Shown: in pieces, positions 1-64,000 of the stretch
Layout of the letters: the number at the start of each line of letters is the position of its first letter
How positions within the stretch are numbered: position 1 is the stretch's first letter
DNA from: Soonwooa buanensis
GTDB taxonomy: Bacteria; Bacteroidota; Bacteroidia; Flavobacteriales; Weeksellaceae
Length of the DNA stretch: 64,000 nt
Reading direction: 5' to 3'
Assembly (NCBI RefSeq): GCF_900167905.1
Contig: NZ_FUYZ01000002.1
Span: 248,001-312,000, forward strand
Position numbers and translations under genes: made by a program
Notes under the pieces: model-generated
Database searches by the model: none
What the model was told of the DNA's origin: nothing
What the model saw: the letters and a program-made list of their open reading frames with translations, nothing else

Positions 1-1143
1 ATCGAAAGTGTAAGACAATTGCAATGGGAATTGGGCAAAAATAATTCGATGGTGATTCATTTAACACTGTTGCCATATTTGGCTGCAAGTGGTGAGTTAA
101 AAACAAAACCGTCGCAGCACTCGGTTCGTCAATTGATGGAAAGCGGTATCCAAGCGGATGTTTTGGTATGTCGTACAGAGCACAAAATCCCGAAAGACTT
201 GCGTGCAAAGTTGGCGCAATTCTGTAATGTTGCTTTAGAAAACGTGATCGAATGTAAAGATATGGACACGATTTATGAAGTGCCAGTTGATTTACAAAAG
301 CAAAATTTCGATGAGGTTGTTCTTAAAGAATTAAACCTTCCTTATAATAAAGAAGCCGATCTTAAAGATTGGAAAACTTTCCTTAAAAAATACAAAAACC
401 CGAAACGTAGCGTTAATATCGCTTTGGTTGGGAAGTATGTATCGCTTCAAGATTCTTACAAATCGATTGCAGAAGCTTTTATCCACGCAGGTGCAGATTT
501 GGAAACCGATGTTAATGTGAAATGGGTTTACAGTGGCGATTTGACGGAAGATAATTTACAAGAAACGTTTAAGGATATCGATGGTATGTTAATTGCTCCA
601 GGTTTTGGTGATCGCGGTATCGAGGGGAAAATCTTAGCAGCAGAATACGCACGTGTTAACAATATTCCGACTTTAGGAATTTGTTTGGGAATGCAAATTA
701 TGACTGTTGAATTTGCTCGTAACGTTCTTGGACACGTAAAAGCTAACAGTACCGAATTTGATACAGCGACAGTTGATCCAGTTATTTCGATTATGGAAGA
801 ACAGAAAAATGTTGTTGACAAAGGTGGAACAATGCGTCTTGGCGCTTGGAAATGTGCTTTGAAACCGAATTCTAAATTAGCGGAAATCTACGGTGTTAAA
901 ACAATTTCGGAAAGACATAGACATCGTTACGAATTCAATTCTGATTATAAAAAAGAATTCGAGGATAAAGACATGATGATTTCTGGTCAAAATCCTGAAA
1001 CGGGACTTGCCGAAACCATCGAGTTAAAAGAGCATCCTTTCTATGTTGGTGTTCAATATCATCCAGAATATAAGTCGACGGTCGCAACACCGCATCCTTT
1101 GTTCAAAGCTTTGATAACAGCAGCTAGCAAGAAAAAGAAATAA
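1..1143 (+). CDS. pyrG: CTP synthase, 5' truncated by window edge
   Basis: CTP synthase converts UTP to CTP using ATP and ammonia from glutamine, the last step of de novo pyrimidine nucleotide synthesis in the cytosol. The reading frame is open from base 1, so the gene begins upstream; 380 codons are present and about 155 N-terminal residues of a usual 535-540 residue enzyme are missing. What remains is the end of the synthase domain and the whole class I glutamine amidotransferase domain: the nucleophile Cys lies in GICLGMQ (codon 682-684) and the His/Glu pair in QYHPEYKS (codons 1060-1062 and 1066-1068). The TTG at 19 is internal, not a start. The gene is followed by a hairpin and then yidC on the same strand. 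Identification is firm. Confidence 0.97.
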   Translation: MESVRQLQWELGKNNSMVIHLTLLPYLAASGELKTKPSQHSVRQLMESGIQADVLVCRTEHKIPKDLRAKLAQFCNVALENVIECKDMDTIYEVPVDLQKQNFDEVVLKELNLPYNKEADLKDWKTFLKKYKNPKRSVNIALVGKYVSLQDSYKSIAEAFIHAGADLETDVNVKWVYSGDLTEDNLQETFKDIDGMLIAPGFGDRGIEGKILAAEYARVNNIPTLGICLGMQIMTVEFARNVLGHVKANSTEFDTATVDPVISIMEEQKNVVDKGGTMRLGAWKCALKPNSKLAEIYGVKTISERHRHRYEFNSDYKKEFEDKDMMISGQNPETGLAETIELKEHPFYVGVQYHPEYKSTVATPHPLFKALITAASKKKK

Positions 1144-1150
1144 AATTAAT

Positions 1151-1190
1151 GAATGACCTAAAGTATTTTTTTAGGTCATTCGTCTTATTA
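1151..1190 (+). terminator. Possible terminator after pyrG
   Basis: A perfect 12-bp stem, GAATGACCTAAA (1151-1162) with TTTAGGTCATTC (1170-1181), lies just after the pyrG stop. The T tract is weak (GTCTTATTA), so termination may be partial. Confidence 0.55.
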
Positions 1191-1242
1191 TCAGGATGAT
1201 AAAGATTAGTCAGCTAAAAGTAGTTATCTGAAAAATAAATCT

Positions 1243-1250
1243 TATTTTTG
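1243..1250 (+). promoter_or_regulatory. -7-like element upstream of yidC
   Basis: TATTTTTG matches the Bacteroidota -7 consensus TAnnTTTG, 73 bp before the yidC start. No good -33 TTG is seen at the expected distance, so this is tentative. Confidence 0.35.
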
Positions 1251-1322
1251 TCCTCTTAAAATTTAATTAAAAAGAATTAGAAATTTTCGGATTTCGAATT
1301 CAGAATTTTCAAATTATTACGA

Positions 1323-3113
1323 ATGCAACAGAACAACGGACTGGACAAAAATCAGTTAATTAGCTTCGGTGTACTATCTCTACTTTTGATAGGTTTTATG
1401 CTCTATTTCCAAAATAGACAAGCCTCAACAGAACAAGAGAATATCGCTAATCAAGCTAAAAAAACTGAGCAAACAACGGCGGCTAAAGCTAATGCTGCAA
1501 CCGAGCTTAACGCAAATGTTACGCCCAACGCGATACAAAAAGTTAATCTTAAAAATGATGAGCTTAGCTTAGAGTTTTCTAGCCTTGGTGGACAAGTGTC
1601 TTCTGTGAGACTTAACCAGTACAACGCTTACGACGGTAAAAATAAAAACAAACCTCTTTACCTTTTCAGTAACAAAAATGCTGAATATGGTTTTGAGTTT
1701 AAAGATAAAGCTGGCAAAATCGTTAACACAAAAGATTTGGTGTTTACACCAAGTGTTGCTGGAAATACGGTGACGTTGACAAGCCAACTTAGTGGTGCGA
1801 CCATCCAATTTATCTATACATTAAGTCCAAAATATACTTTAGATTTTAAAGTAAGAACACAAGGTTTAGCAAATTTAACTTCGGATAAAAATGCAACTTT
1901 CAAATGGAATTACAACGTTAGAGAATCTGAAAAAGGTCGTGCACAAGAGCAAACGCATACCGAATTTACTTATGCTTTTGACAATTATAAAGCTTACGAT
2001 TACGATGCACGTTCTGAAATGGACGAAACTAAAGAAACGCTTAATTGGATTGGTGTTAAACAACAATTCTTCGCAGCGGTTATCGAAGCGCAACATGGTT
2101 TTACACAATCTAAAGGTTATCAAGACAACATCGAAACTGGAGAATATCTTAAAAAATTCAATTACGATGGACAAGTTGCCTTTACAGGTGGAGAATTTAA
2201 CCAAGATTTCGCGTGGTACTTTATGCCATTAGATTTACCTTTATTAAAATCTTACAATAAAAACTTTGATGAAATTTTGCCGTTAGGTTGGTCATTTATT
2301 GGATCACTAAACAGACATGTTTTCATGCCGATGTATAACTTAATTTCATCTTGGGGAATTGCAGCTGGTTGGGCGATTTTCATCATGACGATTATTGTTA
2401 AATTAATACTTTCGCCCGTTATGTACAAGCAACATAAGTTGAGTGCAATGATGAAAGTGATTCGTCCAGAGATTGACGAGGTTAACAAAAAGTACAAAGA
2501 TGCTGACCCAATGAAGAAGCAGCAAGAGACAATGGCGGTCTACCGAAAAGCCGGCGTTAACCAATTGGCAGGATGTCTTCCAGCATTGGTGCAGGTTCCG
2601 TTATTTTATGCTTTGTTCCGATTCTTCCCGAATATGATTGATCTTCGTGGGAAAAGTTTCTGGTTTGCTGAAGATTTAACAGCTTATGATGATTTAATTA
2701 AATTACCATTTAGCATTCCTTTCTTAGGAGATCATTTAAGTATTTTCGCATTGGCGTGTACAATCGTTATCTTAATTTATACGATGATGACGGCAGGTAA
2801 CATGCAACAACCACAACAAGAAGGTATGCCGAATATGAAGGTGTTAATGTACATTTTCCCAGTTACATTCTTATTCTTCTTGAATACATCTGCATCTGGT
2901 CTTTCTTGGTATTATTTTGTATCGAATGCGATTAACATCATTATCATTTTGGTGATTAAATATGTGATTTTGGATGAGAAGAAAATTCATGCTCAAATCC
3001 AAGAGAACAAGCAAAAAGCACCAAAACCTGAAGGTCGTTTCCAAAAACGTATGAGAGAGATGATGGAGCAAGCGCAAGAGCAACAAAAGCAACAACAAAA
3101 AAATAAGAAATAG
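1323..3113 (+). CDS. yidC: Membrane protein insertase YidC
   Basis: YidC inserts and folds proteins in the inner membrane, alone or with SecYEG. The 596-residue product has the long Gram-negative form: an N-terminal membrane helix (about residues 13-29), a low-complexity Ala/Asn/Thr linker, a large periplasmic beta domain (about 75-330), then the conserved five-helix insertase core starting near GWAIFIMTIIVKLIL. The core contains KQHKLSAMMKVIRPEI and the helix with QLAGCLPALVQVPLF, both diagnostic of the family. The C-terminus is a charged Gln/Lys-rich tail likely to contact ribosomes. It starts at ATG 1323, follows pyrG by 179 bp and has its own -7-like box and a strong terminator. Confident. 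Confidence 0.97.
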   Translation: MQQNNGLDKNQLISFGVLSLLLIGFMLYFQNRQASTEQENIANQAKKTEQTTAAKANAATELNANVTPNAIQKVNLKNDELSLEFSSLGGQVSSVRLNQYNAYDGKNKNKPLYLFSNKNAEYGFEFKDKAGKIVNTKDLVFTPSVAGNTVTLTSQLSGATIQFIYTLSPKYTLDFKVRTQGLANLTSDKNATFKWNYNVRESEKGRAQEQTHTEFTYAFDNYKAYDYDARSEMDETKETLNWIGVKQQFFAAVIEAQHGFTQSKGYQDNIETGEYLKKFNYDGQVAFTGGEFNQDFAWYFMPLDLPLLKSYNKNFDEILPLGWSFIGSLNRHVFMPMYNLISSWGIAAGWAIFIMTIIVKLILSPVMYKQHKLSAMMKVIRPEIDEVNKKYKDADPMKKQQETMAVYRKAGVNQLAGCLPALVQVPLFYALFRFFPNMIDLRGKSFWFAEDLTAYDDLIKLPFSIPFLGDHLSIFALACTIVILIYTMMTAGNMQQPQQEGMPNMKVLMYIFPVTFLFFLNTSASGLSWYYFVSNAINIIIILVIKYVILDEKKIHAQIQENKQKAPKPEGRFQKRMREMMEQAQEQQKQQQKNKK

Positions 3114-3131
3114 TCTTAACTATCCATATTA

Positions 3132-3162
3132 AAAGCGAAATCGAAAGGTTTCGCTTTTTTTT
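3132..3162 (+). terminator. Rho-independent terminator of yidC
   Basis: Stem AAAGCGAAA (3132-3140) pairs with TTTCGCTTT (3149-3157) and is followed by a run of T. It lies about 20 bp after the yidC stop. Confidence 0.85.
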
Positions 3163-3200
3163 GTTTTAAACTAAATACAACTCATCATAAAATTTAGACA

Positions 3201-3227
3201 TAAAAAAACCTGCGAGATTATCGCAGG
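3201..3227 (-). terminator. Terminator for minus-strand transcripts
   Basis: In minus-strand RNA the stem is CCTGCGA-TAATC-TCGCAGG followed by UUUUUUUA. It serves the response regulator operon (stop at 3420) and/or the candidate small RNA. Confidence 0.75.
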
Positions 3228-3331
3228 CTTGGTTTTACATCATTTGTGTTTAACTTAAAACCAGTTTACCATGAATTTGTGCTTTTGAACAAAAGTTTGA
3301 AACTTGTTTTTCGTTTCTCTTTCGTTGATAC
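3201..3331 (-). ncRNA. Candidate small RNA between yidC and the response regulator
   Basis: On the minus strand, a TACATTTG box (3331-3338) that fits TAnnTTTG is followed about 100 bp later by a strong terminator (stem CCTGCGA/TCGCAGG, 3209-3227, then seven U). Between them no plausible gene is seen; the only complete ATG frame is a five-codon MVNWF (3255-3272) without a ribosome site. The interval has internal pairing potential: CTTTTG..CAAAAG (3282-3295), AAGTTT..AAACTT (3293-3305) and TGGTTTT (3230-3236) with AAAACCA (3257-3263). This could be a roughly 120-nt sRNA, or simply a long 3' end of the regulator gene upstream. No known RNA family was recognised. Confidence 0.35.
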
Positions 3332-3419
3332 AAATGTACGCTAGCTTTTAAGAGTTTAAAAATAAACATTGTCGATATTAGTCGCTAGTGATGTCGATAT
3401 TTATCTACAAATTTTAGCT

Positions 3420-4046
3420 TTAGTTACTTTTGATGATTTCGATAAGTTCCACAATATTGTCAATGTTTAGCTTGTCAAAGATTCTTTTTTTAAGGGTGCT
3501 AACAGTGTTTTGTTTGATATCAAGTTTGTTGGCAATTTCCAGATTACCGAGACCTTTGACGTAGAGTTTTGCAATTTCTAATTCGCGTTCTGTAAGTTGT
3601 TGCAAAGGATTACTAAAACTAGGATTTCGTAAAGAGTCTAGTAATAGAGCTTGCGTAGTTGGCGAGAGATATTCGCCGTCGCTTATCATTTTAGAAATCG
3701 CATTTTCAATAACCTCTTCGTCGCTCATTTTGCTCAGAAAACCGTTAGCACCAGCATTGATGAATTTAAGAGCGTTTGCTTTCTCATCGATTCCAGTTAA
3801 GATTAAAATCTTGATATTGGGCTTTATTTTTTTTATTTCGGGGATAATCGACAGACTATTTCCATCAGGAAAATGCGCATCAATAATAGCGATATCGATA
3901 GGAGAGGATTCTATTTTCTCGATTACTTGCGATAGATTGATGGCGTATGTAATTTCAGAATTTAATTCTAAATCTTCAATTAAAAATGTAATAGCTTGTC
4001 TTATTAAACTATGATCATCTGCCAATAAAAAATTAGTTTTTTCCAT
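3420..4046 (-). CDS. LuxR/NarL-family response regulator
   Basis: This 208-residue DNA-binding response regulator has a CheY-like receiver domain (residues 1-120; acidic pair D10/D11 and phospho-acceptor Asp56 in AIIDAHFPDG) and a C-terminal LuxR-type helix-turn-helix beginning LTERELEIAKLYVKG. Its ATG (4044-4046) overlaps the stop of the histidine kinase upstream in a TAATG arrangement, so the two are translationally coupled and almost certainly partners. Targets are unknown; the divergent T9SS gene at 6185 and the box cluster between them are candidates. Family assignment is firm, regulon inferred. Confidence 0.92.
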   Translation of the reverse strand: MEKTNFLLADDHSLIRQAITFLIEDLELNSEITYAINLSQVIEKIESSPIDIAIIDAHFPDGNSLSIIPEIKKIKPNIKILILTGIDEKANALKFINAGANGFLSKMSDEEVIENAISKMISDGEYLSPTTQALLLDSLRNPSFSNPLQQLTERELEIAKLYVKGLGNLEIANKLDIKQNTVSTLKKRIFDKLNIDNIVELIEIIKSN

Positions 4047-5806
4047 TATTTTAGATTTAAATAAAGAGAAAATTTAACCTTAGTTCCTTTTGCAATTTTG
4101 CTTTCTACGGCAATAGTTCCGTCGTATAATTCGACCAATTCTTTACAAAGACTAAGGCCTAATCCTGCACCTAGATTTTCGACTTCGTTAGACAAAACGC
4201 CTTGATAATAAGGTTCGAAAATGTTTTTAAGATCCGACTCCGAAATTCCTGCGCCAGTATCCTTTATTTCCGTTGTTAATAAAATACAATTGTTGTCAAC
4301 AGTTTGCGTTTTAGAAATTAAAGAAATTTTTCCATTTTCTGTAAACTTGTTGGCGTTTCCGAGGATGTTCATAAAAATTTGATTAATCTTTGTATTATCC
4401 GAGAAAACATCAAGCTTTGGGTCGATGTCAATTTGTGTATCAAATTTGTTGTTTCGCGTTTCTATATAGGCTTCCATCGACGTTGCGATGTTGCTAATTT
4501 CGTTTTTAAGATTGAAAATAACTGGTTGTAGTTTGTTTTCAACGTGTTGATTTTTGGTGTATTCCAAAATTTGATTGGCTTGTAGCAACAGACTATTGTT
4601 GGTGAAACTTATAGATTTAAGATAATCTTTAATACTTTCGTCGTTGGTTTTTTTGTTAATTCGGTTAATGAAAATCCCGATAATCTTTAACGGAGATCGC
4701 ATTTCGTGGCTTAACATACCGAGAATTCTGTTTTTGAAATTCAGGTTTTCATTAATTAAAACATTGGCAGCTTTTAATTTTTTCTCGTAACCAAATGCAA
4801 TTCTGGTCATGTACATCAAAAGTATCGAAGCGATAAACATGAGTGACATCGCCGCAATCGCAAAATACATTCTAACTTTATTATTCTCCGAATTTTGTTT
4901 AGCAATTTCTTTTTCTAAATCATGTTTTGCATTTTTTATAGAATTGTCGTAAAGTCCCATGACATCATTGCTGTATAGCAAAAGTTCGCTAAACAATTTG
5001 TTGTTTTGGTTGACGCTTTGGAGGTTGTTATTTGCGCTTTTGTCTTTGTTGTTTTGCGTTTCAATAATCTTTTTTTCAACACGTCGTACTTCAGTTGTGT
5101 AATGCTTTGTTGCTGAGTTTATAAGACTATCCATATCGTTTTTTAAGCGATCAGCTTCGCTTTGGCGTTGCTTCATGGTGATAACCGTGCTGTCTTTTCT
5201 CACGTTTTCGTTGCCAGATATTGCATCTTTAAGACGCCCAAAAAGTCCTTTTTTCTTGATCGTATCTTTGAAAACTTCGGTATGAACTTCAAAATTATCA
5301 GGGTTGTAATCGAATTTGTATTTTTTGATTTTTATTAAATCATTTTTTGACTTGTTCTGCGTCCAATCTTGGTTTGACGAGTTGGAAATCTGTGATGTTG
5401 AGTCAATAAGCACTTTAAATTTTTTAAGATTAAGCGCAGGTTTGGTTTTAAAATCTAAACTTTTGTTAAGTTCAGAATTTTTAAATTTAAAATTATTGAC
5501 TTTGTCAAGTGTAATATTAAGATTGTTGATTGCAACAAAATAATTGTCCAAGTCCTTTTTATCGTCGGTAGTTAGATAATTTTGGAAATGCGTGTTGGCA
5601 GCAAAAAGTTCTTTTCGAGATTTGTTAGTTAGGTTTTCTAGATCATCGATTTCCTTGATCTGGTTTTCTATAAAATCTAGATTTTTACGATTTCTAAATT
5701 CATTATATATAAAAGTTGCGAGAGCTACTTGTATTAATAATATGCAGATAATTAGTGAGTAGTGCACTTTTTTCCTTAATCGAAAATTATTATCGGACGA
5801 GGTCAT
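4046..5806 (-). CDS. Membrane sensor histidine kinase
   Basis: About 586 residues from the preferred ATG at 5804-5806; the same frame could start at 5881, but a -7-like box at 5852-5859 would place the transcript start between the two. Order: N-terminal membrane helix (about 16-35), a long extracytoplasmic sensor region rich in Lys/Asn and predicted helical (36-310), second helix (about 311-333), HisKA with SHEMRSP (phospho-His about 367), then HATPase_c with NANKFTENG (N box), DTGAGIS (G1) and GAGLGLS (G2). It autophosphorylates and should pass phosphate to the coupled response regulator at 3420. The sensor region matches no domain I recognise, so the signal is unknown. Confidence 0.92.
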   Translation of the reverse strand: MTSSDNNFRLRKKVHYSLIICILLIQVALATFIYNEFRNRKNLDFIENQIKEIDDLENLTNKSRKELFAANTHFQNYLTTDDKKDLDNYFVAINNLNITLDKVNNFKFKNSELNKSLDFKTKPALNLKKFKVLIDSTSQISNSSNQDWTQNKSKNDLIKIKKYKFDYNPDNFEVHTEVFKDTIKKKGLFGRLKDAISGNENVRKDSTVITMKQRQSEADRLKNDMDSLINSATKHYTTEVRRVEKKIIETQNNKDKSANNNLQSVNQNNKLFSELLLYSNDVMGLYDNSIKNAKHDLEKEIAKQNSENNKVRMYFAIAAMSLMFIASILLMYMTRIAFGYEKKLKAANVLINENLNFKNRILGMLSHEMRSPLKIIGIFINRINKKTNDESIKDYLKSISFTNNSLLLQANQILEYTKNQHVENKLQPVIFNLKNEISNIATSMEAYIETRNNKFDTQIDIDPKLDVFSDNTKINQIFMNILGNANKFTENGKISLISKTQTVDNNCILLTTEIKDTGAGISESDLKNIFEPYYQGVLSNEVENLGAGLGLSLCKELVELYDGTIAVESKIAKGTKVKFSLYLNLK

Positions 5807-5851
5807 AATTTGATTACAGTATTGTTTTTTTTCTTCATTCAGTTTAACTAA

Positions 5852-5859
5852 CAAAAATA
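5852..5859 (-). promoter_or_regulatory. -7-like element for the kinase-regulator operon
   Basis: On the minus strand TATTTTTG (5859-5852) matches TAnnTTTG, giving a leader of roughly 40 nt to the ATG at 5806. No clear -33 TTG was found. Confidence 0.4.
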
Positions 5860-5903
5860 AAGAAATCTGATGAATTATCACTTCTTTATAAGCCGAATCT
5901 GTT

Positions 5904-6119
5904 TATTGTAATTATTTTATTCTTTTGTATGATATTGTTTAGATTTTAAGGATATTGTGTGTTGTTTTTAAATAAAATCAATACGATGTGTGGTTATTTT
6001 GGTTTTGTTTTACCTTATATTGGTTTATGTCTTTTTTTTAGTCTTTTTAAACGTAGTTATTGTAATTGAGTATTTTTAACATAATCTATTGTAATATGTG
6101 GTATTGTAAAATATTGTAA
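5904..6119 (+). promoter_or_regulatory. Cluster of TATTGTAA boxes
   Basis: The octamer TATTGTAA occurs five times in the divergent intergenic region: 5904-5911, 6058-6065, 6087-6094, 6102-6109 and 6112-6119. The last four crowd into 62 bp ending 8 bp before the -33 element of the T9SS gene at 6185. The arrangement is what an array of transcription-factor sites would look like; the binding protein is unknown, the adjacent LuxR regulator being one possibility. The rest of the 378-bp gap is AT-rich without further structure. Confidence 0.45.
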
Positions 6120-6126
6120 ATAAATC

Positions 6127-6157
6127 TTGTGTGATATTTATTAAATATATAGTTTTG
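6127..6157 (+). promoter_or_regulatory. Bacteroidota-type promoter of the 6185 gene
   Basis: TTG (6127-6129), 20-bp spacer, TAGTTTTG (6150-6157): a good match to TTG-N17-23-TAnnTTTG, ending 27 bp before the ATG. Confidence 0.7.
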
Positions 6158-6184
6158 TTAGACTAATGATTAATACTATTTAAT

Positions 6185-7243
6185 ATGAAAAAAATTCTAT
6201 TTACTTGCCTTATGGCAGCAGCGCCAAGCTTTTTCCTTGCACAATCTGTTTATTCAGATAATTTCGAAGCTTTAACAATTGGTAACTTGGGAACTGATAT
6301 TACGGGAGCAACTCCAGGTCAAGGAGGATGGTATACAACAGCGGCAACAGCAGCAGCTAATTCGGCGGCTAGTAATTTCCAGATTGTTGCTAATAATGCA
6401 ACGCATGGTAAAGTTTTATCTATTTTGGGTTCTGCGGGAACAACGGGAACAAAACAAGTTAATCAGAACAGCAAATTGGTATCTGTTTGGGGATCAAGAA
6501 CGGCTGGTAATGATGTTCTTCAATATGAGTTTGATGTTTTCAGTGGTGCAGCGACAGCGTCTCAAAATACTGGTAGAATTTATCTTTGGGATAGTGTGGC
6601 TAATAAATGTTTGATTGGTTTTGCATTTAATATGACAACTAAGCAACACACCTTAATTGCATACTCCAATCCTGCTGATGTTAATGGAAGTACTGGTGAA
6701 GATGGTAACTGGGGTTATACTTTTAACCAAGCTTTAAACGCAAATACTTGGTATAAAATTGGTTTCGCATGGGACTCTGTTTCTGGAGAAATTTCTTACA
6801 AAATTATTGATGAATCGACTGGTCAAACAGTATTAGATGAAGTTTATCAAGGTAAAGGTATGGGTGCTACACCTGATCTTGCGAACATTCAAGTTTTAGC
6901 TGTTCCTAATACGACTGTAACAAGTAATACTGTGGCTGCAAATGTATTGTTTGACAATATTAAACTTAAAGCAACTGATATGGTTGATCTTTTAGCGGTT
7001 AATGATGTTACTAATAGCAAGCTTAAAGTAAGTATGTATCCTAACCCAACTTCAGATTTTATTAAGTTTGATACAACTGCTAAAATTGATGCGGTTGAGT
7101 TATATGATCTTTCTGGAAAATCTGTTGATGTACAACTGAAAAACAATGAGGTTGATGTTAGAAAACTTCAAAAAGGTGTTTATCTTGTTAAGGTTAAAAT
7201 GAATGATGGTTCAACAAGTACTAATAAGATAATCAAAGAATAA
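6185..7243 (+). CDS. Secreted protein with T9SS type A sorting domain
   Basis: A 352-residue exported protein. Residues 1-19 form a signal peptide ending FFLAQ. The middle (about 25-260) has the alternating pattern of a beta-sandwich (lectin/LamG-like, starting YSDNFEALTIG) but I cannot name the domain. The last 80 residues are a T9SS type A signal: MYPNPTSDF, LYDLSGKSV, LQKGVYLVKV and a basic end KIIKE. It should cross the outer membrane by the PorT-type secretion system and be anchored or released at the surface. It shares promoter -7 sequence, a TGTAATATG box and terminator form with the next gene. Function beyond secretion unknown. Confidence 0.88.
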   Translation: MKKILFTCLMAAAPSFFLAQSVYSDNFEALTIGNLGTDITGATPGQGGWYTTAATAAANSAASNFQIVANNATHGKVLSILGSAGTTGTKQVNQNSKLVSVWGSRTAGNDVLQYEFDVFSGAATASQNTGRIYLWDSVANKCLIGFAFNMTTKQHTLIAYSNPADVNGSTGEDGNWGYTFNQALNANTWYKIGFAWDSVSGEISYKIIDESTGQTVLDEVYQGKGMGATPDLANIQVLAVPNTTVTSNTVAANVLFDNIKLKATDMVDLLAVNDVTNSKLKVSMYPNPTSDFIKFDTTAKIDAVELYDLSGKSVDVQLKNNEVDVRKLQKGVYLVKVKMNDGSTSTNKIIKE

Positions 7244-7270
7244 TCTAATTAATTTCTTTAAATACTACAA

Positions 7271-7299
7271 TCCGACTTCGTGAGAAGTCGGATTTTTTT
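7271..7299 (+). terminator. Terminator of the 6185 gene
   Basis: TCCGACTTC (7271-7279), loop GTGA, GAAGTCGGA (7284-7292), then seven T. Nearly identical to the terminator after the next gene. Confidence 0.9.
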
Positions 7300-7446
7300 G
7301 TTGAATTACGTTATGATTTAAATTCTTGAATTATTTTGTTTTCTGAAATTAACTGTAATATGACTAACAGAATTAATGTTTTATAATTATTTCAAGTAAT
7401 TTAATTTGTTATAATTACTTTTAAGTGAAAAATTTATTTAAATAAT

Positions 7447-7476
7447 TTGCTTAATCTAGATATTTTTTTAGTTTTG
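7447..7476 (+). promoter_or_regulatory. Bacteroidota-type promoter of the 7501 gene
   Basis: TTG (7447-7449), 19-bp spacer, TAGTTTTG (7469-7476), 24 bp before the ATG. The -7 octamer is the same as at 6150. Confidence 0.7.
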
Positions 7477-7500
7477 CATTAATTAACTAAATATATCAAA

Positions 7501-9081
7501 ATGAAGAAAATTTTACTAAGTTGTTTCTTGGTTGCTTCTTGTTTTTCGCAAGCACAAGTTATGGCGCTAGAGAGTTTTGAAGGAACTATTAGTTCGGCTT
7601 ACAGTTTATCAGGAGGTATTAATCCAAATGTTTATACTTTATCGCCGACATCGTGTGATGGGATAAAGGCTGTTGGAGGTTTTTTGGATGGTAGTAGTGA
7701 TGCTGTCTCTAAAACGATGGACCTTGTGTATACCAAACCAGCAAATGTAACATCTAATGGTGATAATATTACCGTATCAATATCGTTGATTACGATTAAA
7801 GACCCTGAAGATACTACTGCTGCAATAGGTGGTGTTATTACGTTAGATTATAGTATTGATAATGGTGTAACTTACACTAATTTCACAACTAAAAATCTTA
7901 ATCCAGCTGGCGATGGTTGTACAGAAGTCGCAGGTACGATTCCTGCTTTGCCTAATGTACAGAATCTTAAAATCAGAGTGAGAACTGTTGCAACATCAGG
8001 CGCGCAATATAAGTTTGCTAACTTCTTCGATAGTTTTAACATTATCCAAAACACAACCGTACCACCAACATGTACTAACGTCGATGTACCAGCAAATGGC
8101 GCAACAAATGTTTCTCTACGTCCAACTTTATCTTGGCCAGCTTCTCAAGGTGCTTTTGCTTATTTGTTGAGTTTAGGAACTACGCCAGGTGATGACGATA
8201 TTTTATCAGAATCTGTTAATACCAACTATTTCAACGTAGGTAAAAAGATGACATTACCAGCTGATACTAAGATCTATGCACAGGTTATTTCTGTTAATAA
8301 TGTTGGCGCAACACCTAGTTGTGAGGATATGTATTTTACAACAGGAGCTAATCAAGCAGCACCATATTGTGGTCCACTAATCGGAGAAGCGACTTACCCT
8401 ATTACAAATGTTAATTTTGCAGGTATCAATAATTCTTCAAGTGCTAATATTAATACAGGTGAAGCTCATGAATTTTTCTTAAATACAAAAGCGACAGTTA
8501 AAAAAGGTAGTACTTACCCAATTACTTTAAGTGGAACAGGTGAAGGAAACAACAGATTTGGATATACAGTATACATAGACTGGAATCAAAATGGATCTTT
8601 CTTGGATGCTGGTGAAGCTTATTTTAAAACTTCTGATTTTGCAGGAGGTTCTGGTGCGACGGTTACTGTTAACAAAAATATTGCAGTTCCGGCAACCGCT
8701 AAATTAGGTGATACAAGAATGCGTGTTAAGTACAACTTTAATGCTTCTGCAACGGAAACAGGTGATGAGCTAAGTTCTTGTTTAGATATGACATACGGTC
8801 AAACGGAAGATTATACGGTAACAGTTATTAACGATCTAGCAACTAACGAAGCTAATAAAACGTTTGCAATTGTATACCCAAATCCTTTCTCTGACGTTCT
8901 TAAAATTTCTGATGCTAAAAATGTTGCGTCTATCATAATTACAGATATCTCTGGAAGAACAGTTAAGACTTTAGCACCGGCTTCAGAATTGAAATTGGAT
9001 GATCTTAAAAAAGGAGTTTATTTAGTTACAGTTAAGTTAAATAACGGTACGTCAACAACAACGAAAGTTATTAAAGAATAA
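7501..9081 (+). CDS. T9SS-secreted GEVED/fibronectin-III-like protein
   Basis: A 526-residue exported protein. After a signal peptide (ending CFSQAQ, about residue 19) comes a beta-sandwich region (about 25-180), a fibronectin-III-like module (about 188-280; motif NGATNVSLRPTLSW) and a GEVED domain (about 290-445; YTVYIDWNQNGSF through GQTEDYTVTV). A T9SS type A signal (YPNPF, ITDISGRTV, LKKGVYLVTV, ending KVIKE) closes the protein. The FN3-like module resembles the repeats of the giant protein at 30049. Likely a cell-surface or released adhesin or accessory protein; no catalytic motif seen. It follows a related T9SS gene on the same strand with separate promoter and terminator. Confidence 0.88.
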   Translation: MKKILLSCFLVASCFSQAQVMALESFEGTISSAYSLSGGINPNVYTLSPTSCDGIKAVGGFLDGSSDAVSKTMDLVYTKPANVTSNGDNITVSISLITIKDPEDTTAAIGGVITLDYSIDNGVTYTNFTTKNLNPAGDGCTEVAGTIPALPNVQNLKIRVRTVATSGAQYKFANFFDSFNIIQNTTVPPTCTNVDVPANGATNVSLRPTLSWPASQGAFAYLLSLGTTPGDDDILSESVNTNYFNVGKKMTLPADTKIYAQVISVNNVGATPSCEDMYFTTGANQAAPYCGPLIGEATYPITNVNFAGINNSSSANINTGEAHEFFLNTKATVKKGSTYPITLSGTGEGNNRFGYTVYIDWNQNGSFLDAGEAYFKTSDFAGGSGATVTVNKNIAVPATAKLGDTRMRVKYNFNASATETGDELSSCLDMTYGQTEDYTVTVINDLATNEANKTFAIVYPNPFSDVLKISDAKNVASIIITDISGRTVKTLAPASELKLDDLKKGVYLVTVKLNNGTSTTTKVIKE

Positions 9082-9110
9082 CTCATTTGAGTTTTGTTTA
9101 TTGTAGTAGG

Positions 9111-9141
9111 CCGACTTCGAAAGAAGTCGGTTTTTTTTTTT
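9111..9141 (+). terminator. Terminator of the 7501 gene
   Basis: CCGACTTC-GAAA-GAAGTCGG (9111-9130), a perfect stem with a GNRA tetraloop, followed by more than ten T. Confidence 0.92.
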
Positions 9142-9170
9142 AGGTTTAAATTTTAAAAGTAAAATAAGCT

Positions 9171-10178
9171 CTAAGGCTTACGTGGAAATAAATCTTTTAA
9201 TTCGATAGATGTGTCGCCACGAGAAATTTCGCAACGTGTAAAGTTGCTTTTATCGATTATGAACTTAATCGTGATTGGATAAGAACTATTAATTTCATTT
9301 AATTTTCGGAAAGCCTCTAAAATTTGTTGTGAGTTTAATTCATATGTAACGGAGTAATTTCTATCGTTTTTCCAACTGATATAAAAATCTTTGGGAATAG
9401 TACGAAGTTCTATTTTTCTATCTTTTTCGAGATCACTTATGGCATATTCTGCGTGCGAAATGGCATAGAAACTGGTGATGCTATCTTCAGGATCTACTTT
9501 TTCTATCTGTGCTCGCCACCAATATTTATTGCTTATAAGTTCTCCAAAGTCGAATACTTTAGTTACACCATCATAATCGTTATAATGGCTATCAAGAGAT
9601 TCTTTATTAACTAATTCTTCAATAGTACCAATTGTTTCTTTGGCATTAAAGGAAGCGATTGTTGCATAATTTAGATTGTCATTCTTAGCCTGATTTAGTT
9701 TAAGTAAAACTTTTCCTTTATTTTGAATTTCAATGAAGAAAGCAGGACTCTGCTTATTTCTTAGGACTAATTTTCTAATCTTTTCGTAGGGCAATTTGGT
9801 TGTAAGTTGATAAAACTTACGTTCATTTCCAGAAAAGAATCTTACACTAAGTGAGTCGGGAAGTAAATCTCCATCATAGGTCGAAAATTTAATTTTAACA
9901 CTATCAACAGTATTAACAATCTCGCCAGCCTCTTTTTTGGAATCGTAATTGAGGTTTTTTTGAGATTTATCAAAACGGTTAAAAAATGAGGCATCAATAA
10001 TCTTGATCGCGTTGACATCATCTTTTGAAGAATCGGCATTGCTACTCAGGATATAGGCTTCCCAAAGGAGTTTGTCTTGCTCTTTATTTTTGTAACGAAC
10101 AATGAGATTTAGTATTAAAATAAAACCTAATGCTATCGCTAAAAATATGTTGAAAAAATCGAGTTTAGAAGTCTTCAT
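9171..10178 (-). CDS. Unknown membrane-anchored protein
   Basis: 335 residues. One N-terminal membrane helix (about residues 9-29) and then a long soluble part that should face the periplasm. It has Lys/Asp/Asn-rich composition and alternating beta-strand patterns but no motif or family I recognise. It is preceded by a small membrane-protein gene with a 12-bp gap, so the two are probably co-transcribed and may act together. The next gene downstream is convergent. Reading frame and start (ATG, 10176-10178) look sound; function unknown. Confidence 0.7.
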   Translation of the reverse strand: MKTSKLDFFNIFLAIALGFILILNLIVRYKNKEQDKLLWEAYILSSNADSSKDDVNAIKIIDASFFNRFDKSQKNLNYDSKKEAGEIVNTVDSVKIKFSTYDGDLLPDSLSVRFFSGNERKFYQLTTKLPYEKIRKLVLRNKQSPAFFIEIQNKGKVLLKLNQAKNDNLNYATIASFNAKETIGTIEELVNKESLDSHYNDYDGVTKVFDFGELISNKYWWRAQIEKVDPEDSITSFYAISHAEYAISDLEKDRKIELRTIPKDFYISWKNDRNYSVTYELNSQQILEAFRKLNEINSSYPITIKFIIDKSNFTRCEISRGDTSIELKDLFPRKP

Positions 10179-10189
10179 ATTCCTAATGA

Positions 10190-10474
10190 TTAATGTTGAT
10201 AAGCACGCCCTAAAGCACCTAGATAGCTGATAACGGCAAAAGCGATAACCGCAACTATTATTAAAAATATACTGAATCTTTTAAAGCTTTTTTGGTAGCG
10301 ATGATTGTCTAATGTTGCTGAAAGTCCAATCGAAATCACAGGAATAGTTAAAACGATTAAAACAAAAGCACCATCTTTTTTTAGAAAAGAAGAATCAATA
10401 TAATCGAGATAATACAATGCGCCAATCTCTATACAAATGAGCAAAAATATTGTTATAAAAGGATTGTCTTTCAT
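10190..10474 (-). CDS. Small unknown membrane protein
   Basis: 94 residues with three hydrophobic helices (about 5-24, 35-53 and 68-88), so it is an integral inner-membrane protein. No recognised family. It lies 12 bp upstream of the 335-residue membrane-anchored protein and is likely the first gene of that pair. The 186 bp upstream hold only an AT-rich stretch and the terminator of the efflux operon. Confidence 0.6.
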   Translation of the reverse strand: MKDNPFITIFLLICIEIGALYYLDYIDSSFLKKDGAFVLIVLTIPVISIGLSATLDNHRYQKSFKRFSIFLIIVAVIAFAVISYLGALGRAYQH

Positions 10475-10599
10475 GATGCGTTGGTTGGCGAAATTTGTCT
10501 TTGATTGATATTATTGATTCTAATATAGAAAATAATAAAGTTTTGTTTTTAATATTTTTTGTTAAAATTTTTAATTTTAAGTATAACTGTTTCTTATAT

Positions 10600-10632
10600 A
10601 AAAAAATCCCACTGTCAAAAGACAATGGGATC
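10600..10632 (-). terminator. Terminator of the efflux operon
   Basis: In minus-strand RNA ATCCCATTGTC-TTTT-GACAGTGGGAT forms an 11-bp stem with one G-U pair, then a U run. It lies 30-60 bp after the efflux pump stop. Confidence 0.85.
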
Positions 10633-10660
10633 TCGGGTTAAAATAATTGATTAATAAAAA

Positions 10661-13600
10661 CTAATCAGTATGTTTTGGCGTAAAGCCGTCTTCACTTAGT
10701 TCTTTGTGATCGTAGTCTGCAATCATTTCTGCTTCGTAATCGACTTTTTCATCTTTCCCGAATCTTCTCAACATCGAGTCAAATAAAGAATATACAACTG
10801 GTACGATAATCAAAGTCAAGAATAATGATGATGTCAAACCACCAATAATTACCCAAGCAAGACCGTTGTTCATCTCAGCACCTGCACCTTTTGCTAATGC
10901 AATCGGGATCATACCGAAGATCATCGCAATTGTCGTCATCAAGATCGGACGAAGACGTGCGTGGTTGGCTTGTATCAAAGCATCGTGAGTATTAGCTCCA
11001 GCTGCTTTTCTCATGTTAGCAAAGTCGACAATCATAATCGCGTTTTTCGCAACTAGACCAATCAACATAATCATACCTAACATGGTAAAGATGTTTAATG
11101 AATTTCCTGTTAGTGCAAGAATTACCATTACCCCAATTAACGCCAACGGAATTGAGAATAATACTACAAACGGATAAACAAAACTGTCATAAAGCGATAC
11201 CATTACTAAGTAAACCAAAATAATAGCTGCTAATAAAGCGATACCTAAAGTACCAAAACCTTCTGACTGGTTTTCCATATCTCCACCCCATATGTAATCT
11301 ACACCTGCAGGTTTTGTTTTTTCATTGTTCATGAACATTGCTGCCCATTCGTTTGCAACGTCTCCCGAAGGACGACCAACTACTTTAGACTGAACTTTAA
11401 CAGCAGGTGATTTGTCACGACGTTGTAACAAACTCGGTCCAGAGCTCATCTCAACATTTGCAAACTGGCTTAATCTAATTTGCTCTCCATTACTGTTTGT
11501 GAAGATTAAGTTTTTAACATCATCAATAGATTTTCTACTGTTGTCAGCAAATCTAATGTTGATATCATATTCGTATTCACCGGCACGGAATTTACCATCA
11601 GTGTTACCGTTGAAAGCTGTCTGCATCGCTTGACCAACGCTAGAAAGATTTAATCCTAGAGCCGCCATTTTATCACGGTCGATGTTAACACGGATTTCTG
11701 GGTTACCAGTATCGGTTGACAATTCTGAACCAATAGCACCAGGCACTTTTTTCAACAAGGCTAAAATACGTTCTGCTTCTTTAGTTGCAGTCTGTACATC
11801 TGGCGCAGTTACTACCATTTCGATAGGTGCTCTTTCCGCACCCATAATACCGATTGGCGCAGTTTTAAACTCAACACCAGTGAATTTTTCTTCTAATTGT
11901 CTTTTAATTTTTGCAGATAAGATATCTGTACTTTCGCTTCTTTCTGCTTTATCCGTTAAAATAACCTGAATCTCAGATTGATAAGCTGTTGACTGAGCCG
12001 CACCCATACCACCAGACTGTTGACCAACGGTTGTAATCATATTGACAACTTCTGGATATTGTCTCAAGAATTTTTCAACATCTAAAGTAACTTGGTTGGT
12101 TTTCTCAACAGAAGCATCTTTTGGTAATTCCATTTGAACTAAGAATTCACCTTTATCTAATTTAGGGAAGAATTCTCCACCGATAAATCCAAGTCCAACT
12201 AAGCTGAATGATGCTATTAATACTAAGAATGTTACAATAACAGTCGTGATTCTTCGTAAAGTTGTTTTAAGACACCATTCTAGGATACCAGTAATCCAAT
12301 GTGTGAAATTATCTAATTGTTTTTCGAACCAAAGGATGAATTTTTCGAACAAGTTTTTACCTGTTAAATGCTCTAATTTTCCGAATCTTGATGATAACCA
12401 AGGGATAATCGTAAATGACGCCAACAATGATAACAAAGTTGCAATAACTACCGTGACACAGAACTGTGCTAGGATGTTTGCTACTAGACCTGTACTCATC
12501 GCAATTGGTAAGAATACCACCACAATAACCAACGTAATCGCTGTTACAGTAAATCCAATTTCTGAAGCACCATCATAAGCTGCACGGATTTTAGATTTAC
12601 CCATCTCCATGTGACGGTAGATGTTTTCCAAAACCACAATCGCGTCATCCACCAAGATACCAACAACCAATGAAAGTCCTAGTAAACTCATCAAGTTAAG
12701 GGTGTAACCCATCAAATTCATACCGATGAAAGCTGCAATTAATGACATTGGGATTGCAACCATTACGATAACTGCGTTACGGATACTGTGTAAGAATAAT
12801 AACATTACTACCGCAACCAAGATAATCGCTAAGAATAAATCAAAGATTACGTGGTCCGCAGCCGCTAATGTAAATTCTGTTGAGTCGTTAACGATGTTCA
12901 GTTTAATGCCTTGAGCAGCGTAGTTTTTCTCAACTTCCTTCATTGTTTTCTGAATGCTTTCAGAAACCGCAACCGCGTTAGCATCCGATTGTTTTTTAAC
13001 CTGAATTAAAATCGTAGGAAGCTGGTTATAACGTGCTAATTTTTCAACATCTTGTGTTGTATCAAATACTGTTGCAATGTCAGATAATCTAACCTGTGCA
13101 CCATTGTTAGATACAACCAAGTTTCTCATGTCTTCGATAGACTTGTATTTACCAGCTAATCTAATTGTAGATTTTGAAGTTCTAGTTTTAACACTACCTG
13201 TTGGGAAGTCAAGGTTTGATGATAAAATCGCTTGTTGAACTTGCCCAATAGAAAGTCCATAACCTTGCAATTTTTTTTCATCAATATTAACTTGAATTTC
13301 TCTTTCTTGTCCACCAACAAGATCAATTTGCGCCACACCATTTACACGAGAAAATGTAGGCTCAATTTTTTTATCTAGTAAGTCGTAAAGCTCTTTATTA
13401 TTAAGTTTATCACTTCCGATACTTAAAGTCATAATTGGTAAATCATCCAAAGAGAACTTATTAAGAGACGGTGCTTTTGCATCCTCTGGAAGGTCGGATA
13501 TAATAGCGTTAACTTTACGTTGCGCGTCATTTAATGCAAAATCTACATCGGCTCCAGGATTCAATTGGACCATAATTACCGAAAGACTTTCATAAGATGA

Positions 13601-13846
13601 AGCTTCTACTTTTTTTACGTTTTCTAAAGAACCAACGGCATCTTCAATTTTACGAGTAACCGATGTCTCCACCTCACTTGGCGAAGCACCTGGATAAACC
13701 GTAGAAATGGTTACCATGTTGGTTTCAAATTTTGGGATTAGCTCGTATCCCATCATGGAATAACTCAGCAATCCGCCCAACGTTAGCAATGTAAATAATA
13801 CAATGACTAAGGTTGGTCTTTTAATCGATATTTCTGCTAACTTCAT
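10661..13846 (-). CDS. RND multidrug efflux transporter (AcrB/HAE1 type)
   Basis: A 1061-residue inner-membrane proton-driven transporter that exports drugs or other amphiphilic compounds through a tripartite channel. The expected RND duplicated layout is seen: N-terminal helix and IKRPTLVIVLF, two large periplasmic porter loops (about 40-335 and 560-870) and 12 membrane helices. Helix 4 carries the proton-relay Asp pair in VVGILVDDAIVVLENIYRHM. Length is normal. It is the last gene of a tetR-tolC-adaptor-pump operon, 7 bp after the adaptor. The paired Asp residues favour a drug (HAE1) pump over a heavy-metal pump. Substrate unknown. Confidence 0.95.
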   Translation of the reverse strand: MKLAEISIKRPTLVIVLFTLLTLGGLLSYSMMGYELIPKFETNMVTISTVYPGASPSEVETSVTRKIEDAVGSLENVKKVEASSYESLSVIMVQLNPGADVDFALNDAQRKVNAIISDLPEDAKAPSLNKFSLDDLPIMTLSIGSDKLNNKELYDLLDKKIEPTFSRVNGVAQIDLVGGQEREIQVNIDEKKLQGYGLSIGQVQQAILSSNLDFPTGSVKTRTSKSTIRLAGKYKSIEDMRNLVVSNNGAQVRLSDIATVFDTTQDVEKLARYNQLPTILIQVKKQSDANAVAVSESIQKTMKEVEKNYAAQGIKLNIVNDSTEFTLAAADHVIFDLFLAIILVAVVMLLFLHSIRNAVIVMVAIPMSLIAAFIGMNLMGYTLNLMSLLGLSLVVGILVDDAIVVLENIYRHMEMGKSKIRAAYDGASEIGFTVTAITLVIVVVFLPIAMSTGLVANILAQFCVTVVIATLLSLLASFTIIPWLSSRFGKLEHLTGKNLFEKFILWFEKQLDNFTHWITGILEWCLKTTLRRITTVIVTFLVLIASFSLVGLGFIGGEFFPKLDKGEFLVQMELPKDASVEKTNQVTLDVEKFLRQYPEVVNMITTVGQQSGGMGAAQSTAYQSEIQVILTDKAERSESTDILSAKIKRQLEEKFTGVEFKTAPIGIMGAERAPIEMVVTAPDVQTATKEAERILALLKKVPGAIGSELSTDTGNPEIRVNIDRDKMAALGLNLSSVGQAMQTAFNGNTDGKFRAGEYEYDINIRFADNSRKSIDDVKNLIFTNSNGEQIRLSQFANVEMSSGPSLLQRRDKSPAVKVQSKVVGRPSGDVANEWAAMFMNNEKTKPAGVDYIWGGDMENQSEGFGTLGIALLAAIILVYLVMVSLYDSFVYPFVVLFSIPLALIGVMVILALTGNSLNIFTMLGMIMLIGLVAKNAIMIVDFANMRKAAGANTHDALIQANHARLRPILMTTIAMIFGMIPIALAKGAGAEMNNGLAWVIIGGLTSSLFLTLIIVPVVYSLFDSMLRRFGKDEKVDYEAEMIADYDHKELSEDGFTPKHTD

Positions 13847-13853
13847 GTTTAAT

Positions 13854-14915
13854 CTACTTTACAATATTGACTTTTGAACCATCGTTAAGGTTGATTTGTC
13901 CGCTGGTAATAACTTGTTCGCCACCGTTTAATCCAGCTAAAATTTGGACTTTATCACCATAAACTTTTCCTGTTGTTACTTTGATCATTTTCGCAGCACC
14001 GTTGTCCACGATAAATAATTGACCAGAGCTAACACCATTAACAAAAGCGTCCGCAGGTACAGTTAACATATTTTGAGTTTCGGCACCATGATTAGTTTTA
14101 AAGATAGCAGTTGCGTACATACCTGCTTTCAATTGACCATTGTTGGCAACTTCGATCTCAACTGGGAAGTTAAGAGAAGCGTCAGCTTTAGGAGCGATAA
14201 AAGTAATTTTACCAGCGAAAGAATCTTCAGGAAGTACGTTAACATTGATTTTAACAACTTGACCTAATTGGATTCTTCCAACTTGGCTTTCGTCTACCAA
14301 TACTGAAAGTTTAACCGTATTAATATTTACAATTTCGAACATTGGCGTACCTGGAGATACAACAGCGCCTGGCTCGATCAATCTTTTGTTAATCGTTCCG
14401 CTGATGCCTGCACGTACAGTTGCGTTGTTAACTCTTACACCTTGTGCACGAACTGCTGCCTGTGCATTTTTAAGTTGTAGTCTAGAGTTATCCACTTGTT
14501 GTTTTGTAACACCTCCAGTTTTGAAAGCATTTTCGTAACGTTGGTTATCGATAATTGCATTTTGAAGGTTGTTTTGAGCTTGTGTCATATCTACTTCAAT
14601 AGCATCTTTTTTGATGGTTGCAACAACTTGTCCTGCACCAACGCGAGAACCTTCTTTTACAAGAACGCTAATAACACGACCTGCAATTTCTGAAGAAAGA
14701 TTGGTTTCAGCTTTTGGAATGAAAGTACCGTTAGCCGAATAATCTGTATCGATGTCTGAGCGAGAAGCTGTAACAACATTTACGTTAATCTTGTCAACTT
14801 GTTTCGCTACTTCTGCAACAACTACTTTTTGTTCTTCTTTGTTACTTGTTATTTTGTAAACAAATAATCCTAAAAGGATTGCCGCAACGACGATATATAT
14901 TAAAGTTTTTTTCAT
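13854..14915 (-). CDS. RND efflux periplasmic adaptor (membrane fusion protein)
   Basis: 353 residues. An N-terminal hydrophobic anchor or signal (about 4-21), then the adaptor fold: barrel-sandwich (lipoyl-like) halves around GRVISVLVKEGSRVGAGQVVATI and ISGTINKRLIEPGAVVSPG, a short alpha-hairpin between them (about 110-150), a beta-barrel and a membrane-proximal domain. It links the inner-membrane pump to the TolC-like outer-membrane channel. Located between tolC (19-bp gap) and pump (7-bp gap), so clearly one operon. Confidence 0.94.
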   Translation of the reverse strand: MKKTLIYIVVAAILLGLFVYKITSNKEEQKVVVAEVAKQVDKINVNVVTASRSDIDTDYSANGTFIPKAETNLSSEIAGRVISVLVKEGSRVGAGQVVATIKKDAIEVDMTQAQNNLQNAIIDNQRYENAFKTGGVTKQQVDNSRLQLKNAQAAVRAQGVRVNNATVRAGISGTINKRLIEPGAVVSPGTPMFEIVNINTVKLSVLVDESQVGRIQLGQVVKINVNVLPEDSFAGKITFIAPKADASLNFPVEIEVANNGQLKAGMYATAIFKTNHGAETQNMLTVPADAFVNGVSSGQLFIVDNGAAKMIKVTTGKVYGDKVQILAGLNGGEQVITSGQINLNDGSKVNIVK

Positions 14916-14934
14916 TTTCTGAATCGTTTATTTA

Positions 14935-16281
14935 TTATGGTTGTGTTAATGTATTAAGTTCTCCTTTAGCTTTTATTAACTGGATTTCAGCTTGTTTGTA
15001 ATCTAACAATGCGTTTGCATAATTTTGTCTTGCTTGCGTTAATGCATTTTCTGAATCTAAAAGTTCAGTTAGGTTTGCAAGTCCATATTGGTAGTTAGAT
15101 TGCGTGTTTTTTTGTACTTTTTCTGCAAGTTCAACATTGTCTTTCATGCTGTTAAGATTAATTAAAGCATTTTCGATATTGGTTACAGAGTTTTTGTAAT
15201 CTAAGTTCAAGCTTTGTTTTGTATTTTCGATATCTTGTTCTACATCTAGAATATCAATCTCCGCTTGTTGGATTCTTGCTTTTGTAGCACCACCAGTAAA
15301 GATTGGGATGTTCACATTTAATCCAATTGAAGCAAAGTCACTCCAATTAACACCATTGCTAGAACCATTGGTTAAAGGAAACTTGGTTCCCATACCGTAA
15401 AAACCATATTGTCCTTGTAGACCAACTGTTGGATAAAGTGCTGCTTCAGTAGCTTTTTTATTAAACTGAAGAAGTTCTTTCTGCTTTTCTAAAACTTTAA
15501 CCTCCGAACGGTTGTCTATATTGGCTAAAGATTCGATAAGCTCAGGCTTTGGCTCGATGCTTTTCTCTTCTAAAGTAATTTCGGTCTCTACCGGAATTCC
15601 CATATAGAATTTTAAAGCATTTTTAGTTAATTCTACAGCGTTAATAATACGTTGCTTGTTAGATGCGATGTTAGTTAGTTGTACATTAGTTCGGTCTAAG
15701 TCAATTTGTTTTGCAAGACCATTATCAACAAGACTTTTGATGATATTTCTAACTTTCTCTGTATTACTATAACTAGCTTCTAGTGTTCTAAGATTTTCTT
15801 CTTGTACAAAAACATTATAGTAGGCAGTTGCTACATTGGTAATGATTTGTTCATTAGTCAACTGTGCGTTAAGAACATAAAATTCTCTAGTTGACTTTGC
15901 TGCTTTAAGACCAATAAAAACTTTTTGATCAAAAAGTGCTTGGTTAACTGTTGCAGCGATGTTAGACGTCCATGGTTGTCCCATCTTAACCACCAAAGTC
16001 TGATCTCCCATTTGTAAAACGGACTCTTGGATAACTGGGTTGTAAGTAAGGTTACCGCCAACTTTCACCTGTGGTAATGCACCAGCTCGAGCTTCGTCGA
16101 TTTTGTACTCTGCTTTTTGCACTTGCAAAGCAGCTTTCTTGGCTTCGGCTTTGTTAGCTAATGCCTTCTGAATTGCTTCTTGTAAAGAAACAGATTCTTG
16201 CGCATAAGCTGAGAACATGCCGAACACTAACAATGCTCCAGATAAGAAAATCTTAGCTCTGGAAGTAGTGTAATGTTTCAT
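14935..16281 (-). CDS. TolC-family outer membrane efflux protein
   Basis: 448 residues. A signal peptide ends at AYAQ (about residue 27). The remainder is the duplicated OEP architecture of long heptad-rich helices with short beta-barrel strands; each half shows the typical tail of the type ANALLDYKQAEIQLIKAKG. It forms the trimeric outer-membrane duct for the adjacent pump. Gaps of 22 bp to tetR and 19 bp to the adaptor place it second in the operon. Confidence 0.94.
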   Translation of the reverse strand: MKHYTTSRAKIFLSGALLVFGMFSAYAQESVSLQEAIQKALANKAEAKKAALQVQKAEYKIDEARAGALPQVKVGGNLTYNPVIQESVLQMGDQTLVVKMGQPWTSNIAATVNQALFDQKVFIGLKAAKSTREFYVLNAQLTNEQIITNVATAYYNVFVQEENLRTLEASYSNTEKVRNIIKSLVDNGLAKQIDLDRTNVQLTNIASNKQRIINAVELTKNALKFYMGIPVETEITLEEKSIEPKPELIESLANIDNRSEVKVLEKQKELLQFNKKATEAALYPTVGLQGQYGFYGMGTKFPLTNGSSNGVNWSDFASIGLNVNIPIFTGGATKARIQQAEIDILDVEQDIENTKQSLNLDYKNSVTNIENALINLNSMKDNVELAEKVQKNTQSNYQYGLANLTELLDSENALTQARQNYANALLDYKQAEIQLIKAKGELNTLTQP

Positions 16282-16303
16282 AATATATAAATTCTACGTT
16301 ATC

Positions 16304-16900
16304 TTAATTTTTAAAAATAGTACTCAAGATCACTTCGCGTCTTTCTGACAAAAGTTGATCAAATTCTTTATCCGAAATTTTCATCGTTTCTTTTAACAAT
16401 GGACGCATACACGTCGGGAAAGAAACTAGAGAAGCTAAATTCAAAATAAATTGTTGTGTACTAATCGGGTTGATATTTCCTTTCGAAATCTCTTCTTCGA
16501 TTTCGGTTCCCATTTTAGCAATATTTTCGTCAAAATTTTCGGTCTTGTGATAGACGCAACCTTGATTCATTTGTGTGACGATGTATATTTCTAAATAAGG
16601 ATATTGCATTGATTTTGAAATCGAATCATCAATAAAATGTCCCAACTTATCACGAAAGCTCGAGTTAGAGTTAATAATTGCTTCCGATTTTTCTTTTTCT
16701 TTTCGTAAAGCTTCTTCAAAAACTGAATTGAAAAGATTATCTCGTGATCTGAAATAGTAATTAATCAAAGTACGGTTAACGCCAGCAGCATCGGCAATCT
16801 CCTGCGTTGTCGCATTGAATTTGCCTTCCCCGAAAAACAGCTTCTTTGCGGTTTTGCGGATAAGTGCTTCTGTATCGTCTTTTTTAATTTCTTGACTCAT
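16304..16900 (-). CDS. TetR-family transcriptional repressor
   Basis: 198 residues. The N-terminal helix-turn-helix (about 25-50: TTQEIADAAGVNRTLINYYF) is typical TetR; the C-terminal ligand-binding domain is divergent, as usual. As first gene of the efflux operon it probably represses its own promoter and is released by a substrate of the pump. A full promoter and two direct repeats lie just upstream. Ligand unknown. Confidence 0.9.
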   Translation of the reverse strand: MSQEIKKDDTEALIRKTAKKLFFGEGKFNATTQEIADAAGVNRTLINYYFRSRDNLFNSVFEEALRKEKEKSEAIINSNSSFRDKLGHFIDDSISKSMQYPYLEIYIVTQMNQGCVYHKTENFDENIAKMGTEIEEEISKGNINPISTQQFILNLASLVSFPTCMRPLLKETMKISDKEFDQLLSERREVILSTIFKN

Positions 16901-16909
16901 TTAATTATG

Positions 16910-16960
16910 TTTAACAAAAAAGTTTGACAAAATTATTAAATTTTCATATTTAACAAAAAT
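16910..16960 (-). promoter_or_regulatory. Promoter and direct repeats upstream of tetR
   Basis: On the minus strand TTG (16956-16954), 18-bp spacer and TAATTTTG (16935-16928) form a good Bacteroidota promoter. The 11-mer TTTAACAAAAA occurs at 16910-16920 and 16949-16959 in the same orientation (plus strand), flanking the -7 and overlapping the -33 element: a plausible operator for TetR. The rest of the gap to 17214 is AT-rich; only the -7 box of the next gene is seen in it. Confidence 0.55.
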
Positions 16961-17190
16961 GTCAACAATCAATTAACAGAAAATTAACAATTAAGTGCAG
17001 GTTATTACTATCTGTTGTTCACCAATACCTAAAACGTTATATTTGTTAATGCTTGATAATTAGTTTTTAAGACTTAACTTATTCGATTTCAATGGTATTA
17101 ATAATTGTGCCACTTTTTGTTTTTAAATATAAAATATGTTAATAATCATGTTTTTATGTGATAAATAGCTTTTAAAATAAACATTATTCT

Positions 17191-17198
17191 TAGTTTTG
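17191..17198 (+). promoter_or_regulatory. -7 element of the HNH/HTH-like gene
   Basis: TAGTTTTG, the same octamer as in the T9SS gene promoters, 17 bp before the GTG start; this implies a leader of only about 10 nt. No clear -33 TTG. Confidence 0.45.
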
Positions 17199-17214
17199 TT
17201 AAAAATGTAATAAT

Positions 17215-18054
17215 GTGGATAGAAATAATGTAATTTGGAAAGAATATTCCATTAATGGTACTGAAGATAAAAGTATGCGCTTTGAATTTTCTAATTACGG
17301 CGAAGTCAAATCTTTTAACGTAAATAATCCAAAAGGTAGATTGATAAATGGAGGATTACAAGGCGGTTATCCGATTATCCGTTTCAAGATTCTAGGTGAA
17401 ATGGATGAGGTTTCTGCAAGTGTTTTAGAAAGTATACAAAAAGAAATTGATGCGTTACGGTCGGAAATAAAAGAAAAAAATGCACTTCTAAAAAAGAAAT
17501 CCACAACCTACGATGAAAGTCGAAAGATTGAAAGAAGTCTGAATCCTAAAAAAGAATCTTTAGAGAAAATCCTAAAAAAGATGTCTAAAGAACGAGCCAA
17601 GATTAACAAAAAGCGATCTATCTATTACCAAATCTTAGTGCATAAAGCGGTTGCTGAATTGTTTATCCCGAATGATGATCCCGAAGACAAACAGTTTGTA
17701 CTTCATCTTAATTTTGATAAACAAGATAATCGTGTGGAGAATCTAGCTTGGGCGACCAAAGAAGAAGTGCTAGAGCACGGTCGAAAAAGTCCAAAGTGGA
17801 TCGAGCATAATCTGAAGCTAGAGCGTCGAGATAGACCTAAAAGAGATCATGCTAAACTAACATACAGCGATGTCGTGTTTATTAAAAGAAAGTTAGAAAA
17901 AGGCGAAACAATGGCTAGATTAGCTAGACGATTCGGGGTGTCATCAATGCAAATACATCGCATTAAAACTGGGGAAAACTGGGGCGATGTCAAGCTGACT
18001 TTTAGCAAAGAAGAAATAGAATTACCAGAAGTATTATCCGAAGTTCAGAATTAA
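17215..18054 (+). CDS. NUMOD4/HNH-like protein with C-terminal HTH
   Basis: 279 residues, GTG start at 17215; an in-frame stop at 17200 and the absence of another start in between fix it. Order: NUMOD4-like segment (about 6-60: IWKEYSINGTE, FSNYGEVKSF), a charged coiled coil (about 65-135), an HNH-like half (139-185: LVHKAVAELFIPN, VLHLNFDKQDNRVENLAWAT) and a helix-turn-helix (about 213-255: ARLARRFGVSSMQIHRI). In active HNH enzymes of this group the second block reads VNHIDGDKTNN; here it is LHLNFDKQDN, so nuclease activity is doubtful and a DNA-binding regulatory role is more likely. It stands alone with its own promoter and terminator. Confidence 0.7.
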   Translation: MDRNNVIWKEYSINGTEDKSMRFEFSNYGEVKSFNVNNPKGRLINGGLQGGYPIIRFKILGEMDEVSASVLESIQKEIDALRSEIKEKNALLKKKSTTYDESRKIERSLNPKKESLEKILKKMSKERAKINKKRSIYYQILVHKAVAELFIPNDDPEDKQFVLHLNFDKQDNRVENLAWATKEEVLEHGRKSPKWIEHNLKLERRDRPKRDHAKLTYSDVVFIKRKLEKGETMARLARRFGVSSMQIHRIKTGENWGDVKLTFSKEEIELPEVLSEVQN

Positions 18055-18069
18055 TTTCTGAACTTTTTT
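18042..18069 (+). terminator. Terminator overlapping the stop of the HNH/HTH-like gene
   Basis: AGTTCAGAA (18042-18050) pairs with TTCTGAACT (18056-18064), followed by TTTTT. The left arm is inside the coding sequence. Confidence 0.75.
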
Positions 18070-18116
18070 ATTTTTCGTAAATTTGCAGTCTTCTATATTA
18101 TAAGAAGTTTTACTTT

Positions 18117-19322
18117 ATGGAATTAATACATCGCAATCTTCTCATAGGCATCCACGACGCTTTGCAAGAGACCTTTTTTCAAGATAAAAAATATGCTGAC
18201 AAAGTTATCGAAAGACTTTTGAAAGCGAATAGAAAATGGGGAAGTCAAGACCGACAAGTTGTTTCGGAGATTTTTTACAACATTATCCGTTGGAAAAAAC
18301 GTCTGGAATATTATATGGGCGAAGGTGTGAAACCAAATAATGTTTACAAATTAATTTTGGCATATTTGCTTTGGAGTAAGTCGCATTATAAAAAGTTTGA
18401 AGAATTTGATGGTGTTAAAACGGCTGATATTCTTAATAAACTTAAAAAAGGTTACATCCCAACAAAGGCTATTGAATATTCGATTCCAGATTGGTTGGCA
18501 GAAACTATGGAGAAAGAATTGGGACCAAAATGGGAGAAAGAGATGTTAGCGCTTAACGAGCAAGCACCGACAGTTCTTAGAACCAATACTTTGAAAACGT
18601 CGCCGAAAGAATTGGTGGCGGACCTTCAAGACGAGGGCGTTCCTGCTTTTACGATACATGGTTATCCAGATGCTGTTCAGTTGGAGGAAAAGAAAAATGT
18701 GTTTTTGACATCGGCTTTCAAAGATGGATTATTCGAGGTTCAAGACGCGTCTTCTCAAACGATTGGACAACTATTGGATCCGAAAGAAGGAATGCGCGTT
18801 GTTGATGCTTGTGCTGGCGCAGGTGGGAAGACTTTGCATTTAGCAGCTTTGATGAAGAACAAAGGTCAAATTATCGCATTAGATATTTTTGAATGGAAGT
18901 TGGCAGAATTAAAACGTCGTGCAAAACGTGCTGGCGCTCATAATATCGAAGCACGTTTTATTTCGGATTCTAAAGTTATTAAACGACTTCATAATACAGC
19001 GGATCGATTGTTAATCGACGCACCTTGTTCTGGACTTGGCGTGTTGAAACGTAATCCAGATTCTAAATGGAAAATCGACCAAGATTTTATTGATAGAATT
19101 AAAAAAGAGCAAGAGCAAATTCTTAAAGATTATTCTAAAATTATTAAAAAAGGAGGTCAAATGATCTATGCAACTTGTTCAATTTTGCCATCGGAAAATA
19201 ACCTTCAAGTCGAAAAATTCTTAACCAACAATCCTGATTATTCTTTGGTTAAAGAAGAAAAAATTATGCCTAGCCAAGGCTACGACGGATTCTATATGGC
19301 TTTGATAAAGAGAGATAATTAA
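18117..19322 (+). CDS. rRNA cytosine-C5 methyltransferase, RsmB/NOL1 family
   Basis: 401 residues. An N-terminal NusB-like helical region (about 1-130) is followed by a SAM-dependent m5C RNA methyltransferase domain. Visible are the SAM loop VDACAGAGGKTLHLA, motif IV with the PC dipeptide (DAPCSGLGVLKRNPD), and motif VI with the nucleophile Cys (YATCSILPSENN). It most likely methylates 16S rRNA like RsmB, though related enzymes modify tRNA. It is monocistronic or read with the reductase gene 93 bp downstream. The family is certain, the target base inferred. Confidence 0.9.
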   Translation: MELIHRNLLIGIHDALQETFFQDKKYADKVIERLLKANRKWGSQDRQVVSEIFYNIIRWKKRLEYYMGEGVKPNNVYKLILAYLLWSKSHYKKFEEFDGVKTADILNKLKKGYIPTKAIEYSIPDWLAETMEKELGPKWEKEMLALNEQAPTVLRTNTLKTSPKELVADLQDEGVPAFTIHGYPDAVQLEEKKNVFLTSAFKDGLFEVQDASSQTIGQLLDPKEGMRVVDACAGAGGKTLHLAALMKNKGQIIALDIFEWKLAELKRRAKRAGAHNIEARFISDSKVIKRLHNTADRLLIDAPCSGLGVLKRNPDSKWKIDQDFIDRIKKEQEQILKDYSKIIKKGGQMIYATCSILPSENNLQVEKFLTNNPDYSLVKEEKIMPSQGYDGFYMALIKRDN

Positions 19323-19387
19323 ATTTAAATTAAATAAAACTAAGTAAAGTCATCATTTAGAATAATTCTAAAAGAAGTGAAAATGCT

Positions 19388-19395
19388 TAGCTTTG
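19388..19395 (+). promoter_or_regulatory. -7-like element upstream of the reductase gene
   Basis: TAGCTTTG matches TAnnTTTG, 20 bp before the ATG at 19416. No -33 TTG at the usual distance. Confidence 0.4.
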
Positions 19396-19415
19396 CATAA
19401 TAAAATATTAAAGAA

Positions 19416-20468
19416 ATGTTCGAAACAGATATCATTATTATAGGCGCAGGTCCAACAGGATTATTTGCAGTATTCGAAGCGGGATTATTAAAGTTGAGAT
19501 GTCATCTTATCGATGCATTGCCGCAACCTGGCGGACAGTTGTCGGAGTTGTATCCCAAAAAACCGATTTTCGATATTCCTGGTTTTCCAAGTGTTGACGC
19601 TGGCGTTTTAGTTGATAATTTGATGGAACAAATCAAACAATTCGAACCTCAATTTTCTCTTTCAGAAAAAGCAATGAGCTATGAAAAAACTGAAGAAGGA
19701 GATTTTATCGTAACCACAAGTCGCGGTACCAAAATTAAAGGAAAAGCCATTGCAATTGCTGGTGGATTAGGAAGTTTTGATCCTCGTAAACCCGAATTAG
19801 AAAATCTTGAAAAATTTGAAGAAAACGGTGTTGAATATTTCGTGAGAAATCCAGAAATGTTCCGTGACAAAAAAATCGTCATTGCTGGTGGAGGAGATTC
19901 TGCGTTGGACTGGTCGATTTTCTTGGCAGATGTTGCGTCGGATGTAACCTTAATCCATAGAAGAAACGAGTTTCGTGGTGCTTTAGACTCAGTTGAGAAA
20001 GTGGCTGCGCTTAAGAAAGCTGGCAAAATCAATCTGATTACGCCTGCCGAAGTAACGGGCTTGATAGGAGAGGAGACACTTACGGCAATCGAAGTTACAA
20101 AAGGCGAAGAAAAAGAAATCATCGAAACCGATTATTTAATTCCTTTATTCGGATTAACACCGAAACTTGGTCCATTAGGCGACTGGGGATTAGATATTGA
20201 GAAAAATGCCATTAAAGTTAATAATGCTTTAGATTATCAAACCAATATCGATGGCATCTACGCGATTGGCGATGTTAATACGTATCCAGGGAAGTTGAAG
20301 TTGATTCTTTGCGGTTTCCATGAGGCGACTTTGATGTGTCAAAGTGTTTATAATAGACTTAATCCAGGAAAAAAATTCGTTCTTAAATATACAACGGTTT
20401 CGGGTATTGATGGATTCGACGGTACAAGAAAAGAAGCTGAAAAAGCAGTTGTAAAATCAATTGATTAA
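19416..20468 (+). CDS. Ferredoxin/flavodoxin-NADP+ reductase, thioredoxin-reductase-like
   Basis: 350 residues. The fold is the two-dinucleotide-domain flavoprotein type: FAD site IIIIGAGPTGLFA near the N-terminus, PQPGGQLSELYPKKPIFD typical of this family, NAD(P)H site IAGGGDSALDW with HRR downstream, and the FAD-binding C-terminal motif IYAIGDVN. The CxxC of thioredoxin reductase is absent, which together with the long C-terminus identifies the TrxR-like ferredoxin-NADP reductase group. It moves electrons between NADPH and ferredoxin. A [2Fe-2S] ferredoxin gene lies 257 bp downstream on the same strand and is a likely partner, although a terminator separates them. Confidence 0.92.
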   Translation: MFETDIIIIGAGPTGLFAVFEAGLLKLRCHLIDALPQPGGQLSELYPKKPIFDIPGFPSVDAGVLVDNLMEQIKQFEPQFSLSEKAMSYEKTEEGDFIVTTSRGTKIKGKAIAIAGGLGSFDPRKPELENLEKFEENGVEYFVRNPEMFRDKKIVIAGGGDSALDWSIFLADVASDVTLIHRRNEFRGALDSVEKVAALKKAGKINLITPAEVTGLIGEETLTAIEVTKGEEKEIIETDYLIPLFGLTPKLGPLGDWGLDIEKNAIKVNNALDYQTNIDGIYAIGDVNTYPGKLKLILCGFHEATLMCQSVYNRLNPGKKFVLKYTTVSGIDGFDGTRKEAEKAVVKSID

Positions 20469-20490
20469 TCAGATTTAAATACAAAATCAA

Positions 20491-20521
20491 AAGCCTAAGT
20501 TGAGTAGACTTAGGCTTTTTT
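20491..20521 (+). terminator. Terminator of the reductase gene
   Basis: AAGCCTAAGT (20491-20500) pairs with ACTTAGGCTT (20508-20517), followed by TTTT. Confidence 0.88.
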
Positions 20522-20643
20522 GTGATAAATAAATGATAATATAACAATTACTTATTTTAAAAAATATTGTGTAATTGGACTGTTGAAAATGGTTTTTATT
20601 CATTTATCTTTTTCAAATTTAGATTAAGATTATCAACTACAAA

Positions 20644-20663
20644 ATACCTATTTCTGGGTATAT
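20644..20663. promoter_or_regulatory. Palindromic operator candidate upstream of the ferredoxin gene
   Basis: ATACCTATTTCTGGGTATAT, arms ATACC/GGTAT. It matches 16 of 20 positions of a second copy at 27542-27561 in front of a two-component operon. It sits 39 bp upstream of the ferredoxin -7 box, in an activator-like position. Probably bound by a response regulator; inferred. Confidence 0.5.
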
Positions 20664-20701
20664 TTCATAATATTTGAATTTCCTTTAAACCTAATATTTA
20701 T

Positions 20702-20709
20702 TAACTTTG
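20702..20709 (+). promoter_or_regulatory. -7 element of the ferredoxin gene
   Basis: TAACTTTG matches TAnnTTTG, 16 bp before the ATG. The nearest TTG (20674-20676) gives a 25-bp spacer, longer than usual, which would suit an activated promoter. Confidence 0.5.
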
Positions 20710-20725
20710 TAGAAAAGATTTTAAA

Positions 20726-21058
20726 ATGTCAGATGTTAATATTACGATAATAGATAGGGACGGTGTTTCTCATGATGTTGCCGCGCCAACAGACATGGCC
20801 ATGAGTCTTATGGAGGTGATTCGCGCTTACGAATTGGTGCCAGAAGGGACTATTGGTATTTGTGGAGGTCTAGCGATGTGCGCTTCTTGCCAATGTTATG
20901 TTATTAGCGAGAATGTGGCTTTGCCAGAGATGCAAGTCGATGAGGAAGCTATGTTGGATGAAGCTTATAATGTAAAGCCAAACAGTCGACTAAGTTGCCA
21001 GATTCCTGCAACAGATGATCTAGAAGGACTTGTTATAGAGTTAGCCCCGGAAAGTTAA
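20726..21058 (+). CDS. [2Fe-2S] ferredoxin, adrenodoxin/ISC type
   Basis: 110 residues, close to the usual length. The cluster ligands are visible: C-x5-C-x2-C in GICGGLAMCASCQC and the fourth Cys in SRLSCQIP, with DEEAMLDEA between them as in vertebrate-type ferredoxins. It transfers single electrons in the cytosol, for example to Fe-S assembly or hydroxylases, and is a plausible partner of the ferredoxin-NADP reductase upstream. It has its own promoter with a palindromic operator candidate. Confidence 0.92.
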   Translation: MSDVNITIIDRDGVSHDVAAPTDMAMSLMEVIRAYELVPEGTIGICGGLAMCASCQCYVISENVALPEMQVDEEAMLDEAYNVKPNSRLSCQIPATDDLEGLVIELAPES

Positions 21059-21073
21059 TCCAGGGCTTTTTTA
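21043..21073 (+). terminator. Terminator overlapping the ferredoxin stop
   Basis: AGCCC (21043-21047) pairs with GGGCT (21063-21067), followed by a T run; the stop codon is in the loop. Confidence 0.6.
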
Positions 21074-21076
21074 TTT

Positions 21077-22525
21077 CTATTGATTGATAAATTTAGAACT
21101 CTTAATTGTTCCGTTGTTATTTTCGATGATGCACAAATAGTAAGATTCTTTCAAACTTTCTAAAGAGATTGAATTAGAATTTGGGTTCAATATTTCTTTT
21201 ACAATACGTCCAGAGGCATCCATAATTTTCAAAGCTTTCACGTTTTTAAAATCGATATTTAAAAGTTTTAAAACTTTGCGTTCGACAGCAATTTTCAAAT
21301 CATTTTTATTGATGTTTTGGTCTTGAACGGCTAAAAATGCTTGACTCGATTTTGCTGCTTCGATAACAAATTCTAGACCTAGTTTAGTAAATTTTGCGGC
21401 GTGATTCGCATTATTTCCGCTAACAGATAATTTGTCGTTCGAGCTATGGATGTATGGGTTAGAATCGTTAAAACTAGCTTCAAAAGGGAAGGCGGCGTTA
21501 TAGCCATTTTGTGCCCAACTAAAGTGATCCGAGCAACCGTAATTACAAATTGTATTGCCATAAGTGAAAACATGAGAACCCGTTTTATTATAATGTTCCA
21601 TGAGTTCTATTAAGAATAAATTAAGGTCGTTGCTGTTGTAAGAATCTGTGGTTAAATACACATCTTTGTTCGATCCTTTATAATTCGTCATGTCAAACTG
21701 AACATAAGCTACCACATTTTTATTGTTATTTGCATAATTAGTTGCCACATCATTAGACCCAACCAATCCCACTTCTTCCGCAGAAAAAGCCATCATTTCG
21801 ATACTTTTTTGTGGTTTAAATTTAATGTCCAAAAGCACGCGAAGCATTTCTGTAATACTCGCAATTCCTGAGGCGTTGTCATCTGCGCCAGGTGCTTGCC
21901 CAGAAAACGAAATAGAATCTAGATGACCTCCAATAATCACAGATTCGTTAGGAGTTGTGTTACCATTTATCTTTAAAAGTACCGAAGGCATCGGCGTTGC
22001 AGTGTGGTTAAAAAGCACAACACTAATGTCTGTACGGCCAGCTGCTGCAATCATGGTTTCCCATTTTGCTTTCAGATCCAGTGCAGCTTGTTTTCCTTTT
22101 GCATTATCATGACGACGCGTGCCATAAGCTTCTAATGTGGAAATGTGATTTTTGATATTGTCAGCATTTACTTTCCCGATACTGTGGTTAACCCAATCAT
22201 TTTCAGTAATTGTCAAATTGAGAAGCTGAGACGATTTGCTAACTTTTTTATTTAAAACATCTAGAGCTGTTTCAGCACTGTTTTGATAAACGAATCCAGG
22301 ACCGTGCGTAAGGATGTTTCTGTGTAAATGATGCGCTGCCTCTTCAGTTAAAAGAACGGCAGATTGATTGTCAATCGTTTTTAAAATCGAAACTTCTTTC
22401 GGGAAAAGTTCTTGTAATGCTTGGGCACTTTTGCCATCCATTGTCGCATGGAAGCTTTGACTATCTTGACTGAATAAAGCGCCGTAAAGGAATACCGCTG
22501 CTAAAAGTGGTAATTGTTTTTTCAT
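21077..22525 (-). CDS. Secreted M28-family aminopeptidase with T9SS signal
   Basis: 482 residues: signal peptide (ending ALFSQ, about 19), a propeptide-like region (20-130), an M28 zinc peptidase domain and a C-terminal T9SS type A-like sorting domain (from about 410; LKIMDASGRIVKEILN). Zinc ligands and catalytic residues fit M28: GGHLDS, GADDNASG, FSAEEVGLVGS, QFDMTNY and a final SDHFSW. The enzyme should remove N-terminal residues from peptides outside the cell. The sorting domain lacks the usual YPNP start, so it is a degenerate version. It is convergent with the ferredoxin gene and otherwise isolated. Confidence 0.9.
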   Translation of the reverse strand: MKKQLPLLAAVFLYGALFSQDSQSFHATMDGKSAQALQELFPKEVSILKTIDNQSAVLLTEEAAHHLHRNILTHGPGFVYQNSAETALDVLNKKVSKSSQLLNLTITENDWVNHSIGKVNADNIKNHISTLEAYGTRRHDNAKGKQAALDLKAKWETMIAAAGRTDISVVLFNHTATPMPSVLLKINGNTTPNESVIIGGHLDSISFSGQAPGADDNASGIASITEMLRVLLDIKFKPQKSIEMMAFSAEEVGLVGSNDVATNYANNNKNVVAYVQFDMTNYKGSNKDVYLTTDSYNSNDLNLFLIELMEHYNKTGSHVFTYGNTICNYGCSDHFSWAQNGYNAAFPFEASFNDSNPYIHSSNDKLSVSGNNANHAAKFTKLGLEFVIEAAKSSQAFLAVQDQNINKNDLKIAVERKVLKLLNIDFKNVKALKIMDASGRIVKEILNPNSNSISLESLKESYYLCIIENNNGTIKSSKFINQ

Positions 22526-22706
22526 AAATTATTTTTAAGTTTGGTCTTGTAAAGATAAAATTTTAGTAAAAATAAATTGAATTTTATGTAATGTTTTTAA
22601 ATTTTGATTGTTTCTGAAATAGATTTTTGTTTTTAAATGTTATTAAATTCGAGCTCGATGTAATATTTCTTGATTTTGAATTGTCTTCTTTTTATAAGTC
22701 TGAAAT

Positions 22707-24791
22707 ATGAACAGAATTTTTACATTTTCATTTATCATTTTATCTGGATTTTTCTTTGCGCAAGAGCAACAAGTCGCTCAAGATACAATAAAGCAATCTG
22801 CAGAAATACAAGAGGTTTTAATAAAAGCGCAACGCAAAAAACAATTTGTTGACAAGTCGGTGTATAGCTTTGATGAAGAAGCTTTGAAGAAAGCGCGCTA
22901 TGCAAACGATCTATTAAAAACGCTTCCGGAATTACAATACGATCCTATTACGAAAAGTGTGGCTAGTACAAAAGGCGGAACTACCTTGATGCTCATTAAC
23001 GGTATTGAAGCTACAGAATTGCAAATGCGATCGATACGTCCCGAAAATGTTGTACGTGTCGAATATTATGATAATCCACCAACGCGTTGGGCAACTAGAG
23101 CAGATCAAGTTGTCAATGTAATTACCAGAAACCCTGAGACTGGTTATGTTTTTGGAGCTGATGTTAGTTCGGCGGTAACGACAGGCTTTGTTGACGCTTC
23201 TGCTTATGCGGGTTATACGAAGGCAAAACATAATTTTGGTTTAGAATATAATCTTAATCTTAGAGATTATGACGATCGCCACGTTACCAAAATCTATGAC
23301 TATCAACTTCTTGGAGAACATTATCGGTCAGAACTTAATAAAATTGACCATTTCGGCTATACAAGCCAAGATATTGCACTTCGGTATTCGAATTCGGAAA
23401 TTGGAAAGTATGCTTTCCAAGCCAAGTTAAATATTAATTTGTTTAATTATTTTTCTAACGGAATTGGCGCAAGTCTTTTTTCTAAAGCTAATCTTATCGA
23501 AGATCATAGCATGAAACAACATGATGAGGAAGCTTATAATATTCCAAAATTAGATTTATACTATTCTAAAAATTTGGGTAAGAAAAGTGAAATTAGTTTT
23601 AATATTGTTGGATCGACTTATACAACGAGATCTTCGCAATTGGCTAACGAATGGGTGACAAACTCAGGAGAAAGTGTTTTTGAAAACGATATGAACTTAA
23701 AGGCGAAACAAAAAAGTATCGTCGGCGAGGTTGCTTATTCTTACGACTTAACAGTAGGTAAGCTTAGCGCGGGTTATCGTATTACTAATAACTCTGTTGA
23801 TAACGAACTTCGAAATCTTCTAGGAAATTCTAATTACAAAGTCAATTATTTGACACAGTATATGTATTCCGAATTTGCTGGTAAAAAGAATAAATGGATG
23901 TATCGACTAGGTTTAGGTTTAACCAATATCCATAACAAAAGTGAGTTGTCGGTAGAAGATAATTGGACGATTACGCCAAAACTAATTTTAGGTTATCAAA
24001 TTAAAAATAATCAAAGTCTGCGTTTTATAAGCAGTTATACGCCGACAAGTCCGTGGAGCGCTGCGCTAAGTAGTAATGTTAATCAGGTTGCTCCTAATAT
24101 TGTGTCCCGCGGTAATCCGTATTTGAAATCGAAGCAGACTTTCCATACCAATATTCAATATACGTTCAATAATAAGTATTTTGATTTTACGTCGGTCGTT
24201 TTCTACAACCATATTAATAAAGATATTAACCAATATTATACAGAAGATATCGAAACTGGAGGTTACGCTTTGACTTATGAAAATTCAAATTATACAAGAC
24301 AAATTGGAGCACAATTAATCGGTTCTGTTAAACCTTTCGGAAATGCATTGCTGGTTTTGAAAACTGTTATTTCGCCAACTTCTGTTAAGGTCGTAACCAA
24401 TCAAAACAAAGTAATTAAAAATGATTATATCTCAAATAATTTTTTGATTTCTTCGGAGTATAAAAATTTTTCATTTCAATATAATTTCAACTTTCCGGTT
24501 TATACTTTAAGTGGTGCTTTTTTGTCTACCAACGAAAATAAAAGTCACTTTTTTGCAAGTTACAAACATGATAATTGGACATTTTCGTCTGGCTTTTATT
24601 GGTTAGGAATGCCGTCTCGTTATCTAACAAAAAGCCTGTCCGAAAGTCTTGTAAATTATACTGCTAAAACAGAAATAATGAATAACAAGTCGATGTTTGT
24701 TCTTGGTCTAAGTTATGATTTTGCGAAAGGTAAGAAGAACCAAATCGACAAAAAACTTAATAATGATACAGCGCCTCCAGCCACATTTTAA
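22707..24791 (+). CDS. TonB-dependent-receptor-like outer membrane protein
   Basis: 694 residues. A signal peptide (ending FFFAQ) is followed directly by a TonB plug-like domain (about 40-160: DLLKTLPELQYD, LMLINGIEATELQMRSI, NVVRVEYYDNPP) and then a long beta-barrel of alternating aromatic strands. The N-terminal carboxypeptidase-like (CarboxypepD_reg) domain of SusC-type receptors is absent, and no TonB box is obvious. It probably belongs to the outer-membrane beta-barrel family common in Bacteroidota; substrate unknown. No SusD partner is nearby. It ends in a terminator shared with the convergent kinase gene. Confidence 0.85.
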   Translation: MNRIFTFSFIILSGFFFAQEQQVAQDTIKQSAEIQEVLIKAQRKKQFVDKSVYSFDEEALKKARYANDLLKTLPELQYDPITKSVASTKGGTTLMLINGIEATELQMRSIRPENVVRVEYYDNPPTRWATRADQVVNVITRNPETGYVFGADVSSAVTTGFVDASAYAGYTKAKHNFGLEYNLNLRDYDDRHVTKIYDYQLLGEHYRSELNKIDHFGYTSQDIALRYSNSEIGKYAFQAKLNINLFNYFSNGIGASLFSKANLIEDHSMKQHDEEAYNIPKLDLYYSKNLGKKSEISFNIVGSTYTTRSSQLANEWVTNSGESVFENDMNLKAKQKSIVGEVAYSYDLTVGKLSAGYRITNNSVDNELRNLLGNSNYKVNYLTQYMYSEFAGKKNKWMYRLGLGLTNIHNKSELSVEDNWTITPKLILGYQIKNNQSLRFISSYTPTSPWSAALSSNVNQVAPNIVSRGNPYLKSKQTFHTNIQYTFNNKYFDFTSVVFYNHINKDINQYYTEDIETGGYALTYENSNYTRQIGAQLIGSVKPFGNALLVLKTVISPTSVKVVTNQNKVIKNDYISNNFLISSEYKNFSFQYNFNFPVYTLSGAFLSTNENKSHFFASYKHDNWTFSSGFYWLGMPSRYLTKSLSESLVNYTAKTEIMNNKSMFVLGLSYDFAKGKKNQIDKKLNNDTAPPATF

Positions 24792-24801
24792 AATTTTAAA
24801 T

Positions 24802-24832
24802 AAAAAGACTTTAGAATTTCTAAAGTCTTTTT
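24802..24832. terminator. Bidirectional terminator
   Basis: AAAAAGACTTTAGA (24802-24815) pairs with TCTAAAGTCTTTTT (24819-24832); A and T runs on both sides serve the convergent genes ending at 24791 and 24844. Confidence 0.9.
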
Positions 24833-24843
24833 TAATCTTTATT

Positions 24844-25647
24844 TTAATCTTTATTAAGGTTAAACGAAATGTTAATTTTTGTTCCTTCCGTTTCTTTACA
24901 GATATTAAAAGTGCCACCAACACTTTCGGCTCTAGACTTCATGGTGGTTAGTCCATAGCCATCAACACGTGCTTGTTGTATCCCGACACCATTGTCTTGG
25001 ATGGAAATACGAATGAAATTTTGTCCTTCAACGGCATCAAAAATAACGCGTGTTGCTTGACTGTGTTTAACAATATTGTGACAAGCTTCTTTGATGATTA
25101 ACAATACATTTCGACGTAACTCTGCACTAACGATTGTGTCAGGATTCTCGATATCTTGTTGCTGCGTAAATTGAATTTTTGTTTTAGATAGATAACTTTC
25201 GACGTAGTTTTTACAGTAATCAAGCATTTTTCTAACATTGTCGTTGGAGGAGTTGAGTGACCACAAAATCTCACGCATCGATAGATTAATCTCTTCAGAA
25301 ATTCTTATAAGTTCATCAATTTCGGCTTTACTAATGCTTTTGTTATCGATGTTATGTTTCAGGATTTCCGATTGCAGTTTTATGGCGGAAAGTCCTGCGC
25401 CAATATCATCATGCATATCGTGAGAAATCCTTTCTCGTTCGGATTGTAAAGATTTATGTTTTTCTATTTCCTTTTGTAGGAGATTATTTTTATGTTCAAT
25501 ATCTTTAATTTGGCTTTCCTTGATGTGGTTGATTTGGTTTTTGTTATAAAGTAAAATCACAAAAATAATGAAGCCCAAAAAAAGTAGCAAAAGCGCAACA
25601 GCGAATGCAAACGTTAATTTTACTTCGTATGCGACAGTCAGAATCAT
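24844..25647 (-). CDS. NarX/DesK-type sensor histidine kinase
   Basis: 267 residues. One N-terminal membrane helix (about 10-33) with almost no extracellular part, a coiled coil (about 38-70), HisKA_3 dimerisation domain with the acceptor His79 in ISHDMHDDIGAG, and HATPase_c (N box KEACHNIVKHSQA, then DNGVGIQ and GYGLTTMKSR). Its start overlaps the end of the membrane-protein gene upstream by 4 bp, so it is the last gene of a four-gene operon headed by its likely cognate LuxR regulator. With so small a sensor of its own, it may take its signal from the multi-helix protein encoded before it; that is inference. Confidence 0.92.
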   Translation of the reverse strand: MILTVAYEVKLTFAFAVALLLLFLGFIIFVILLYNKNQINHIKESQIKDIEHKNNLLQKEIEKHKSLQSERERISHDMHDDIGAGLSAIKLQSEILKHNIDNKSISKAEIDELIRISEEINLSMREILWSLNSSNDNVRKMLDYCKNYVESYLSKTKIQFTQQQDIENPDTIVSAELRRNVLLIIKEACHNIVKHSQATRVIFDAVEGQNFIRISIQDNGVGIQQARVDGYGLTTMKSRAESVGGTFNICKETEGTKINISFNLNKD

Positions 25648-26228
25648 ATTTTACAAGTCGTAGCTTTCAATAGTAAAAGATAAGAAATAATTACTGCAAT
25701 CATAAAACTTTTGGTTATTAATTGCAAAAATTCTACATCCATTACATTAAGTAAGTTGGTGGGTACAATTCTAAAAATAAACACAATACTAAAGAATAGT
25801 AAGCTAGTCGCTACCCAAAATTTTTGTTTTTTATAAATTGGTGTTACATCTGTGTTTTTAAGTTGTAAGAAAAACCATCGTAAACTTAAGAACGTGTAGG
25901 TAACGCACAAAATAACACTTAATATAATTTGATAATTGGCTTCTGTTCCGAAAAATATAGCACTTAGTATAATATTGATGATTGCTAAAATCCAGCTAAA
26001 TTTTTTATTTTTTTCTTCTGTACCAAAGTAGTAAATGAAAAATAGGCTATATAGCGGAATTGTAAAAATGTAAAGACTATAAGGCATTAACTCAATTTTG
26101 TTTAGGTTTTCACAAGTAAAAACCGTCGCAAAATAAAGCCACAAAAAATGTTGCTCTGTTTTTCTATTGATGATAGAAGATACAAAACATAGGAAAACAA
26201 CAAATAGATAAATGTACAGTATTAGCAT
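25644..26228 (-). CDS. Unknown multi-helix membrane protein of the two-component operon
   Basis: 194 residues, very hydrophobic, about six membrane helices (for example ILYIYLFVVFLCFVSSII and SLLFFSIVFIFRIV). No recognised family. Its start overlaps the stop of the gene upstream (TAATG at 26228) and its end overlaps the kinase start by 4 bp, so the three are translationally coupled. A likely role is sensing or modulating the kinase in the membrane. Confidence 0.7.
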   Translation of the reverse strand: MLILYIYLFVVFLCFVSSIINRKTEQHFLWLYFATVFTCENLNKIELMPYSLYIFTIPLYSLFFIYYFGTEEKNKKFSWILAIINIILSAIFFGTEANYQIILSVILCVTYTFLSLRWFFLQLKNTDVTPIYKKQKFWVATSLLFFSIVFIFRIVPTNLLNVMDVEFLQLITKSFMIAVIISYLLLLKATTCKI

Positions 26229-26830
26229 TATCTACATTTACCAGGAGGGCATAATGTTGCCATGTCAAAATATGTCGGGTCTCCTGCAAGAGCTAGACGA
26301 GACTCAAAATGCATAACGAAAGTTAATTTGTGTAATCTTGTTATATCGCTAGTTTTGTTATCAATTCCCATTTGTAAAACAATGCCTGTATGTGTTTGTG
26401 GATCAAATGCATCAAAATTATTTTGGTAATGTATCGTTATTTGTCTCGTATTCTCATGCTTAGTACCATCATTAAACATTTTTGTAATACGTGTGTCAAA
26501 CTTTGGACGTAATCCCTTAGTGGTATCATCAAAGTTTTTTCGCATGGCATCATCGCCACGACTATCTATTTCTACTGCAACATCTTGATCGATTAGAAGG
26601 TTTGTTTTCCCTGCTTCGTCGGTGTACAGAAGATTAAGTTCTTTATCTACTTGCGCGAATCTCAACACCAAATCTTTCTTTTGATCGATAAGTCCTTTTA
26701 GTAGGTTATAACTCATTTTATAAGTTTTGTCTACTAATATGTCTCCACCAAATTCGTTTTCAAAATTTTTCATCATTTCCAAAGCTAAGTCCTTTGGAAT
26801 TGGTCCTGATTGGTTTTTTTCTTGATCCAT
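26228..26830 (-). CDS. Unknown soluble protein of the two-component operon
   Basis: 200 residues without signal peptide or membrane helix, rich in Asp/Lys, with a mixed alpha/beta pattern; it ends in a small Cys-containing tail (CPPGKCR). I recognise no family. It sits second in the operon, 33 bp after the response regulator and coupled by TAATG to the membrane-protein gene. A role in signal input or output of the system is inferred only from position. Confidence 0.65.
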   Translation of the reverse strand: MDQEKNQSGPIPKDLALEMMKNFENEFGGDILVDKTYKMSYNLLKGLIDQKKDLVLRFAQVDKELNLLYTDEAGKTNLLIDQDVAVEIDSRGDDAMRKNFDDTTKGLRPKFDTRITKMFNDGTKHENTRQITIHYQNNFDAFDPQTHTGIVLQMGIDNKTSDITRLHKLTFVMHFESRLALAGDPTYFDMATLCPPGKCR

Positions 26831-26863
26831 GGTTTTTAGTTTTATTAATTGTTTTAGTGTTTA

Positions 26864-27496
26864 TTAGTGTTTAGAAATATTAAGTTTATTAAGCGCTTCT
26901 ACTTTGTTATTTACATTTAACTTTCTGTAGATACTTCCAACATGTTTTTTTACAGTTTCGGGTGAGATGCCTTTGTTGGCCGCTATTTCCTTATACTGTA
27001 ATCCTTCGGATAGCCCATTTAAGATATACTTTTCCGTTGGCGTTAATTCATCAACTAGTTGATGATCTTGTTCTTGATTTTGGAAGTGTTTCAAAACTTT
27101 TTTTGCAATATTATTGCTCATTGGGCTTCCGCCGTTTTGTGCAGTAATAATTGCTTGTGTTATATTTTGTAGACTTTCACCTTTCACCAAGTAGCCGACA
27201 GCACCAGATCTTAGAGCGTCAAATACTTTGTCGTCGTCTTCGTGATTGGTACAAATGATGAATTGAGTTTTTGGGAGCTGGCTTTTGAGAGCTCGAATAA
27301 TGTCAGTGCCCCAAGAATCGTATAGTTGTAAATCCATTAATACAACATCGGGATCGAGTTCTGCCAGATTATCCGAAGCTGCTTTGCCAGAAAAATATTG
27401 TCCCACACAACACATTTGATCATTATAATTAATAACCTTTTTCAACGTGTTGTTGTAGTTCTTATCATCTTCGACAATAGCAACTTGGATTTTCAT
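26864..27496 (-). CDS. LuxR/NarL-family response regulator
   Basis: 210 residues from the preferred ATG at 27494-27496 (six codons downstream of the longest frame start, giving the standard MKIQVAIVEDD beginning). Receiver domain with acidic pocket EDD (9-11) and phospho-acceptor Asp55 in VVLMDLQLYD; C-terminal LuxR helix-turn-helix (about 145-205: LTPTEKYILNGLSEGLQYKEIA, SPETVKKHVGSIYRKL). It heads the operon regulator-unknown-membrane-kinase. A 20-bp palindrome sits at its promoter, suggesting autoregulation. Confidence 0.92.
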   Translation of the reverse strand: MKIQVAIVEDDKNYNNTLKKVINYNDQMCCVGQYFSGKAASDNLAELDPDVVLMDLQLYDSWGTDIIRALKSQLPKTQFIICTNHEDDDKVFDALRSGAVGYLVKGESLQNITQAIITAQNGGSPMSNNIAKKVLKHFQNQEQDHQLVDELTPTEKYILNGLSEGLQYKEIAANKGISPETVKKHVGSIYRKLNVNNKVEALNKLNISKH

Positions 27497-27511
27497 GGTT
27501 ATTAGTTTATA

Positions 27512-27561
27512 CAAAGATTAATAATACAGAGGTAAATTCCAATACCGAATTTGGGGTATAT
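27512..27561 (-). promoter_or_regulatory. Promoter and palindromic operator of the two-component operon
   Basis: The palindrome ATACCGAATTTGGGGTATAT (27542-27561; arms ATACC/GGTAT) closely resembles the one at 20644-20663. It abuts a minus-strand TTG (27542-27540), which is followed after 19 bp by TAATCTTTG (27520-27512), a -7 box with one extra base. The position overlapping -33 suits a response-regulator site. Function inferred. Confidence 0.5.
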
Positions 27562-27703
27562 GGGATTATAAATATACTTAAAATCTTCTTTACATTTACG
27601 AAATATTTGTTAAATTTTTATAAGTTGTAACGAATTACTAAACGATATGCAATATTGGGTTTATAAAATTGATATTATATAGGAATTATTTAATATGTAC
27701 TGG

Positions 27704-27829
27704 TTGCGCCCCAGATGGAACGGCGTGTTTGAGCTCTTTTTTGAGGTGGCTTCGGTACTTCGACTCCGCTCAGTAACCTGAATTAGGCACCTCAAAAAAA
27801 GCGAGTAGTGACAGCTGGAAATGGCGCCC
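27704..27829. repeat. Nested palindromic interspersed repeat
   Basis: A roughly 125-bp GC-richer island in AT-rich DNA. Outer ends GCGCC (27706-27710) and GGCGC (27823-27827) face each other; inside, TTTTTTGAGGTG (27737-27748) pairs perfectly with CACCTCAAAAAA (27788-27799); in its loop lies CTTCGACTCCGCTCAG (27758-27773) flanked by GGT and ACC. The CTTCGACTCCGCTCAG core and the outer pattern with AGATGGAACGGC are, from memory, typical of dispersed repeats in Flavobacteriia. No coding sequence is present. It lies between the divergent promoter region of the two-component operon and the groEL terminator. Confidence 0.7.
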
Positions 27830-27839
27830 AAATAAAAAC

Positions 27840-27868
27840 AAAAAAACCTCCACTCGAAAGTGAAGGTT
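27840..27868 (-). terminator. Terminator of groEL
   Basis: Minus-strand RNA: AACCTTCACT-TTCG-AGTGGAGGTT (27868-27845) with one U-G pair, then a U run. Confidence 0.85.
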
Positions 27869-27894
27869 TTATATATTGTGTCGGTCGCTGACCA

Positions 27895-29619
<1,725 letters not shown>

Positions 29620-29633
29620 TTTTTACAAAAATC

Positions 29634-29912
29634 CTATCCTAAGATTCCCAATAAATCAGCTTCTCTTACGATTAAGAAATCTTTTCCGTCAAGTTTTAAT
29701 TCAGATCCTGAATACTTTCCGTAAAGCACTTTGTCACCAACTTTTACAGTCATTGGTTCGTCCTTTTTACCAGCGCCCACAGCTACAACCGTTCCTTCTT
29801 GAGGTTTTTCTTTTGCTGTGTCTGGGATAATAATACCTGAAGCAGTTTTAGTTTCTGCAGCAATTGGCTCGATAAGCACTCTGTCTGCTAATGGTGTGAA
29901 GTTTACTGACAT
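29634..29912 (-). CDS. groES: Co-chaperonin GroES (10 kDa)
   Basis: 92 residues, standard length; caps GroEL. Conserved N-terminal [13 protein letters not shown], the mobile loop with [18 protein letters not shown] and the roof region around [22 protein letters not shown] are visible. It is the first gene of groESL. Confidence 0.99.
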
Positions 29913-29984
29913 AATTGTATTTATTTTTTAATTTTTATCTACCCTGTTGTTCTCCAAGAATATGCCACTTATAGTTACGAGTTG

Positions 29985-30008
29985 TAAGTTATAAGTTATA
30001 AGTTATAA
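29985..30008. repeat. Tandem 7-bp repeat upstream of groES
   Basis: Three exact copies of TAAGTTA plus a partial copy (29985-30008), preceded by degenerate copies (GTTACGAGTTG). Lies about 70 bp upstream of groES, between it and the giant T9SS gene. Confidence 0.8.
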
Positions 30009-30048
30009 TTGTCAGATTAAAATTAAAAATGTGAAAATTTGTCAGTTT

Positions 30049-33000
30049 TTAATTTGATTTTAATAAAATCCAATCTTTTAGTGTCACAATTTTTCCCTCC
30101 GAATTTGTCCAAATGATAATATACCAATAAGTTCCTGTTTTTGATTTTAAACCATTGTGAGTGCCATTCCAAATGAATTGGTTGTTTTGGTTGCCTTCAA
30201 AATGCAGGGCACCATAACGATCGACAATCTGTAGCGTCGCATTTTTTTGATTTAGAAGGAATGAAAAATCAGCAACATCATTAATGCCATCATTATTTGG
30301 TGTGAAAACATTTGGGATTTTATACTCTTCTATTGTTTCTTTTTCAGTTGTAAATCGATGTTCCGCACAACCAGTGGCATCTCCCGCAGAATTAAACGGA
30401 ATAATTCTCACAAAATAATTCGTGCTGTAATTCAAATTTGTTGGAAGTTCAAAACTTGTAACATTTCCTAAATTTTGATTTAAAACATCATTTCCACCAG
30501 CGGTTGTACCGATTCTGATTCTGTAATCCGTTGCGCCTGAACTTGCTGTCCAAGTGATTGTCGGATTGACGGAAACGTTGGTTGCATTATTTGTTGGAGA
30601 AACAATGGTCGTACAAGCAGGAACGCTTGGTGTTGTCAGGGTTCTAAAACTTGTTTGTGTACATCCTGACGCATTTCCAGTCGTGTTGTAAGGCGTAATT
30701 CGGATGTAATACAAGGTATTTTGAGCAAGTGTAGTTGTCAAAGTGTGATAAGTGACATTTCCGACATCTTGATTATTTAGAACATCAGAATTGGTTGGTG
30801 TTGTCCCAATTGTGATTCTGTAACCTGTCGCATTAGAAACCGAATTCCAAGTAATGATTGGTGTTAAAGAAATATTCGTCGCATTATTAGCTGGCGAAAT
30901 AATCGCGGAGCAAGCCGGAATTGTTATGGGTTTAGCTTCAGTTGTAAATTGATGTTCCGAACAACCTGTCGCATCTCCCGCCGAATTAAATGGAATAATT
31001 TGTACAAAATAATTTGTGCTATAATCTAAATTAAACGGAAGTTCAAAACTTGTAACATTTCCTAAATCTTGATTTAAAACATCATTTCCGCCAGCTGTTG
31101 TACCGATTCTAATTCTGTAACCTGTCGCACCCGAACTTGCTGTCCAAGTAATTGTTGGATTGATGGAAATGCTGGTTGCATTATTTGTAGGAGAAGTAAT
31201 CGTTGAACAAGCCGGAATTGTTATGGGTTTAGCTTCTGTTGTAAATCGATGTTCCGAACAGCCAGTCGCATCTCCCGCCGAATTAAACGGAATAATTTGT
31301 ACAAAATAATTTGTGCTATAATTTAAGTTTGATGGAAATGTAAATGAAATTACATTTCCTAAATTCTGATCTAAAACATCATTTCCACCTGCATATGTCC
31401 CGATTCTAATTCTGTAACCTGTCGCGCCAGAACTTGCTATCCAAGTGATTGTTGGATTGACGGAAACGTTTGTCGCATTATTTGTAGGAGAAGTAATCGT
31501 TGAACAAGCAGGCACCGTTGGCGTAGTCAAAGTTCTAAAACTCGTTTGTGTACAACCTGACGCATTTCCAGTTGTGTTGTAAGGCGTAATTCGGATGTAA
31601 TACAAGGTGTTTTGAGCAAGTGTAGTTGTCAAAGTGTGAGAAGTAACATTTCCGACATCTTGATTATTTATAACATCAGAATTGGTTGGTGTTGTCCCAA
31701 TTGTGATTCTGTAGCCTGTCGCATTAGAAACCGAATTCCAAGTAATGATTGGCGTTAAAGAAATATTCGTCGCATTATTAGCTGGCGAAATAATCGTTGT
31801 ACAAGCAGGCACCGTTGGCGTAGTCAAAGTTCTAAAACTCGTTTGTGTACAACCTGACGCATTTCCAGCCGTGTTATAAGGCGTAATTCGGATGTAATAC
31901 AAGGTGTTTTGAGCAAGTGTAGTTGTCAAAGTGTGGGAAGTAAGATTTCCGACATCTTGATTATTTAGAATGTCGGCATTTGTTGGAGTTGTTCCAATTG
32001 TTAAACGATATCCAGTTGCGCCAGCACTAGGATTCCAAGAAATTGTAGGTCTTAAAGGAATATTAGTTGCGTTATTAGCTGGCGAAATAATCGATGTACA
32101 AGCAGGAATCGTTACCGTAGGATTTGCAGTGGTAAAAGAATATTCACTACAATTTGCCGTAGCCGAAACCGCATTAAAAGGCGTAATTCTCACATAGTAT
32201 GTTGTTCCTGGCGATAAATCGGTCGGGTGATTATAAGTTGTTACATTTCCAACATTTAAATTATTCAAGATATTTGTTCCGCCTGCGGTTGTACCAATAG
32301 AAACTCGATAACCGGTTGCATTGGCGATGGCATTCCAAGAAATATTTGTTGTAATCGGAACATTGGTTGCGTTTGGTGTTGGTAAAATCATCGCAGGACA
32401 CGCAAGTACAACCGGTTGTAATTCATAAGCGCCAAGATCTATGGATGAACCCACCAATCGCGGCTGATTTACTAAATCCGTTGAAGTTCCTGCCGGAGCC
32501 GTAGAAACTTGATTATACAAAGCATTCACACCATAATTAACGGCTGGACTTGTTTGTTGTAATCGGAAATTCGCCGAATTATTTATAAATAACGGATTTA
32601 CGCTAACTAAATTCGCGGTACCCGCAGTGTAACTTTGCGTAATATTTCGTCGAATATCTTTCTCGCCACTATCTGCGTTGACCATTTCTGAATGAATATC
32701 TGGTCTAAAACCTCCCGTTCTTGCCGAATTTTGATAAAAAATAGAATTATAAATATGAGTAATATTCGGATTAGATGGTGTATTTGGGAAACGGGGAATT
32801 ATAAAAGCAGTATTTGTATTGGCAACAAAAGTTGCATTAGCAACGTCGATATTTCGATAATTATAAATTGCGCCACCTTTGTCACTTGCTAAATTTTTGT
32901 GAAAAAGCGCGTTCGAAATTTTTAATCCTTCATCACTAAAATTATAAATGGCACCGCCTTGTTTTGCAGCATTATCATAAAATTCAGACTTGTTAATCGT

Positions 33001-34029
33001 GGATATTTCCGAAAATCGATGATTGTATATTGCTCCTCCTTTTTCGCTTGCTTTATTATTTCTGAAAACGGTATTCAGGAAATCCCACTTACCAAAACTG
33101 CTGTTAAGTGCACCTCCTTCTTGGGCTTCATTATTAGTAAATTGCGAGTTTTCAACCGAAAGTGATGTTCCAAAAATAAAAATTCCGCCACCTTCGTCTG
33201 CTTTGTTGCCAATAAATTGAGTGTTTTTTAATTTAACATCATAATAATTAATATAAATACCACCGCCTTGTGTTTCGGTAGTATTATTTTCAAACCGAGT
33301 ATTTTCTAGGTGGAAATTTTCTCCCCAAGTATAAATGGCACCACCTTCATTTTCCGCATAATTATTTCGGAATACAGAATTTTTTATGGTGACATTATCC
33401 GACCAATTGTGGATTGCACCACCGCCATTGTCGCCCATTGGATAAACTTTGCGGTTGCTCCTATTATTCTCGAAAGTACAATTATCAATAAGAATTGCGC
33501 CGTTGAAACCATGCATGAGATAAAGTGCACCTGCACCACGACCACCTTCCGAAATATTGTTTCTAAAGGTTGAATTCCGGATCTCTCCAAAATTGGCTCT
33601 TAAGACAAGTCCCGCTCCGCCTTCATTAGCGCCTGTAACGAATCCATCAATGAAATTAACACCATCAATACTACAATCATCTTCTTGAATATACATGATT
33701 TGAGTTTTCTTTTGTCCATTAAGATTTGTTGGATACAAAGTGAAATTTCGGGTTGTTCCCGCACCGCTGTAACCACCAACAAGACGAACTTTTCTCCCCC
33801 AATCAATTCTTAAAGTTGAAGTTATAAGATAATTTCCTTGGCGTAATCTAAGTTCTGTTTGTCCAACATTTAAATTAGTGACGGCATTTTGTAGTGATTT
33901 TGCATTGGCCCAAGAACTTCCGTTTTGGGTTCCGGAACCGGTTGGTGAAACATACCAAATCGTTTGCCCCGAAAGAGCAATTGACAAAAAAGAACAAAAA
34001 AGAATAAAAAAGATAGAAATCCTTTGCAT
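30049..34029 (-). CDS. Giant surface protein: beta-helix, seven FN3-like repeats, T9SS type B signal
   Basis: 1326 residues. A signal peptide (ending ALSGQ, about 22) is followed by a right-handed beta-helix (about 30-500) with many short repeats of the type NNxAxxGGAIYN, as in polymorphic outer-membrane proteins. Seven fibronectin-III-like modules of about 98 residues follow (DNA 30345-32410), each starting PAC(S/T)xIxSPxNNAT and containing ATGYRxxIGT. The end is the type B (gliding-motility-associated) signal: NVFTPNNDGINDVADF through WKDWILLK-like strands. It is expected on the cell surface or released as an adhesin or matrix protein. The modules fall in two subfamilies in mosaic order. 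No enzyme motif seen. Confidence 0.92.
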   Translation of the reverse strand: MQRISIFFILFCSFLSIALSGQTIWYVSPTGSGTQNGSSWANAKSLQNAVTNLNVGQTELRLRQGNYLITSTLRIDWGRKVRLVGGYSGAGTTRNFTLYPTNLNGQKKTQIMYIQEDDCSIDGVNFIDGFVTGANEGGAGLVLRANFGEIRNSTFRNNISEGGRGAGALYLMHGFNGAILIDNCTFENNRSNRKVYPMGDNGGGAIHNWSDNVTIKNSVFRNNYAENEGGAIYTWGENFHLENTRFENNTTETQGGGIYINYYDVKLKNTQFIGNKADEGGGIFIFGTSLSVENSQFTNNEAQEGGALNSSFGKWDFLNTVFRNNKASEKGGAIYNHRFSEISTINKSEFYDNAAKQGGAIYNFSDEGLKISNALFHKNLASDKGGAIYNYRNIDVANATFVANTNTAFIIPRFPNTPSNPNITHIYNSIFYQNSARTGGFRPDIHSEMVNADSGEKDIRRNITQSYTAGTANLVSVNPLFINNSANFRLQQTSPAVNYGVNALYNQVSTAPAGTSTDLVNQPRLVGSSIDLGAYELQPVVLACPAMILPTPNATNVPITTNISWNAIANATGYRVSIGTTAGGTNILNNLNVGNVTTYNHPTDLSPGTTYYVRITPFNAVSATANCSEYSFTTANPTVTIPACTSIISPANNATNIPLRPTISWNPSAGATGYRLTIGTTPTNADILNNQDVGNLTSHTLTTTLAQNTLYYIRITPYNTAGNASGCTQTSFRTLTTPTVPACTTIISPANNATNISLTPIITWNSVSNATGYRITIGTTPTNSDVINNQDVGNVTSHTLTTTLAQNTLYYIRITPYNTTGNASGCTQTSFRTLTTPTVPACSTITSPTNNATNVSVNPTITWIASSGATGYRIRIGTYAGGNDVLDQNLGNVISFTFPSNLNYSTNYFVQIIPFNSAGDATGCSEHRFTTEAKPITIPACSTITSPTNNATSISINPTITWTASSGATGYRIRIGTTAGGNDVLNQDLGNVTSFELPFNLDYSTNYFVQIIPFNSAGDATGCSEHQFTTEAKPITIPACSAIISPANNATNISLTPIITWNSVSNATGYRITIGTTPTNSDVLNNQDVGNVTYHTLTTTLAQNTLYYIRITPYNTTGNASGCTQTSFRTLTTPSVPACTTIVSPTNNATNVSVNPTITWTASSGATDYRIRIGTTAGGNDVLNQNLGNVTSFELPTNLNYSTNYFVRIIPFNSAGDATGCAEHRFTTEKETIEEYKIPNVFTPNNDGINDVADFSFLLNQKNATLQIVDRYGALHFEGNQNNQFIWNGTHNGLKSKTGTYWYIIIWTNSEGKIVTLKDWILLKSN
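30345..32410 (-). repeat. Seven tandem FN3-encoding DNA repeats (about 297 bp)
   Basis: Approximate units: 32410-32109 (r1), 32108-31812 (r2), 31811-31515 (r3), 31514-31218 (r4), 31217-30921 (r5), 30920-30626 (r6), 30625-30345 (r7). r2, r3 and r6 share NTLYYIRITPYN (type A); r4, r5 and r7 share TNYFV(Q/R)IIPFNSAGDATGC (type B). Several units are nearly identical at DNA level, so recent duplication or conversion is likely and assembly here could be fragile. Confidence 0.85.
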
Positions 34030-34128
34030 CAGTTGTGGTTGATATCAGCGAATTTCCATGATTATTTTTAGCGTTTAAGCAAAGATAAGCGACAGATTTT
34101 TTTTATAATTAACAGATGTTAAGTTGAT

Positions 34129-34719
34129 TTATTTTTTCTTCTGTTTATCATTTCTAATTCGCGAAATTGTAATCGGCGTAACATTAAGGCGCGATGCAAT
34201 ATGTTTTAGTGGGACAATATCCAAAAATCGTGGATAATATTGCGCAATGAGCTGATAGTTAGAAGTCGCATCATTCGCAAACATCATATTCGTGATTTTA
34301 AAAACATAAATAAGATATTCCTCAGCAAGAGAAATTCCGAAAAGTGACCATTGGTGGTGCTTAGCATAGAGTTCGACCAAGTCTTCACGCTCGATGTACA
34401 TAACGTCAGAATCTTCATAAAGTTGAACATTCATTTGGTTAGTTGTACCACGGCGAAAACTTTCCATATCGGTTAAGAAGCTCATTTCGGGCTCTATCCA
34501 AAGTGTTTGTTCTTCACCATTTTCTGAGATTCGATAAGCGCGCGAAATCGACTTTTCTGCTATGAAAAGTTCCGAGATAACATCTCCAGAATTAATAAGG
34601 TGATCGCCTGCATTTAATTTTATAGTTTTAAACTTTTGTAAACCAGCTTCTAAAACATCGTCGTCGAAGTAAGTTCCGTAGCTTAAAATTTTTTCTTTTA
34701 AAAGTTCTTTAAAGCTCAT
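34129..34719 (-). CDS. Crp/Fnr-family transcriptional regulator
   Basis: 196 residues from the ATG at 34717-34719 (a longer frame from 34746 adds nine unlikely residues). An N-terminal cyclic-nucleotide-binding-like beta-barrel (LNAGDHLINSGDVISELFIAEKSISRAY) is followed by a long dimer helix and a C-terminal helix-turn-helix (about 165-195: LKHIASRLNVTPITISRIR). No Fe-S-type Cys cluster is present, so it is not an oxygen-sensing Fnr. It lies 99 bp upstream of the giant surface protein gene in the same direction; co-regulation possible. Ligand and targets unknown. Confidence 0.88.
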   Translation of the reverse strand: MSFKELLKEKILSYGTYFDDDVLEAGLQKFKTIKLNAGDHLINSGDVISELFIAEKSISRAYRISENGEEQTLWIEPEMSFLTDMESFRRGTTNQMNVQLYEDSDVMYIEREDLVELYAKHHQWSLFGISLAEEYLIYVFKITNMMFANDATSNYQLIAQYYPRFLDIVPLKHIASRLNVTPITISRIRNDKQKKK

Positions 34720-34770
34720 ATTTTTCAGGTTGCAAATATAATGCAAAACATATTTTTATTTATGCTTTAA

Positions 34771-34799
34771 AGAAAAAAATCAACCGAAGTTGGCTGATT
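34771..34799 (-). terminator. Terminator of the 34830-35707 gene pair
   Basis: Minus-strand RNA: AATCAGCC (34799-34792) pairs with GGTTGATT (34785-34778) with one G-U pair, then a U run. Confidence 0.75.
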
Positions 34800-34829
34800 T
34801 TAAGAATATTTAAAGATAAGGTTTTGTTT

Positions 34830-35336
34830 TTATGCTCGAGTGTATGTTATACGATCAAATTCGTTCCCAAAGAATTGTAAAACAGTGTTTTCTTTGCTAA
34901 ATCCGAATTTCGAAATATTGGCAGCAATCTCCAAAAGTGCATCTGGATCATTTTGTGAAGAAAAATTCGAAATTAAATTTCCGTTTCTATCAAAAATCTT
35001 CAAGGTGTTGAGTTTTTTGTCATTTACAATCATTGATCCAATTTCTGAAAAGGAAATGTTTTGTTGTTTTTTTCCAGTTTTAATGGAATGAAAATCTTGA
35101 CTGACTTCAACTTTTAATTTAGGAGAAACAAATGTTAGCAGAATTACAAATGGTCCTAAAATTAGGATGCCAACTAAAAGTCCAGCCGCTTTTGCTCCCA
35201 AATTATTGACTCTATCCGCCATCCCATCAATGCCTCCAAAAACAAAATAACAGATGGAAAATACGACAACAAAATATACAATTGCAAAGATGATGGTTTT
35301 TGCACCTGGATTTTGTCGAAAATTATAGGTTTTCAT
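34830..35336 (-). CDS. Unknown membrane protein with two N-terminal helices
   Basis: 168 residues. Two membrane helices (about 14-34 and 46-68) followed by a soluble C-terminal half with a strand-rich, PH-like or bacterial-PH-like pattern (VEVSQDFHSIKTGKKQQNIS, KIFDRNGNLI); that fold is only a guess. The start overlaps the stop of the upstream gene (TAATG at 35336), so the two are coupled. Function unknown. Confidence 0.65.
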   Translation of the reverse strand: MKTYNFRQNPGAKTIIFAIVYFVVVFSICYFVFGGIDGMADRVNNLGAKAAGLLVGILILGPFVILLTFVSPKLKVEVSQDFHSIKTGKKQQNISFSEIGSMIVNDKKLNTLKIFDRNGNLISNFSSQNDPDALLEIAANISKFGFSKENTVLQFFGNEFDRITYTRA

Positions 35337-35707
35337 TATTCTGTTTTTTTAGCATTTATAAAAAGTTCGTCGATGTCCGAACAGCCGCAACGTTCTTTGA
35401 AGATTGGATCGTCTTTTGTGATGCCAACATTAACTCGAATAACTTGTTTGCAATATTCTTCTTGTTTCAAGATATTACCAAAGTAGAATAAAGGAATAAA
35501 ACATGCGATAAAACCGATAAGTCCTGGAAACGTGAAAAATAAAGTTTTCATCCCAATAATCGTTGACGAAATGACTTTATCTTTGTTTGCACTTTTCATA
35601 AGTCTTTTGCAAATGAAAATTGCCCAACCGATAAATATGGCGAGACCTACAATAAATCCTAAATACAAACTAATGTTGTAATAAAGTTCGACTTGGTCGT
35701 GTTTCAT
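35336..35707 (-). CDS. Unknown small membrane protein
   Basis: 123 residues from the ATG at 35705-35707; the longer frame to 35749 would start inside the neighbouring terminator and is not preferred. Two membrane helices (about 10-32 and 58-80) and a C-terminal tail with four Cys (C-x-R..., ERCGCSD). No family recognised. Coupled by TAATG to the next membrane protein, with which it probably forms a unit. Confidence 0.6.
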   Translation of the reverse strand: MKHDQVELYYNISLYLGFIVGLAIFIGWAIFICKRLMKSANKDKVISSTIIGMKTLFFTFPGLIGFIACFIPLFYFGNILKQEEYCKQVIRVNVGITKDDPIFKERCGCSDIDELFINAKKTE

Positions 35708-35737
35708 CTTGATGTTTGTTTTTTCATTTTTAAATAT

Positions 35738-35767
35738 AAAAAAAACCAACCGAAAATCGATTGGTTT
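35738..35767 (-). terminator. Terminator of the M1 peptidase gene
   Basis: Minus-strand RNA: AACCAATCGA (35766-35757) pairs with TCGGTTGGTT (35753-35744), one U-G pair, then a run of U. Confidence 0.85.
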
Positions 35768-35782
35768 GTAGTTAAGTAAGTT

Positions 35783-38158
35783 TTAATTTTTCTTTCCTGC
35801 TGCTTGCATCGGGTTAAGTCTTCCGTTAGAAGCGCCTCGTATCGCAGCTTGTTTTTGTTTGAAAACTTCAAATTTGTTATCGAGATTTAATGCCGAACCA
35901 CTAGCTGACCAAAAGTTATTAGAAGTATCAATATCTGCGGTCTGTTTAAGAGGATCGAGTTGTACCGATTTTAAAACTTTATCAAAATAATAAGTTTTAG
36001 AAACTTTTTGTTCGTTATGTCGCCAGATTTGTGCTGGGATATTATCAGTCAATTTGCTACCATCTTCAAAAGTGAATTCTAAAATAATAGGCATAACTAA
36101 TCCGCCTTTATTTTCGAAATCTAGTTGATAAGCAGTCAGGTTTTTTAATCGGTTTTTATCTTCTTTAGAAAGAGCCTCGAAGTCGGACTCGTTGGTGGTG
36201 TAGTTTTTATTTTGATCAAGTTTTTCTTGTCCTCTTGCGTAACGATAATAGAAATCCTGTAAATCTTTATCTTGGTCTACAGCAAATTTTGTTTTGGCGT
36301 CACGCTCTCTCGTTTTCGAAATATCATTAAAATCATCTTCCGCTGGTGGATCGATTTTATAAGTGATTTCTTTACTTTTTGGTTGCGCATCGAGCTGAGG
36401 TTTTGCAGTAGTAACTTTGCTTAAAGCAATATCGACCGGATCTGTCCCGAAAAACCAACCTCTCCAAAACCAATCCAAATCTTCGCCACTTGCATCTTCC
36501 ATTGTTCTGAAAAAATCCGCTGGCTCGGGATGACGAAACGCCCAACGTTTAGCATAAGTTTTAAAAGCTTGATCAAACAAGTCGCGCCCCATAATTGTCT
36601 CGCGCAAAATGTTAAGCCCAGTCGCAGGTTTTGCGTAAGCATTTGGCCCAAACTGCGCAATGTTTTCTGAGTTGCTCATGATTGGCTCCAACTGGTCTTT
36701 GGGCAACTTCATATAATCAACGATTTTGTCCGCTGGACCACGTCTAGAAGGGAATTTGTTATCCCACTTACTTTCTGTTAAAAACTGAACAAACGTATTA
36801 AGACCTTCATCCATCCAACTCCATTGTCTCTCGTCGGAGTTGATAATCATCGGAAAAAAGTTGTGTCCAACTTCATGGATAATAACGCCGATCATTCCAT
36901 TTTTTGTGGCTTCAGAATAGGTTCCGTCCTTTTCTGTTCGTCCATAATTAAAACAAATCATTGGATATTCCATACCATTCGCGGCTTCTACAGATTGTGC
37001 CACTGGATATGGATAAGGAATTGTAAATTCCGAATATGTTTTGATGGTATGCGCTACCGCTTTCGTCGAATATTTTCTGTAAAGTCCGTAAGCTTCTTTA
37101 CCATAAAGACTCATCGCCATGACGTTATTGTTGTTTTCAGGAATGTTGACATTCATCCCATCCCAAACAAATTTTCGCGAAGACGTCCATGCAAAATCTC
37201 TGACATCTTTCGCTTCAAAAATCCAAGTTTTGCGCTCTTTAGATTTTGATTTTTCGGCTTTTTTAGCTTCTTCAAGAGTTACAATTTCGATTGGCTCTTT
37301 CGCGGTTTTTGCTTGTTGATATCTAGAATATTGTGCAGATGTTAAAACTTTATCAAAGTTTTTCCCCTCACCAGTTGCGCCAACAACATGATCTGCAGGA
37401 ACATTGATGTTTACTTTATAATTTCCGAAAACCAAAGCAAATTCGCCTCGCCCTGTGAATTGATGATTCTGCCAACCTTGATGATCGCTGTACACGCAAA
37501 GTCTCGGAAACCATTGCGTGATGGTGTATAGATCATTGCCATCTTCTGGGAAAAACTCGTAACCGCCACGACCGCCCATTGCGATTCGGTTAGGGATATT
37601 GTAATTCCAATCTATTTTAAAAGTGAATTTTTCTCCTTTTTTTAAAACCTTCGGAAGGTCAATTCTCATCATAGTTTTGTTAACCACATAGTTGAGATTT
37701 TTACCAGCCGCATCGGTTACTTTGGTCAAATTAACACCGTAATGATTGTCCTTTTCAGGGAGATTACTAACGTTTAATTTTTCCGTTGTCGTGGTCTTAG
37801 GAATTGTTGATGAAAATTGATAGTTCGCATTTTTAACTGTAGATTGTTGGTTTTCATCCAATTGCAACCAAATGTAATCTAGGTTGTCAGGTGAATTGTT
37901 AGTATAAGTTACTGTTTGTGAACCACGAAGATTTCTGTTTTCTTCATCTAAATAAGCGCTAATGTCGTAGTCTGCTTGGTTTTGCCAATAACCTTGCCCA
38001 GGCGCTCCAGAAGCGGCTCTGTAATAATTGGGCGTCGGAAGAATTGTACCAAGTTGTTCAAATTTATTTCCGTGGTTGCTGCCAGGATTATTTTGAATAT
38101 TCTGTGCAAATAACGTAACGGACAAGCTTAGTGCTAATGCTGATATTTTGATTTTCAT
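35783..38158 (-). CDS. M1-family zinc metallopeptidase
   Basis: 791 residues, exported (signal peptide ending LFAQ, about 19). An N-terminal beta-saddle domain (about 55-250) precedes the thermolysin-like catalytic domain with HEVGH at 428-432 and the third zinc ligand Glu451 in WMDEGLN. The C-terminal part is not the classic ERAP domain but a strand-rich tail. No T9SS signal is seen, so it is probably periplasmic or outer-membrane associated. It removes N-terminal residues from peptides or proteins. It lies 68 bp downstream of a HupE-like gene on the same strand. The exopeptidase GxMEN block reads NGMEYP, which is unusual. Confidence 0.9.
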   Translation of the reverse strand: MKIKISALALSLSVTLFAQNIQNNPGSNHGNKFEQLGTILPTPNYYRAASGAPGQGYWQNQADYDISAYLDEENRNLRGSQTVTYTNNSPDNLDYIWLQLDENQQSTVKNANYQFSSTIPKTTTTEKLNVSNLPEKDNHYGVNLTKVTDAAGKNLNYVVNKTMMRIDLPKVLKKGEKFTFKIDWNYNIPNRIAMGGRGGYEFFPEDGNDLYTITQWFPRLCVYSDHQGWQNHQFTGRGEFALVFGNYKVNINVPADHVVGATGEGKNFDKVLTSAQYSRYQQAKTAKEPIEIVTLEEAKKAEKSKSKERKTWIFEAKDVRDFAWTSSRKFVWDGMNVNIPENNNNVMAMSLYGKEAYGLYRKYSTKAVAHTIKTYSEFTIPYPYPVAQSVEAANGMEYPMICFNYGRTEKDGTYSEATKNGMIGVIIHEVGHNFFPMIINSDERQWSWMDEGLNTFVQFLTESKWDNKFPSRRGPADKIVDYMKLPKDQLEPIMSNSENIAQFGPNAYAKPATGLNILRETIMGRDLFDQAFKTYAKRWAFRHPEPADFFRTMEDASGEDLDWFWRGWFFGTDPVDIALSKVTTAKPQLDAQPKSKEITYKIDPPAEDDFNDISKTRERDAKTKFAVDQDKDLQDFYYRYARGQEKLDQNKNYTTNESDFEALSKEDKNRLKNLTAYQLDFENKGGLVMPIILEFTFEDGSKLTDNIPAQIWRHNEQKVSKTYYFDKVLKSVQLDPLKQTADIDTSNNFWSASGSALNLDNKFEVFKQKQAAIRGASNGRLNPMQAAGKKN

Positions 38159-38226
38159 CTTTCTAAAGAAGATTATTTTTAAAATTAATTAAACGAAGTT
38201 AAGTAAAACTTAGTGTTTTATCAATA

Positions 38227-38805
38227 TTAAAAAGGAATTCTTTCCAAAGTCATTTGTAACGCTAACGCAAAAACCCCTGATGAAACAAACATAATCCAGT
38301 CTTTTTTATTGACTTTAAAAATGTTTAATAATATAAAAAGAATGATTAAAATTGCAAAAACAACGACAATCTGCCCAAGTTCTAAACCAATATTAAAACC
38401 TAAAAGCGGCACAAAAATACTTTGCTCTTTTGCCAGCATCATTCGCGCTGTGTTTGCAAATCCCATCCCATGAATTAATCCAAAAAATAAAGCCAAATAA
38501 TAATTCATTTTCATGAGGCTTTTTTGGTTGTTTCGCATCAAGATATTGTCCAAAGCTGTAATAGCGATAGTCAACGGAATTAAAAACTCAACCCAATTAG
38601 ACGGTACTTTTAAAAGATTAAAAACACTTAAAGCCAAAGTCACCGAATGTCCAATGGTGAATGCTGTTACCAAGACTAAGATTTTTTTCCAGTCGTTGTA
38701 AGAATAGACGGCAACTAAAGCCAAAACGAAGAGTTGATGGTCGAGTGCGTCTAGCGAAATAATGTGCTCCCAGCCGAGATTGAGATAGAATAGAAAGTCT
38801 GACAT
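38227..38805 (-). CDS. HupE/UreJ-family membrane protein
   Basis: 192 residues with about six membrane helices. The N-terminal block GWEHIISLDALDHQLFVLALV and the later GLIHGMGFA carry the His/Asp residues typical of HupE/UreJ-type putative metal (nickel) permeases. In Bacteroidota this group often occurs without hydrogenase or urease genes, and none is present here. It is divergent from the DUF6702 gene and followed by the M1 peptidase. Function in metal uptake is inferred from the family only. Confidence 0.82.
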   Translation of the reverse strand: MSDFLFYLNLGWEHIISLDALDHQLFVLALVAVYSYNDWKKILVLVTAFTIGHSVTLALSVFNLLKVPSNWVEFLIPLTIAITALDNILMRNNQKSLMKMNYYLALFFGLIHGMGFANTARMMLAKEQSIFVPLLGFNIGLELGQIVVVFAILIILFILLNIFKVNKKDWIMFVSSGVFALALQMTLERIPF

Positions 38806-38903
38806 TCTTTAATTTTTAACAAATGCGATAATACAATTTTTAATTAACTTTGAAAAGTTTTTACAATCTAAAAATTGGTTTAATCACTTTTAAATAAAGG
38901 CTT

Positions 38904-39407
38904 TTGAAAAGATTTTTTCTATTATTAATTGTTGTATGTGTGGCGTTTTCTTCGTTTAAAGAAAATTTGCATCCTTATCATGTTGGCTCGGTGGAGTTTA
39001 ATTATAATCAAAAGACTAAAACTTTTCAGATTTCTGGGAAGTTCTTTTTGGATGATATGGAAAATGCGCTCAATAAAAAATATCCAAAATCTTTGAAATT
39101 TCAGGATGCGAAAGGTCGAGAAGCGATTAACGAAGCTTTTAAGAATTATTGCGCCGATTATATGAAACTGAAAGTTAATAATCAGTTCGTAAAAATCAAT
39201 TATTTAGGATTTGAAGAAGATAGTGAAAGTGTTGATGTTTATTTAGAATCCGATGTTGTTAATCAACCTCAAAAAGTGGAAACTTCGGTAAGTATGTTGT
39301 ATAATTTGTTTGACGATCAACTCAACATCATCCACATCATTGTTAACGGAACTCGGAAAAGCGAAAAACTCACTTTCCCGAATCGTTATTTGTATCAACA
39401 ATTTTAA
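38904..39407 (+). CDS. DUF6702-family exported protein
   Basis: 167 residues, TTG start at 38904; an in-frame stop at 38895 leaves no earlier start. A signal peptide (about 1-18) precedes HPYHVGSVEFNYNQKTKTFQISGKFF, characteristic of this flavobacterial family of unknown function. It is divergent from the HupE-like gene (98-bp gap with a TAACTTTG box at 38845-38852). The frequent grouping of HupE-like, DUF6702 and M1 peptidase genes in this class suggests a shared role; this is from memory. Confidence 0.8.
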   Translation: MKRFFLLLIVVCVAFSSFKENLHPYHVGSVEFNYNQKTKTFQISGKFFLDDMENALNKKYPKSLKFQDAKGREAINEAFKNYCADYMKLKVNNQFVKINYLGFEEDSESVDVYLESDVVNQPQKVETSVSMLYNLFDDQLNIIHIIVNGTRKSEKLTFPNRYLYQQF

Positions 39408-39429
39408 AGTTTGTTTTAACTAAAAAATC

Positions 39430-40437
39430 TTAGTTTTTAAACCAAAGTTGTTCGCCTTTTAGATCTAAATGTGACGTCGTATTATTGGTGAAAAGTCCAC
39501 CAGTTCCGAGACCTTGTGGCATCGGATTTTGTTTTGGGTAGGTGTATTGCGCTATCGCATTGAGTCCGATATTGCTTTCTAAAGCTGAGGTAATCCACCA
39601 ACCGATTTTTTGATTTTCTGCAAGTTCTATCCACTCATCACTGCCAGAAAAACCACCAATTAATGTAGGTTTTAAAATTATGAATTGCGGTTTTATTTCT
39701 TTTAATAAATCAACTTTGGATTCGTAATTGAGAATCCCAATTAGTTCTTCATCCAGAGCAATTGGTGTTGGCGTTTCGGCGCAAAGTTTAGCCATCGCTT
39801 TCCAGTTACCAGCTTCGATGGGTTGCTCGATAGAATGGATGTCAAGAGTTGCCAATTCTTCGAGAACAGTTTTTGCTTTCTCAGGAGAAAAAGCGCCATT
39901 CGCATCCACGCGAAGTTCTAAAACATCTTTCGGAAATTTTTTACGAAGCTCGGCAATCACTTGTTTTTCGTTGCCCCAATCGACACCGATTTTTAGTTTA
40001 ATACAATGAAAATTTTGAGCAAGCTTTTCCTCGATTTGCTCTTTCATATAATTAACATCGCCCATCCAAATCAGCCCATTAATTTGGATTGAATCTTTTG
40101 CTTCTGTAAAATCACTAGGGAAATAAATATTTCCGCCATGTTCAAGATTTAGAAATGCTTGTTCGAGACCAAAAATAATCGATGGATGATTAACCATTTC
40201 TTCGCGAAGATGATCTAGTCCGAGATTCACATTTTGACAAGCCCAAGTTAACGCATCTTCATATTCGTCATCGTCGTCAAAGCTTAAACCTTTAAAAAGG
40301 TTAGCCTCGCCAACTCCTATTTTGTTGTCTTCTTCAATATAGATGAAGTAGGTCTCTTTAACATTCAAAACGCCGCGAGATGTTCCACTCGGGCGTTTGA
40401 AGTTTAATGTATATTTTTCGAAACGTGCTGTTTTCAA
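39430..40437 (-). CDS. menC: o-Succinylbenzoate synthase-type enolase-superfamily enzyme
   Basis: 335 residues. Enolase-superfamily barrel with the acid/base Lys motif CIKLKIG and metal ligands in LRVDANGAF, SIEQPIE and ALDEEL. The closest group is o-succinylbenzoate synthase, which dehydrates SHCHC in menaquinone synthesis; menaquinone is the usual quinone of Flavobacteriia. A dipeptide epimerase is the main alternative within the superfamily. It lies 8 bp downstream of fbp on the same strand. Confidence 0.82.
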   Translation of the reverse strand: MKTARFEKYTLNFKRPSGTSRGVLNVKETYFIYIEEDNKIGVGEANLFKGLSFDDDDEYEDALTWACQNVNLGLDHLREEMVNHPSIIFGLEQAFLNLEHGGNIYFPSDFTEAKDSIQINGLIWMGDVNYMKEQIEEKLAQNFHCIKLKIGVDWGNEKQVIAELRKKFPKDVLELRVDANGAFSPEKAKTVLEELATLDIHSIEQPIEAGNWKAMAKLCAETPTPIALDEELIGILNYESKVDLLKEIKPQFIILKPTLIGGFSGSDEWIELAENQKIGWWITSALESNIGLNAIAQYTYPKQNPMPQGLGTGGLFTNNTTSHLDLKGEQLWFKN

Positions 40438-40445
40438 AATAATTT

Positions 40446-41465
40446 TTAATGTTTATCAACTGCTTTTGACATGAATTCCTCAGCTTTAGTCACCATTGCT
40501 GCGCTACCTGCAAAGAATGGTACACGTTGGTGAAGTTCTGTAGGCTCGATGTCCAAGATTCTTTTGAAACCGTCGCTTGCCTTACCACCAGCTTGTTCTG
40601 CCAACATCGCCATTGGATTACATTCGTAAAGTAGACGGAGTTTTCCTTTTGGAGATTGCGATGTAGAAGGGTAGATGTAGATGCCACCTTTCAACATGTT
40701 TCTGTGGAAATCCGATACCAAAGATCCGATGTAACGCGATGTGTAAGGTCTGTCGCCGTCCTCTTCTTGACAATATTTGATGTAATCTTTAACGCCTTGT
40801 GGGAATTTTGCGTAGTTACCTTCGTTAATCGAGTAGATTTTTCCGCTAGTTGGGATTTTAACATCTTTATGAGAAAGATAATAAGTTCCGATTGCGGGAT
40901 CTAGCGTGAAACCATTAACACCGTTACCAGTTGTATAAACGATCATCGTCGATGAACCATAAACGACATAACCTGCAGCAACTTGTTTAGAACCTTTTTG
41001 TAAAAAGTCTTTTAGCTCTACTGGATCTCCAGGATTTGTAATTCTTCTATAAATAGAGAAAATTGTCCCAACAGAAACGTTAACGTCGATGTTAGAAGAA
41101 CCATCCAAAGGATCGATTAATACAACATATTTGCTAAGGTGTGCATTGCCTTTGCAAGAGATTTCGATGAAGTCATCATTCTCTTCCGATGCAATTCCGC
41201 AGACTACTTCTCTTTGAGAAAGCGCCGTGATAAAGATTTCGTTAGCGAGAACGTCCAACTTTTGTTGTTGTTCGCCTTGTATGTTTTCGTTGCCTGCAAT
41301 CCCGATAATATCGGCGATACCAGCTTTGTTAACTTCGCGGTTTACCAATTTGGAAGCCATACGAATACAACTTAATAATCGAGATAATTCTCCAGAAGAA
41401 TATCTAAAATCGTCCTGTTTCTCGATGATAAATTCGCCTAGGGTTTGTAAAGGTTCTTTACTCAT
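40446..41465 (-). CDS. fbp: Fructose-1,6-bisphosphatase class I
   Basis: 339 residues from the ATG at 41463-41465 (the frame opens nine codons earlier but [13 protein letters not shown] is the family-like start). Hydrolyses fructose-1,6-bisphosphate to fructose-6-phosphate, the committed step of gluconeogenesis. The metal-binding motif [13 protein letters not shown] is intact and [16 protein letters not shown] near the C-terminus is characteristic. A CAAATTTA (-7 TAAATTTG on the minus strand, 41490-41497) lies just upstream. Confidence 0.96.
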
Positions 41466-41820
41466 TTTAATTTTTATTAGAAAATTGACCAAATTTAATA
41501 GATTTTTTTTGATAAATCTAAAGTCTTAGAAAGTTAAGGAAAAATATGGATTTTATTGTTTTTATTTTAATGAAAATTTAATTTTATTAAAGATAATTTC
41601 GGAAATTAAATTGTTTTTTAGCATTGTAGATTTTATTGATTATCTTTTGTGTTTACAATCTTAACCATAATTGAGGATTAGACTTCAGTTTTAAAAGAAG
41701 AAGTTGTTAAACTTGATTTTTGTCTTAATCTTAATATTTGTTAACAAGTCTATTTCGTAAATCAGTCATTATTAATAATTTTGGAGATTGTAATAAAAAA
41801 TAAAGGATAAACTAAGTAAA
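41466..41820. promoter_or_regulatory. Divergent promoter region fbp / aspartate kinase
   Basis: 355 bp without a gene. A minus-strand -7 box TAAATTTG (41497-41490) fits fbp, and a plus-strand TAATTTTG (41776-41783) fits the aspartate kinase gene. Neither has a clear -33 TTG at the usual spacing. The rest is AT-rich with no repeat or structure I can name. Confidence 0.4.
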
Positions 41821-43059
41821 GTGAAAGTATTCAAATTCGGTGGTGCGTCTGTGAAAGATGCGGAAAGTGTGAAAAATGTAGCCTTGGTGTTAGAGAATCA
41901 AGGTTTTAAAAACTGTCTAATGGTCGTTTCGGCGATGGGTAAAACGACTAACGCTTTAGAAAAAGTGGTCGCAAATTACTTCGCGAAGGTCGACTATCAA
42001 CAAGAAATTGAAAATATTAAACAGTTCCATATCGATATTGCAAAAGGACTTTTTCAAGAAAAACATCCTGTATTTGCAGAAATTAATTTGTTTTTTGACG
42101 ATATCGATTCATTTTTGAGACGTAATAAATCTCCGAATTATAACTTCGTGTACGACCAAGTTGTAAGTTGTGGCGAGATGATTTCTTCCAAAATCGTTAG
42201 CGAATTTTTGAACGAATCTCAGTTTGAAAATAATTGGCTTGACGCGCGCGACTACATCAAAACGGATAATACATATCGCGAAGGTGTTGTTAACTGGATA
42301 GAAACCGAAGAAAATATCCAAAAACTTAGCAAAGAAAAAAACTATGTAACGCAAGGTTTTATCGCTTCGGACGAACATAATTTTACGGTGACTTTGGGTC
42401 GAGAAGGTTCCGATTATACCGCTGCGATTTTTGCTTTTGGATTTGATGCTTCCGAAATGACGATTTGGAAGGACGTTCCGGGTGTTATGACGGGAGATCC
42501 ACGTATTTTTGAAAATGTAGAATTGTTGGATAGCATTTCTTACGAAGAAGCCATTGAAATGGCTTATTACGGCGCGTCGGTTATTCACCCGAAGACTTTG
42601 CAACCGCTTAAGCAGAAGAATATTCCATTTTTTGTAAAATCATTTATTGATCCATCGAAAGCAGGAACTAAAGTTGGAAATGCGAGTGATAATCAATATT
42701 TGGAGTCGTATATTCTTAAAAAAGAACAATATTATTTGACAGTAGATACACGAGATTTTTCTTTTATTGCAGAAAACCACATGAAAGAAATTTTTTCGCT
42801 ACTTTTAAAATATAATATCAAAGTATCGTTGATGCAAAATTCTGCGATTTCGTTAGAGTTATGTTTGGAGGATAAATTCGGTCACATCGATGAGTTTGTA
42901 CAAGATTTGCAAAACGGATTTAGTACAAATTTATTAAAAGATGTGTCTTTATTTACGGTGAGAAATGCTAAAATTGACGAACTAGATAAGTTTTATAAAG
43001 ATAAAAAAGTGCTATTGGAACAGTTATCCAAGAATACTTTACAAATGGTAATTCAATAA
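41821..43059 (+). CDS. Aspartate kinase
   Basis: 412 residues, GTG start. Phosphorylates aspartate, the first step to lysine, methionine, threonine and diaminopimelate. The amino-acid kinase domain shows KFGGASVKDAESV at the N-terminus, the aspartate/ATP residues in LGREGSDYTAA and the block WKDVPGVMTGDPR. The C-terminal part (about 300-400) is a single recognisable ACT-like regulatory region, so the enzyme is monofunctional and rather short. The next gene starts 1 bp after its stop, so the two are co-transcribed. Lysine feedback control is possible but not visible. Confidence 0.93.
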   Translation: MKVFKFGGASVKDAESVKNVALVLENQGFKNCLMVVSAMGKTTNALEKVVANYFAKVDYQQEIENIKQFHIDIAKGLFQEKHPVFAEINLFFDDIDSFLRRNKSPNYNFVYDQVVSCGEMISSKIVSEFLNESQFENNWLDARDYIKTDNTYREGVVNWIETEENIQKLSKEKNYVTQGFIASDEHNFTVTLGREGSDYTAAIFAFGFDASEMTIWKDVPGVMTGDPRIFENVELLDSISYEEAIEMAYYGASVIHPKTLQPLKQKNIPFFVKSFIDPSKAGTKVGNASDNQYLESYILKKEQYYLTVDTRDFSFIAENHMKEIFSLLLKYNIKVSLMQNSAISLELCLEDKFGHIDEFVQDLQNGFSTNLLKDVSLFTVRNAKIDELDKFYKDKKVLLEQLSKNTLQMVIQ

Positions 43060-43060
43060 C

Positions 43061-44905
43061 ATGAGTTTAATTTCTAAAGAAGATTTAATAAAGGCAGCAG
43101 GTCTTAACAAATTCGGATTTTTAAAGAATCCAATCGCTTCTTCTGTACTTCGTTTAACCAAGATTAATGAAGTTAATGCGCTTTACGACAAATTAAAAGA
43201 CAAAGAAGGCGAAGATTTTTTCAATGGATTTGTGAAAGAACTTGACTTAAAATATGTAGTCTTCGAAGAAGATTTAGCAAAAATTCCGAAAACGGGACCA
43301 TTTATTTTGGTTTCTAATCATCCACTTGGCGCGATAGATGGCGTATTGATGTGTAAAATCTTGTCAAGCGTTCGCCCTGATTTCAAAGTGATGGGCAATT
43401 TTCTTTTAGAAAAGATAAAACCGATGGCGCCTTATGTTATTGCGGTTAATCCTTTCGAAGGACGCAAAGAAGCTTACAGCAGCAGTTCTGGTATGCGCGA
43501 AACTCTAAAGCATTTGCAAGAAGGTGGTTGTATCGGGATTTTCCCAGCGGGAGAAGTTTCTAATAAAAATAACGAGTACAACGAGGTGATGGACAAAGTT
43601 TGGGAAACACCAGCTTTAAAACTGATTAAAAAAGCGAAAGTCCCCGTTGTGCCGATGTATTTCCATGCTCGTAATAGCCGAATGTTTTATAATTTGGCGA
43701 AGCTTCACCCAGATTTGCAAACGATGTTACTGCCATCAGAAATGATGAAAAAAAGGGACAATCCAATTAGAATAAGAATTGGGAAACCTATTTCTGTAAA
43801 GCAAATGGACGAGGAAGAAAACATCGAAGAATTGGGTGATTTCTTAAAAAAGAAAGTCTACATGCTGAAGTCTTATTATGACAAAAGAAAAAGCATTGCT
43901 GAGACTTTGATGATCCCAAATTTGTCGATTAAACTTCCGTTGACAAAGCAGCAAAATATTGTTCAGAATATTATCGATGAAACGCCTGAGGAAGATATTT
44001 TAGCTGAAATAGAATTATTAAAAAAAGACGATAAAAAGCATTTGTTTTCGTATAGTGATTACGATATGTTTTTTACAAAATATGAGGAAATCCCCAATAT
44101 CATGCGTGAGATCGGGCGTCAGCGTGAGTTGACTTTCCGAAAAATAGGAGAGGGAACGAATCTTCCTTTTGACTTGGACGAATATGATAAACATTATCAC
44201 CATTTGTTTTTGTGGGATAATGCCAACAAAAAATTAGTTGGAGCTTATCGTATGGCTTTGGGTGTTGAAGTGATGAAAAAGTACGGTATAGACGGCTTCT
44301 ACACAAGTTCTTTATTTGAGTATGACCAAGAGTTGCAGCCTTTCTTCCGTAAAGTTATCGAAATGGGACGCGCATATATCTCTTCGGAATATCAGCAAAA
44401 ACCGTTTCCGTTGTTCTTGCTTTGGAGAGGAATTGTACATGTATGTTTGAGAAATCCTGAGCATAAATTTTTGATGGGCGGCGTAAGTATCAGTAATAAG
44501 TTTTCGGAGTTTTCGAAATCTTTGATGATTGAGTTTATGCGTTCGCATTATTTCGACTCTGCAGTAGCGCAATATGTTCATCCTAAAAATGATTATAAAG
44601 TAATCCTTAGAGAGCGCGATAAGGCTTTGTTTTTTGAAGATATGGATTCTGACCTTAATAAGTTGGATAAAATTATAGATGATTTAGAGCCTGAGCTTCG
44701 TTTACCTGTTTTAATTAAAAAATATATCAAGCAGAATGCAAAAGTTATCGCTTTTAATGTTGATCCTAACTTTAATGATGCGATCGATGGTTTGATGTAT
44801 ATTAGAATTAGTGAACTTCCAGAAGATACTATTCGACCAGTTTTAGAAGAAATGAGTGCTTTTCTAAAAAGTGAAACTGAAAAAAAATCGCCTGATAATC
44901 AGTAA
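43061..44905 (+). CDS. OlsF-like bifunctional acyltransferase (PlsC + hemolysin/GNAT-like)
   Basis: 614 residues with two acyltransferase units. Residues about 65-290 are PlsC/LPLAT-like: VSNHPLGAIDG with His87 and Asp93, NPFEGR, and IFPAGEVS. Residues about 310-560 resemble the GNAT-type hemolysin/N-acyltransferase domain (REIGRQRELTFRKIGEGT, YRMALG, EMGRAYIS). This fusion matches OlsF, which makes ornithine lipids by N-acylating ornithine and then O-acylating the product, and which is known from Flavobacterium. It starts 1 bp after aspartate kinase. The substrate here could be another amino acid; glycine and serine lipids are alternatives. Confidence 0.8.
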   Translation: MSLISKEDLIKAAGLNKFGFLKNPIASSVLRLTKINEVNALYDKLKDKEGEDFFNGFVKELDLKYVVFEEDLAKIPKTGPFILVSNHPLGAIDGVLMCKILSSVRPDFKVMGNFLLEKIKPMAPYVIAVNPFEGRKEAYSSSSGMRETLKHLQEGGCIGIFPAGEVSNKNNEYNEVMDKVWETPALKLIKKAKVPVVPMYFHARNSRMFYNLAKLHPDLQTMLLPSEMMKKRDNPIRIRIGKPISVKQMDEEENIEELGDFLKKKVYMLKSYYDKRKSIAETLMIPNLSIKLPLTKQQNIVQNIIDETPEEDILAEIELLKKDDKKHLFSYSDYDMFFTKYEEIPNIMREIGRQRELTFRKIGEGTNLPFDLDEYDKHYHHLFLWDNANKKLVGAYRMALGVEVMKKYGIDGFYTSSLFEYDQELQPFFRKVIEMGRAYISSEYQQKPFPLFLLWRGIVHVCLRNPEHKFLMGGVSISNKFSEFSKSLMIEFMRSHYFDSAVAQYVHPKNDYKVILRERDKALFFEDMDSDLNKLDKIIDDLEPELRLPVLIKKYIKQNAKVIAFNVDPNFNDAIDGLMYIRISELPEDTIRPVLEEMSAFLKSETEKKSPDNQ

Positions 44906-44941
44906 TGTCGGTGTTTTCAGTAAAAAAAGTTTAAAAAAGAC

Positions 44942-44972
44942 TTGCGCCGTATAGTAAAACATTATACCTTTG
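44942..44972 (+). promoter_or_regulatory. Promoter of tRNA-Phe
   Basis: TTG (44942-44944), 20-bp spacer, TACCTTTG (44965-44972): a textbook TTG-N-TAnnTTTG promoter 40 bp before the tRNA. Confidence 0.78.
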
Positions 44973-45012
44973 CACCACTGAAAACAACGAAACAGTTGCT
45001 CTTAGTAAAAAA

Positions 45013-45085
45013 GGTTTCTTAGCTCAGTTGGTAGAGCAATGGATTGAAAATCCATGTGTCCCTGGTTCGATTCCTGGAGAAACCA
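45013..45085 (+). tRNA. tRNA-Phe (GAA)
   Basis: 73 nt folding as a cloverleaf: acceptor GGTTTCT (45013-45019) with AGAAACC (45078-45084), D arm with AGCTCAGTTGGTAGAGC, anticodon stem ATGGA/TCCAT around loop TTGAAAA with anticodon GAA at 45046-45048, T arm CCTGGTTCGATTCCTGG. Discriminator A at 45085; the CCA end is not encoded. Confidence 0.97.
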
Positions 45086-45086
45086 C

Positions 45087-45119
45087 AAAACCACCTCAAA
45101 CGAGGTGGTTTTTTGTTTT
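45087..45119 (+). terminator. Terminator of tRNA-Phe
   Basis: AAAACCACCTC (45087-45097), loop AAAC, GAGGTGGTTTT (45102-45112), then T run. It may also act weakly on the converging regulator transcript. Confidence 0.9.
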
Positions 45120-45169
45120 ATGTATGTTTTTGGGGATTTTGTTTTTTACTTTTTTTCAAGAAGCGATGA

Positions 45170-46969
45170 TTAAACCAAATCCTGTAAAAACAATTGCAGG
45201 TCTTGCGTCTTGTCTAGACCAAGCTTTTGCTTAAGACGATATTTAGTCACCCGAACTGTCTGCGGATCGACTTTTAATATGTGTGAAATCTTTTGGTTGT
45301 CCATATTGATATAGATGTAGGCTGCATATTTTTGATCAAGATTCGTAAGTTTGGTTTTCGAAATACTGTTTAGCTTTTTAAAAAAGTTTGGATGAACTTC
45401 TTGGACAACATCTTTTATTTCTGCAAAATCATTTTCTGTGATTCTTTCATCACGTAATATACGATCGAGATTAACGTCGTTGTTTTTTAGTTTTTCTTTT
45501 ATTTCTTTAATAAAGGTGTTTTTGTGATTTAACTGCAACGAAACTGCTAATGCTTGCTTCTGTAGCTGCTCTTGTTGTAAAGAGAGAAGGTCTTGTTCTG
45601 TTTTTAACCTTATTTTTTCTTCTTTTTCTAGTTTAAGAACCAATTCCGATTCCTTTATTTCGGCTTGGAGTATATTTGTTTTTTGTTTGTTTAATTTTTG
45701 TTTGTATCGGAAAGTATAGATCATAAATACTAAACCTATTAATGCGAAAATCAACATTCCTAAAAACATAAACTTCAAAATATTGCTAGATTTATTAGCA
45801 GCTTGCAACTGGTTGATTTGTTGCTTTTTTTGTTCGACCTCATAATAGGCTTCAATTAGTTTTTTTCTGTTGTTATTGAGTTTTTCTGCCGATGTTTTTG
45901 TAAATTTTAACTCATCCTCGCTGTATTCTAATGCTTTACTGAAGTTGTTTTCGCTTTTATAAATATTTTTAAGCGAACTGGCAAGTAGTATCTTAATATT
46001 ATCTTTTTTATTGAATTTTTTATTAACGGCAATATTATATGCTTTTTCTAAATACATTTTTTCACACGATTTGTCTTGGCAAAGCTCCGAGTAAGTTGTG
46101 TAGCATATCATTAGAAGTTCGCCTATTTTTATTTGGTTTGCAATCTGCATCGCTTTAGACAAATAGTTTTCGGCTATTATGCGTCTTTTCTCCTTACTAT
46201 AGTTTTTATATGGAAACTGATTTATGATGGATGCATAATTATTATAAGTTGTTGCTTTCGCTTGTTCTGAGTATTGTAGTATTGGCTTGTAATTAACGAG
46301 ATTTAGTGATTTTTCACCATATTCAAATGCTTTGTCCAGATCGGCTTGTTGTTTTGTCTTATTGTAAGCGGATAGATACATGACCATAACATCCGTATAA
46401 GTTGCGTTAATGTCGAAGTCAAGTTTTGTTTTTTCTATATAATACAATTGTTTTAGAACATAGCTTTTGTATTCTTCATTGTATTCTCCCTGTCTGTTGT
46501 ATGATAGTGTTATAATTCTATATAATTCGCTTTTTAGATAATTATCAGTAGTAGTTTTTTCTAGTGTTTTTAAGCCTTCGTTAGCAAAGTAAATTGTTTT
46601 TTCATATAAATTATTGATGAGATATATTCGTCCGAAACAATAGCTTGCGTAGGCGTCATCTAGTTTGTCTGGTGTTTGTACGGCAATTTTCTTTATAAGA
46701 TTGGCATATTCTAATGCTTTGTCAAAATTGTTGTCATACAAGTAAAGCATAACAAAATTGCTATACAATTTTACTTGATAGAGTTGATCAGTCGGATATG
46801 CTTCAAGTTCTTTGTTTATTGCTTTTTGGGCTTCTTCGAACTTGTTGTCAACAATCAGTATTCTTGTTTTTTCTAAAAATTCATCTTTCTTATCGAGTTG
46901 TCCAAATATTTGCGAACTGCATAATATTAGAAAGAGTGTTATTAAGGTTGAAGCTATATTTTTAATCAT
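45170..46969 (-). CDS. Membrane-anchored TPR regulator with LuxR-type HTH
   Basis: 599 residues. Signal-like N-terminus (about 1-23), a helical TPR-like region (about 30-390) outside the cytoplasm, one membrane helix (about 398-420), a Lys/Glu/Gln coiled coil (421-500) and a C-terminal LuxR-type helix-turn-helix (about 545-590: AAYIYINMDNQKISHILKV, then PQTVRVTKYRLKQKLGL). This one-component architecture, with sensor outside and DNA-binding domain inside, is common in Bacteroidota. It is divergent from the M36 peptidase-GEVED operon, making that operon a possible target. Signal unknown. Confidence 0.88.
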   Translation of the reverse strand: MIKNIASTLITLFLILCSSQIFGQLDKKDEFLEKTRILIVDNKFEEAQKAINKELEAYPTDQLYQVKLYSNFVMLYLYDNNFDKALEYANLIKKIAVQTPDKLDDAYASYCFGRIYLINNLYEKTIYFANEGLKTLEKTTTDNYLKSELYRIITLSYNRQGEYNEEYKSYVLKQLYYIEKTKLDFDINATYTDVMVMYLSAYNKTKQQADLDKAFEYGEKSLNLVNYKPILQYSEQAKATTYNNYASIINQFPYKNYSKEKRRIIAENYLSKAMQIANQIKIGELLMICYTTYSELCQDKSCEKMYLEKAYNIAVNKKFNKKDNIKILLASSLKNIYKSENNFSKALEYSEDELKFTKTSAEKLNNNRKKLIEAYYEVEQKKQQINQLQAANKSSNILKFMFLGMLIFALIGLVFMIYTFRYKQKLNKQKTNILQAEIKESELVLKLEKEEKIRLKTEQDLLSLQQEQLQKQALAVSLQLNHKNTFIKEIKEKLKNNDVNLDRILRDERITENDFAEIKDVVQEVHPNFFKKLNSISKTKLTNLDQKYAAYIYINMDNQKISHILKVDPQTVRVTKYRLKQKLGLDKTQDLQLFLQDLV

Positions 46970-47281
46970 GTTTTGTGTGGTCTTAGGATTGCGTTCTGGT
47001 TTTATTTTTTTTCTTAAATTTTCACAAACCTGACATTAGTCATGTTTTTGTGAGGCTGATACTTTTTTTATTTTATAGTTTGACTTGTTTCAATTGTATA
47101 CAGTGTATGTACTTGTTGTATATGGTGTTTTGGTTTTGTGTGTGCTAAAGTATTGATTATTATACATATATTACAATATGTAGGCGTATACAATTCGTAG
47201 ACAAAGACTAATTGTATATAAGGTAAACGGTATTGAGGTTGTATTAATGTTAATTTTAGATCAAATAATTGTAAGATTAAA
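46970..47281. promoter_or_regulatory. Divergent control region regulator / M36 operon
   Basis: 312 bp without a gene, AT-rich with many TGTATA words (around 47092-47127 and 47187-47222). It holds TATTGTAATAT on the minus strand (47178-47168), the same 11-mer as at 6087-6097. A weak -7-like TAATTTTA (47251-47258) precedes the M36 gene. No full promoter can be assigned. Confidence 0.4.
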
Positions 47282-49981
47282 ATGAGAAAGAATTACATAC
47301 TACTTTTAGCATTAGTAGCAAGTGGTCTACATGCCCAGTCTTCTGTACAGGTTGTAGATAGTTATTTGAAAAATCAAACTGTCGATGTTAATAATAAGAA
47401 AGCATCAAGTCAGTTTTCAAATCTTGAATATGCGGTCGTTAACGAAAACGTAATTGGAGATAATGTTGCAGATTATGTCAAGATCCAACAAGTTGTTAAT
47501 AATATACCTGTGTATCAAAGCTTCGGTACTTTTCAAGTTAAAGACAAGAAAGTGCTTAGTTTTAATAATAACTTTAAGTTAGATAATGCAAATAGTCCCA
47601 AAGCAGGTCTCACTGCGAAACAGGCTATGGAAAAATATGCAGGAAAAGTTGCGAAGAAACTTGTAGTTGTTAAAGATCTTGAAAATTATAAGCATTATTC
47701 ACAAACAAGTAAGTCGGATAATAATAGCATTCTTTTCGCTGATAAAGATGAACTTCTTAATTATTATCAATCCGAAAATGGTTTAAAATTAGCATGGATA
47801 ATGCTTGCGGCGATGCCAGATGTTAATAGCAAAGCCGAAAAAATTCCATTATATGAAGTTGTTATTGATGCAAATACTGGTGACTTATTGTCAAGAGCAT
47901 CTGTTGTTAGTGACTGTAGTTTCGATGCGGTAGCAAGAAAAAATAATACAGTTATTAAAAACAATCCCGAAGATTATAAATGGATTTATGATGGTTATAA
48001 AGAGTCTAGTGTTGCTTCAAATTCGGGGACATATAGAGTAATTCCTGCAAATTATGAAAGTCCCTTAAAACATAGTTTTGAGTTGGTTACCAATGCTGAT
48101 GATCCTGTTGCATCGAAGGAAGGTTGGCATAAGTTATTAAACGTACCTAGAAGTGCTCAGGCACCTATGCCATTAACAGCTTATCATACTGTTGGTAATA
48201 ATGCTCGCGTGAGCTCGGATACAGATGGTACTGCTAGTGATTTGATTATTGGAAGTAACGGTTTATTAGCTGACCTTGCTTTAGGTCAATTAAAAGAAGA
48301 AGCATATGGGGGAGAGAATTTGTTGTTTGATTTTCCAAATCCTGGAGCGTCGATTAATTATAATCCAGTAGCTTATGCCAATGCTTCTACAACGCAAATG
48401 TTTTATTCCATTAATTCGATACATGACATTTTACACTATCATGGTTTTAATCCTAAAGCAGGAAGTTTTCAAGCTAATAGCGGCGAAGGATTTCATACAA
48501 CGGGGATAACTGTTGCGGGGCTTGGAGAGGAGCATAGAACCATAAATAATGCATTTATGATTTATAATATTAGACTTTTTAAGGCGCCAATTACTTGTTT
48601 TTTCACTTTTGAAACAACGAAGGAAGGTGCTGGTGTGTTTGATATTAATACTGGAATATATCAAGGTACATATCACGGATCTTATGGTAATAATTCGGCT
48701 TATAATTATGGAGTTGATCCTGTAGTTACCGGTGATATAGCGTTATTGGATGATGGTACTGGTGCTAATGTACACGATGGTTGCGAACCAGTAATTAACG
48801 GAGCCGCTTTACAAGATAAAATTGTTTTAATTGATAGAGGAAACTGTCTTTTCAATGATAAAATTGTTAATGTTTTACCTTATCATCCTAAAGGTATTGT
48901 TTTCCTCAATAATTCAACAAATCCTCTTCCACTTAGTATAGCAGTTGAAGGTACTGGAGACAATAGTAATTTGAATTTTCCAGCGGTCGCTATCGAGCTC
49001 GATATAGCGAATAAGTTAAAACAATCTATAGTAGACGGAACGGCTCCACAAGTTACATTACCGTCTGAAGAATTTGGAATTAACAAAAGAGATAGTGGTT
49101 TTGATAGTCAAGTTATCTTACACGAGTACACACATGCTGTATCTGGACGTATAACTGGTAGTGCTATGGGAGGCGAAGAAGGTATGAATGAGGGTTGGAG
49201 CGATTATGTTGCACTTAACCTAACACAACAAGCTAACCAAGTAGACACAGATCAAATTGATATGGGTAGCTACGCTTTCGGTGGCGGCGGTCTACGTGTG
49301 AAGCCTTATACAACCGATATGAGTGTTAATCCTCATACTTACGACTACCTTAAAGTTATTGGCCCTGGTGAAAATCTAGAGCATCCTACAGGTTATTTAT
49401 GGGCAGTTATGCTTTGGGAAATGCATTGGAAGTTTGTTAACAAATATGGTTTTAATCCTGATCATAAATCTAACCAAGGTGGTAACAATATGGCTTTAGA
49501 TCTTGTTTTGCAAGGACAAAAAATGCAAGTTCCTAATCCTGGTTTTGTGGAAGGACGTGATGCAATTTTACAAGCCGATCAAGCTATGTTTAATGGTGAT
49601 AACAAATGTATCATTTGGGAAGCTTTTGCAAAAAGAGGTTTAGGTTTTAGTGCTAAACAAGGCACATCTGCTTCCAGAATTGATGGTACAGAAGCTTTTG
49701 ATCTTCCAGAGGACTGTAAAGTTCTTTCTTCGAATGAAGTTAATACATCTAATATCAGTATTTATCCTAACCCAGCTAAAGATGTAGTCTATGTAATGAC
49801 TAATGAAAATGTTCTAAAAGCTGAAATATTTGATATGCTTGGTAATCTAGTTTCTTCACAGACTATTAACGCTTCATTGCAAAAAAGAAGTGTAGATACT
49901 TCCAACCTAACAAAAGGTGTTTACATCTTAAAATTACATTCGACCGAAGGCGTTGTAACTAAAAAAATTATCAAAAACTAA
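47282..49981 (+). CDS. T9SS-dependent M36 (fungalysin-type) metallopeptidase
   Basis: 899 residues: signal peptide (ending GLHAQ, 19), FTP and propeptide region (about 30-210), catalytic domain interrupted by a PA domain (about 475-595: GCEPVING, DKIVLIDRGNCLF, GIVFLNN), then HEYTH at 614-618 and the third zinc ligand Glu637 in GMNEGWSDY. The last 80 residues are a T9SS type A signal (IYPNPAKDVVYV, IFDMLGNLVS, LTKGVYILKL, ending KKIIKN). It should be a secreted, self-activating endopeptidase that degrades extracellular protein. The GEVED-protein gene follows 12 bp later, so they form an operon. Confidence 0.95.
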   Translation: MRKNYILLLALVASGLHAQSSVQVVDSYLKNQTVDVNNKKASSQFSNLEYAVVNENVIGDNVADYVKIQQVVNNIPVYQSFGTFQVKDKKVLSFNNNFKLDNANSPKAGLTAKQAMEKYAGKVAKKLVVVKDLENYKHYSQTSKSDNNSILFADKDELLNYYQSENGLKLAWIMLAAMPDVNSKAEKIPLYEVVIDANTGDLLSRASVVSDCSFDAVARKNNTVIKNNPEDYKWIYDGYKESSVASNSGTYRVIPANYESPLKHSFELVTNADDPVASKEGWHKLLNVPRSAQAPMPLTAYHTVGNNARVSSDTDGTASDLIIGSNGLLADLALGQLKEEAYGGENLLFDFPNPGASINYNPVAYANASTTQMFYSINSIHDILHYHGFNPKAGSFQANSGEGFHTTGITVAGLGEEHRTINNAFMIYNIRLFKAPITCFFTFETTKEGAGVFDINTGIYQGTYHGSYGNNSAYNYGVDPVVTGDIALLDDGTGANVHDGCEPVINGAALQDKIVLIDRGNCLFNDKIVNVLPYHPKGIVFLNNSTNPLPLSIAVEGTGDNSNLNFPAVAIELDIANKLKQSIVDGTAPQVTLPSEEFGINKRDSGFDSQVILHEYTHAVSGRITGSAMGGEEGMNEGWSDYVALNLTQQANQVDTDQIDMGSYAFGGGGLRVKPYTTDMSVNPHTYDYLKVIGPGENLEHPTGYLWAVMLWEMHWKFVNKYGFNPDHKSNQGGNNMALDLVLQGQKMQVPNPGFVEGRDAILQADQAMFNGDNKCIIWEAFAKRGLGFSAKQGTSASRIDGTEAFDLPEDCKVLSSNEVNTSNISIYPNPAKDVVYVMTNENVLKAEIFDMLGNLVSSQTINASLQKRSVDTSNLTKGVYILKLHSTEGVVTKKIIKN

Positions 49982-49993
49982 TCATTATATATT

Positions 49994-52234
49994 ATGAAAA
50001 AATCTCTAATCATTTTTTGTTTGTTTTTATCAGCAATGTCATTATTTGCAAATAAAACAAACAACAATCCGAAAAAGGCCAAACCTATAGCAAACTATTG
50101 TACACCAAACGTTAGCGATCCCGAAGCCTTGACTTGGGTTTCGATCGGTACCATTAACAATAGAACAGCCGCAACATCGGCTGTAGGATATGAAGATTTT
50201 ACAAGTATGAGTACAGATCTAGGTCGTTATAAAACATACGAAATTAAGCTTCAAGGTAATACCGAAGGTAACTATAAGGCTAGTTTTACAGTTTTTATCG
50301 ATTTTAATCATGATGGCATTTTGGGCCCCCAAAGATATGATGATCTAGAAGGGAAAAAAGAACGTTTTGAAATTGGGACAATTACAAACTCAACAGGAAC
50401 TGATGATAAAATTCTGACAGCAACAATAACTATTCCTGGTAGTGCACTAGAGGGTGTTACAAGGATGAGAGTTATGAAAAGACAAACTACAGCAACACCT
50501 GTTGTTTATGCGACCTCTGGTTGTGATCTTGGTAATACTTATGGGCAAGTGGAAGACTACACTATTAATATCATTAATCCGCAAGGTTGTGACTCTGCTG
50601 TTAATGGTTCTAATTTAACCAATGCTTTTGTACCTAAAAATGTTAATGATTATCAAACGATTACAACTTCAGCAAAAACTGGTGCCTATACAGATGTTTT
50701 TGTTATGGAAGGCGTGACTTACGATTTTAAAATTAGTAAAACAGGTGTGTTTTCAACTATTAAAGATGCGAGTACAGGATCTACTTATCGTACTGCAACA
50801 GAACAAGATTTTTCTTGGTTATCATCAGTAACGGGTTATATAAGATGGTACACGCATGCGGGTGAAGATTGTTCTGCCGATAGTTCTACTTTTACCGAAA
50901 GTGTAAAGCCAAGTTTACAAACTAATCCACTTGATATTGATTGCGCTACAGGTATACCAGCTATCAAGGGTTTCTTTAACCTCGAAAATGCTGGATCAAA
51001 TGCTCAAGAACTAGCTTTTGACATTCAGATGTTACAAGGTAAAACTTCTACTATTAAAGGTATTAACCTTACTATGGCTGACACTACAGGTAGTATTAAT
51101 TTTGAAGAATTGAATGATCAAAATGGATTACCAGGTTCTTTAATTTCAACAATTAATGGTACAGTAGAAAGTAAAACTTTGGCTTATGTACGTGACGGTA
51201 AGTCTTTCTATAATTATAAAATTATTTTTGACAAACCAGTTATTGCAGATATTACTTTAGGAACAAGAAAATGGCTGAAATTAATAACAGATGCAGCTTA
51301 CGTAGAGGTTAATCCAATTTTCCAAAACGATAAGAAGATTGCTTACAAAAATACTGTTACCACAGACTGGCAAATTAACAATGATTTTGAGCTTGTGTAC
51401 CAATTAATTGCACAATGTCAGCAGGATATGTGTACGCAGGTTGTTTTATCAGGAGATGATCCTACAGATGGTGCTCTTACAGGAGATATGTTAGCGTTTT
51501 CACTAGGCTTAATAACACAATCTTTAGATATCATTGTTGAACCTAATAAACAATTAAAAGTAAATGGTATAGAACTTGGTTTAACCTTGCTAGGCACGAG
51601 CGCAGATCTAAACACTCCTCGAGTTTTAGATTTGAATCTAAGATCACATGACGCAACTTTACAAGAACCTAGCAACATTTTAAAAGCAAAATTACCTTAT
51701 ACTTTTACAAGAGAGTTAGTCGAAGAAATACCATTAGATGAAACCTCTTCATTCTATATATTTAAAGTTAAAGTATTATTTGACGAAACATTAGTTTTGG
51801 ATGGAAGCCAATCCACAACTTATTGGTTAGAGTTAGCAACAAATTACTATGCAACAATGGCTAGTGCCGAAATAAGTAGTTACATAGGTATGCCTGCTTT
51901 CACAAGATATATGGATGCTGTTTGGGTAAAACAAGATTTTGAAGTCGCTTATAATTTATTAACAGACTGTTCTACATTAGAAACACAAAACCCTATAAAG
52001 CAAGAGAAAACAAAGGTGTATCCAGTGCCTTTTGTTAATACTTTGACAGTTAACTCTGCAACACAGATTAGAACTATTGAAATTTTCAACTTAGCTGGTG
52101 CTAAAACTTTACAAAAAGAAGTTAATCAGTCGAAAATTGATTTAGAACTTAGTACACTTCCTGTTGGTATTTACGTTGTTAAAATAACAGATGTTAACGG
52201 AAAAGTAGATGTACAAAAAGTAATTAAAAAGTAG
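49994..52234 (+). CDS. T9SS-secreted GEVED-domain protein
   Basis: 746 residues. Signal peptide (ending SLFA, about 19), then a GEVED domain (about 30-195: YCTPNVSDPEALTW, FTVFIDFNHDG, GQVEDYTINI). The long middle (200-660) is beta-rich with two similar blocks (around 315-455 and 485-640, both ending in WLKL or WLEL strands and YQL/YNLLTDC), suggesting an internal duplication. A T9SS type A signal ends the protein (VYPVPFVNTLTV, IFNLAGAKT, LPVGIYVVKI, KVIKK). It is co-transcribed with the M36 peptidase and may be its substrate-binding or surface partner; role unknown. Confidence 0.87.
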   Translation: MKKSLIIFCLFLSAMSLFANKTNNNPKKAKPIANYCTPNVSDPEALTWVSIGTINNRTAATSAVGYEDFTSMSTDLGRYKTYEIKLQGNTEGNYKASFTVFIDFNHDGILGPQRYDDLEGKKERFEIGTITNSTGTDDKILTATITIPGSALEGVTRMRVMKRQTTATPVVYATSGCDLGNTYGQVEDYTINIINPQGCDSAVNGSNLTNAFVPKNVNDYQTITTSAKTGAYTDVFVMEGVTYDFKISKTGVFSTIKDASTGSTYRTATEQDFSWLSSVTGYIRWYTHAGEDCSADSSTFTESVKPSLQTNPLDIDCATGIPAIKGFFNLENAGSNAQELAFDIQMLQGKTSTIKGINLTMADTTGSINFEELNDQNGLPGSLISTINGTVESKTLAYVRDGKSFYNYKIIFDKPVIADITLGTRKWLKLITDAAYVEVNPIFQNDKKIAYKNTVTTDWQINNDFELVYQLIAQCQQDMCTQVVLSGDDPTDGALTGDMLAFSLGLITQSLDIIVEPNKQLKVNGIELGLTLLGTSADLNTPRVLDLNLRSHDATLQEPSNILKAKLPYTFTRELVEEIPLDETSSFYIFKVKVLFDETLVLDGSQSTTYWLELATNYYATMASAEISSYIGMPAFTRYMDAVWVKQDFEVAYNLLTDCSTLETQNPIKQEKTKVYPVPFVNTLTVNSATQIRTIEIFNLAGAKTLQKEVNQSKIDLELSTLPVGIYVVKITDVNGKVDVQKVIKK

Positions 52235-52263
52235 TAATTTCTGCGAAAGTAATTGTTTGGGAG

Positions 52264-52290
52264 GACCGACTCGAAAGAGCGGTCTTCTCT
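52264..52290 (+). terminator. First terminator of the M36 operon
   Basis: GACCG-CTC (52264-52272 with one bulged A), GAAA loop, GAG-CGGTC (52277-52284), then TTCTCTTTT. Similar in form to the terminators at 7271 and 9111. Confidence 0.6.
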
Positions 52291-52308
52291 TTTATTAAAG
52301 TTTAAAAC

Positions 52309-52337
52309 AAAAACCTCTAGGATTTCTAGAGGTTTTT
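52309..52337. terminator. Bidirectional terminator
   Basis: AAAAACCTCTAG (52309-52320) pairs with CTAGAGGTTTTT (52326-52337); serves the M36 operon and the convergent DUF493 gene. Confidence 0.9.
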
Positions 52338-52355
52338 TATTTTTTGCTATTGTTA

Positions 52356-52661
52356 TTAAAGCATGACAACGCCTTCAATTTCTGCAACTTTTTTGTAAAT
52401 ATCGATAACTTGGTCAGCATCTAACACAAAACATTGTATTGTACATGCAGTGTATTTACCATTTTTACTATCTCTACTGGTGAAAGTGTGTTGAAGTCCG
52501 TCGAATACCTTCATGATTTCTGTAATCTTTCCAGAGTCGCTTGGTACGATAAATTTGTATAAATATTCTTCTGGAAAATTGTGATGTTCGGTCAATTTTT
52601 CATGAAGCGATTTATAAAATTCTTCTGGATTTTTATGATCACTATTAATAATTTCTGCCAT
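52356..52661 (-). CDS. DUF493-family protein
   Basis: 101 residues from the ATG at 52659-52661; the longer frame to 52706 would begin inside the ferritin terminator. The sequence (FYKSLHEKL, YLYKFIVPS, DSKNGKYTACTI, IYKKVAEIEGVVML) has the ACT-like ferredoxin fold pattern of DUF493/YbeD-type small regulatory proteins. Role unknown. Downstream of ferritin on the same strand but separated by a terminator. Confidence 0.8.
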   Translation of the reverse strand: MAEIINSDHKNPEEFYKSLHEKLTEHHNFPEEYLYKFIVPSDSGKITEIMKVFDGLQHTFTSRDSKNGKYTACTIQCFVLDADQVIDIYKKVAEIEGVVML

Positions 52662-52672
52662 AATTTTAGGTT

Positions 52673-52703
52673 TAAAAAAAGTTTCCGAAACAGTTCGGAA
52701 ACT
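52673..52703 (-). terminator. Terminator of the ferritin gene
   Basis: Minus-strand RNA: AGTTTCCGAA (52703-52694) pairs with TTCGGAAACT (52689-52680), then seven U. Confidence 0.88.
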
Positions 52704-52733
52704 CAAAGGTAATGATATTTTATTTTTATTCCG

Positions 52734-53285
52734 CTATGGATTGTCAGCCGTTGCTTCTTGCGGTAGCGGTTCATCGTCTGGCGTTTGTGCCAGGGTTTTA
52801 TCCAAGTTGAAAAGTGACTCGTCGGTTGCTTTATCACCACCAGCGATTTTCAATTTGTCGATAAGTCCAAGTGCTAATTTTTCTTCTTCAATTTGTTCTT
52901 TTACAAACCATTGCATAAAATTCCAAGTGGCCCAATCTTTTTCTTCAAAGGCTAAATCTACCAATTTGTAGATTGCAGAGGTGTTGTCTACTTCGCTTTC
53001 AAAGACTTTATTAAAACAATCGGTAAGTGTTTTTGGATTAGCAGGTGGCGCTGCAATAGCTTCAACTTTAGGTTTTCCACCACGATCCAAAATATACCTC
53101 ATAAATTTTATCATATGATTGCGTTCTTCTTGCGAATGTCGGTATAAGAAATTCGCAATTCCAGCATAACCTTCCGTATCAGCCCAAACCCCAAGTGACA
53201 AAAATATCTGCGACGCATGCGCTTCCTTTGTCATCTGTTTGATAAGAGCTTCTTGCATTTTTTTTGATAATCTGTTGGTGTTCAT
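52734..53285 (-). CDS. Ferritin (non-heme, FtnA-like)
   Basis: 183 residues. Four-helix-bundle iron-storage protein that oxidises Fe(II) and stores it in a 24-subunit cage. Di-iron residues are visible in the first helix pair (MTKEAHASQIFLS and SQEERNHMIKF with the E..H ligand pair) and in the third/fourth helices (ESEVDNTSAIYKL, KEQIEEEKLALGL). An acidic/proline tail of about 20 residues follows the bundle. It is upstream of DUF493 and 22 bp after the DUF4197 gene in the same direction. Confidence 0.95.
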   Translation of the reverse strand: MNTNRLSKKMQEALIKQMTKEAHASQIFLSLGVWADTEGYAGIANFLYRHSQEERNHMIKFMRYILDRGGKPKVEAIAAPPANPKTLTDCFNKVFESEVDNTSAIYKLVDLAFEEKDWATWNFMQWFVKEQIEEEKLALGLIDKLKIAGGDKATDESLFNLDKTLAQTPDDEPLPQEATADNP

Positions 53286-53307
53286 AATAACTGTGTTTGG
53301 TTAATAT

Positions 53308-53982
53308 TTATTTTTTCAATGCATTGGTTAATACATCTGTGTTTTGTTTTTCATAATTTGTAATAAGTGCAAACATACCATTTACAAGTTGCTGAGAAGC
53401 CAAATTGCTCAACATACTTGCGCTAGTGCTGTTATTGTTTTGACCTAATAAACTTCCCAAAATATTGTTGCCTTTTAATGCTGTATTAATGGTTTTTACG
53501 ATTCCAAATTCATTTAATTTTTTATCAACTTCTGGCGCCAAAGCAGCAACCAATTGAGATTCTGTTTTTTCGCGAAGAATTTGCGATGCAATACCAGATC
53601 CACCTTGGGCAATTCTAGCAGCATCATCAGTCGTTAAGCTGTTAACACCATTTATTAAAATAGGTTCTGCAAATTTTGATGTAAAAGCCGCTGCTTCGGC
53701 GATGTATTCTTTTTCTTTGTTAACTAAATTCGAAAGGCCAAGACTTGTTAAAGTTGAATTGATACTTCGTAGTTGTGAGGGCATCGCTTGGTCAATTAAA
53801 CTATTCGACATAAAAGCTTCTTTGTTTTGAAATGTCGAAACGCCACTTGTAATACCGCCAATTAGTATTTTTTTAATAATTGAAAGTCCAATACTAGAGG
53901 TTGCTAAAGCGACACAAGAGTGGGATACTCCCGCTACTGCCACTGTTGCTATTGTTGCTGTGATTATAAATCTTGGTCTCAT
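53308..53982 (-). CDS. DUF4197-family protein
   Basis: 224 residues with an N-terminal hydrophobic signal (about 5-28; a Cys at 23 in SHSCVAL could be a lipoprotein site but the lipobox is poor). The body is helical and carries the family-like block AAAFTSKFAEPILINGVNSLTTDDAARIAQGG. Family of unknown function, generally exported. It is 22 bp upstream of ferritin on the same strand, so probably co-transcribed. Confidence 0.78.
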   Translation of the reverse strand: MRPRFIITATIATVAVAGVSHSCVALATSSIGLSIIKKILIGGITSGVSTFQNKEAFMSNSLIDQAMPSQLRSINSTLTSLGLSNLVNKEKEYIAEAAAFTSKFAEPILINGVNSLTTDDAARIAQGGSGIASQILREKTESQLVAALAPEVDKKLNEFGIVKTINTALKGNNILGSLLGQNNNSTSASMLSNLASQQLVNGMFALITNYEKQNTDVLTNALKK

Positions 53983-54084
53983 GTTCTATTTTAAATTTTG
54001 TTTGTTTTTAAGTTTCAAAAATTAAGCCATCTGTTTTTTTAACAATTGACTTTGCTAGCTTTTTTATAACTTTAAAAATAAAAT

Positions 54085-54927
54085 ATGTCCATCGAAATTA
54101 ACAGAAATATTGTCCTTACCAATCCCGAAACCAAATCATTTTTAGCCGACGCTTATTATAAAAAAAATGATAATAAATTGCCGTTGGTCATTTTAGTGCA
54201 TGGTTATAAAGGTTTTAAAGATTGGGGTGCTTGGCATTATCTTGCTGAAGCATTTGCTGAGGCAGGTTTTTATTTTGTGAAATTTAATTTTTCTCACAAC
54301 GGGACGACTTTGGATGATACTTCTAATTTTGCAGATTTGGAGGCTTTTGGTCATAATAACTATTCTAAAGAGATGAGCGATTTAACATTTGTAATCGATT
54401 ATTTTTCTAAATTACCAGAGGTTGATGCTTCCAAAATTGCTTTAATTGGTCATAGTCGTGGCAACGGAAATGTCATTATACAAGCTGCCGAAGATCATCG
54501 TATTAAAGCTTTGGTGGATTTTGCAGGGATTTCGGATTATGCATCGCGTTTTCCTCCAAAAGAAATGTTGCCCGAAATTAAAAAAGCTGGCGTTCTCTAT
54601 ATCGAGAATAAACGAACCAAACAACAGATGCCACATTATTTTCAGTTTTTTGAAGATTTTAAAGCCAATGAAGAACGTTTTACGATCGAGAATGCTGTTA
54701 AAAAATTATTGATTCCTTATTTAATAATTCATGGTTCGGCGGACGAAACGGTTAATTTACGAGAGGCAGAATTGCTTCATCAATGGGCAAAAAACTCGGA
54801 ATTATTGGTTATTGAAAACGGTGATCACGGTTTTGGAAGTTTTGAACCTTGGTCAGAAAAACAAATGCCAAAAGATTTAAAATTTGTTACCGAGAAAACC
54901 ATAGACTTTTTAAAAGAAAAATTGTAA
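54085..54927 (+). CDS. Alpha/beta hydrolase (S9/esterase-like)
   Basis: 280 residues, cytosolic, no signal peptide. Classic alpha/beta-hydrolase layout: oxyanion motif HGYKGFKDWG, nucleophile elbow GHSRGN (Ser about 128), catalytic Asp in HGSADETV and His in NGDHGF. A similar group of dienelactone-hydrolase-like or acyl-peptidase-like esterases exists; substrate unknown. It stands alone, divergent from the DUF4197-ferritin genes. Confidence 0.88.
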   Translation: MSIEINRNIVLTNPETKSFLADAYYKKNDNKLPLVILVHGYKGFKDWGAWHYLAEAFAEAGFYFVKFNFSHNGTTLDDTSNFADLEAFGHNNYSKEMSDLTFVIDYFSKLPEVDASKIALIGHSRGNGNVIIQAAEDHRIKALVDFAGISDYASRFPPKEMLPEIKKAGVLYIENKRTKQQMPHYFQFFEDFKANEERFTIENAVKKLLIPYLIIHGSADETVNLREAELLHQWAKNSELLVIENGDHGFGSFEPWSEKQMPKDLKFVTEKTIDFLKEKL

Positions 54928-55030
54928 ATATTTCATATGTCTATCGAAAATATAATTGTTGATAGATTTTGTCTTTTTGTTGTTTTCCCTTTTTGAATTA
55001 ATAAAAGTCTTATTGGTAGGCTATTTGCTT

Positions 55031-55038
55031 TAGTTTTG
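55031..55038 (+). promoter_or_regulatory. -7 element of the dps gene
   Basis: TAGTTTTG matches TAnnTTTG, 37 bp before the ATG. TTG at 55013-55015 is only 15 bp upstream, slightly short. Confidence 0.42.
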
Positions 55039-55074
55039 TCAAATAAAATTGAATTAATTTAAAAATAAAATAGT

Positions 55075-55542
55075 ATGAAAATTTCAATCGGATTAGATGC
55101 AAAACAAATTAAGGATAATGTAAAAGCGCTTTCTGTACTTTTAGCAGATGAACATATTCTTTATACGAAAACTCGAAATGCACATTGGAATGTTGAAGGA
55201 GCAGATTTTCACGCAATGCATGTCTTTTTTGAAAGTCAATATGACGAGCTCGAAGAGATTATCGATGAGGTTGCAGAACGTATTCGTCAGTTAGGACAAA
55301 TGGCGCCAGGAAGCCTAAAAGACTTTGTACAGTTAACAAGGTTGTCAGAGAGAAAACTTAGTAAAAATGACAGTCAGTCGTTCATCAAAGCTTTGTTAGA
55401 AGATCAAGAATCTGTGATATCTTACATTCGTGAAGTTGTTGCAAAAATGGATGATTCTAAAGATTTCGGTACAGAAGATTTCTTGGTAGGACTTCTCGAA
55501 AAACACGAAAAAATGGCTTGGATGCTAAGAGCGCATTTATAA
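55075..55542 (+). CDS. dps: Dps family DNA-protecting ferritin-like protein
   Basis: 155 residues, usual size. Dps forms 12-subunit cages that oxidise iron with hydrogen peroxide and can coat DNA under starvation. The inter-subunit ferroxidase ligands are visible in NAHWNVEGADFHAMHVFFE (His, His, Asp) and FFESQYDELEEIIDEVAERI. The Lys-rich N-terminal tail of DNA-binding Dps is short here. It is monocistronic between an alpha/beta hydrolase and the convergent amidoligase operon. Confidence 0.94.
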   Translation: MKISIGLDAKQIKDNVKALSVLLADEHILYTKTRNAHWNVEGADFHAMHVFFESQYDELEEIIDEVAERIRQLGQMAPGSLKDFVQLTRLSERKLSKNDSQSFIKALLEDQESVISYIREVVAKMDDSKDFGTEDFLVGLLEKHEKMAWMLRAHL

Positions 55543-55568
55543 AAGTAATGTGATTAAAAAAGTATAAT

Positions 55569-55602
55569 AAAAAAACGCCGCATAAGTAATGTGGCGTTTT
55601 TT
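55569..55602. terminator. Bidirectional terminator dps / amidoligase operon
   Basis: AACGCCGCAT (55574-55583) pairs with ATGTGGCGTT (55589-55598, one G-T), with A and T runs on either side; lies between the two convergent stops. Confidence 0.88.
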
Positions 55603-55641
55603 GTTATCATTGAAAAAATTCAGTTGTAATTTAATGGAAAA

Positions 55642-56826
55642 TTATTTCACAAACAAGGCAAAAGAGCTTCCTGTCCACATTTGGTCGGCTTTATTAAAAT
55701 CAACATTCGCCATGTCGGACTTGGTCATTCTCACCAAATTATTAAGATAAGTTGGGAATTCGTCGCCAGGTTTCCAAATGAAAAGCATTCGGATTTCACC
55801 TTTTGCATAGTCGCCATTTGGATCACGGAAAACTTCCGCATACTCTACTTTTTTCTGTAAAATATATTGAGAAGGATCATCGAGTTGTGCTAAAGTCTCT
55901 TTAGTTGGATGTAAGTTAATACCACCACCAGCAAAGGAATATAAAGGTTTTAAGACATATTCTTCAATATTTTCATCACTCGGAAATTCGTTGGCGTAAT
56001 AGCTTTCTGGGATGTAAGTATGTTCCAAAAGAGGCAATACATATTTCGAAATTTTATAAAACCAATTTGGGTGTGTTACCCATTCTACATCGACATCTTC
56101 ACGAATATTAAACTCCGATTCAAAACCTTCGATTTTATCCAATTCGTCCAAGATAATACGGTTGTAGATACGTTTAATTCTAACTAATTCGCCATTATCG
56201 TTTTCATAAAAAATCTCGCGACCTCTTTTTTTAACCTTGCTAAGACAAACGGTTTTTATGTGTAAAAGATCTTCTGTGATTTTAAAATCAATTTTTGTTT
56301 TTTGACGTTCAGGATAGACTTCGAGAAGAATGACATTTTCTGGATTTTCGTCACCTACGATAACTTCCTTCATAATCTCGATAAGTTGATCGTACGGAAT
56401 ACGCTGCGATAACTCTGACAAAAATGGAAAAACTTCAAAAACAACATCTCGATGCAATTCTTCAAAAGCATAAAGAGATGGGAAAGCTTGTAACTCGATT
56501 AACTGAGGCATTGGCTTGCCATCGGCGCCACGACAAATACCAAAATCGATGCACAAAAAGTGCGGCTTGTCTGTATCATTTGGCACGAAACAGTTTGCTG
56601 GAATAGCTTTATCAAAAACCTCTTTTGGAATTTTATTAATTTGTTCCAAAATAGATTCGGCAGCGTACAATAATTTTTCTCTAAAAGAATAGGGCAGAAA
56701 AACTGGCGTTTCGCAAAGGCGAAAACCTGTGTATTGTCCAGTTTTTTCGTGTATCATCTCCTTCATCAACTCGTATTTTTCGTTGGTGAATTCTTGATTG
56801 AATTGATCTCTATATTTAGGTACCAT
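55642..56826 (-). CDS. ATP-grasp-like ligase, apparently circularly permuted
   Basis: 394 residues, no signal peptide. I see ATP-grasp-like motifs in swapped order: the metal-binding type segment comes first (Asp94 in CIDFGICRG, then QLIELQAFPS with Glu111 and Gln113), while the Gly-rich, Lys-containing nucleotide loop comes late (YVLKPLYSFAGGGI, Lys293), followed by GEIRMLFIW and LVRMTKSDMANVDF. Permuted ATP-grasp domains of this kind occur in glutathionylspermidine-synthase-like and related ligases. It is the last gene of an eight-gene operon of amide-forming and hydrolytic enzymes, 24 bp after the glutamine amidotransferase gene. The exact family is not recognised; ligase activity is inferred. 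Confidence 0.65.
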   Translation of the reverse strand: MVPKYRDQFNQEFTNEKYELMKEMIHEKTGQYTGFRLCETPVFLPYSFREKLLYAAESILEQINKIPKEVFDKAIPANCFVPNDTDKPHFLCIDFGICRGADGKPMPQLIELQAFPSLYAFEELHRDVVFEVFPFLSELSQRIPYDQLIEIMKEVIVGDENPENVILLEVYPERQKTKIDFKITEDLLHIKTVCLSKVKKRGREIFYENDNGELVRIKRIYNRIILDELDKIEGFESEFNIREDVDVEWVTHPNWFYKISKYVLPLLEHTYIPESYYANEFPSDENIEEYVLKPLYSFAGGGINLHPTKETLAQLDDPSQYILQKKVEYAEVFRDPNGDYAKGEIRMLFIWKPGDEFPTYLNNLVRMTKSDMANVDFNKADQMWTGSSFALFVK

Positions 56827-56850
56827 TTGTGTTTTGTTTTTAAAAGTTAA

Positions 56851-57690
56851 TTAATCCAAACTATGAGCTAGTGCTTGCAAAATTTTGTCTTGAGCCATTT
56901 TTAAGAAACTCGGCAAAATTTCTTTTTGTGTCAAAATAATTTTGTCTTCATCATCAATTCTATCCACGGTTTCCAAATATTTTTCCATACCGAAGTTGTT
57001 GATCATCGCTTGTTTGTTAGATTCATCTTTTAGATTTTCTAACATGCCTGCAGGATTAGCTTCTGGATGGAATTGAGTCCCGAAAATCTCATCCGAAAAA
57101 CGAATCGCCATCAATGCTCTTTCTAATTGGATATTCGGACGCATCTTTTCGATTGCGACAACCTTCATTCCCATTTCGTTTAACTTATCATCGTTTGGTT
57201 CGATGCATTGGTATGAGCGCGAATCCACGGCGTAGAAAGGTTCTGGCAGATTTTTAAATAAAACTTCTTGCTCGCCTTCCTCTGTTTTATGGATTGGCAT
57301 CACACCAAACGAGTAAGATTTTCTTTTACAAACATTCGCCAACTTCCAATTGATAACCGCTAATTGGAATGAGTGACAAATCAAAAACAAGTATTTTTTG
57401 TCTTCGTTATTTTTGTTGTAATCCCAAATTCCGTTTAAGAAATTAGCGTAAGGTGCTTCCCATGCAAAACCTTCTTTGTGGGGATTTCCGGGACCACCTG
57501 ACGAAATGAAAACATCAAAATCTTCAATATTTGGCATTTCGTTTTTATAACGAACATCGAAAACTTTGATGCTGATTTGCTCTGAGTTTGTATTTTTAAA
57601 ATTTTCAGAAATCTGAATAATATTCGCCAATCCTTGGTTGGGGAAATTGTTATTCATATCCAAAATTGCGATTCTAACTGCTTGATTCAT
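56851..57690 (-). CDS. Class I glutamine amidotransferase (GMP-synthase-like)
   Basis: 279 residues. Triad of the class I amidotransferases is present: nucleophile Cys105 in FLICHSFQLA (the usual form is CxGxQ, so Ser-Phe here is a variant), and His208/Glu210 in GTQFHPEANP; SSGGPGNPH supplies the oxyanion loop. It should release ammonia from glutamine, or hydrolyse a gamma-glutamyl bond, for a partner in the operon. No synthetase domain is fused. Flanked by the permuted ATP-grasp gene (24 bp) and the GCS2 ligase gene (69 bp). Confidence 0.88.
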   Translation of the reverse strand: MNQAVRIAILDMNNNFPNQGLANIIQISENFKNTNSEQISIKVFDVRYKNEMPNIEDFDVFISSGGPGNPHKEGFAWEAPYANFLNGIWDYNKNNEDKKYLFLICHSFQLAVINWKLANVCKRKSYSFGVMPIHKTEEGEQEVLFKNLPEPFYAVDSRSYQCIEPNDDKLNEMGMKVVAIEKMRPNIQLERALMAIRFSDEIFGTQFHPEANPAGMLENLKDESNKQAMINNFGMEKYLETVDRIDDEDKIILTQKEILPSFLKMAQDKILQALAHSLD

Positions 57691-57707
57691 ACTGCAAAAA
57701 ATTTATG

Positions 57708-57742
57708 CAAAGTTAAGCAAATATTAACAAATGGCTTTTCAA
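57708..57742 (-). promoter_or_regulatory. Possible internal promoter before the amidotransferase gene
   Basis: Minus strand: TTG (57742-57740), 24-bp spacer, TAACTTTG (57715-57708). It lies in the largest gap of the operon (69 bp). The spacer is one base above the usual range. Confidence 0.35.
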
Positions 57743-57759
57743 ACGTCTTTAAAGACTGG

Positions 57760-58863
57760 CTAAATGACATTTTTTTCGGTTTCGAAAATCATGTAATCAA
57801 CAACCGCTTTTAGGTCGCCGCCACTTTCATTAAAGACTTGTAGCTGTCGATCTGCGCCAGTTCCCATTTTTAAAATTTCTCGCGAATATTCAACTTCTTG
57901 ACGACAATCTAGCTCGTCCACCACATCGTCGATAAACAGTAAAAGTTCGTCCAATAAATCGGAATACGGAACACTGGTTTCTTTTCCAAAATCGATTAAG
58001 TTAGCGTGGATTCCATCTTTAGAAGCACGCCATTTATTTTCAGAAATCATCAATCTTCGATAAGATCGGAAGCTGATATTTTGTTGATGCATTTTGTAGA
58101 TTTTCGCCACCAAACATTGCATAATAGCTGCCATACAAACGGTTTCGTCAATCGTTAATGGCATGTCGCAAATCCTAAATTCTATCGTTGGATAGAATGG
58201 ATGGACACGCAGATCCCACCAGATTTTCTTAGCATTGTCTATCGTTCCTGTTTTAATCATCAAATTAACATAAGCATCAAACTCTGCAACACTACTGAAG
58301 TAACTCGGAATCCCGGTTCTCGGAAACTTTGCAAAAACTTCTTGACGATAAGATTTGAAACCGGTCAAACGACCAACCCAAAACGGCGAATTGGTAGACA
58401 AAGCGTAAACGTGAGGCAAAAAGTAACGCATCACATTTTGGATTCGGATGCCTTCTTCTCGATCAGGAATGCCGATGTGTACGTGTAATCCGAAAATAAG
58501 ATTAGAACGTGCAACATCGCCCATGTCGTTTACCAACTTGTCATAACGAGCATCTTTGGTGATGACATTATTCTTCCAATGCGAAAATGGATGTGTGCCA
58601 CCTCCCGAAACGCGAAGTCCTTGCTCATGCGCCACTTTTACAAGATGACGACGAAGATTGGTAAGCTCTTCTCTGGCTTCTTTAACGTTTTGACAAATGC
58701 CAGTTTCCATTTCGACAACGGATTCGTGCATCTCGTGTTTTAGGTTTTCGCTGAGAAGTGTTTTTCCGCCTTCAATGATCTTGGAAACATGTGAAACCAA
58801 ATCGCGTGTTTCGGCATCGATGATCTGGTATTCTTCTTCAACTCCTATCGTAAATCTGTGCAT
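57760..58863 (-). CDS. Carboxylate-amine ligase, GCS2/YbdK family
   Basis: 367 residues, standard length for YbdK-type enzymes. The N-terminal FTIGVEEEYQIID carries the metal-binding Glu residues of the GCS2 (glutamate-cysteine ligase 2) superfamily; LHVHIGIPDREEGIR and IEFRICDMP are further family blocks. These enzymes make an amide bond between a carboxylate, typically the gamma-carboxylate of glutamate, and an amine with ATP. In this operon it probably adds one building block; its own substrates are unknown. It starts 28 bp after the RimK-like gene. Confidence 0.9.
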   Translation of the reverse strand: MHRFTIGVEEEYQIIDAETRDLVSHVSKIIEGGKTLLSENLKHEMHESVVEMETGICQNVKEAREELTNLRRHLVKVAHEQGLRVSGGGTHPFSHWKNNVITKDARYDKLVNDMGDVARSNLIFGLHVHIGIPDREEGIRIQNVMRYFLPHVYALSTNSPFWVGRLTGFKSYRQEVFAKFPRTGIPSYFSSVAEFDAYVNLMIKTGTIDNAKKIWWDLRVHPFYPTIEFRICDMPLTIDETVCMAAIMQCLVAKIYKMHQQNISFRSYRRLMISENKWRASKDGIHANLIDFGKETSVPYSDLLDELLLFIDDVVDELDCRQEVEYSREILKMGTGADRQLQVFNESGGDLKAVVDYMIFETEKNVI

Positions 58864-58891
58864 AGTTTGTGTTTTTGATGTTAGAAAAGCT

Positions 58892-59848
58892 CTATTTTTT
58901 AACAGAATCTTTCACGAAATCGCCCCAAGAAATATTAGGTTTTCCAGAAACAAATTCTTTGGCTTTTTCGATGGCTAATTTCGCAGAATGTTCCACAATC
59001 CACTGGAAGTTATCTTCACCAACGGAGTTGCGATCGGCGTCTGGCGCAGGATTACAGAAATCGATTGCATAAGGAATTCCGTCTCTTACAGCGAATTCAA
59101 CTGTGTTAAAATCATATCCTAAAGCTTCATTAATTTTTAAAGTATAATCATGAATGGTTTTTAGAATTTTTTCTAATTGTTCGCCTTCGTATTTAGACTC
59201 GGTTACGTAACGCAAATGATGTGGATTACGTGGATCGTAAGGCATAATGTGAACATACTTTTTGCCCAAACAATAAACACGATAATAATCTTCGAAGACA
59301 ATTTCTTCTTGAACCATCATCACTAGTTGTTCAGTTTCTGACAATTTATTCCAAAGATCATCTGGATTTTCAACTCTGTAAACATTACGCCAACCGCCAC
59401 CATCATGAGGTTTCATATAAGCAGGGAAGCCAACATAGTTAAAAATATAATCCCAATCGTGCGGGAATTTTAAGTTTCTAAATGAAGTTTCTGACGTGTT
59501 AGTCGGTCTTTCGTGTGATGGAAGAAGAACTGTTTTCGGAACTGGAATTCCGATTTTTGTCATCAAGGCATTATTGAAAAACTTTTCGTCAGCGCTCCAC
59601 CAAAAAGGATTGTTGATGACATAAGTTCCATTAACAGCGGCATTCTTAAGATAAGCACGATAAAAAGGAACATCCTGAGAAATTCTGTCAATAATCACAG
59701 CATATTCGTAATCTGCACCTTGCTCTAGTTTGTCAATCATAACGGGTTCTGCGATAATTTCGCCGTTACCTAATTCGTTTACTTTATCTATAAATGCCCA
59801 TGGAAACGTGTCTTCCATACCAAATAATATTCCTACTTTCTTAGCCAT
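58892..59848 (-). CDS. ATP-grasp ligase (RimK-like)
   Basis: 318 residues. A pre-ATP-grasp domain (1-90: KVGILFGMEDTFPWAFI) precedes the ATP-grasp fold: nucleotide-binding Lys146 in AYMKPHDGGGW, and metal ligands Glu251 (TVEFAVRDG), Asp263 and Asn266 (YAIDFCNPAPD). The Asp where many family members have Glu is a conservative change. It should activate a carboxylate as acyl phosphate and join it to an amine. Located between the esterase gene (33 bp) and the GCS2 ligase gene (28 bp). Confidence 0.88.
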   Translation of the reverse strand: MAKKVGILFGMEDTFPWAFIDKVNELGNGEIIAEPVMIDKLEQGADYEYAVIIDRISQDVPFYRAYLKNAAVNGTYVINNPFWWSADEKFFNNALMTKIGIPVPKTVLLPSHERPTNTSETSFRNLKFPHDWDYIFNYVGFPAYMKPHDGGGWRNVYRVENPDDLWNKLSETEQLVMMVQEEIVFEDYYRVYCLGKKYVHIMPYDPRNPHHLRYVTESKYEGEQLEKILKTIHDYTLKINEALGYDFNTVEFAVRDGIPYAIDFCNPAPDADRNSVGEDNFQWIVEHSAKLAIEKAKEFVSGKPNISWGDFVKDSVKK

Positions 59849-59881
59849 AATTGTACTTTTTTTATGTGTTTTTAAAATGAT

Positions 59882-60592
59882 TTAATTAAAATAATTTGAG
59901 ATAAATTTTGGGAAAACCATGCGCCAAAGTGGCCAATCGTGGTTAATCCATTTGGCTTCGTCGTACCAAAAATTAATAGATTTTGTTGCTAAAATAGCCG
60001 CCATTTTTCGAGTCTTATCAAGACAAATATCTTGGTCAGAAGTACTTAATACTATGTGCATATGTCGATATTTCCAAGCTTCATCATTTGGCATAAATTC
60101 TTCTGGACAATTGAAATACACCAAATTATCTTGATAATTATCCATAAAACTTCTAATCGAAAAAGCGCCAGACAAACAAAATAAATGCGATACCAAATCT
60201 GGATATCTAAATGCAAAGTTAGAAGCATGATAACCACCAAAACTGCAACCAGCAACAGCTACACGATGTGTCTGATGTAATTTTTGGATCGAAGGCACAA
60301 ATTCTTGCACCAAAAACTGAATGTATCTTTCGTAGTTTCGGATGCGTTCTGCGGGTGATAAATGGTCCGCATAAAAAGTGTCTTTGTCAATGGTTTCGAC
60401 ATTGTATAACTTAACTTTTCCATCATCTATAAAACTGGAAATGCTTCCATTGAGATGAAAATCAGCATTCTGAGTGTAAGAACCTTGCGAGGTCGGAAAC
60501 ATAATGATAGGATATCCAAAATGTCCTGTAATTTCGATTTTTAAGTTTCTCCCCAAAATGTGAGAATAATATTCTGTATGTTCGATTTGCAT
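59882..60592 (-). CDS. Alpha/beta-hydrolase, putative esterase
   Basis: 236 residues from the ATG at 60590-60592. The frame is open to 60736, but that would overlap the upstream ligase by 134 bp; the chosen start leaves a 10-bp gap. Nucleophile Ser117 in VAGCSFGGYHA, Asp about 188 in STSDQDIC and His218 in WINHDW make the triad. It resembles esterase-D/Fes-like enzymes that hydrolyse esters or amides of peptide metabolites. Between two ATP-grasp genes, it may release or trim the pathway product. Confidence 0.86.
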   Translation of the reverse strand: MQIEHTEYYSHILGRNLKIEITGHFGYPIIMFPTSQGSYTQNADFHLNGSISSFIDDGKVKLYNVETIDKDTFYADHLSPAERIRNYERYIQFLVQEFVPSIQKLHQTHRVAVAGCSFGGYHASNFAFRYPDLVSHLFCLSGAFSIRSFMDNYQDNLVYFNCPEEFMPNDEAWKYRHMHIVLSTSDQDICLDKTRKMAAILATKSINFWYDEAKWINHDWPLWRMVFPKFISNYFN

Positions 60593-60602
60593 TTTTGTGA
60601 GT

Positions 60603-61811
60603 TTAAGAGGTTGGTTTTTCTGTAGGTGGTAAAATATTGAGGATGCTTTCTGCGATAATTTCTGAGGCGCAGTCGAGATCTTCAATAATTTGTTGTTCAG
60701 ATTCGGATTTAAAAACGATTCCGATGTGATTGTCAATGGATAAAAATTTGAAAATCTGTGGACATTTAAAAATCGAAGTGTCAGGATTTTTTTCCTTTGC
60801 TAAAGCAATTAAAAGTCCAGCAAAAAGATTGGATTTAATCTCTACTGAATAATCATTTTTGCGTAATAAAGCATCTTCCAATCTTGCCCATTCTCTCCAA
60901 ATATTAACACCAGTTGCGGCTTCTATCATATCCGGAATGTGCGCACCACCAACTCGTGATGAGGTTTCTAGGAAGTAAAATTGTCCATCATCGCCGAAGA
61001 TAAATTCGCTATGAGTTGCGCCGTTTTTAATTCCAAATTTTTCTAAAACTTGTTGGTTGATTTTTAAAAGTGCTTTTGTAAAATCCGAATTTTGATCCAA
61101 AGTCCTTGTTGCAAAAACTCCACCTTCGTGCGACACTTTCATCGGTGGTGATGTATATTGCGAACAACATGCAAAAACAATTTGATGTTTATAAACGAGA
61201 CAATCGACATGATAAACTTTCCCTGGTTTAAAACTTTCTAGGAGAAATTTGTAACGTTCTTCTTTTAGATTTTCGATGGCAGTCCATAGTTGCTCACGAT
61301 CTTTTATTTTTTTAATCCCACTTGCAGATGCTTCAGATCGAGGTTTCAAAACCCACGGACCTGGATGTTCTTCAATAAACTTGTTTAGTTTAGCATCATT
61401 AAATATCGATGAAAATTCAGGTACATTAATATCGTTATCCAAAGCTTGTTGACGCATCGCCAACTTGTCACGGAAATAACGATGTGTCGTCTGTCCCATG
61501 CCTGGGATTCTGTATGTTTCGCGAATCATTGCTGCTTTTTCGACATCGTAATCGTCCAAAGCAACAACTGCATCCACCTGATGAATTTTCATTAAATAAG
61601 AAAATCCTTGTACAAGATGTTCGAGATTCCAAGTTGAAGGTGCAATCTCCGACATATAATAGACTTCGTCGATCGCATGCCAAGGCCAGTCTTTGGTTTT
61701 TAAAGACTCAGAGGTAATCAAAATGACTTTGTTGCCAAGTTTTTTAGCTTCATCAATAAAGTCAAATCCTTTGTAGTAACAGGATATACAGACAATAGTT
61801 TTTTCCATCAT
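60603..61811 (-). CDS. ATP-grasp ligase (carbamoyl-phosphate-synthetase-like)
   Basis: 402 residues. Pre-ATP-grasp domain (1-110), then ATP-grasp with Lys156 in WVLKPRSEASASGI, a second nucleotide strand around residue 190-200, Glu269 (HSEFIFGDDGQ), Glu282 and Arg286 in FLETSSRVGGAHI. Where most relatives have ExNxR, here the Asn is Ser284. The sequence resembles amino-acid ligases (dipeptide-forming) more than carboxylases. A C-terminal 90-residue domain follows. It lies 16 bp after the M17 peptidase gene and 10 bp before the esterase gene. Confidence 0.88.
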   Translation of the reverse strand: MMEKTIVCISCYYKGFDFIDEAKKLGNKVILITSESLKTKDWPWHAIDEVYYMSEIAPSTWNLEHLVQGFSYLMKIHQVDAVVALDDYDVEKAAMIRETYRIPGMGQTTHRYFRDKLAMRQQALDNDINVPEFSSIFNDAKLNKFIEEHPGPWVLKPRSEASASGIKKIKDREQLWTAIENLKEERYKFLLESFKPGKVYHVDCLVYKHQIVFACCSQYTSPPMKVSHEGGVFATRTLDQNSDFTKALLKINQQVLEKFGIKNGATHSEFIFGDDGQFYFLETSSRVGGAHIPDMIEAATGVNIWREWARLEDALLRKNDYSVEIKSNLFAGLLIALAKEKNPDTSIFKCPQIFKFLSIDNHIGIVFKSESEQQIIEDLDCASEIIAESILNILPPTEKPTS

Positions 61812-61827
61812 ATTGTAATTTGTATCA

Positions 61828-63225
61828 TCAATTATAAGTTTTGAAAAGTTGTGCTAGCAAGTGTACGCCATAGCCAGTTGCCGCTTTATCTTTCGCATAT
61901 TCGACATTTCCGTAGGCGACACCAGCGATGTCAAGATGTGCCCACGATGGATGATCATTGATAAATTGTTCCAAAAATTTTGCAGCAACAATACAGTCGC
62001 CAACAGGTTTTAATGAAATGTTTTTAAAATCGGCAACATCCGAAGTTATTTCAGATTTCCAAACGTCCCAAAGTGGAAGATTCCAAATTCTATTTTGACT
62101 TTTTTCGCTTGAAGATTGTAGTTTTTGATTAAGTTGCTCGTCGTTACAAAAATAGGCGCCACAAGTGTTTCCGAACATTCGTACGCTGCTTCCTGTTAAA
62201 GTCGCAAGGTCAATAAGATGGTCCAATTTGTAATTTTTGGTGATGTAAGAAAGACCGTCGGCTAATGTTAATCGGCCTTCGGCATCGGTATCAATAATTT
62301 CGATGGTTTTTCCGTTGTAGGCTTTTACGACATCACTTGGTAAATAAGCTTTTTCCGAAACTGCATTATCCGTTATTGGTAAAACCGCAACGATATTAAT
62401 TGGAAGTTGCATTTCCGCAGCATAGATTAATGCGCCAATTACCGCTGAAGCGCCTCCCATATCGCTTTTCATGTAGTGAAGATTTGCAGAAGGTTTAATA
62501 GAAATTCCACCTGTATCAAACAATACGCATTTCCCAACAAGTCCAATCGTCGGAGCAGATTTTTTAGAACTTTGATATTCTAAAATCGTGAACGCCGCGT
62601 CCATCGCACTTCCCTGATTAACCGCTACAAAAGCACCCAAGCCTTTTTTAATCGATTCTTCGCGATTGTAAGCTTTGTATTTGAGTTTATATTTTTTTGA
62701 AATCTCTTTTAAAAATGAAGAAATATCATCAACCTTCTTTTGATTGGCGGGTTTGTTAAGCCAATCCATTCCAGCGAATTGTCCTACACAAAGGGCTTTC
62801 GCATCTTTTATAATGGCATTAATCGTTTTTTTGTCTTGTTTTGATGTCTCAATTTCAAAATCAGAACTCCAAAAAGGATGTTCATTTTTGAATGGATATT
62901 GATAAGTCCCTTGGAAAAGTCCAATGATAAAGGCTTCTAACTCGTCGTCTGTTAACTCATTTTTAATAACAAGTTTTTGCGCAAGAAGAGATTTTCGGTA
63001 TTTGTAAGAAAAACTTTTTCCGATGTCTAAAAGATTGGCAGTTGATATTTTCTTTCCAAAACCAATAAAATATTGAACGGAATTTTCCTCTGCACTCACG
63101 AAAAATTCTTTCTCTTCCGCAGAAAAAAATAGTTGAATATTTTTTGGAAAATCAGCTTTAGAAATTGACCAATCTTCGGTTGTATAAAGTTGTATTGTTT
63201 GTTGTATGCTATCTTTTTTAGCCAT
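61828..63225 (-). CDS. M17 leucyl-aminopeptidase-family enzyme
   Basis: 465 residues, cytosolic. An N-terminal domain of about 160 residues precedes the two-metal catalytic domain: Lys and Asp in VGKCVLFDTGGISIKPS, MKSDMGGASAV, and DTDAEGRLTLADGL (the canonical motif is NTDAEGRL; Asn to Asp here). It should cleave N-terminal residues from short peptides, perhaps processing or recycling the product of the neighbouring ligases. Its start overlaps the end of the upstream esterase gene by 8 bp. Confidence 0.93.
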   Translation of the reverse strand: MAKKDSIQQTIQLYTTEDWSISKADFPKNIQLFFSAEEKEFFVSAEENSVQYFIGFGKKISTANLLDIGKSFSYKYRKSLLAQKLVIKNELTDDELEAFIIGLFQGTYQYPFKNEHPFWSSDFEIETSKQDKKTINAIIKDAKALCVGQFAGMDWLNKPANQKKVDDISSFLKEISKKYKLKYKAYNREESIKKGLGAFVAVNQGSAMDAAFTILEYQSSKKSAPTIGLVGKCVLFDTGGISIKPSANLHYMKSDMGGASAVIGALIYAAEMQLPINIVAVLPITDNAVSEKAYLPSDVVKAYNGKTIEIIDTDAEGRLTLADGLSYITKNYKLDHLIDLATLTGSSVRMFGNTCGAYFCNDEQLNQKLQSSSEKSQNRIWNLPLWDVWKSEITSDVADFKNISLKPVGDCIVAAKFLEQFINDHPSWAHLDIAGVAYGNVEYAKDKAATGYGVHLLAQLFKTYN

Positions 63226-64000
63226 TTTTTTCAGTTGTAGAGGTTTGTTTTTTTATTGTAGTTGGATCTTCAAGCGTATCATAATACAGCCATTCTATCG
63301 CTCGTGGAAATTCTTGCGACCAATAGAATTCTTGATGTGTTCCTTCATCATTAATGCTTGTTTTAGTTTCAAAATTAAAATAATCTTGCAGTTCCCAAGT
63401 TTGTAAAGCGGTTTCGAATTTTTCTATTCTTTCAACCATTTGCGAACCTTCTTTTGCGCCGCCGTAGAGATAAACTTTGGTGTAAAAAGCTTTGCTAAAT
63501 TTCATCAACGGAAAATCATTATTCGGCTCTACCCAAAGCGATGGCGAAAAAATCATCAATTTGGAATAGACTTCAGGATAAAGAAATCCCGCATAGATGC
63601 TGATGAGTGCACCTAACGAACTTCCTCCAATACCTGTATTATCGCGATCTTTTTTGGTTCTATAATTTTTGTCAACAAATGGTTTAAGAGTATCCGTTAT
63701 AAATCTTAAATATTTTTTGCCTTCTGCACCTTCGGTAACTTCTTCGTTGTCAAAAATATATTCTTTTATTCTGTCATTATTACCGTGTTCTACGGCAATC
63801 ACGATGAGATTTCCTCGTCCGTATTCTGCTAACAAAGCTAGTTTTTTGTCGATTTCCCAATTTCCAAAAGCTGAACTTTCATTAAAAAGATTTTGTGCGT
63901 CTTGCAAGTACAAAACGGGATAATCTTGTTCGGTTTCGTGATAATTGTAGGGAAGAAGCGCCCAAACTTTGCGTGTTTTGTCCAATTGTGGACTGTAGAA
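63218..64000 (-). CDS. Alpha/beta-hydrolase, putative esterase (5' end outside window)
   Basis: The frame stays open to the window edge (FYSPQLDKTRKVWALLPYNY at the left of the protein), so the start is beyond base 64000; the TTG at 63985 is internal. About 261 residues are visible. Motifs of the IroE/Fes-type putative esterase group: VWALLPYNY, PVLYLQDAQNLF, nucleophile elbow GIGGSSLGALIS, later FSPSLW; the catalytic His is probably the one in EGTHQEFYW. It overlaps the M17 peptidase gene by 8 bp, so it belongs to the same operon and is the first member visible. Confidence 0.88.
   Translation of the reverse strand, partial: FYSPQLDKTRKVWALLPYNYHETEQDYPVLYLQDAQNLFNESSAFGNWEIDKKLALLAEYGRGNLIVIAVEHGNNDRIKEYIFDNEEVTEGAEGKKYLRFITDTLKPFVDKNYRTKKDRDNTGIGGSSLGALISIYAGFLYPEVYSKLMIFSPSLWVEPNNDFPLMKFSKAFYTKVYLYGGAKEGSQMVERIEKFETALQTWELQDYFNFETKTSINDEGTHQEFYWSQEFPRAIEWLYYDTLEDPTTIKKQTSTTEKNG

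Follow-up and report, generated by a model that had tools for sequence, protein, structure and literature searches.

Kinases of the HisKA_3 kind and regulators of the NarL/LuxR kind are paired in NarX/NarL and LiaS/LiaR, and the ComP kinase and ComA regulator of Bacillus ComQXPA are of the same kind; ComQ is an isoprenyl transferase, a processing enzyme. RcsB is likewise a LuxR-type regulator, while the kinase and regulator of the staphylococcal agr system are of other classes. Two of these systems are polymorphic: comQ is polymorphic relative to gyrA and the tree of its block disagrees with the conserved genes (PMC4408185); agr has a hypervariable region with allele groups (PMC10482373).

The locus analysed here, in a window (the whole stretch of DNA under study) of 64,000 nucleotides from Soonwooa buanensis, comprises a response regulator (RR), a variable protein (SOL), a membrane protein (7TM) and a kinase (HK). 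The HK and RR domains are like those of NarX/NarL and LiaS/LiaR, with the H-box pattern present in 77 of 77 kinases, but HK has one transmembrane (TM) segment and no sensor, and two extra proteins of unassigned family are encoded between RR and HK. With ComQXPA the locus has in common the type of its kinase and regulator and a polymorphic block that is incongruent with the conserved genes. However, the variable block consists here of SOL, 7TM and about 35 HK residues, the four ORFs include neither a short pre-peptide nor a processing enzyme, and a TM sensor is lacking in the kinase itself. The agr locus is comparable in being a four-gene signalling locus with a hypervariable center and allele groups; in contrast to it, no AgrB-type Pfam match is found here (7TM, like SOL, matches no Pfam family at E ≤ 1), and SOL, about 200-300 aa long, has a folded body and a conserved tail. 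Rcs has a similar layout of (at times) lipoprotein, polytopic membrane protein, kinase and LuxR-type regulator, but SOL and 7TM are unmatched by Pfam, with nothing of IgaA type, the four genes lack an HPt, and alleles are swapped.

The four-gene operon and its relatives

The four genes lie on the minus strand in the order proposed by an earlier note on this DNA and borne out by ORFs and Pfam. RR (210 aa; 26864..27496, with its ATG start at 27496) is a NarL/LuxR-type response regulator (Response_reg, 1.8e-20; GerE, 2.1e-15), and HK (267 aa; 24844..25647) is a HisKA_3/HATPase_c kinase, each pair of domains scoring above curated Pfam cut-offs. SOL (200 aa; 26228..26830), which has no signal peptide in the window, is separated from RR by a 33-bp gap and joined to 7TM (194 aa; 25644..26228) by TAATG, and 7TM overlaps HK by 4 bp (ATGA); the latter two junctions are seen in the sequence just as the note had them. 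Its view that the two middle proteins belong to no familiar family also holds, NCBIfam adding insignificant matches only. The kinase does have hardly any extracellular part: hydropathy places its single TM segment at residues 15-33, and in 76 of 77 kinases, counting the one in the window, a single such segment lies toward the N-terminus and there is no built-in sensor region.

The membrane protein, for which six helices had been claimed, is predicted to have seven (residues 2-20, 29-44, 50-69, 76-92, 99-124, 135-160 and 165-191; AlphaFold2, mean pLDDT 92.3), and its loops average 10.4 K+R on the C-side versus 3.0 on the N-side, an N-out/C-in arrangement by the positive-inside rule. Seven helices in this orientation are common to GPCR and bacteriorhodopsin folds, but the VIA-align Z (up to 11.9, with rmsd 3.7 over 181 residues) lies within that tool's helical-bundle range and the best Foldseek E is 0.68; any resemblance of fold is therefore tentative and falls short of homology. 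The SOL body is predicted to be globular and alpha/beta (AlphaFold2, mean pLDDT 86.5), with a C-terminal tail of low confidence (pLDDT 72 and 52 in the last two 10-residue blocks); its best VIA match is to 9-1-1/PCNA clamps (Z 5.5) and its best Foldseek E is 0.057, values on which no fold could be assigned or dismissed. A defense-system origin was considered on PADLOC matches (REase_II at 2.9e-4 for SOL, Cas6 at 0.024 for another SOL), and these weak matches were judged to be chance.

An operator-like palindrome, ATACC-N8-GGTAT (27542..27559, minus strand), lies 63 bp upstream of the RR start. Its position is conserved (about 65 bp upstream of RR across loci, at times repeated behind HK): the window-type palindrome is identical and equally distant in a sister species, and the equivalent place is taken by ATTAC[AC]C-N4-G[TG]GTAAT in Chryseobacterium and by ACCC-N4-GGGT in Flavobacterium. 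In the window the Chryseobacterium operator, at up to 3 mismatches, shows no enrichment (4 matches versus 4.65 expected); the window has its own version, which in strict form occurs at one site only of its genome, the operon itself. Palindromes before RR and at times behind HK suggest self-regulation, with RR as the presumptive binding protein.

The order RR-SOL-7TM-HK is kept among relatives: of 80 named loci anchored on the kinase, 79 have it (76 by script, three more by inspection; the 80th runs off the end of its contig), and SOL and 7TM precede HK in all 80. (The kinase scan profile was built from kinases of the cassette and so favors cassette members.) In the loci that the script called short the 7TM frame is open over the full model, with the exception of L247, where an in-frame stop breaks it and HK is kept; L203, L222, L230 and L231 proved on later checking to have full-length 7TM frames, and in L230 only the end of SOL is present, at a contig edge. 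The earlier note would have given up its proposal for relatives with an intact kinase-regulator pair and no middle genes. No such case occurs among the 80 loci and the 40 family genomes without a 7TM match; none of the latter keeps an intact close regulator, though one contains a decayed remnant and another a match at the level of a paralogue. Several loci of the Kaistella group (genus g27) have 7TM and HK without SOL or RR alongside, so that the full four-gene set is not always needed.

Farther afield, 103 of 395 Bacteroidia genomes contain a 7TM relative, mostly, where read, in the order SOL-7TM-HK-RR. By profile alignment (hhalign, E 1.5e-17 over 202 columns) the window-type 7TM is homologous to the distant types. 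SOL used as query in a first scan of genome contigs found no relative; hhalign aligns window-type SOL with short distant SOLs (E 1.1e-5, probability 81.5, 59 columns) and hardly with long ones (E 0.069, probability 0.8), and the tail motif is similar. The window locus sits behind groES/groEL and most Chryseobacterium loci between rplQ and eno (names assigned by eye), and such differing neighbors provide no common functional hint. The kinase query retrieved, from plasmids, only one distant Hymenobacter kinase (E ≤ 1e-20), and no description of the operon appears in open-licence PMC titles and abstract starts, among the matches listed.

Two histories within one operon

Comparisons were made over 77 loci, namely 75 of the 80 named loci, the window and L002 (L203, L222, L230, L231 and L247 were dropped, a gene being uncalled, called short or contig-cut). 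Median identity is 83.3% for RR, 69% for HK, 29% for 7TM and 15.7% for SOL. RR and HK share one history and SOL and 7TM another: pairwise distances correlate at 0.917 for RR-HK and 0.737 for SOL-7TM, versus 0.09-0.15 for cross pairs, and the partial Mantel correlation of SOL with 7TM given RR and HK is 0.73. Between species, the polymorphic SOL-7TM block is incongruent with the conserved RR and HK; in AU tests, three clades of the RR+HK tree are rejected on the 7TM tree. Among 93 pairs of loci with at least 93% identity in RR and at least 75% in HK, 60 have less than 40% identity in 7TM. (What this looks like at the DNA level is that, in five pairs profiled, identity drops at the start of SOL and recovers early in HK; in many close relatives with differing SOL-7TM, breakpoints lie near gene edges.) Seven pairs combine SOL bodies of at least 40% identity with 7TMs of less than 40%, which implies that SOL and 7TM do not always travel together. 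Positive selection, in the sense of dN/dS above 1, was not found in the 13 pairs in which it was sought.

A probable input module

The C-terminal tail of SOL (the last 14 residues; codons 26231..26272, minus strand) ends in LCPPGKCR in the window. The CPPGKCR tail of the earlier note is accordingly present, but it is just one version of a wider motif, whose pattern is found in 79 of 82 SOLs and in 8 of 452 control ORFs. The conserved tail tracks 7TM type even between dissimilar SOL bodies: in pairs with body identity below 22%, tail identity is 0.64 if the 7TMs are similar and 0.29 if they are not, and six other segments of SOL exhibit little or no 7TM-linked effect of this kind. These tail pairs (n = 21) stem from few events, and the 11 listed pairs fall into three groups. 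A strict bridge between a cysteine of the SOL tail and one at the 7TM C-terminus, which the combination of CPPGxC and FCK in the earliest loci had suggested, was dropped on account of the many loci that have one cysteine without the other.

At the other border of the block, HK residues 1-35 (codons 25543..25647, minus strand) go with 7TM and the remainder of HK with RR. Given RR, the partial correlation with 7TM is 0.43 for residues 1-20, 0.26 for residues 15-35, 0.07 for residues 30-50, and about zero from residue 45 onward.

SOL and 7TM, inherited and swapped together beside the slower-changing HK and RR, are thus probably the exchangeable sensor of this kinase. The suggestion that they form the actual sensor finds support in silico, since they co-vary with each other, separately from RR and HK, and with the HK TM segment, and the reading of SOL and 7TM as an exchangeable input module for a sensorless kinase, in a self-regulated two-component system, is one that we hold with fair confidence. 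HK can be thought of as a core kinase that has a single TM helix and from which the sensor has been split off; 7TM would lie next to this helix and pass the signal on; and SOL would be the variable input protein, its tail docking on 7TM. Phosphorylated RR would bind the palindrome ahead of its own gene, closing a self-controlled loop, and in some genomes might also control the genes directly behind HK. Recombination within RR and HK, the conserved genes on either side, would exchange SOL-7TM alleles among genomes. Lipoprotein SOLs and signal-less SOLs with the same tail occur with one and the same 7TM type, which is hard to square with docking from one side only.

Alternatives and implications

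Another possibility, which we consider rather unlikely, is that SOL is a monitor of the envelope whose signal reaches the kinase by way of the polytopic membrane protein, in the style of RcsF-IgaA-RcsC/D-RcsB, with pressure from phages, toxins or varied envelopes as the source of variability. Predicted lipoproteins make up 17 of the 82 SOLs, and the Rcs logic runs from a lipoprotein through an inner-membrane protein to a phosphorelay. However, most SOLs (63 of 82, by a simple rule) have no export signal, Pfam matches SOL and 7TM to no family and hence to no Rcs part, and Rcs is not known as an allele-swapped locus.

The same paucity of export signals bears on pherotype-like communication, in which SOL or its tail would be the intercellular signal, the cognate 7TM its receptor, and the allele groups would be communication groups kept by diversifying selection, as in ComQXPA of Bacillus or agr of staphylococci. 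A hypervariable pair flanked by conserved RR and HK, distinct and swapped allele groups, and an autoregulation-like operator fit such a system, and comQ (against gyrA) and the hypervariable region of agr display a comparable pattern (PMC4408185, PMC10482373). But a conserved tail on a variable body is the opposite of what a variable pheromone would show, the four genes include neither a peptidase nor a modifying enzyme, no dN/dS exceeds 1, and the data compare species instead of alleles within a population. We regard this explanation as unlikely.

Recombination and linkage alone might carry fast-drifting middle genes along as neighbors, with tail and 7TM functionally uncoupled. SOL and 7TM overlap or abut, so that a tract moving one tends to move the other, and linkage could by itself make the SOL tail and the HK N-terminus go with 7TM because both border its gene. 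Yet between SOLs with dissimilar bodies similarity is confined to roughly the last 14 residues, the RR C-terminus, itself a neighbor of the swapped block, has no such covariation with 7TM, and families whose gene order differs preserve the pairing; we regard linkage alone as very improbable. Equally improbable is a cargo role, in which conserved RR-HK would control the expression of SOL and 7TM as a swapped, variable pair serving conflict or immunity, for although turnover is fast, alleles are exchanged and a few loci have neighbors with conflict-type domains (YLATT relatives near 4 of 80; by Pfam, YLATT and a sub-cut-off pYEATS match), HK lacks a sensor of its own in nearly all loci, its N-terminal residues covary with 7TM, SOL-7TM-HK-RR is retained across Bacteroidia, and 7TM-HK pairs survive without adjoining RR and SOL.

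The exchangeable input module may also be given a bolder form, which we advance as speculation with the odds against it: an unnamed class of polymorphic signaling in Bacteroidota, in which the tail of a co-inherited partner plugs into a stand-alone seven-helix receptor and activates a sensorless kinase, the allele groups of partner and receptor setting who responds to whom (kin or pherotype), and the group being changeable in one SOL-7TM swap between RR and HK.

The operon is compact and widespread, and its kinase is sensorless, which opens the question of activation to two gene deletions. It brings to Bacteroidota the signature of allele swapping for which agr and ComQXPA are known, and it contains two protein families without a convincing match in Pfam, NCBIfam and PADLOC scans. 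The conserved operator is a ready-made reporter, and the matching of SOL tail and 7TM constitutes a testable specificity code. If the reading of SOL and 7TM as an input module is true, they would also provide one conserved kinase with natural inputs that can be exchanged.

The operon and its relatives

Four genes follow one another on the minus strand of the window: a LuxR-type response regulator (RR, 27496-26864), a variable 200-residue protein (SOL, 26830-26228), a membrane protein (7TM, 26228-25644) and a HisKA_3 kinase (HK, 25647-24844). This is the operon of the earlier note, with its TAATG junction (SOL to 7TM) and 4-bp overlap (7TM to HK); a 33-bp gap separates RR from SOL. Pfam assigns receiver and GerE domains to RR and HisKA_3 and HATPase_c domains to HK, all above cut-off. 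For SOL and the membrane protein, Pfam gives no family at E<=1 and NCBIfam yields insignificant matches only. The label 'six-helix' for the membrane protein is wrong, since seven helices are predicted (pLDDT 92.3); the positive-inside rule, applied to 38 sequences, puts its N-terminus outside and its C-terminus inside (mean K+R 10.4 versus 3.0). HK has one TM segment, spanning residues 15-33. (Elsewhere in the window, 30049-34029 on the minus strand encodes a 1326-residue secreted-looking protein with repeated fibronectin-like stretches, read by eye, adjoining groES/groEL. Immediately upstream of the sister-species cassette, L002, lies an ORF resembling an integrase-type transposase by eye, at 83-601.)

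As a single query, SOL finds one strong relative besides itself in 320 genomes of the family because it is hypervariable; several weak matches turned out to be the same cassette. Membrane-protein profiles find relatives in 166 of these 320 genomes, in 47 of 296 genomes of the order and, spread over 62 of 197 genera, in 103 of 395 genomes of the class. The kinase-anchored set comes from a scan with a profile built on the N-termini of seven cassette kinases, with the best 80 of 110 loci named. The order RR-SOL-7TM-HK, whose conservation the earlier note proposed checking, is found by script in 76 of these 80; inspection shows a SOL in three more (L203, L222, L231), and the sequence of L230 begins inside SOL at a contig end. 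An in-frame stop interrupts the 7TM frame of L247 (4337-4980), with SOL, RR and HK still open. Single Chryseobacterium loci carry a CHAP-domain protein (L203, 2356-2931) or an amidase-like protein (by eye; L078, 6074-6898) near the cassette. YLATT three-TM proteins stand behind HK in L077 and L222, one with a sub-cut-off pYEATS match (relatives in 4 of the best 80).

In 40 neighbourhoods from the class-wide search, read by eye and hand-picked mostly from the strong end of the match list, the order is SOL-7TM-HK-RR: a gene lies directly before 7TM in 40/40 and HK after it in 40/40, with RR in 39/40 (L322 lacks one in the examined stretch). By eye, 12 of the 15 loci L163-L177 have this order too; RR comes first in L174, neither HK nor RR adjoins 7TM in L172, and L176 stops at a contig edge. 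Two extra genes separate SOL from 7TM in L105. Other arrangements include a second SOL-7TM-HK-RR set near clpB in the Chryseobacterium group (L175 1-7001, L325, L326; by eye), whose SOLs have an IR(F/M)YYAAYP-like core and an LIPP...F end; two 7TM genes ahead of one HK-RR in L175; and two or three 7TM genes in tandem, flanked by a single SOL and a single HK, in L312, L313 and L324.

The refuting case set in the earlier note was an RR/HK pair kept without the middle genes. Among 40 family genomes lacking a 7TM match (31 from Chryseobacterium group g21, the rest hand-picked from other genera), an intact close RR occurs in none at E<=1e-40. One of them, G268, has an RR match at 41% (paralogue level), and in genome G103 (L329) the rplQ-eno interval, which contains an intact cassette in other genomes, retains the decayed relic of an RR gene, with stop codons in it. 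Of nine control genomes with 7TM, seven have a close RR (6.3e-63 to 2.2e-75); G290 and G293 have none. In these two and in five other loci of the Kaistella group (g27), neither RR nor SOL adjoins the 7TM+HK pair, which lies near glnS (the search for RR elsewhere covered G290, G293 and G292); the first 7TM+HK pair of L032 is alike. (Orphan loci near glnS in g27 are L086, L088, L090, L094, L099, L101 and L102; 6/7 have TRK, not CK, near the 7TM end.) The set is present all or none, with exceptions.

Two histories within one cassette

Pairwise identity across 77 loci (the window, L002 and 75 of the best 80 of 110) has medians of 83.3% for RR, 68.5% for HK, 29.3% for 7TM and 15.7% for SOL. Distances correlate at 0.917 for RR-HK and 0.737 for SOL-7TM; the four cross pairs give 0.09-0.15. 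Controlling for RR and HK, the partial Mantel correlation of SOL with 7TM is 0.73 (p 0.001), with permutations that ignore relatedness; tree tests were therefore added. Among 93 locus pairs with RR>=93% and HK>=75%, 60 have 7TM <40%. Flavobacterium collinsii (L226) and Flavobacterium sp. UGB4466 (L234), for example, share 100% of RR, 96% of HK, 26% of 7TM and 15% of SOL; for Chryseobacterium gambrini (L197) and C. mucoviscidosis (L252) the values are 100, 93, 22 and 15%. In both pairs DNA identity is ~96-100% within RR and 37-59% across SOL and 7TM, and returns to above 90% in HK after one or two 120-base windows; three more pairs have the same profile at lower values. AU tests on the 7TM tree (quick trees, groups picked from the identity table) reject {L197,L252} (p 2e-4), {L226,L234} (1e-56) and {L184,L198,L221,L236} (2e-134), all three of which the RR+HK tree recovers as clades (SH-aLRT 74, 100 and 98). 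Tail class (Cys in the last four SOL residues or not) requires 19 changes on the RR+HK tree versus 6 on the 7TM tree, and a predicted lipoprotein start of SOL 15 versus 7. In 13 pairs, dN/dS is 0.14-0.37 for SOL, 0.04-0.25 for 7TM, 0.05-0.12 for HK and 0.02-0.06 for RR (saturated values excluded).

At the HK end of the variable block, partial correlation with 7TM given RR is 0.43 for HK residues 1-20, 0.26 for 15-35 and a weak 0.07 for 30-50; beyond these there is none. RR, on the other flank, has no outstanding positive signal, its last 16 residues included. This N-terminal covariation fits a contact between 7TM and the HK helix; it may instead mark a recombination end point that chances to fall inside HK.

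The tail of SOL and its side of action

SOL tails belong to Y/F-D/N-x(3-5)-P types (CPPGxC, CPPPxxSNC, CLKPPGC, LCPxQCP, or just a terminal Pro, as in YDMGSLYP). This pattern, drawn up after viewing the tails, fits 79/82 SOLs versus 8/452 control ORFs (every other ORF of >=150 codons in these loci, with spurious ones counted); 50/82 SOLs versus 4/452 controls have Pro as their final residue. The AF2 model of SOL has a confident body and a low-confidence end. Where SOL bodies are <22% identical, identity of the last 14 residues is 0.64 with similar 7TMs (21 pairs) versus 0.29 with 7TM <30% (1010 pairs); six other SOL windows give 0.15-0.25 versus 0.18-0.20. Partial correlation with 7TM is 0.55 for the tail (given body and RR) and 0.46 for the body (given tail and RR), so the body counts too. 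Seven counter-pairs have SOL body >=40% and 7TM <40%.

One 7TM type (61-75% identity) pairs with lipoprotein- or secreted-predicted SOLs and with signal-less SOLs whose tails are of the same type (L208/L246 and L257; L179/L187 and L182/L184/L198). Either some other export route or the side on which SOL acts would have to account for these mixed signals.

The 7TM families are homologous, window type versus distant types (hhalign 1.5e-17). Homology of the window-type SOL to SOLs of other families appears weaker (1.1e-5 for short SOLs, 0.069 for long ones). In other families the long SOL form matches the short one through its C-terminal half (7.2e-14), which may point to a duplication.

A candidate operator and a proposed input module

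The dyad ATTAC-N8-GTAAT is found upstream of RR in 61/80 regions of 300 bp (best 80 of 110 loci), mostly 63-69 bp before the called RR start; ten mononucleotide shuffles give any dyad in <=6/80 regions. Part of this enrichment reflects shared descent among the loci. Window and sister share ATACCCCAAATTCGGTAT at -63 and differ in its flanks; 13/14 Flavobacterium-group regions have ACCC-N4-GGGT. The strict form, ATTAC[AC]C-N4-G[GT]GTAAT, has 67 sites in the best 80 loci, all of them either upstream of RR (58) or behind HK (9). Sixteen cassette-bearing genomes contain 20 strict sites (in 13 genomes), 17 at the cassette by coordinate comparison; 16 genomes without it contain 2, and a reversed control pattern has one site across all 32. 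The palindrome is a candidate autoregulation site. A 109-residue family (MKTLINDSI...) with predicted membrane segments and no Pfam match above cut-off lies behind HK in 21 of the best 80 loci, directly after the operator copy in 6 of the 9 loci having one there.

The system pairs an ordinary phospho-relay with an unusual input side. ComQXPA and agr are the nearest analogies in pattern of variation and Rcs in layout, and no homology to the special parts of these systems was found. The bolder reading, a communication system, is rather unlikely. The best explanation, and a reasonably probable one, is that SOL and 7TM form a module that is inherited and exchanged jointly and serves a sensor-less kinase.

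Follow-up and report, generated by a model that had tools for sequence, protein, structure and literature searches.

The operon for the osmolyte NAGGN comprises an ATP-grasp ligase, an amidotransferase and a peptidase, and in the PuuA/PuuD putrescine route the substrate is glutamylated and the glutamyl group is later removed. Amidoligase gene neighbourhoods are already a known class, which Iyer et al. in 2009 (Mol BioSyst 5:1636) reportedly predicted by comparative genomics; this work is cited in PMC4431377. Furthermore, a GCS2-like ligase adjoins a GATase-like thiol peptidase (PMC2588565), Cys-Gly dipeptidase activity of M17 enzymes is reported in PMC7852106, and Cp1B of E-64 biosynthesis is a homoglutathione-synthetase-type ATP-grasp enzyme which makes a pseudodipeptide (PMC12568646).

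The window (the whole stretch of 64,000 nucleotides analysed) shows, in its list of open reading frames, an operon of eight genes, g1 to g8, all transcribed from the minus strand:

g1, 63218..64000, minus strand, truncated at the window end (complete gene to window-equivalent 64345, L002:8218-9345, 375 aa): cytosolic CE1-type esterase (PF00756, PDB relatives, GxSxG)
g2, 61828..63225, minus strand: M17 leucyl aminopeptidase family (Pfam/NCBIfam and conserved metal-ligand motifs)
g3, 60603..61811, minus strand: ATP-grasp ligase of the L-amino-acid ligase type, BacD/BL00235/DdaF-like (Pfam/NCBIfam, PDB 4wd3 and 3vot)
g4, 59882..60592, minus strand: small alpha/beta-hydrolase esterase (Pfam; GCSFGG nucleophile elbow, conserved His)
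g5, 58892..59848, minus strand: ATP-grasp ligase of the Ddl/LysX/RimK fold (AlphaFold model and Foldseek, conservation)
g6, 57760..58863, minus strand: GCS2/YbdK-family carboxylate-amine ligase (NCBIfam models; GhExE signature GVEEE)
g7, 56851..57690, minus strand: class I glutamine amidotransferase-like protein (PF00117; Cys-His-Glu triad, ICHSFQ ... FHPEA)
g8, 55642..56826, minus strand: ATP-grasp ligase of the glutathione synthetase/glutathionylspermidine synthase/YgiC fold (AlphaFold model and Foldseek)
about 55570..55603, strand not assigned: hairpin followed by T's in both directions (aacgccgcataagtaatgtggcgttttttt), found by inspection

Genes g1 and g2 overlap by 8 bp (63218-63225), and the following genes are separated by 16 bp (g2/g3), 10 bp (g3/g4, counted from the g4 ATG at 60592), 33 bp (g4/g5), 28 bp (g5/g6), 69 bp (g6/g7) and 24 bp (g7/g8). 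They agree with the first-pass annotation, which had described eight minus-strand genes with gaps of 10-69 bp and one 8-bp overlap. The operon does run past the window, as had been stated there, but only by 345 bp, which hold the rest of g1 and no further gene. Beyond g1 lies a divergent glgB, the operon head being divergent from glgBAC, and therefore the operon, now complete, consists of exactly eight genes. At the other end, the hairpin is, from its sequence, probably a terminator common to the g8 operon and a convergent Dps-like gene. No gap in the window exceeds 69 bp, which leaves no room for a RiPP or graspetide precursor gene, in agreement with the initial reading, and no conserved small ORF of at least 70 aa was found in the relatives. 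The operon contains no transporter, reductase or transferase gene. No Rfam match to an RNA element was found within 53-64 kb of the window, and the anti-phage defence models of PADLOC match none of the eight operon proteins (0/8).

The families first proposed (three ATP-grasp ligases, a GCS2/YbdK ligase, a GATase, two hydrolases and an M17 peptidase) are also those given by Pfam, NCBIfam and PDB, together with fold models for g5 and g8. The ATP-grasp class stands for the three ligases, but not as a generic assignment: g3 is L-amino-acid-ligase-like, g5 is Ddl/LysX/RimK-like and g8 has a glutathione-synthetase fold. The PDB relatives of g3, 4wd3 and 3vot, are L-amino acid ligases, and its match to the NAGGN ligase model is weak and local. 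Neither g5 nor g8 matches a Pfam model at E<=0.01; AlphaFold and Foldseek place both in ATP-grasp folds. Fold relatives of g5 are Ddl, RimK and LysX/ArgX, with query-normalised TM-scores of 0.41-0.52, while those of g8 (about 0.5-0.64, also query-normalised) are the GspS-like 3n6x, human and yeast glutathione synthetase, homoglutathione synthetase, YjfC, GspSA, trypanothione synthetase and Cp1B; scores this moderate support the fold, not the substrate. By sequence, the best match of g8 to a solved structure has E=0.095, and g8 matches YgiC weakly over the motif around 'EDVDVEWVTHPNWF...VLKPLYS'. Since it shows no match to the YgiC/GspS family Pfam model at E<=0.01, g8 is not placed in that family model. 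The most conserved operon member is g5, with 80-90% identity between genera of the host's family, and it is the marker of the system. According to NCBIfam, g6 belongs to the YbdK family (TIGR02050, 310 bits, cut-off 176; PRK13515, 535.6 bits, cut-off 371) and stays below the cut-offs of all glutamate--cysteine ligase equivalog models. It is the only one of the ligases to pass an NCBIfam cut-off, that of a generic 'carboxylate-amine ligase', and none reaches the cut-off of a housekeeping enzyme, the objection that the first-pass annotation had raised against its own reading.

Comparison across loci shows intact catalytic motifs in g1, g2, g4, g6 and g7. The match of g1 to PF00756 scores 95.9 bits and its GxSxG nucleophile Ser is present in 27/27; its N-terminus carries a CBM48/AMPK-like segment (VYITGNFNAWNP), and its PDB relatives include 6mot/6mou, an isoamylase N-terminal domain protein. 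A role of g1 as S-formylglutathione hydrolase was set aside because its closest solved relatives are feruloyl-esterase-like proteins. The M17 metal-ligand motifs FDTGG, KSD and TDAEGR are kept in g2, as are the nucleophile elbow and His of g4 and the triad of g7, which is a candidate gamma-glutamyl hydrolase or ammonia donor. In three loci (L085, L087 and L093), an M29 aminopeptidase is found between g6 and g8, the usual place of g7.

About ten other genera of the host's family have all eight genes in unchanged order, with about 54-88% identity, so that the gene set is far beyond chance. In other Bacteroidota, the genes are split into two modules. Module A (g1-g3) contains the esterase, the M17 aminopeptidase and the L-amino-acid-ligase-like ATP-grasp, and sits apart in the genome from module B (g4-g8), which contains the other esterase, the Ddl/RimK-like ATP-grasp, the GCS2/YbdK ligase, the class I GATase-like protein and the glutathione-synthetase-fold ATP-grasp. 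This core g4-g8 is kept across Flavobacteriaceae, Cytophagales, Cyclobacteriaceae, Saprospiraceae and Mucilaginibacter; among 71 loci outside the host's family, g6 (56/71), g4 (51/71), g8 (51/71) and g7 (50/71) lie within 9 kb of g5. A sample of 395 Bacteroidota genomes contains 134 with g5, about a third, and 261 without it. Co-occurrence is near-absolute: g3 is present in 80/134 and 0/261 genomes, respectively, and g8 in 110/134 and 4/261, with g5 in 110 of the 114 genomes that have g8. The conserved order and this co-occurrence bear out the first-pass view of one functional unit, and the independent scattering of genes that it had set against that view was not seen. Furthermore, a circularly permuted ATP-grasp, encoded beside g5, replaces g8 in a mutually exclusive way, being found in 16/24 genomes lacking g8 and 0/32 having it. 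Two genomes (G092 and G119) lack GCS2 entirely and keep g5, g7 and g8; gamma-glutamylation by g6 is therefore not obligatory, and the four ligation steps first proposed do not hold for all relatives. In a contig scan, the best 80 of 583 relatives are all Bacteroidota by title. No g5 match was found in 72,556 plasmids, and plasmid GCS2 homologues are <40% identical and, in two annotated records, show other contexts.

A ligase and hydrolase set which is conserved, widespread and co-inherited points to a common metabolite, and no annotation in the searched libraries names such a metabolite. We lean towards a cytosolic pathway in which a short amide compound is built non-ribosomally and recycled; a gamma-glutamyl, glutathione-like version of it is put forward more tentatively. 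What we infer for substrates, reaction order and physiology is that the role of g6 would be to activate a carboxylate in a side chain, most likely the gamma-COOH of glutamate, and to couple it with an amine, and that a second amine or amino acid would be attached by g8, or by the circularly permuted ATP-grasp in some lineages. A further amino acid could be added or supplied by each of g5 and g3. Among the hydrolases, g7 may strip gamma-glutamyl groups or give ammonia for an amide, g2 (M29 in some relatives) would trim an N-terminal residue, and the esterases g1 and g4 would cleave acyl or ester derivatives. Because the host carries BshC, of the bacillithiol pathway, a redox thiol resembling glutathione would be superfluous. 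It is conceivable, if less than probable, that an intracellular metabolite, either a gamma-glutamyl- or an aminoacyl-amide, is produced through the two modules in about a third of the sampled Bacteroidota genomes, where it would be the functional equivalent of glutathione or glutathionylspermidine, with the GSS-fold ligase swapped for the circularly permuted ATP-grasp in some lineages. If the pathway is real, its product would be a free compound, most likely small, glutathione-like or peptide-like, and made and recycled in cells. Two of its ligases, g5 and g8, are those outside Pfam models, and the mutually exclusive replacement of g8 is a natural control for the step that g8 performs. Many carriers (Chryseobacterium, Dyadobacter, Maribacter, Mucilaginibacter) are culturable, and thus the question is directly testable.

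Amine or peptide utilisation would explain the locus differently, with g6 gamma-glutamylating an imported amine transiently, to protect or activate it, g7 deglutamylating it afterwards in the manner of the PuuA/PuuD route, and the peptidases and esterases processing the substrate. The pair formed by a carboxylate-amine ligase and a class I GATase-like hydrolase with its triad kept fits this reading, and a related ligase/GATase-like peptidase pair has been described (PMC2588565). We consider it doubtful, because neither the operon nor the core module has an oxidase, dehydrogenase or uptake gene, the three other ligases are hard to fit in a degradation route, and g6 can be lost while g5, g7 and g8 stay. 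General predictions exist of tagging systems built on ATP-grasp and GS-fold ligases, and the RimK-like g5 and the other ligases could attach residues to a protein, a lipid or a glycan from which the hydrolases take them off. RimK and LysX/ArgX, fold kin of g5, act on ribosomal or carrier proteins, and the CBM48/AMPK-like segment of g1 could bind a glycan; however, the g1 of some loci of module A (L064, L156, L218 and L227) is without this segment, the operon has no conserved gene for a small carrier protein, short peptides are the typical substrates of M17 and M29 aminopeptidases, and the characterised relatives named for g3 and g8 act on small molecules, all of which makes macromolecule tagging unlikely.

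An antibiotic-like secondary-metabolite cluster of stand-alone amide ligases, as for dapdiamide, bacilysin and E-64, would agree with the likeness of g3 to DdaF/BacD ligases and with the fold that g8 shares with Cp1B (PMC12568646). However, there is no transporter, resistance or regulatory gene and no plasmid copy, and a g5 so conserved between genera of the host's family and present in about a third of the sampled Bacteroidota genomes looks like core physiology rather than a variable cluster; we regard this origin as quite improbable. Storage turnover was suggested by position: in Chryseobacterium and Halpernia the operon has glgBAC on one side and cphA-cphB-isoaspartyl peptidase on the other, and in the window genome, too, glgBAC is its neighbour. 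Nevertheless, cphA is over the cut-off in only 22/134 genomes with g5 (Fisher P=0.046, uncorrected for relatedness), the cphA of the window genome is on another contig, and outside the host's family glg genes are near g5 in only 3/71 loci. The cyanophycin and glycogen links are thus local, and a service in either turnover is very unlikely.

In relation to known systems, the proposed short-amide pathway shares with eukaryotic and plant glutathione biosynthesis (GCS2-type GCL and GSS, with an M17 Cys-Gly dipeptidase and a gamma-glutamyl peptidase of class I GATase type for recycling) a GCS2 ligase, a GSS-fold ATP-grasp, an M17 peptidase and a class I GATase-like protein, all in one operon; however, g6 and g8 are no more than distant relatives of real GCL and GSS, two more ligases (g3 and g5) and two esterases are present, GCS2 is dispensable in some lineages, and the host has bshC. 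The peptide-polyamine ligases glutathionylspermidine synthase, YgiC and YjfC are alike in the predicted g8 fold and the local YgiC motif, although g8 has no amidase domain. The NAGGN operon is a stress operon that also unites a ligase with an amidotransferase-type enzyme and an aminopeptidase, these being from other families (an asparagine-synthetase-type GATase and an M42 peptidase). Cp1B of E-64 and the ATP-grasp ligases of dapdiamide and bacilysin, related to g8 by fold and to g3 by sequence, likewise form amides independently of NRPS; they are found in secondary-metabolite clusters, whereas the present set, with four ligases and four hydrolases, is kept across Bacteroidota classes. With the amidoligase neighbourhoods of Iyer et al. 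(2009), the operon shares a conserved operonic linkage between peptidases and ligases of the ATP-grasp and GS-fold types, and it shows the features of that class: several stand-alone amide ligases, a conserved neighbourhood and peptidases, with no NRPS.

The operon occupies the minus strand from beyond position 64000 down to 55642, and the ORF list gives its eight genes (g1 at the head, g8 at the end) gaps of 10-69 bp and one 8-bp overlap, as the first-pass annotation described. It was also right that the operon continues past the window: in the contig sequence beyond it, g1 reaches window-equivalent position 64345. Further reading of the contig showed glgB-glgA-glgC divergent from g1, and the operon therefore comprises exactly eight genes:

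g1, minus strand, end at window-equivalent 64345, 375 aa: PF00756 esterase with an N-terminal CBM48/AMPK-like segment
g2, minus strand: M17 aminopeptidase (338 bits)
g3, minus strand: ATP-grasp ligase, nearest to the L-amino-acid ligases 4wd3 and 3vot
g4, minus strand: small alpha/beta hydrolase
g5, minus strand: ATP-grasp-type ligase, the marker gene of the system
g6, minus strand: GCS2 ligase, above the TIGR02050 and PRK13515 cut-offs, with solved relatives 1tt4 and YbdK 1r8g
g7, minus strand: class I GATase with conserved Cys, His and Glu
g8, minus strand, down to 55642: ATP-grasp-type ligase
about 55570-55603: hairpin with T-runs, between g8 and a convergent Dps-like gene
52734-55542, adjoining the operon 3' end: ferritin, DUF4197 protein, alpha/beta hydrolase and Dps-like ferritin-fold protein

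These last genes suggest a stress or starvation neighbourhood at the 3' side. The g1 segment was recognised by sequence and a PDB relative, Pfam giving no CBM48 match there. A CBM48/AMPK1_CBM domain is also found, C-terminally, in a subtilase (PF00082) that adjoins g3/g2 on a Saprospiraceae contig (L165:7463-9067). Neither g5 nor g8 had a Pfam match. The g5 model (mean pLDDT 90.5) was placed with Ddl, LysX/ArgX and RimK, and that of g8 (mean pLDDT 91.3) with GspS-like 3n6x, eukaryotic glutathione synthetases, YjfC, GspSA, trypanothione synthetase and Cp1B; g8 also aligns weakly to YgiC at the motif surrounding the P-loop, in keeping with this placement. With moderate TM-scores (about 0.41-0.64), the models point to fold and reaction type rather than to substrate.

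Across the phylum, g5 is present in 134 of 395 sampled genomes, with close orthologues (80-89% identity) in eleven other Weeksellaceae genomes and one of 65% in another family. In neighbourhood comparisons, the complete arrangement of eight genes recurs in Chryseobacterium, Elizabethkingia, Kaistella, Epilithonimonas, Halpernia and Cruoricaptor, among others; some Kaistella loci lack g1 and one locus (L020) lacks g8. The core g4-g5-g6-g7-g8 is kept in Flavobacteriaceae, Cytophagales, Cyclobacteriaceae, Saprospiraceae and Mucilaginibacter. Outside Weeksellaceae, this core usually has a divergent PF00756 esterase adjoining g4, and g1-g2-g3 forms a second module, either near the core (six loci, not complete in all) or elsewhere in the same genome (seven loci). 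Within 9 kb of g5, the 71 loci outside Weeksellaceae contain g6 in 56, g4 and g8 in 51 each, and g7 in 50. Five Cyclobacteriaceae-type loci show an extra S33-type alpha/beta hydrolase between g4 and g5, a protein of about 310 aa with an HGGPGNS motif and an apparent signal peptide, and three Cytophagales loci an aminotransferase-like gene of class III (about 403 aa) immediately downstream of g8 on the same strand.

Orthologues of g3, called at E<=1e-40, were found in 80 genomes, all with g5, and in 0/261 genomes lacking it (Fisher P about 1e-47, inflated by relatedness). Profile-called g8 was found in 110/134 genomes with g5 and 4/261 without (P about 1e-67, likewise inflated). Despite these inflated P values, co-occurrence with g5 is nearly absolute, and the genes thus do not scatter independently in relatives.

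Some partners are replaced or lost. At three loci (L080, L089, L096), a 452-474 aa protein occupies the slot after g5; that of L080 matches PF14403, a circularly permuted ATP-grasp. Among 56 g5-bearing genomes searched, this family was found in 16/24 lacking g8 and 0/32 having it (P about 2e-8), adjoining g5 as judged by coordinates. The other g8-lacking genomes mostly have divergent g5 copies (32-40% identity). Seven genomes have such a copy with neither g8 nor the permuted family; in one of them (G215, locus L098) the g5-like gene stands in another setting, ahead of squalene/phytoene-synthase-like genes. At three further loci an M29-type aminopeptidase, identified by Pfam on the L087 protein, lies between g6 and g8 in the usual place of g7. 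Such replacement is expected if selection acts on the reaction and not on a particular protein. Two genomes (G092, G119) keep g5-g7-g8 with no GCS2 in the whole genome, which makes g6 a frequent member but not a required one.

Links to storage were considered and rejected. Cyanophycin genes are neighbours of the operon in Chryseobacterium-like genomes alone, and most genomes with g5 lack them; glg genes adjoin the operon mainly in Weeksellaceae. The Chryseobacterium island, seen at twelve loci, contains a cphA-like gene (about 875 aa) together with genes for a cyanophycinase-like S51 peptidase and an isoaspartyl peptidase, convergent with the operon 3' end or just beyond, with glgBAC on the opposite side. 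Searches of PADLOC, of Rfam and, for g5, of plasmids gave no match.

Amidoligase neighbourhoods are already a known kind, of which this operon is a variant not found described: no description of it appeared in the literature searched, a scope outside which lies Iyer et al. 2009, reportedly the key survey of such neighbourhoods.

The explanation we prefer, with slightly better than even confidence, is that the operon makes and recycles a short amide in the cytosol, because it combines four ligation-type enzymes with an aminopeptidase, a GATase-like hydrolase and esterases, and encodes no NRPS or transporter and no carrier protein or precursor peptide either. The first-pass annotation had noted these absences (carrier protein apart), and the ligation without a ribosome and the trimming or recycling by peptidases and esterases that it cited as known are in line with this reading. 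A redox thiol is less likely, since the host has bshC. The short amide would have two to four components and be of gamma-glutamyl or aminoacyl type, a choice favoured by the precedent of Cp1B, an ATP-grasp of the g8-type fold able to make pseudodipeptides (PMC12568646), and by two likenesses to known systems. The pairing of GCS2 with a GSS-fold ligase follows the two-ligase scheme by which eukaryotes make glutathione, and the other two partners have counterparts in the known recycling of gamma-glutamyl peptides, the GATase-like one in PMC2588565 and the M17 one in PMC7852106.
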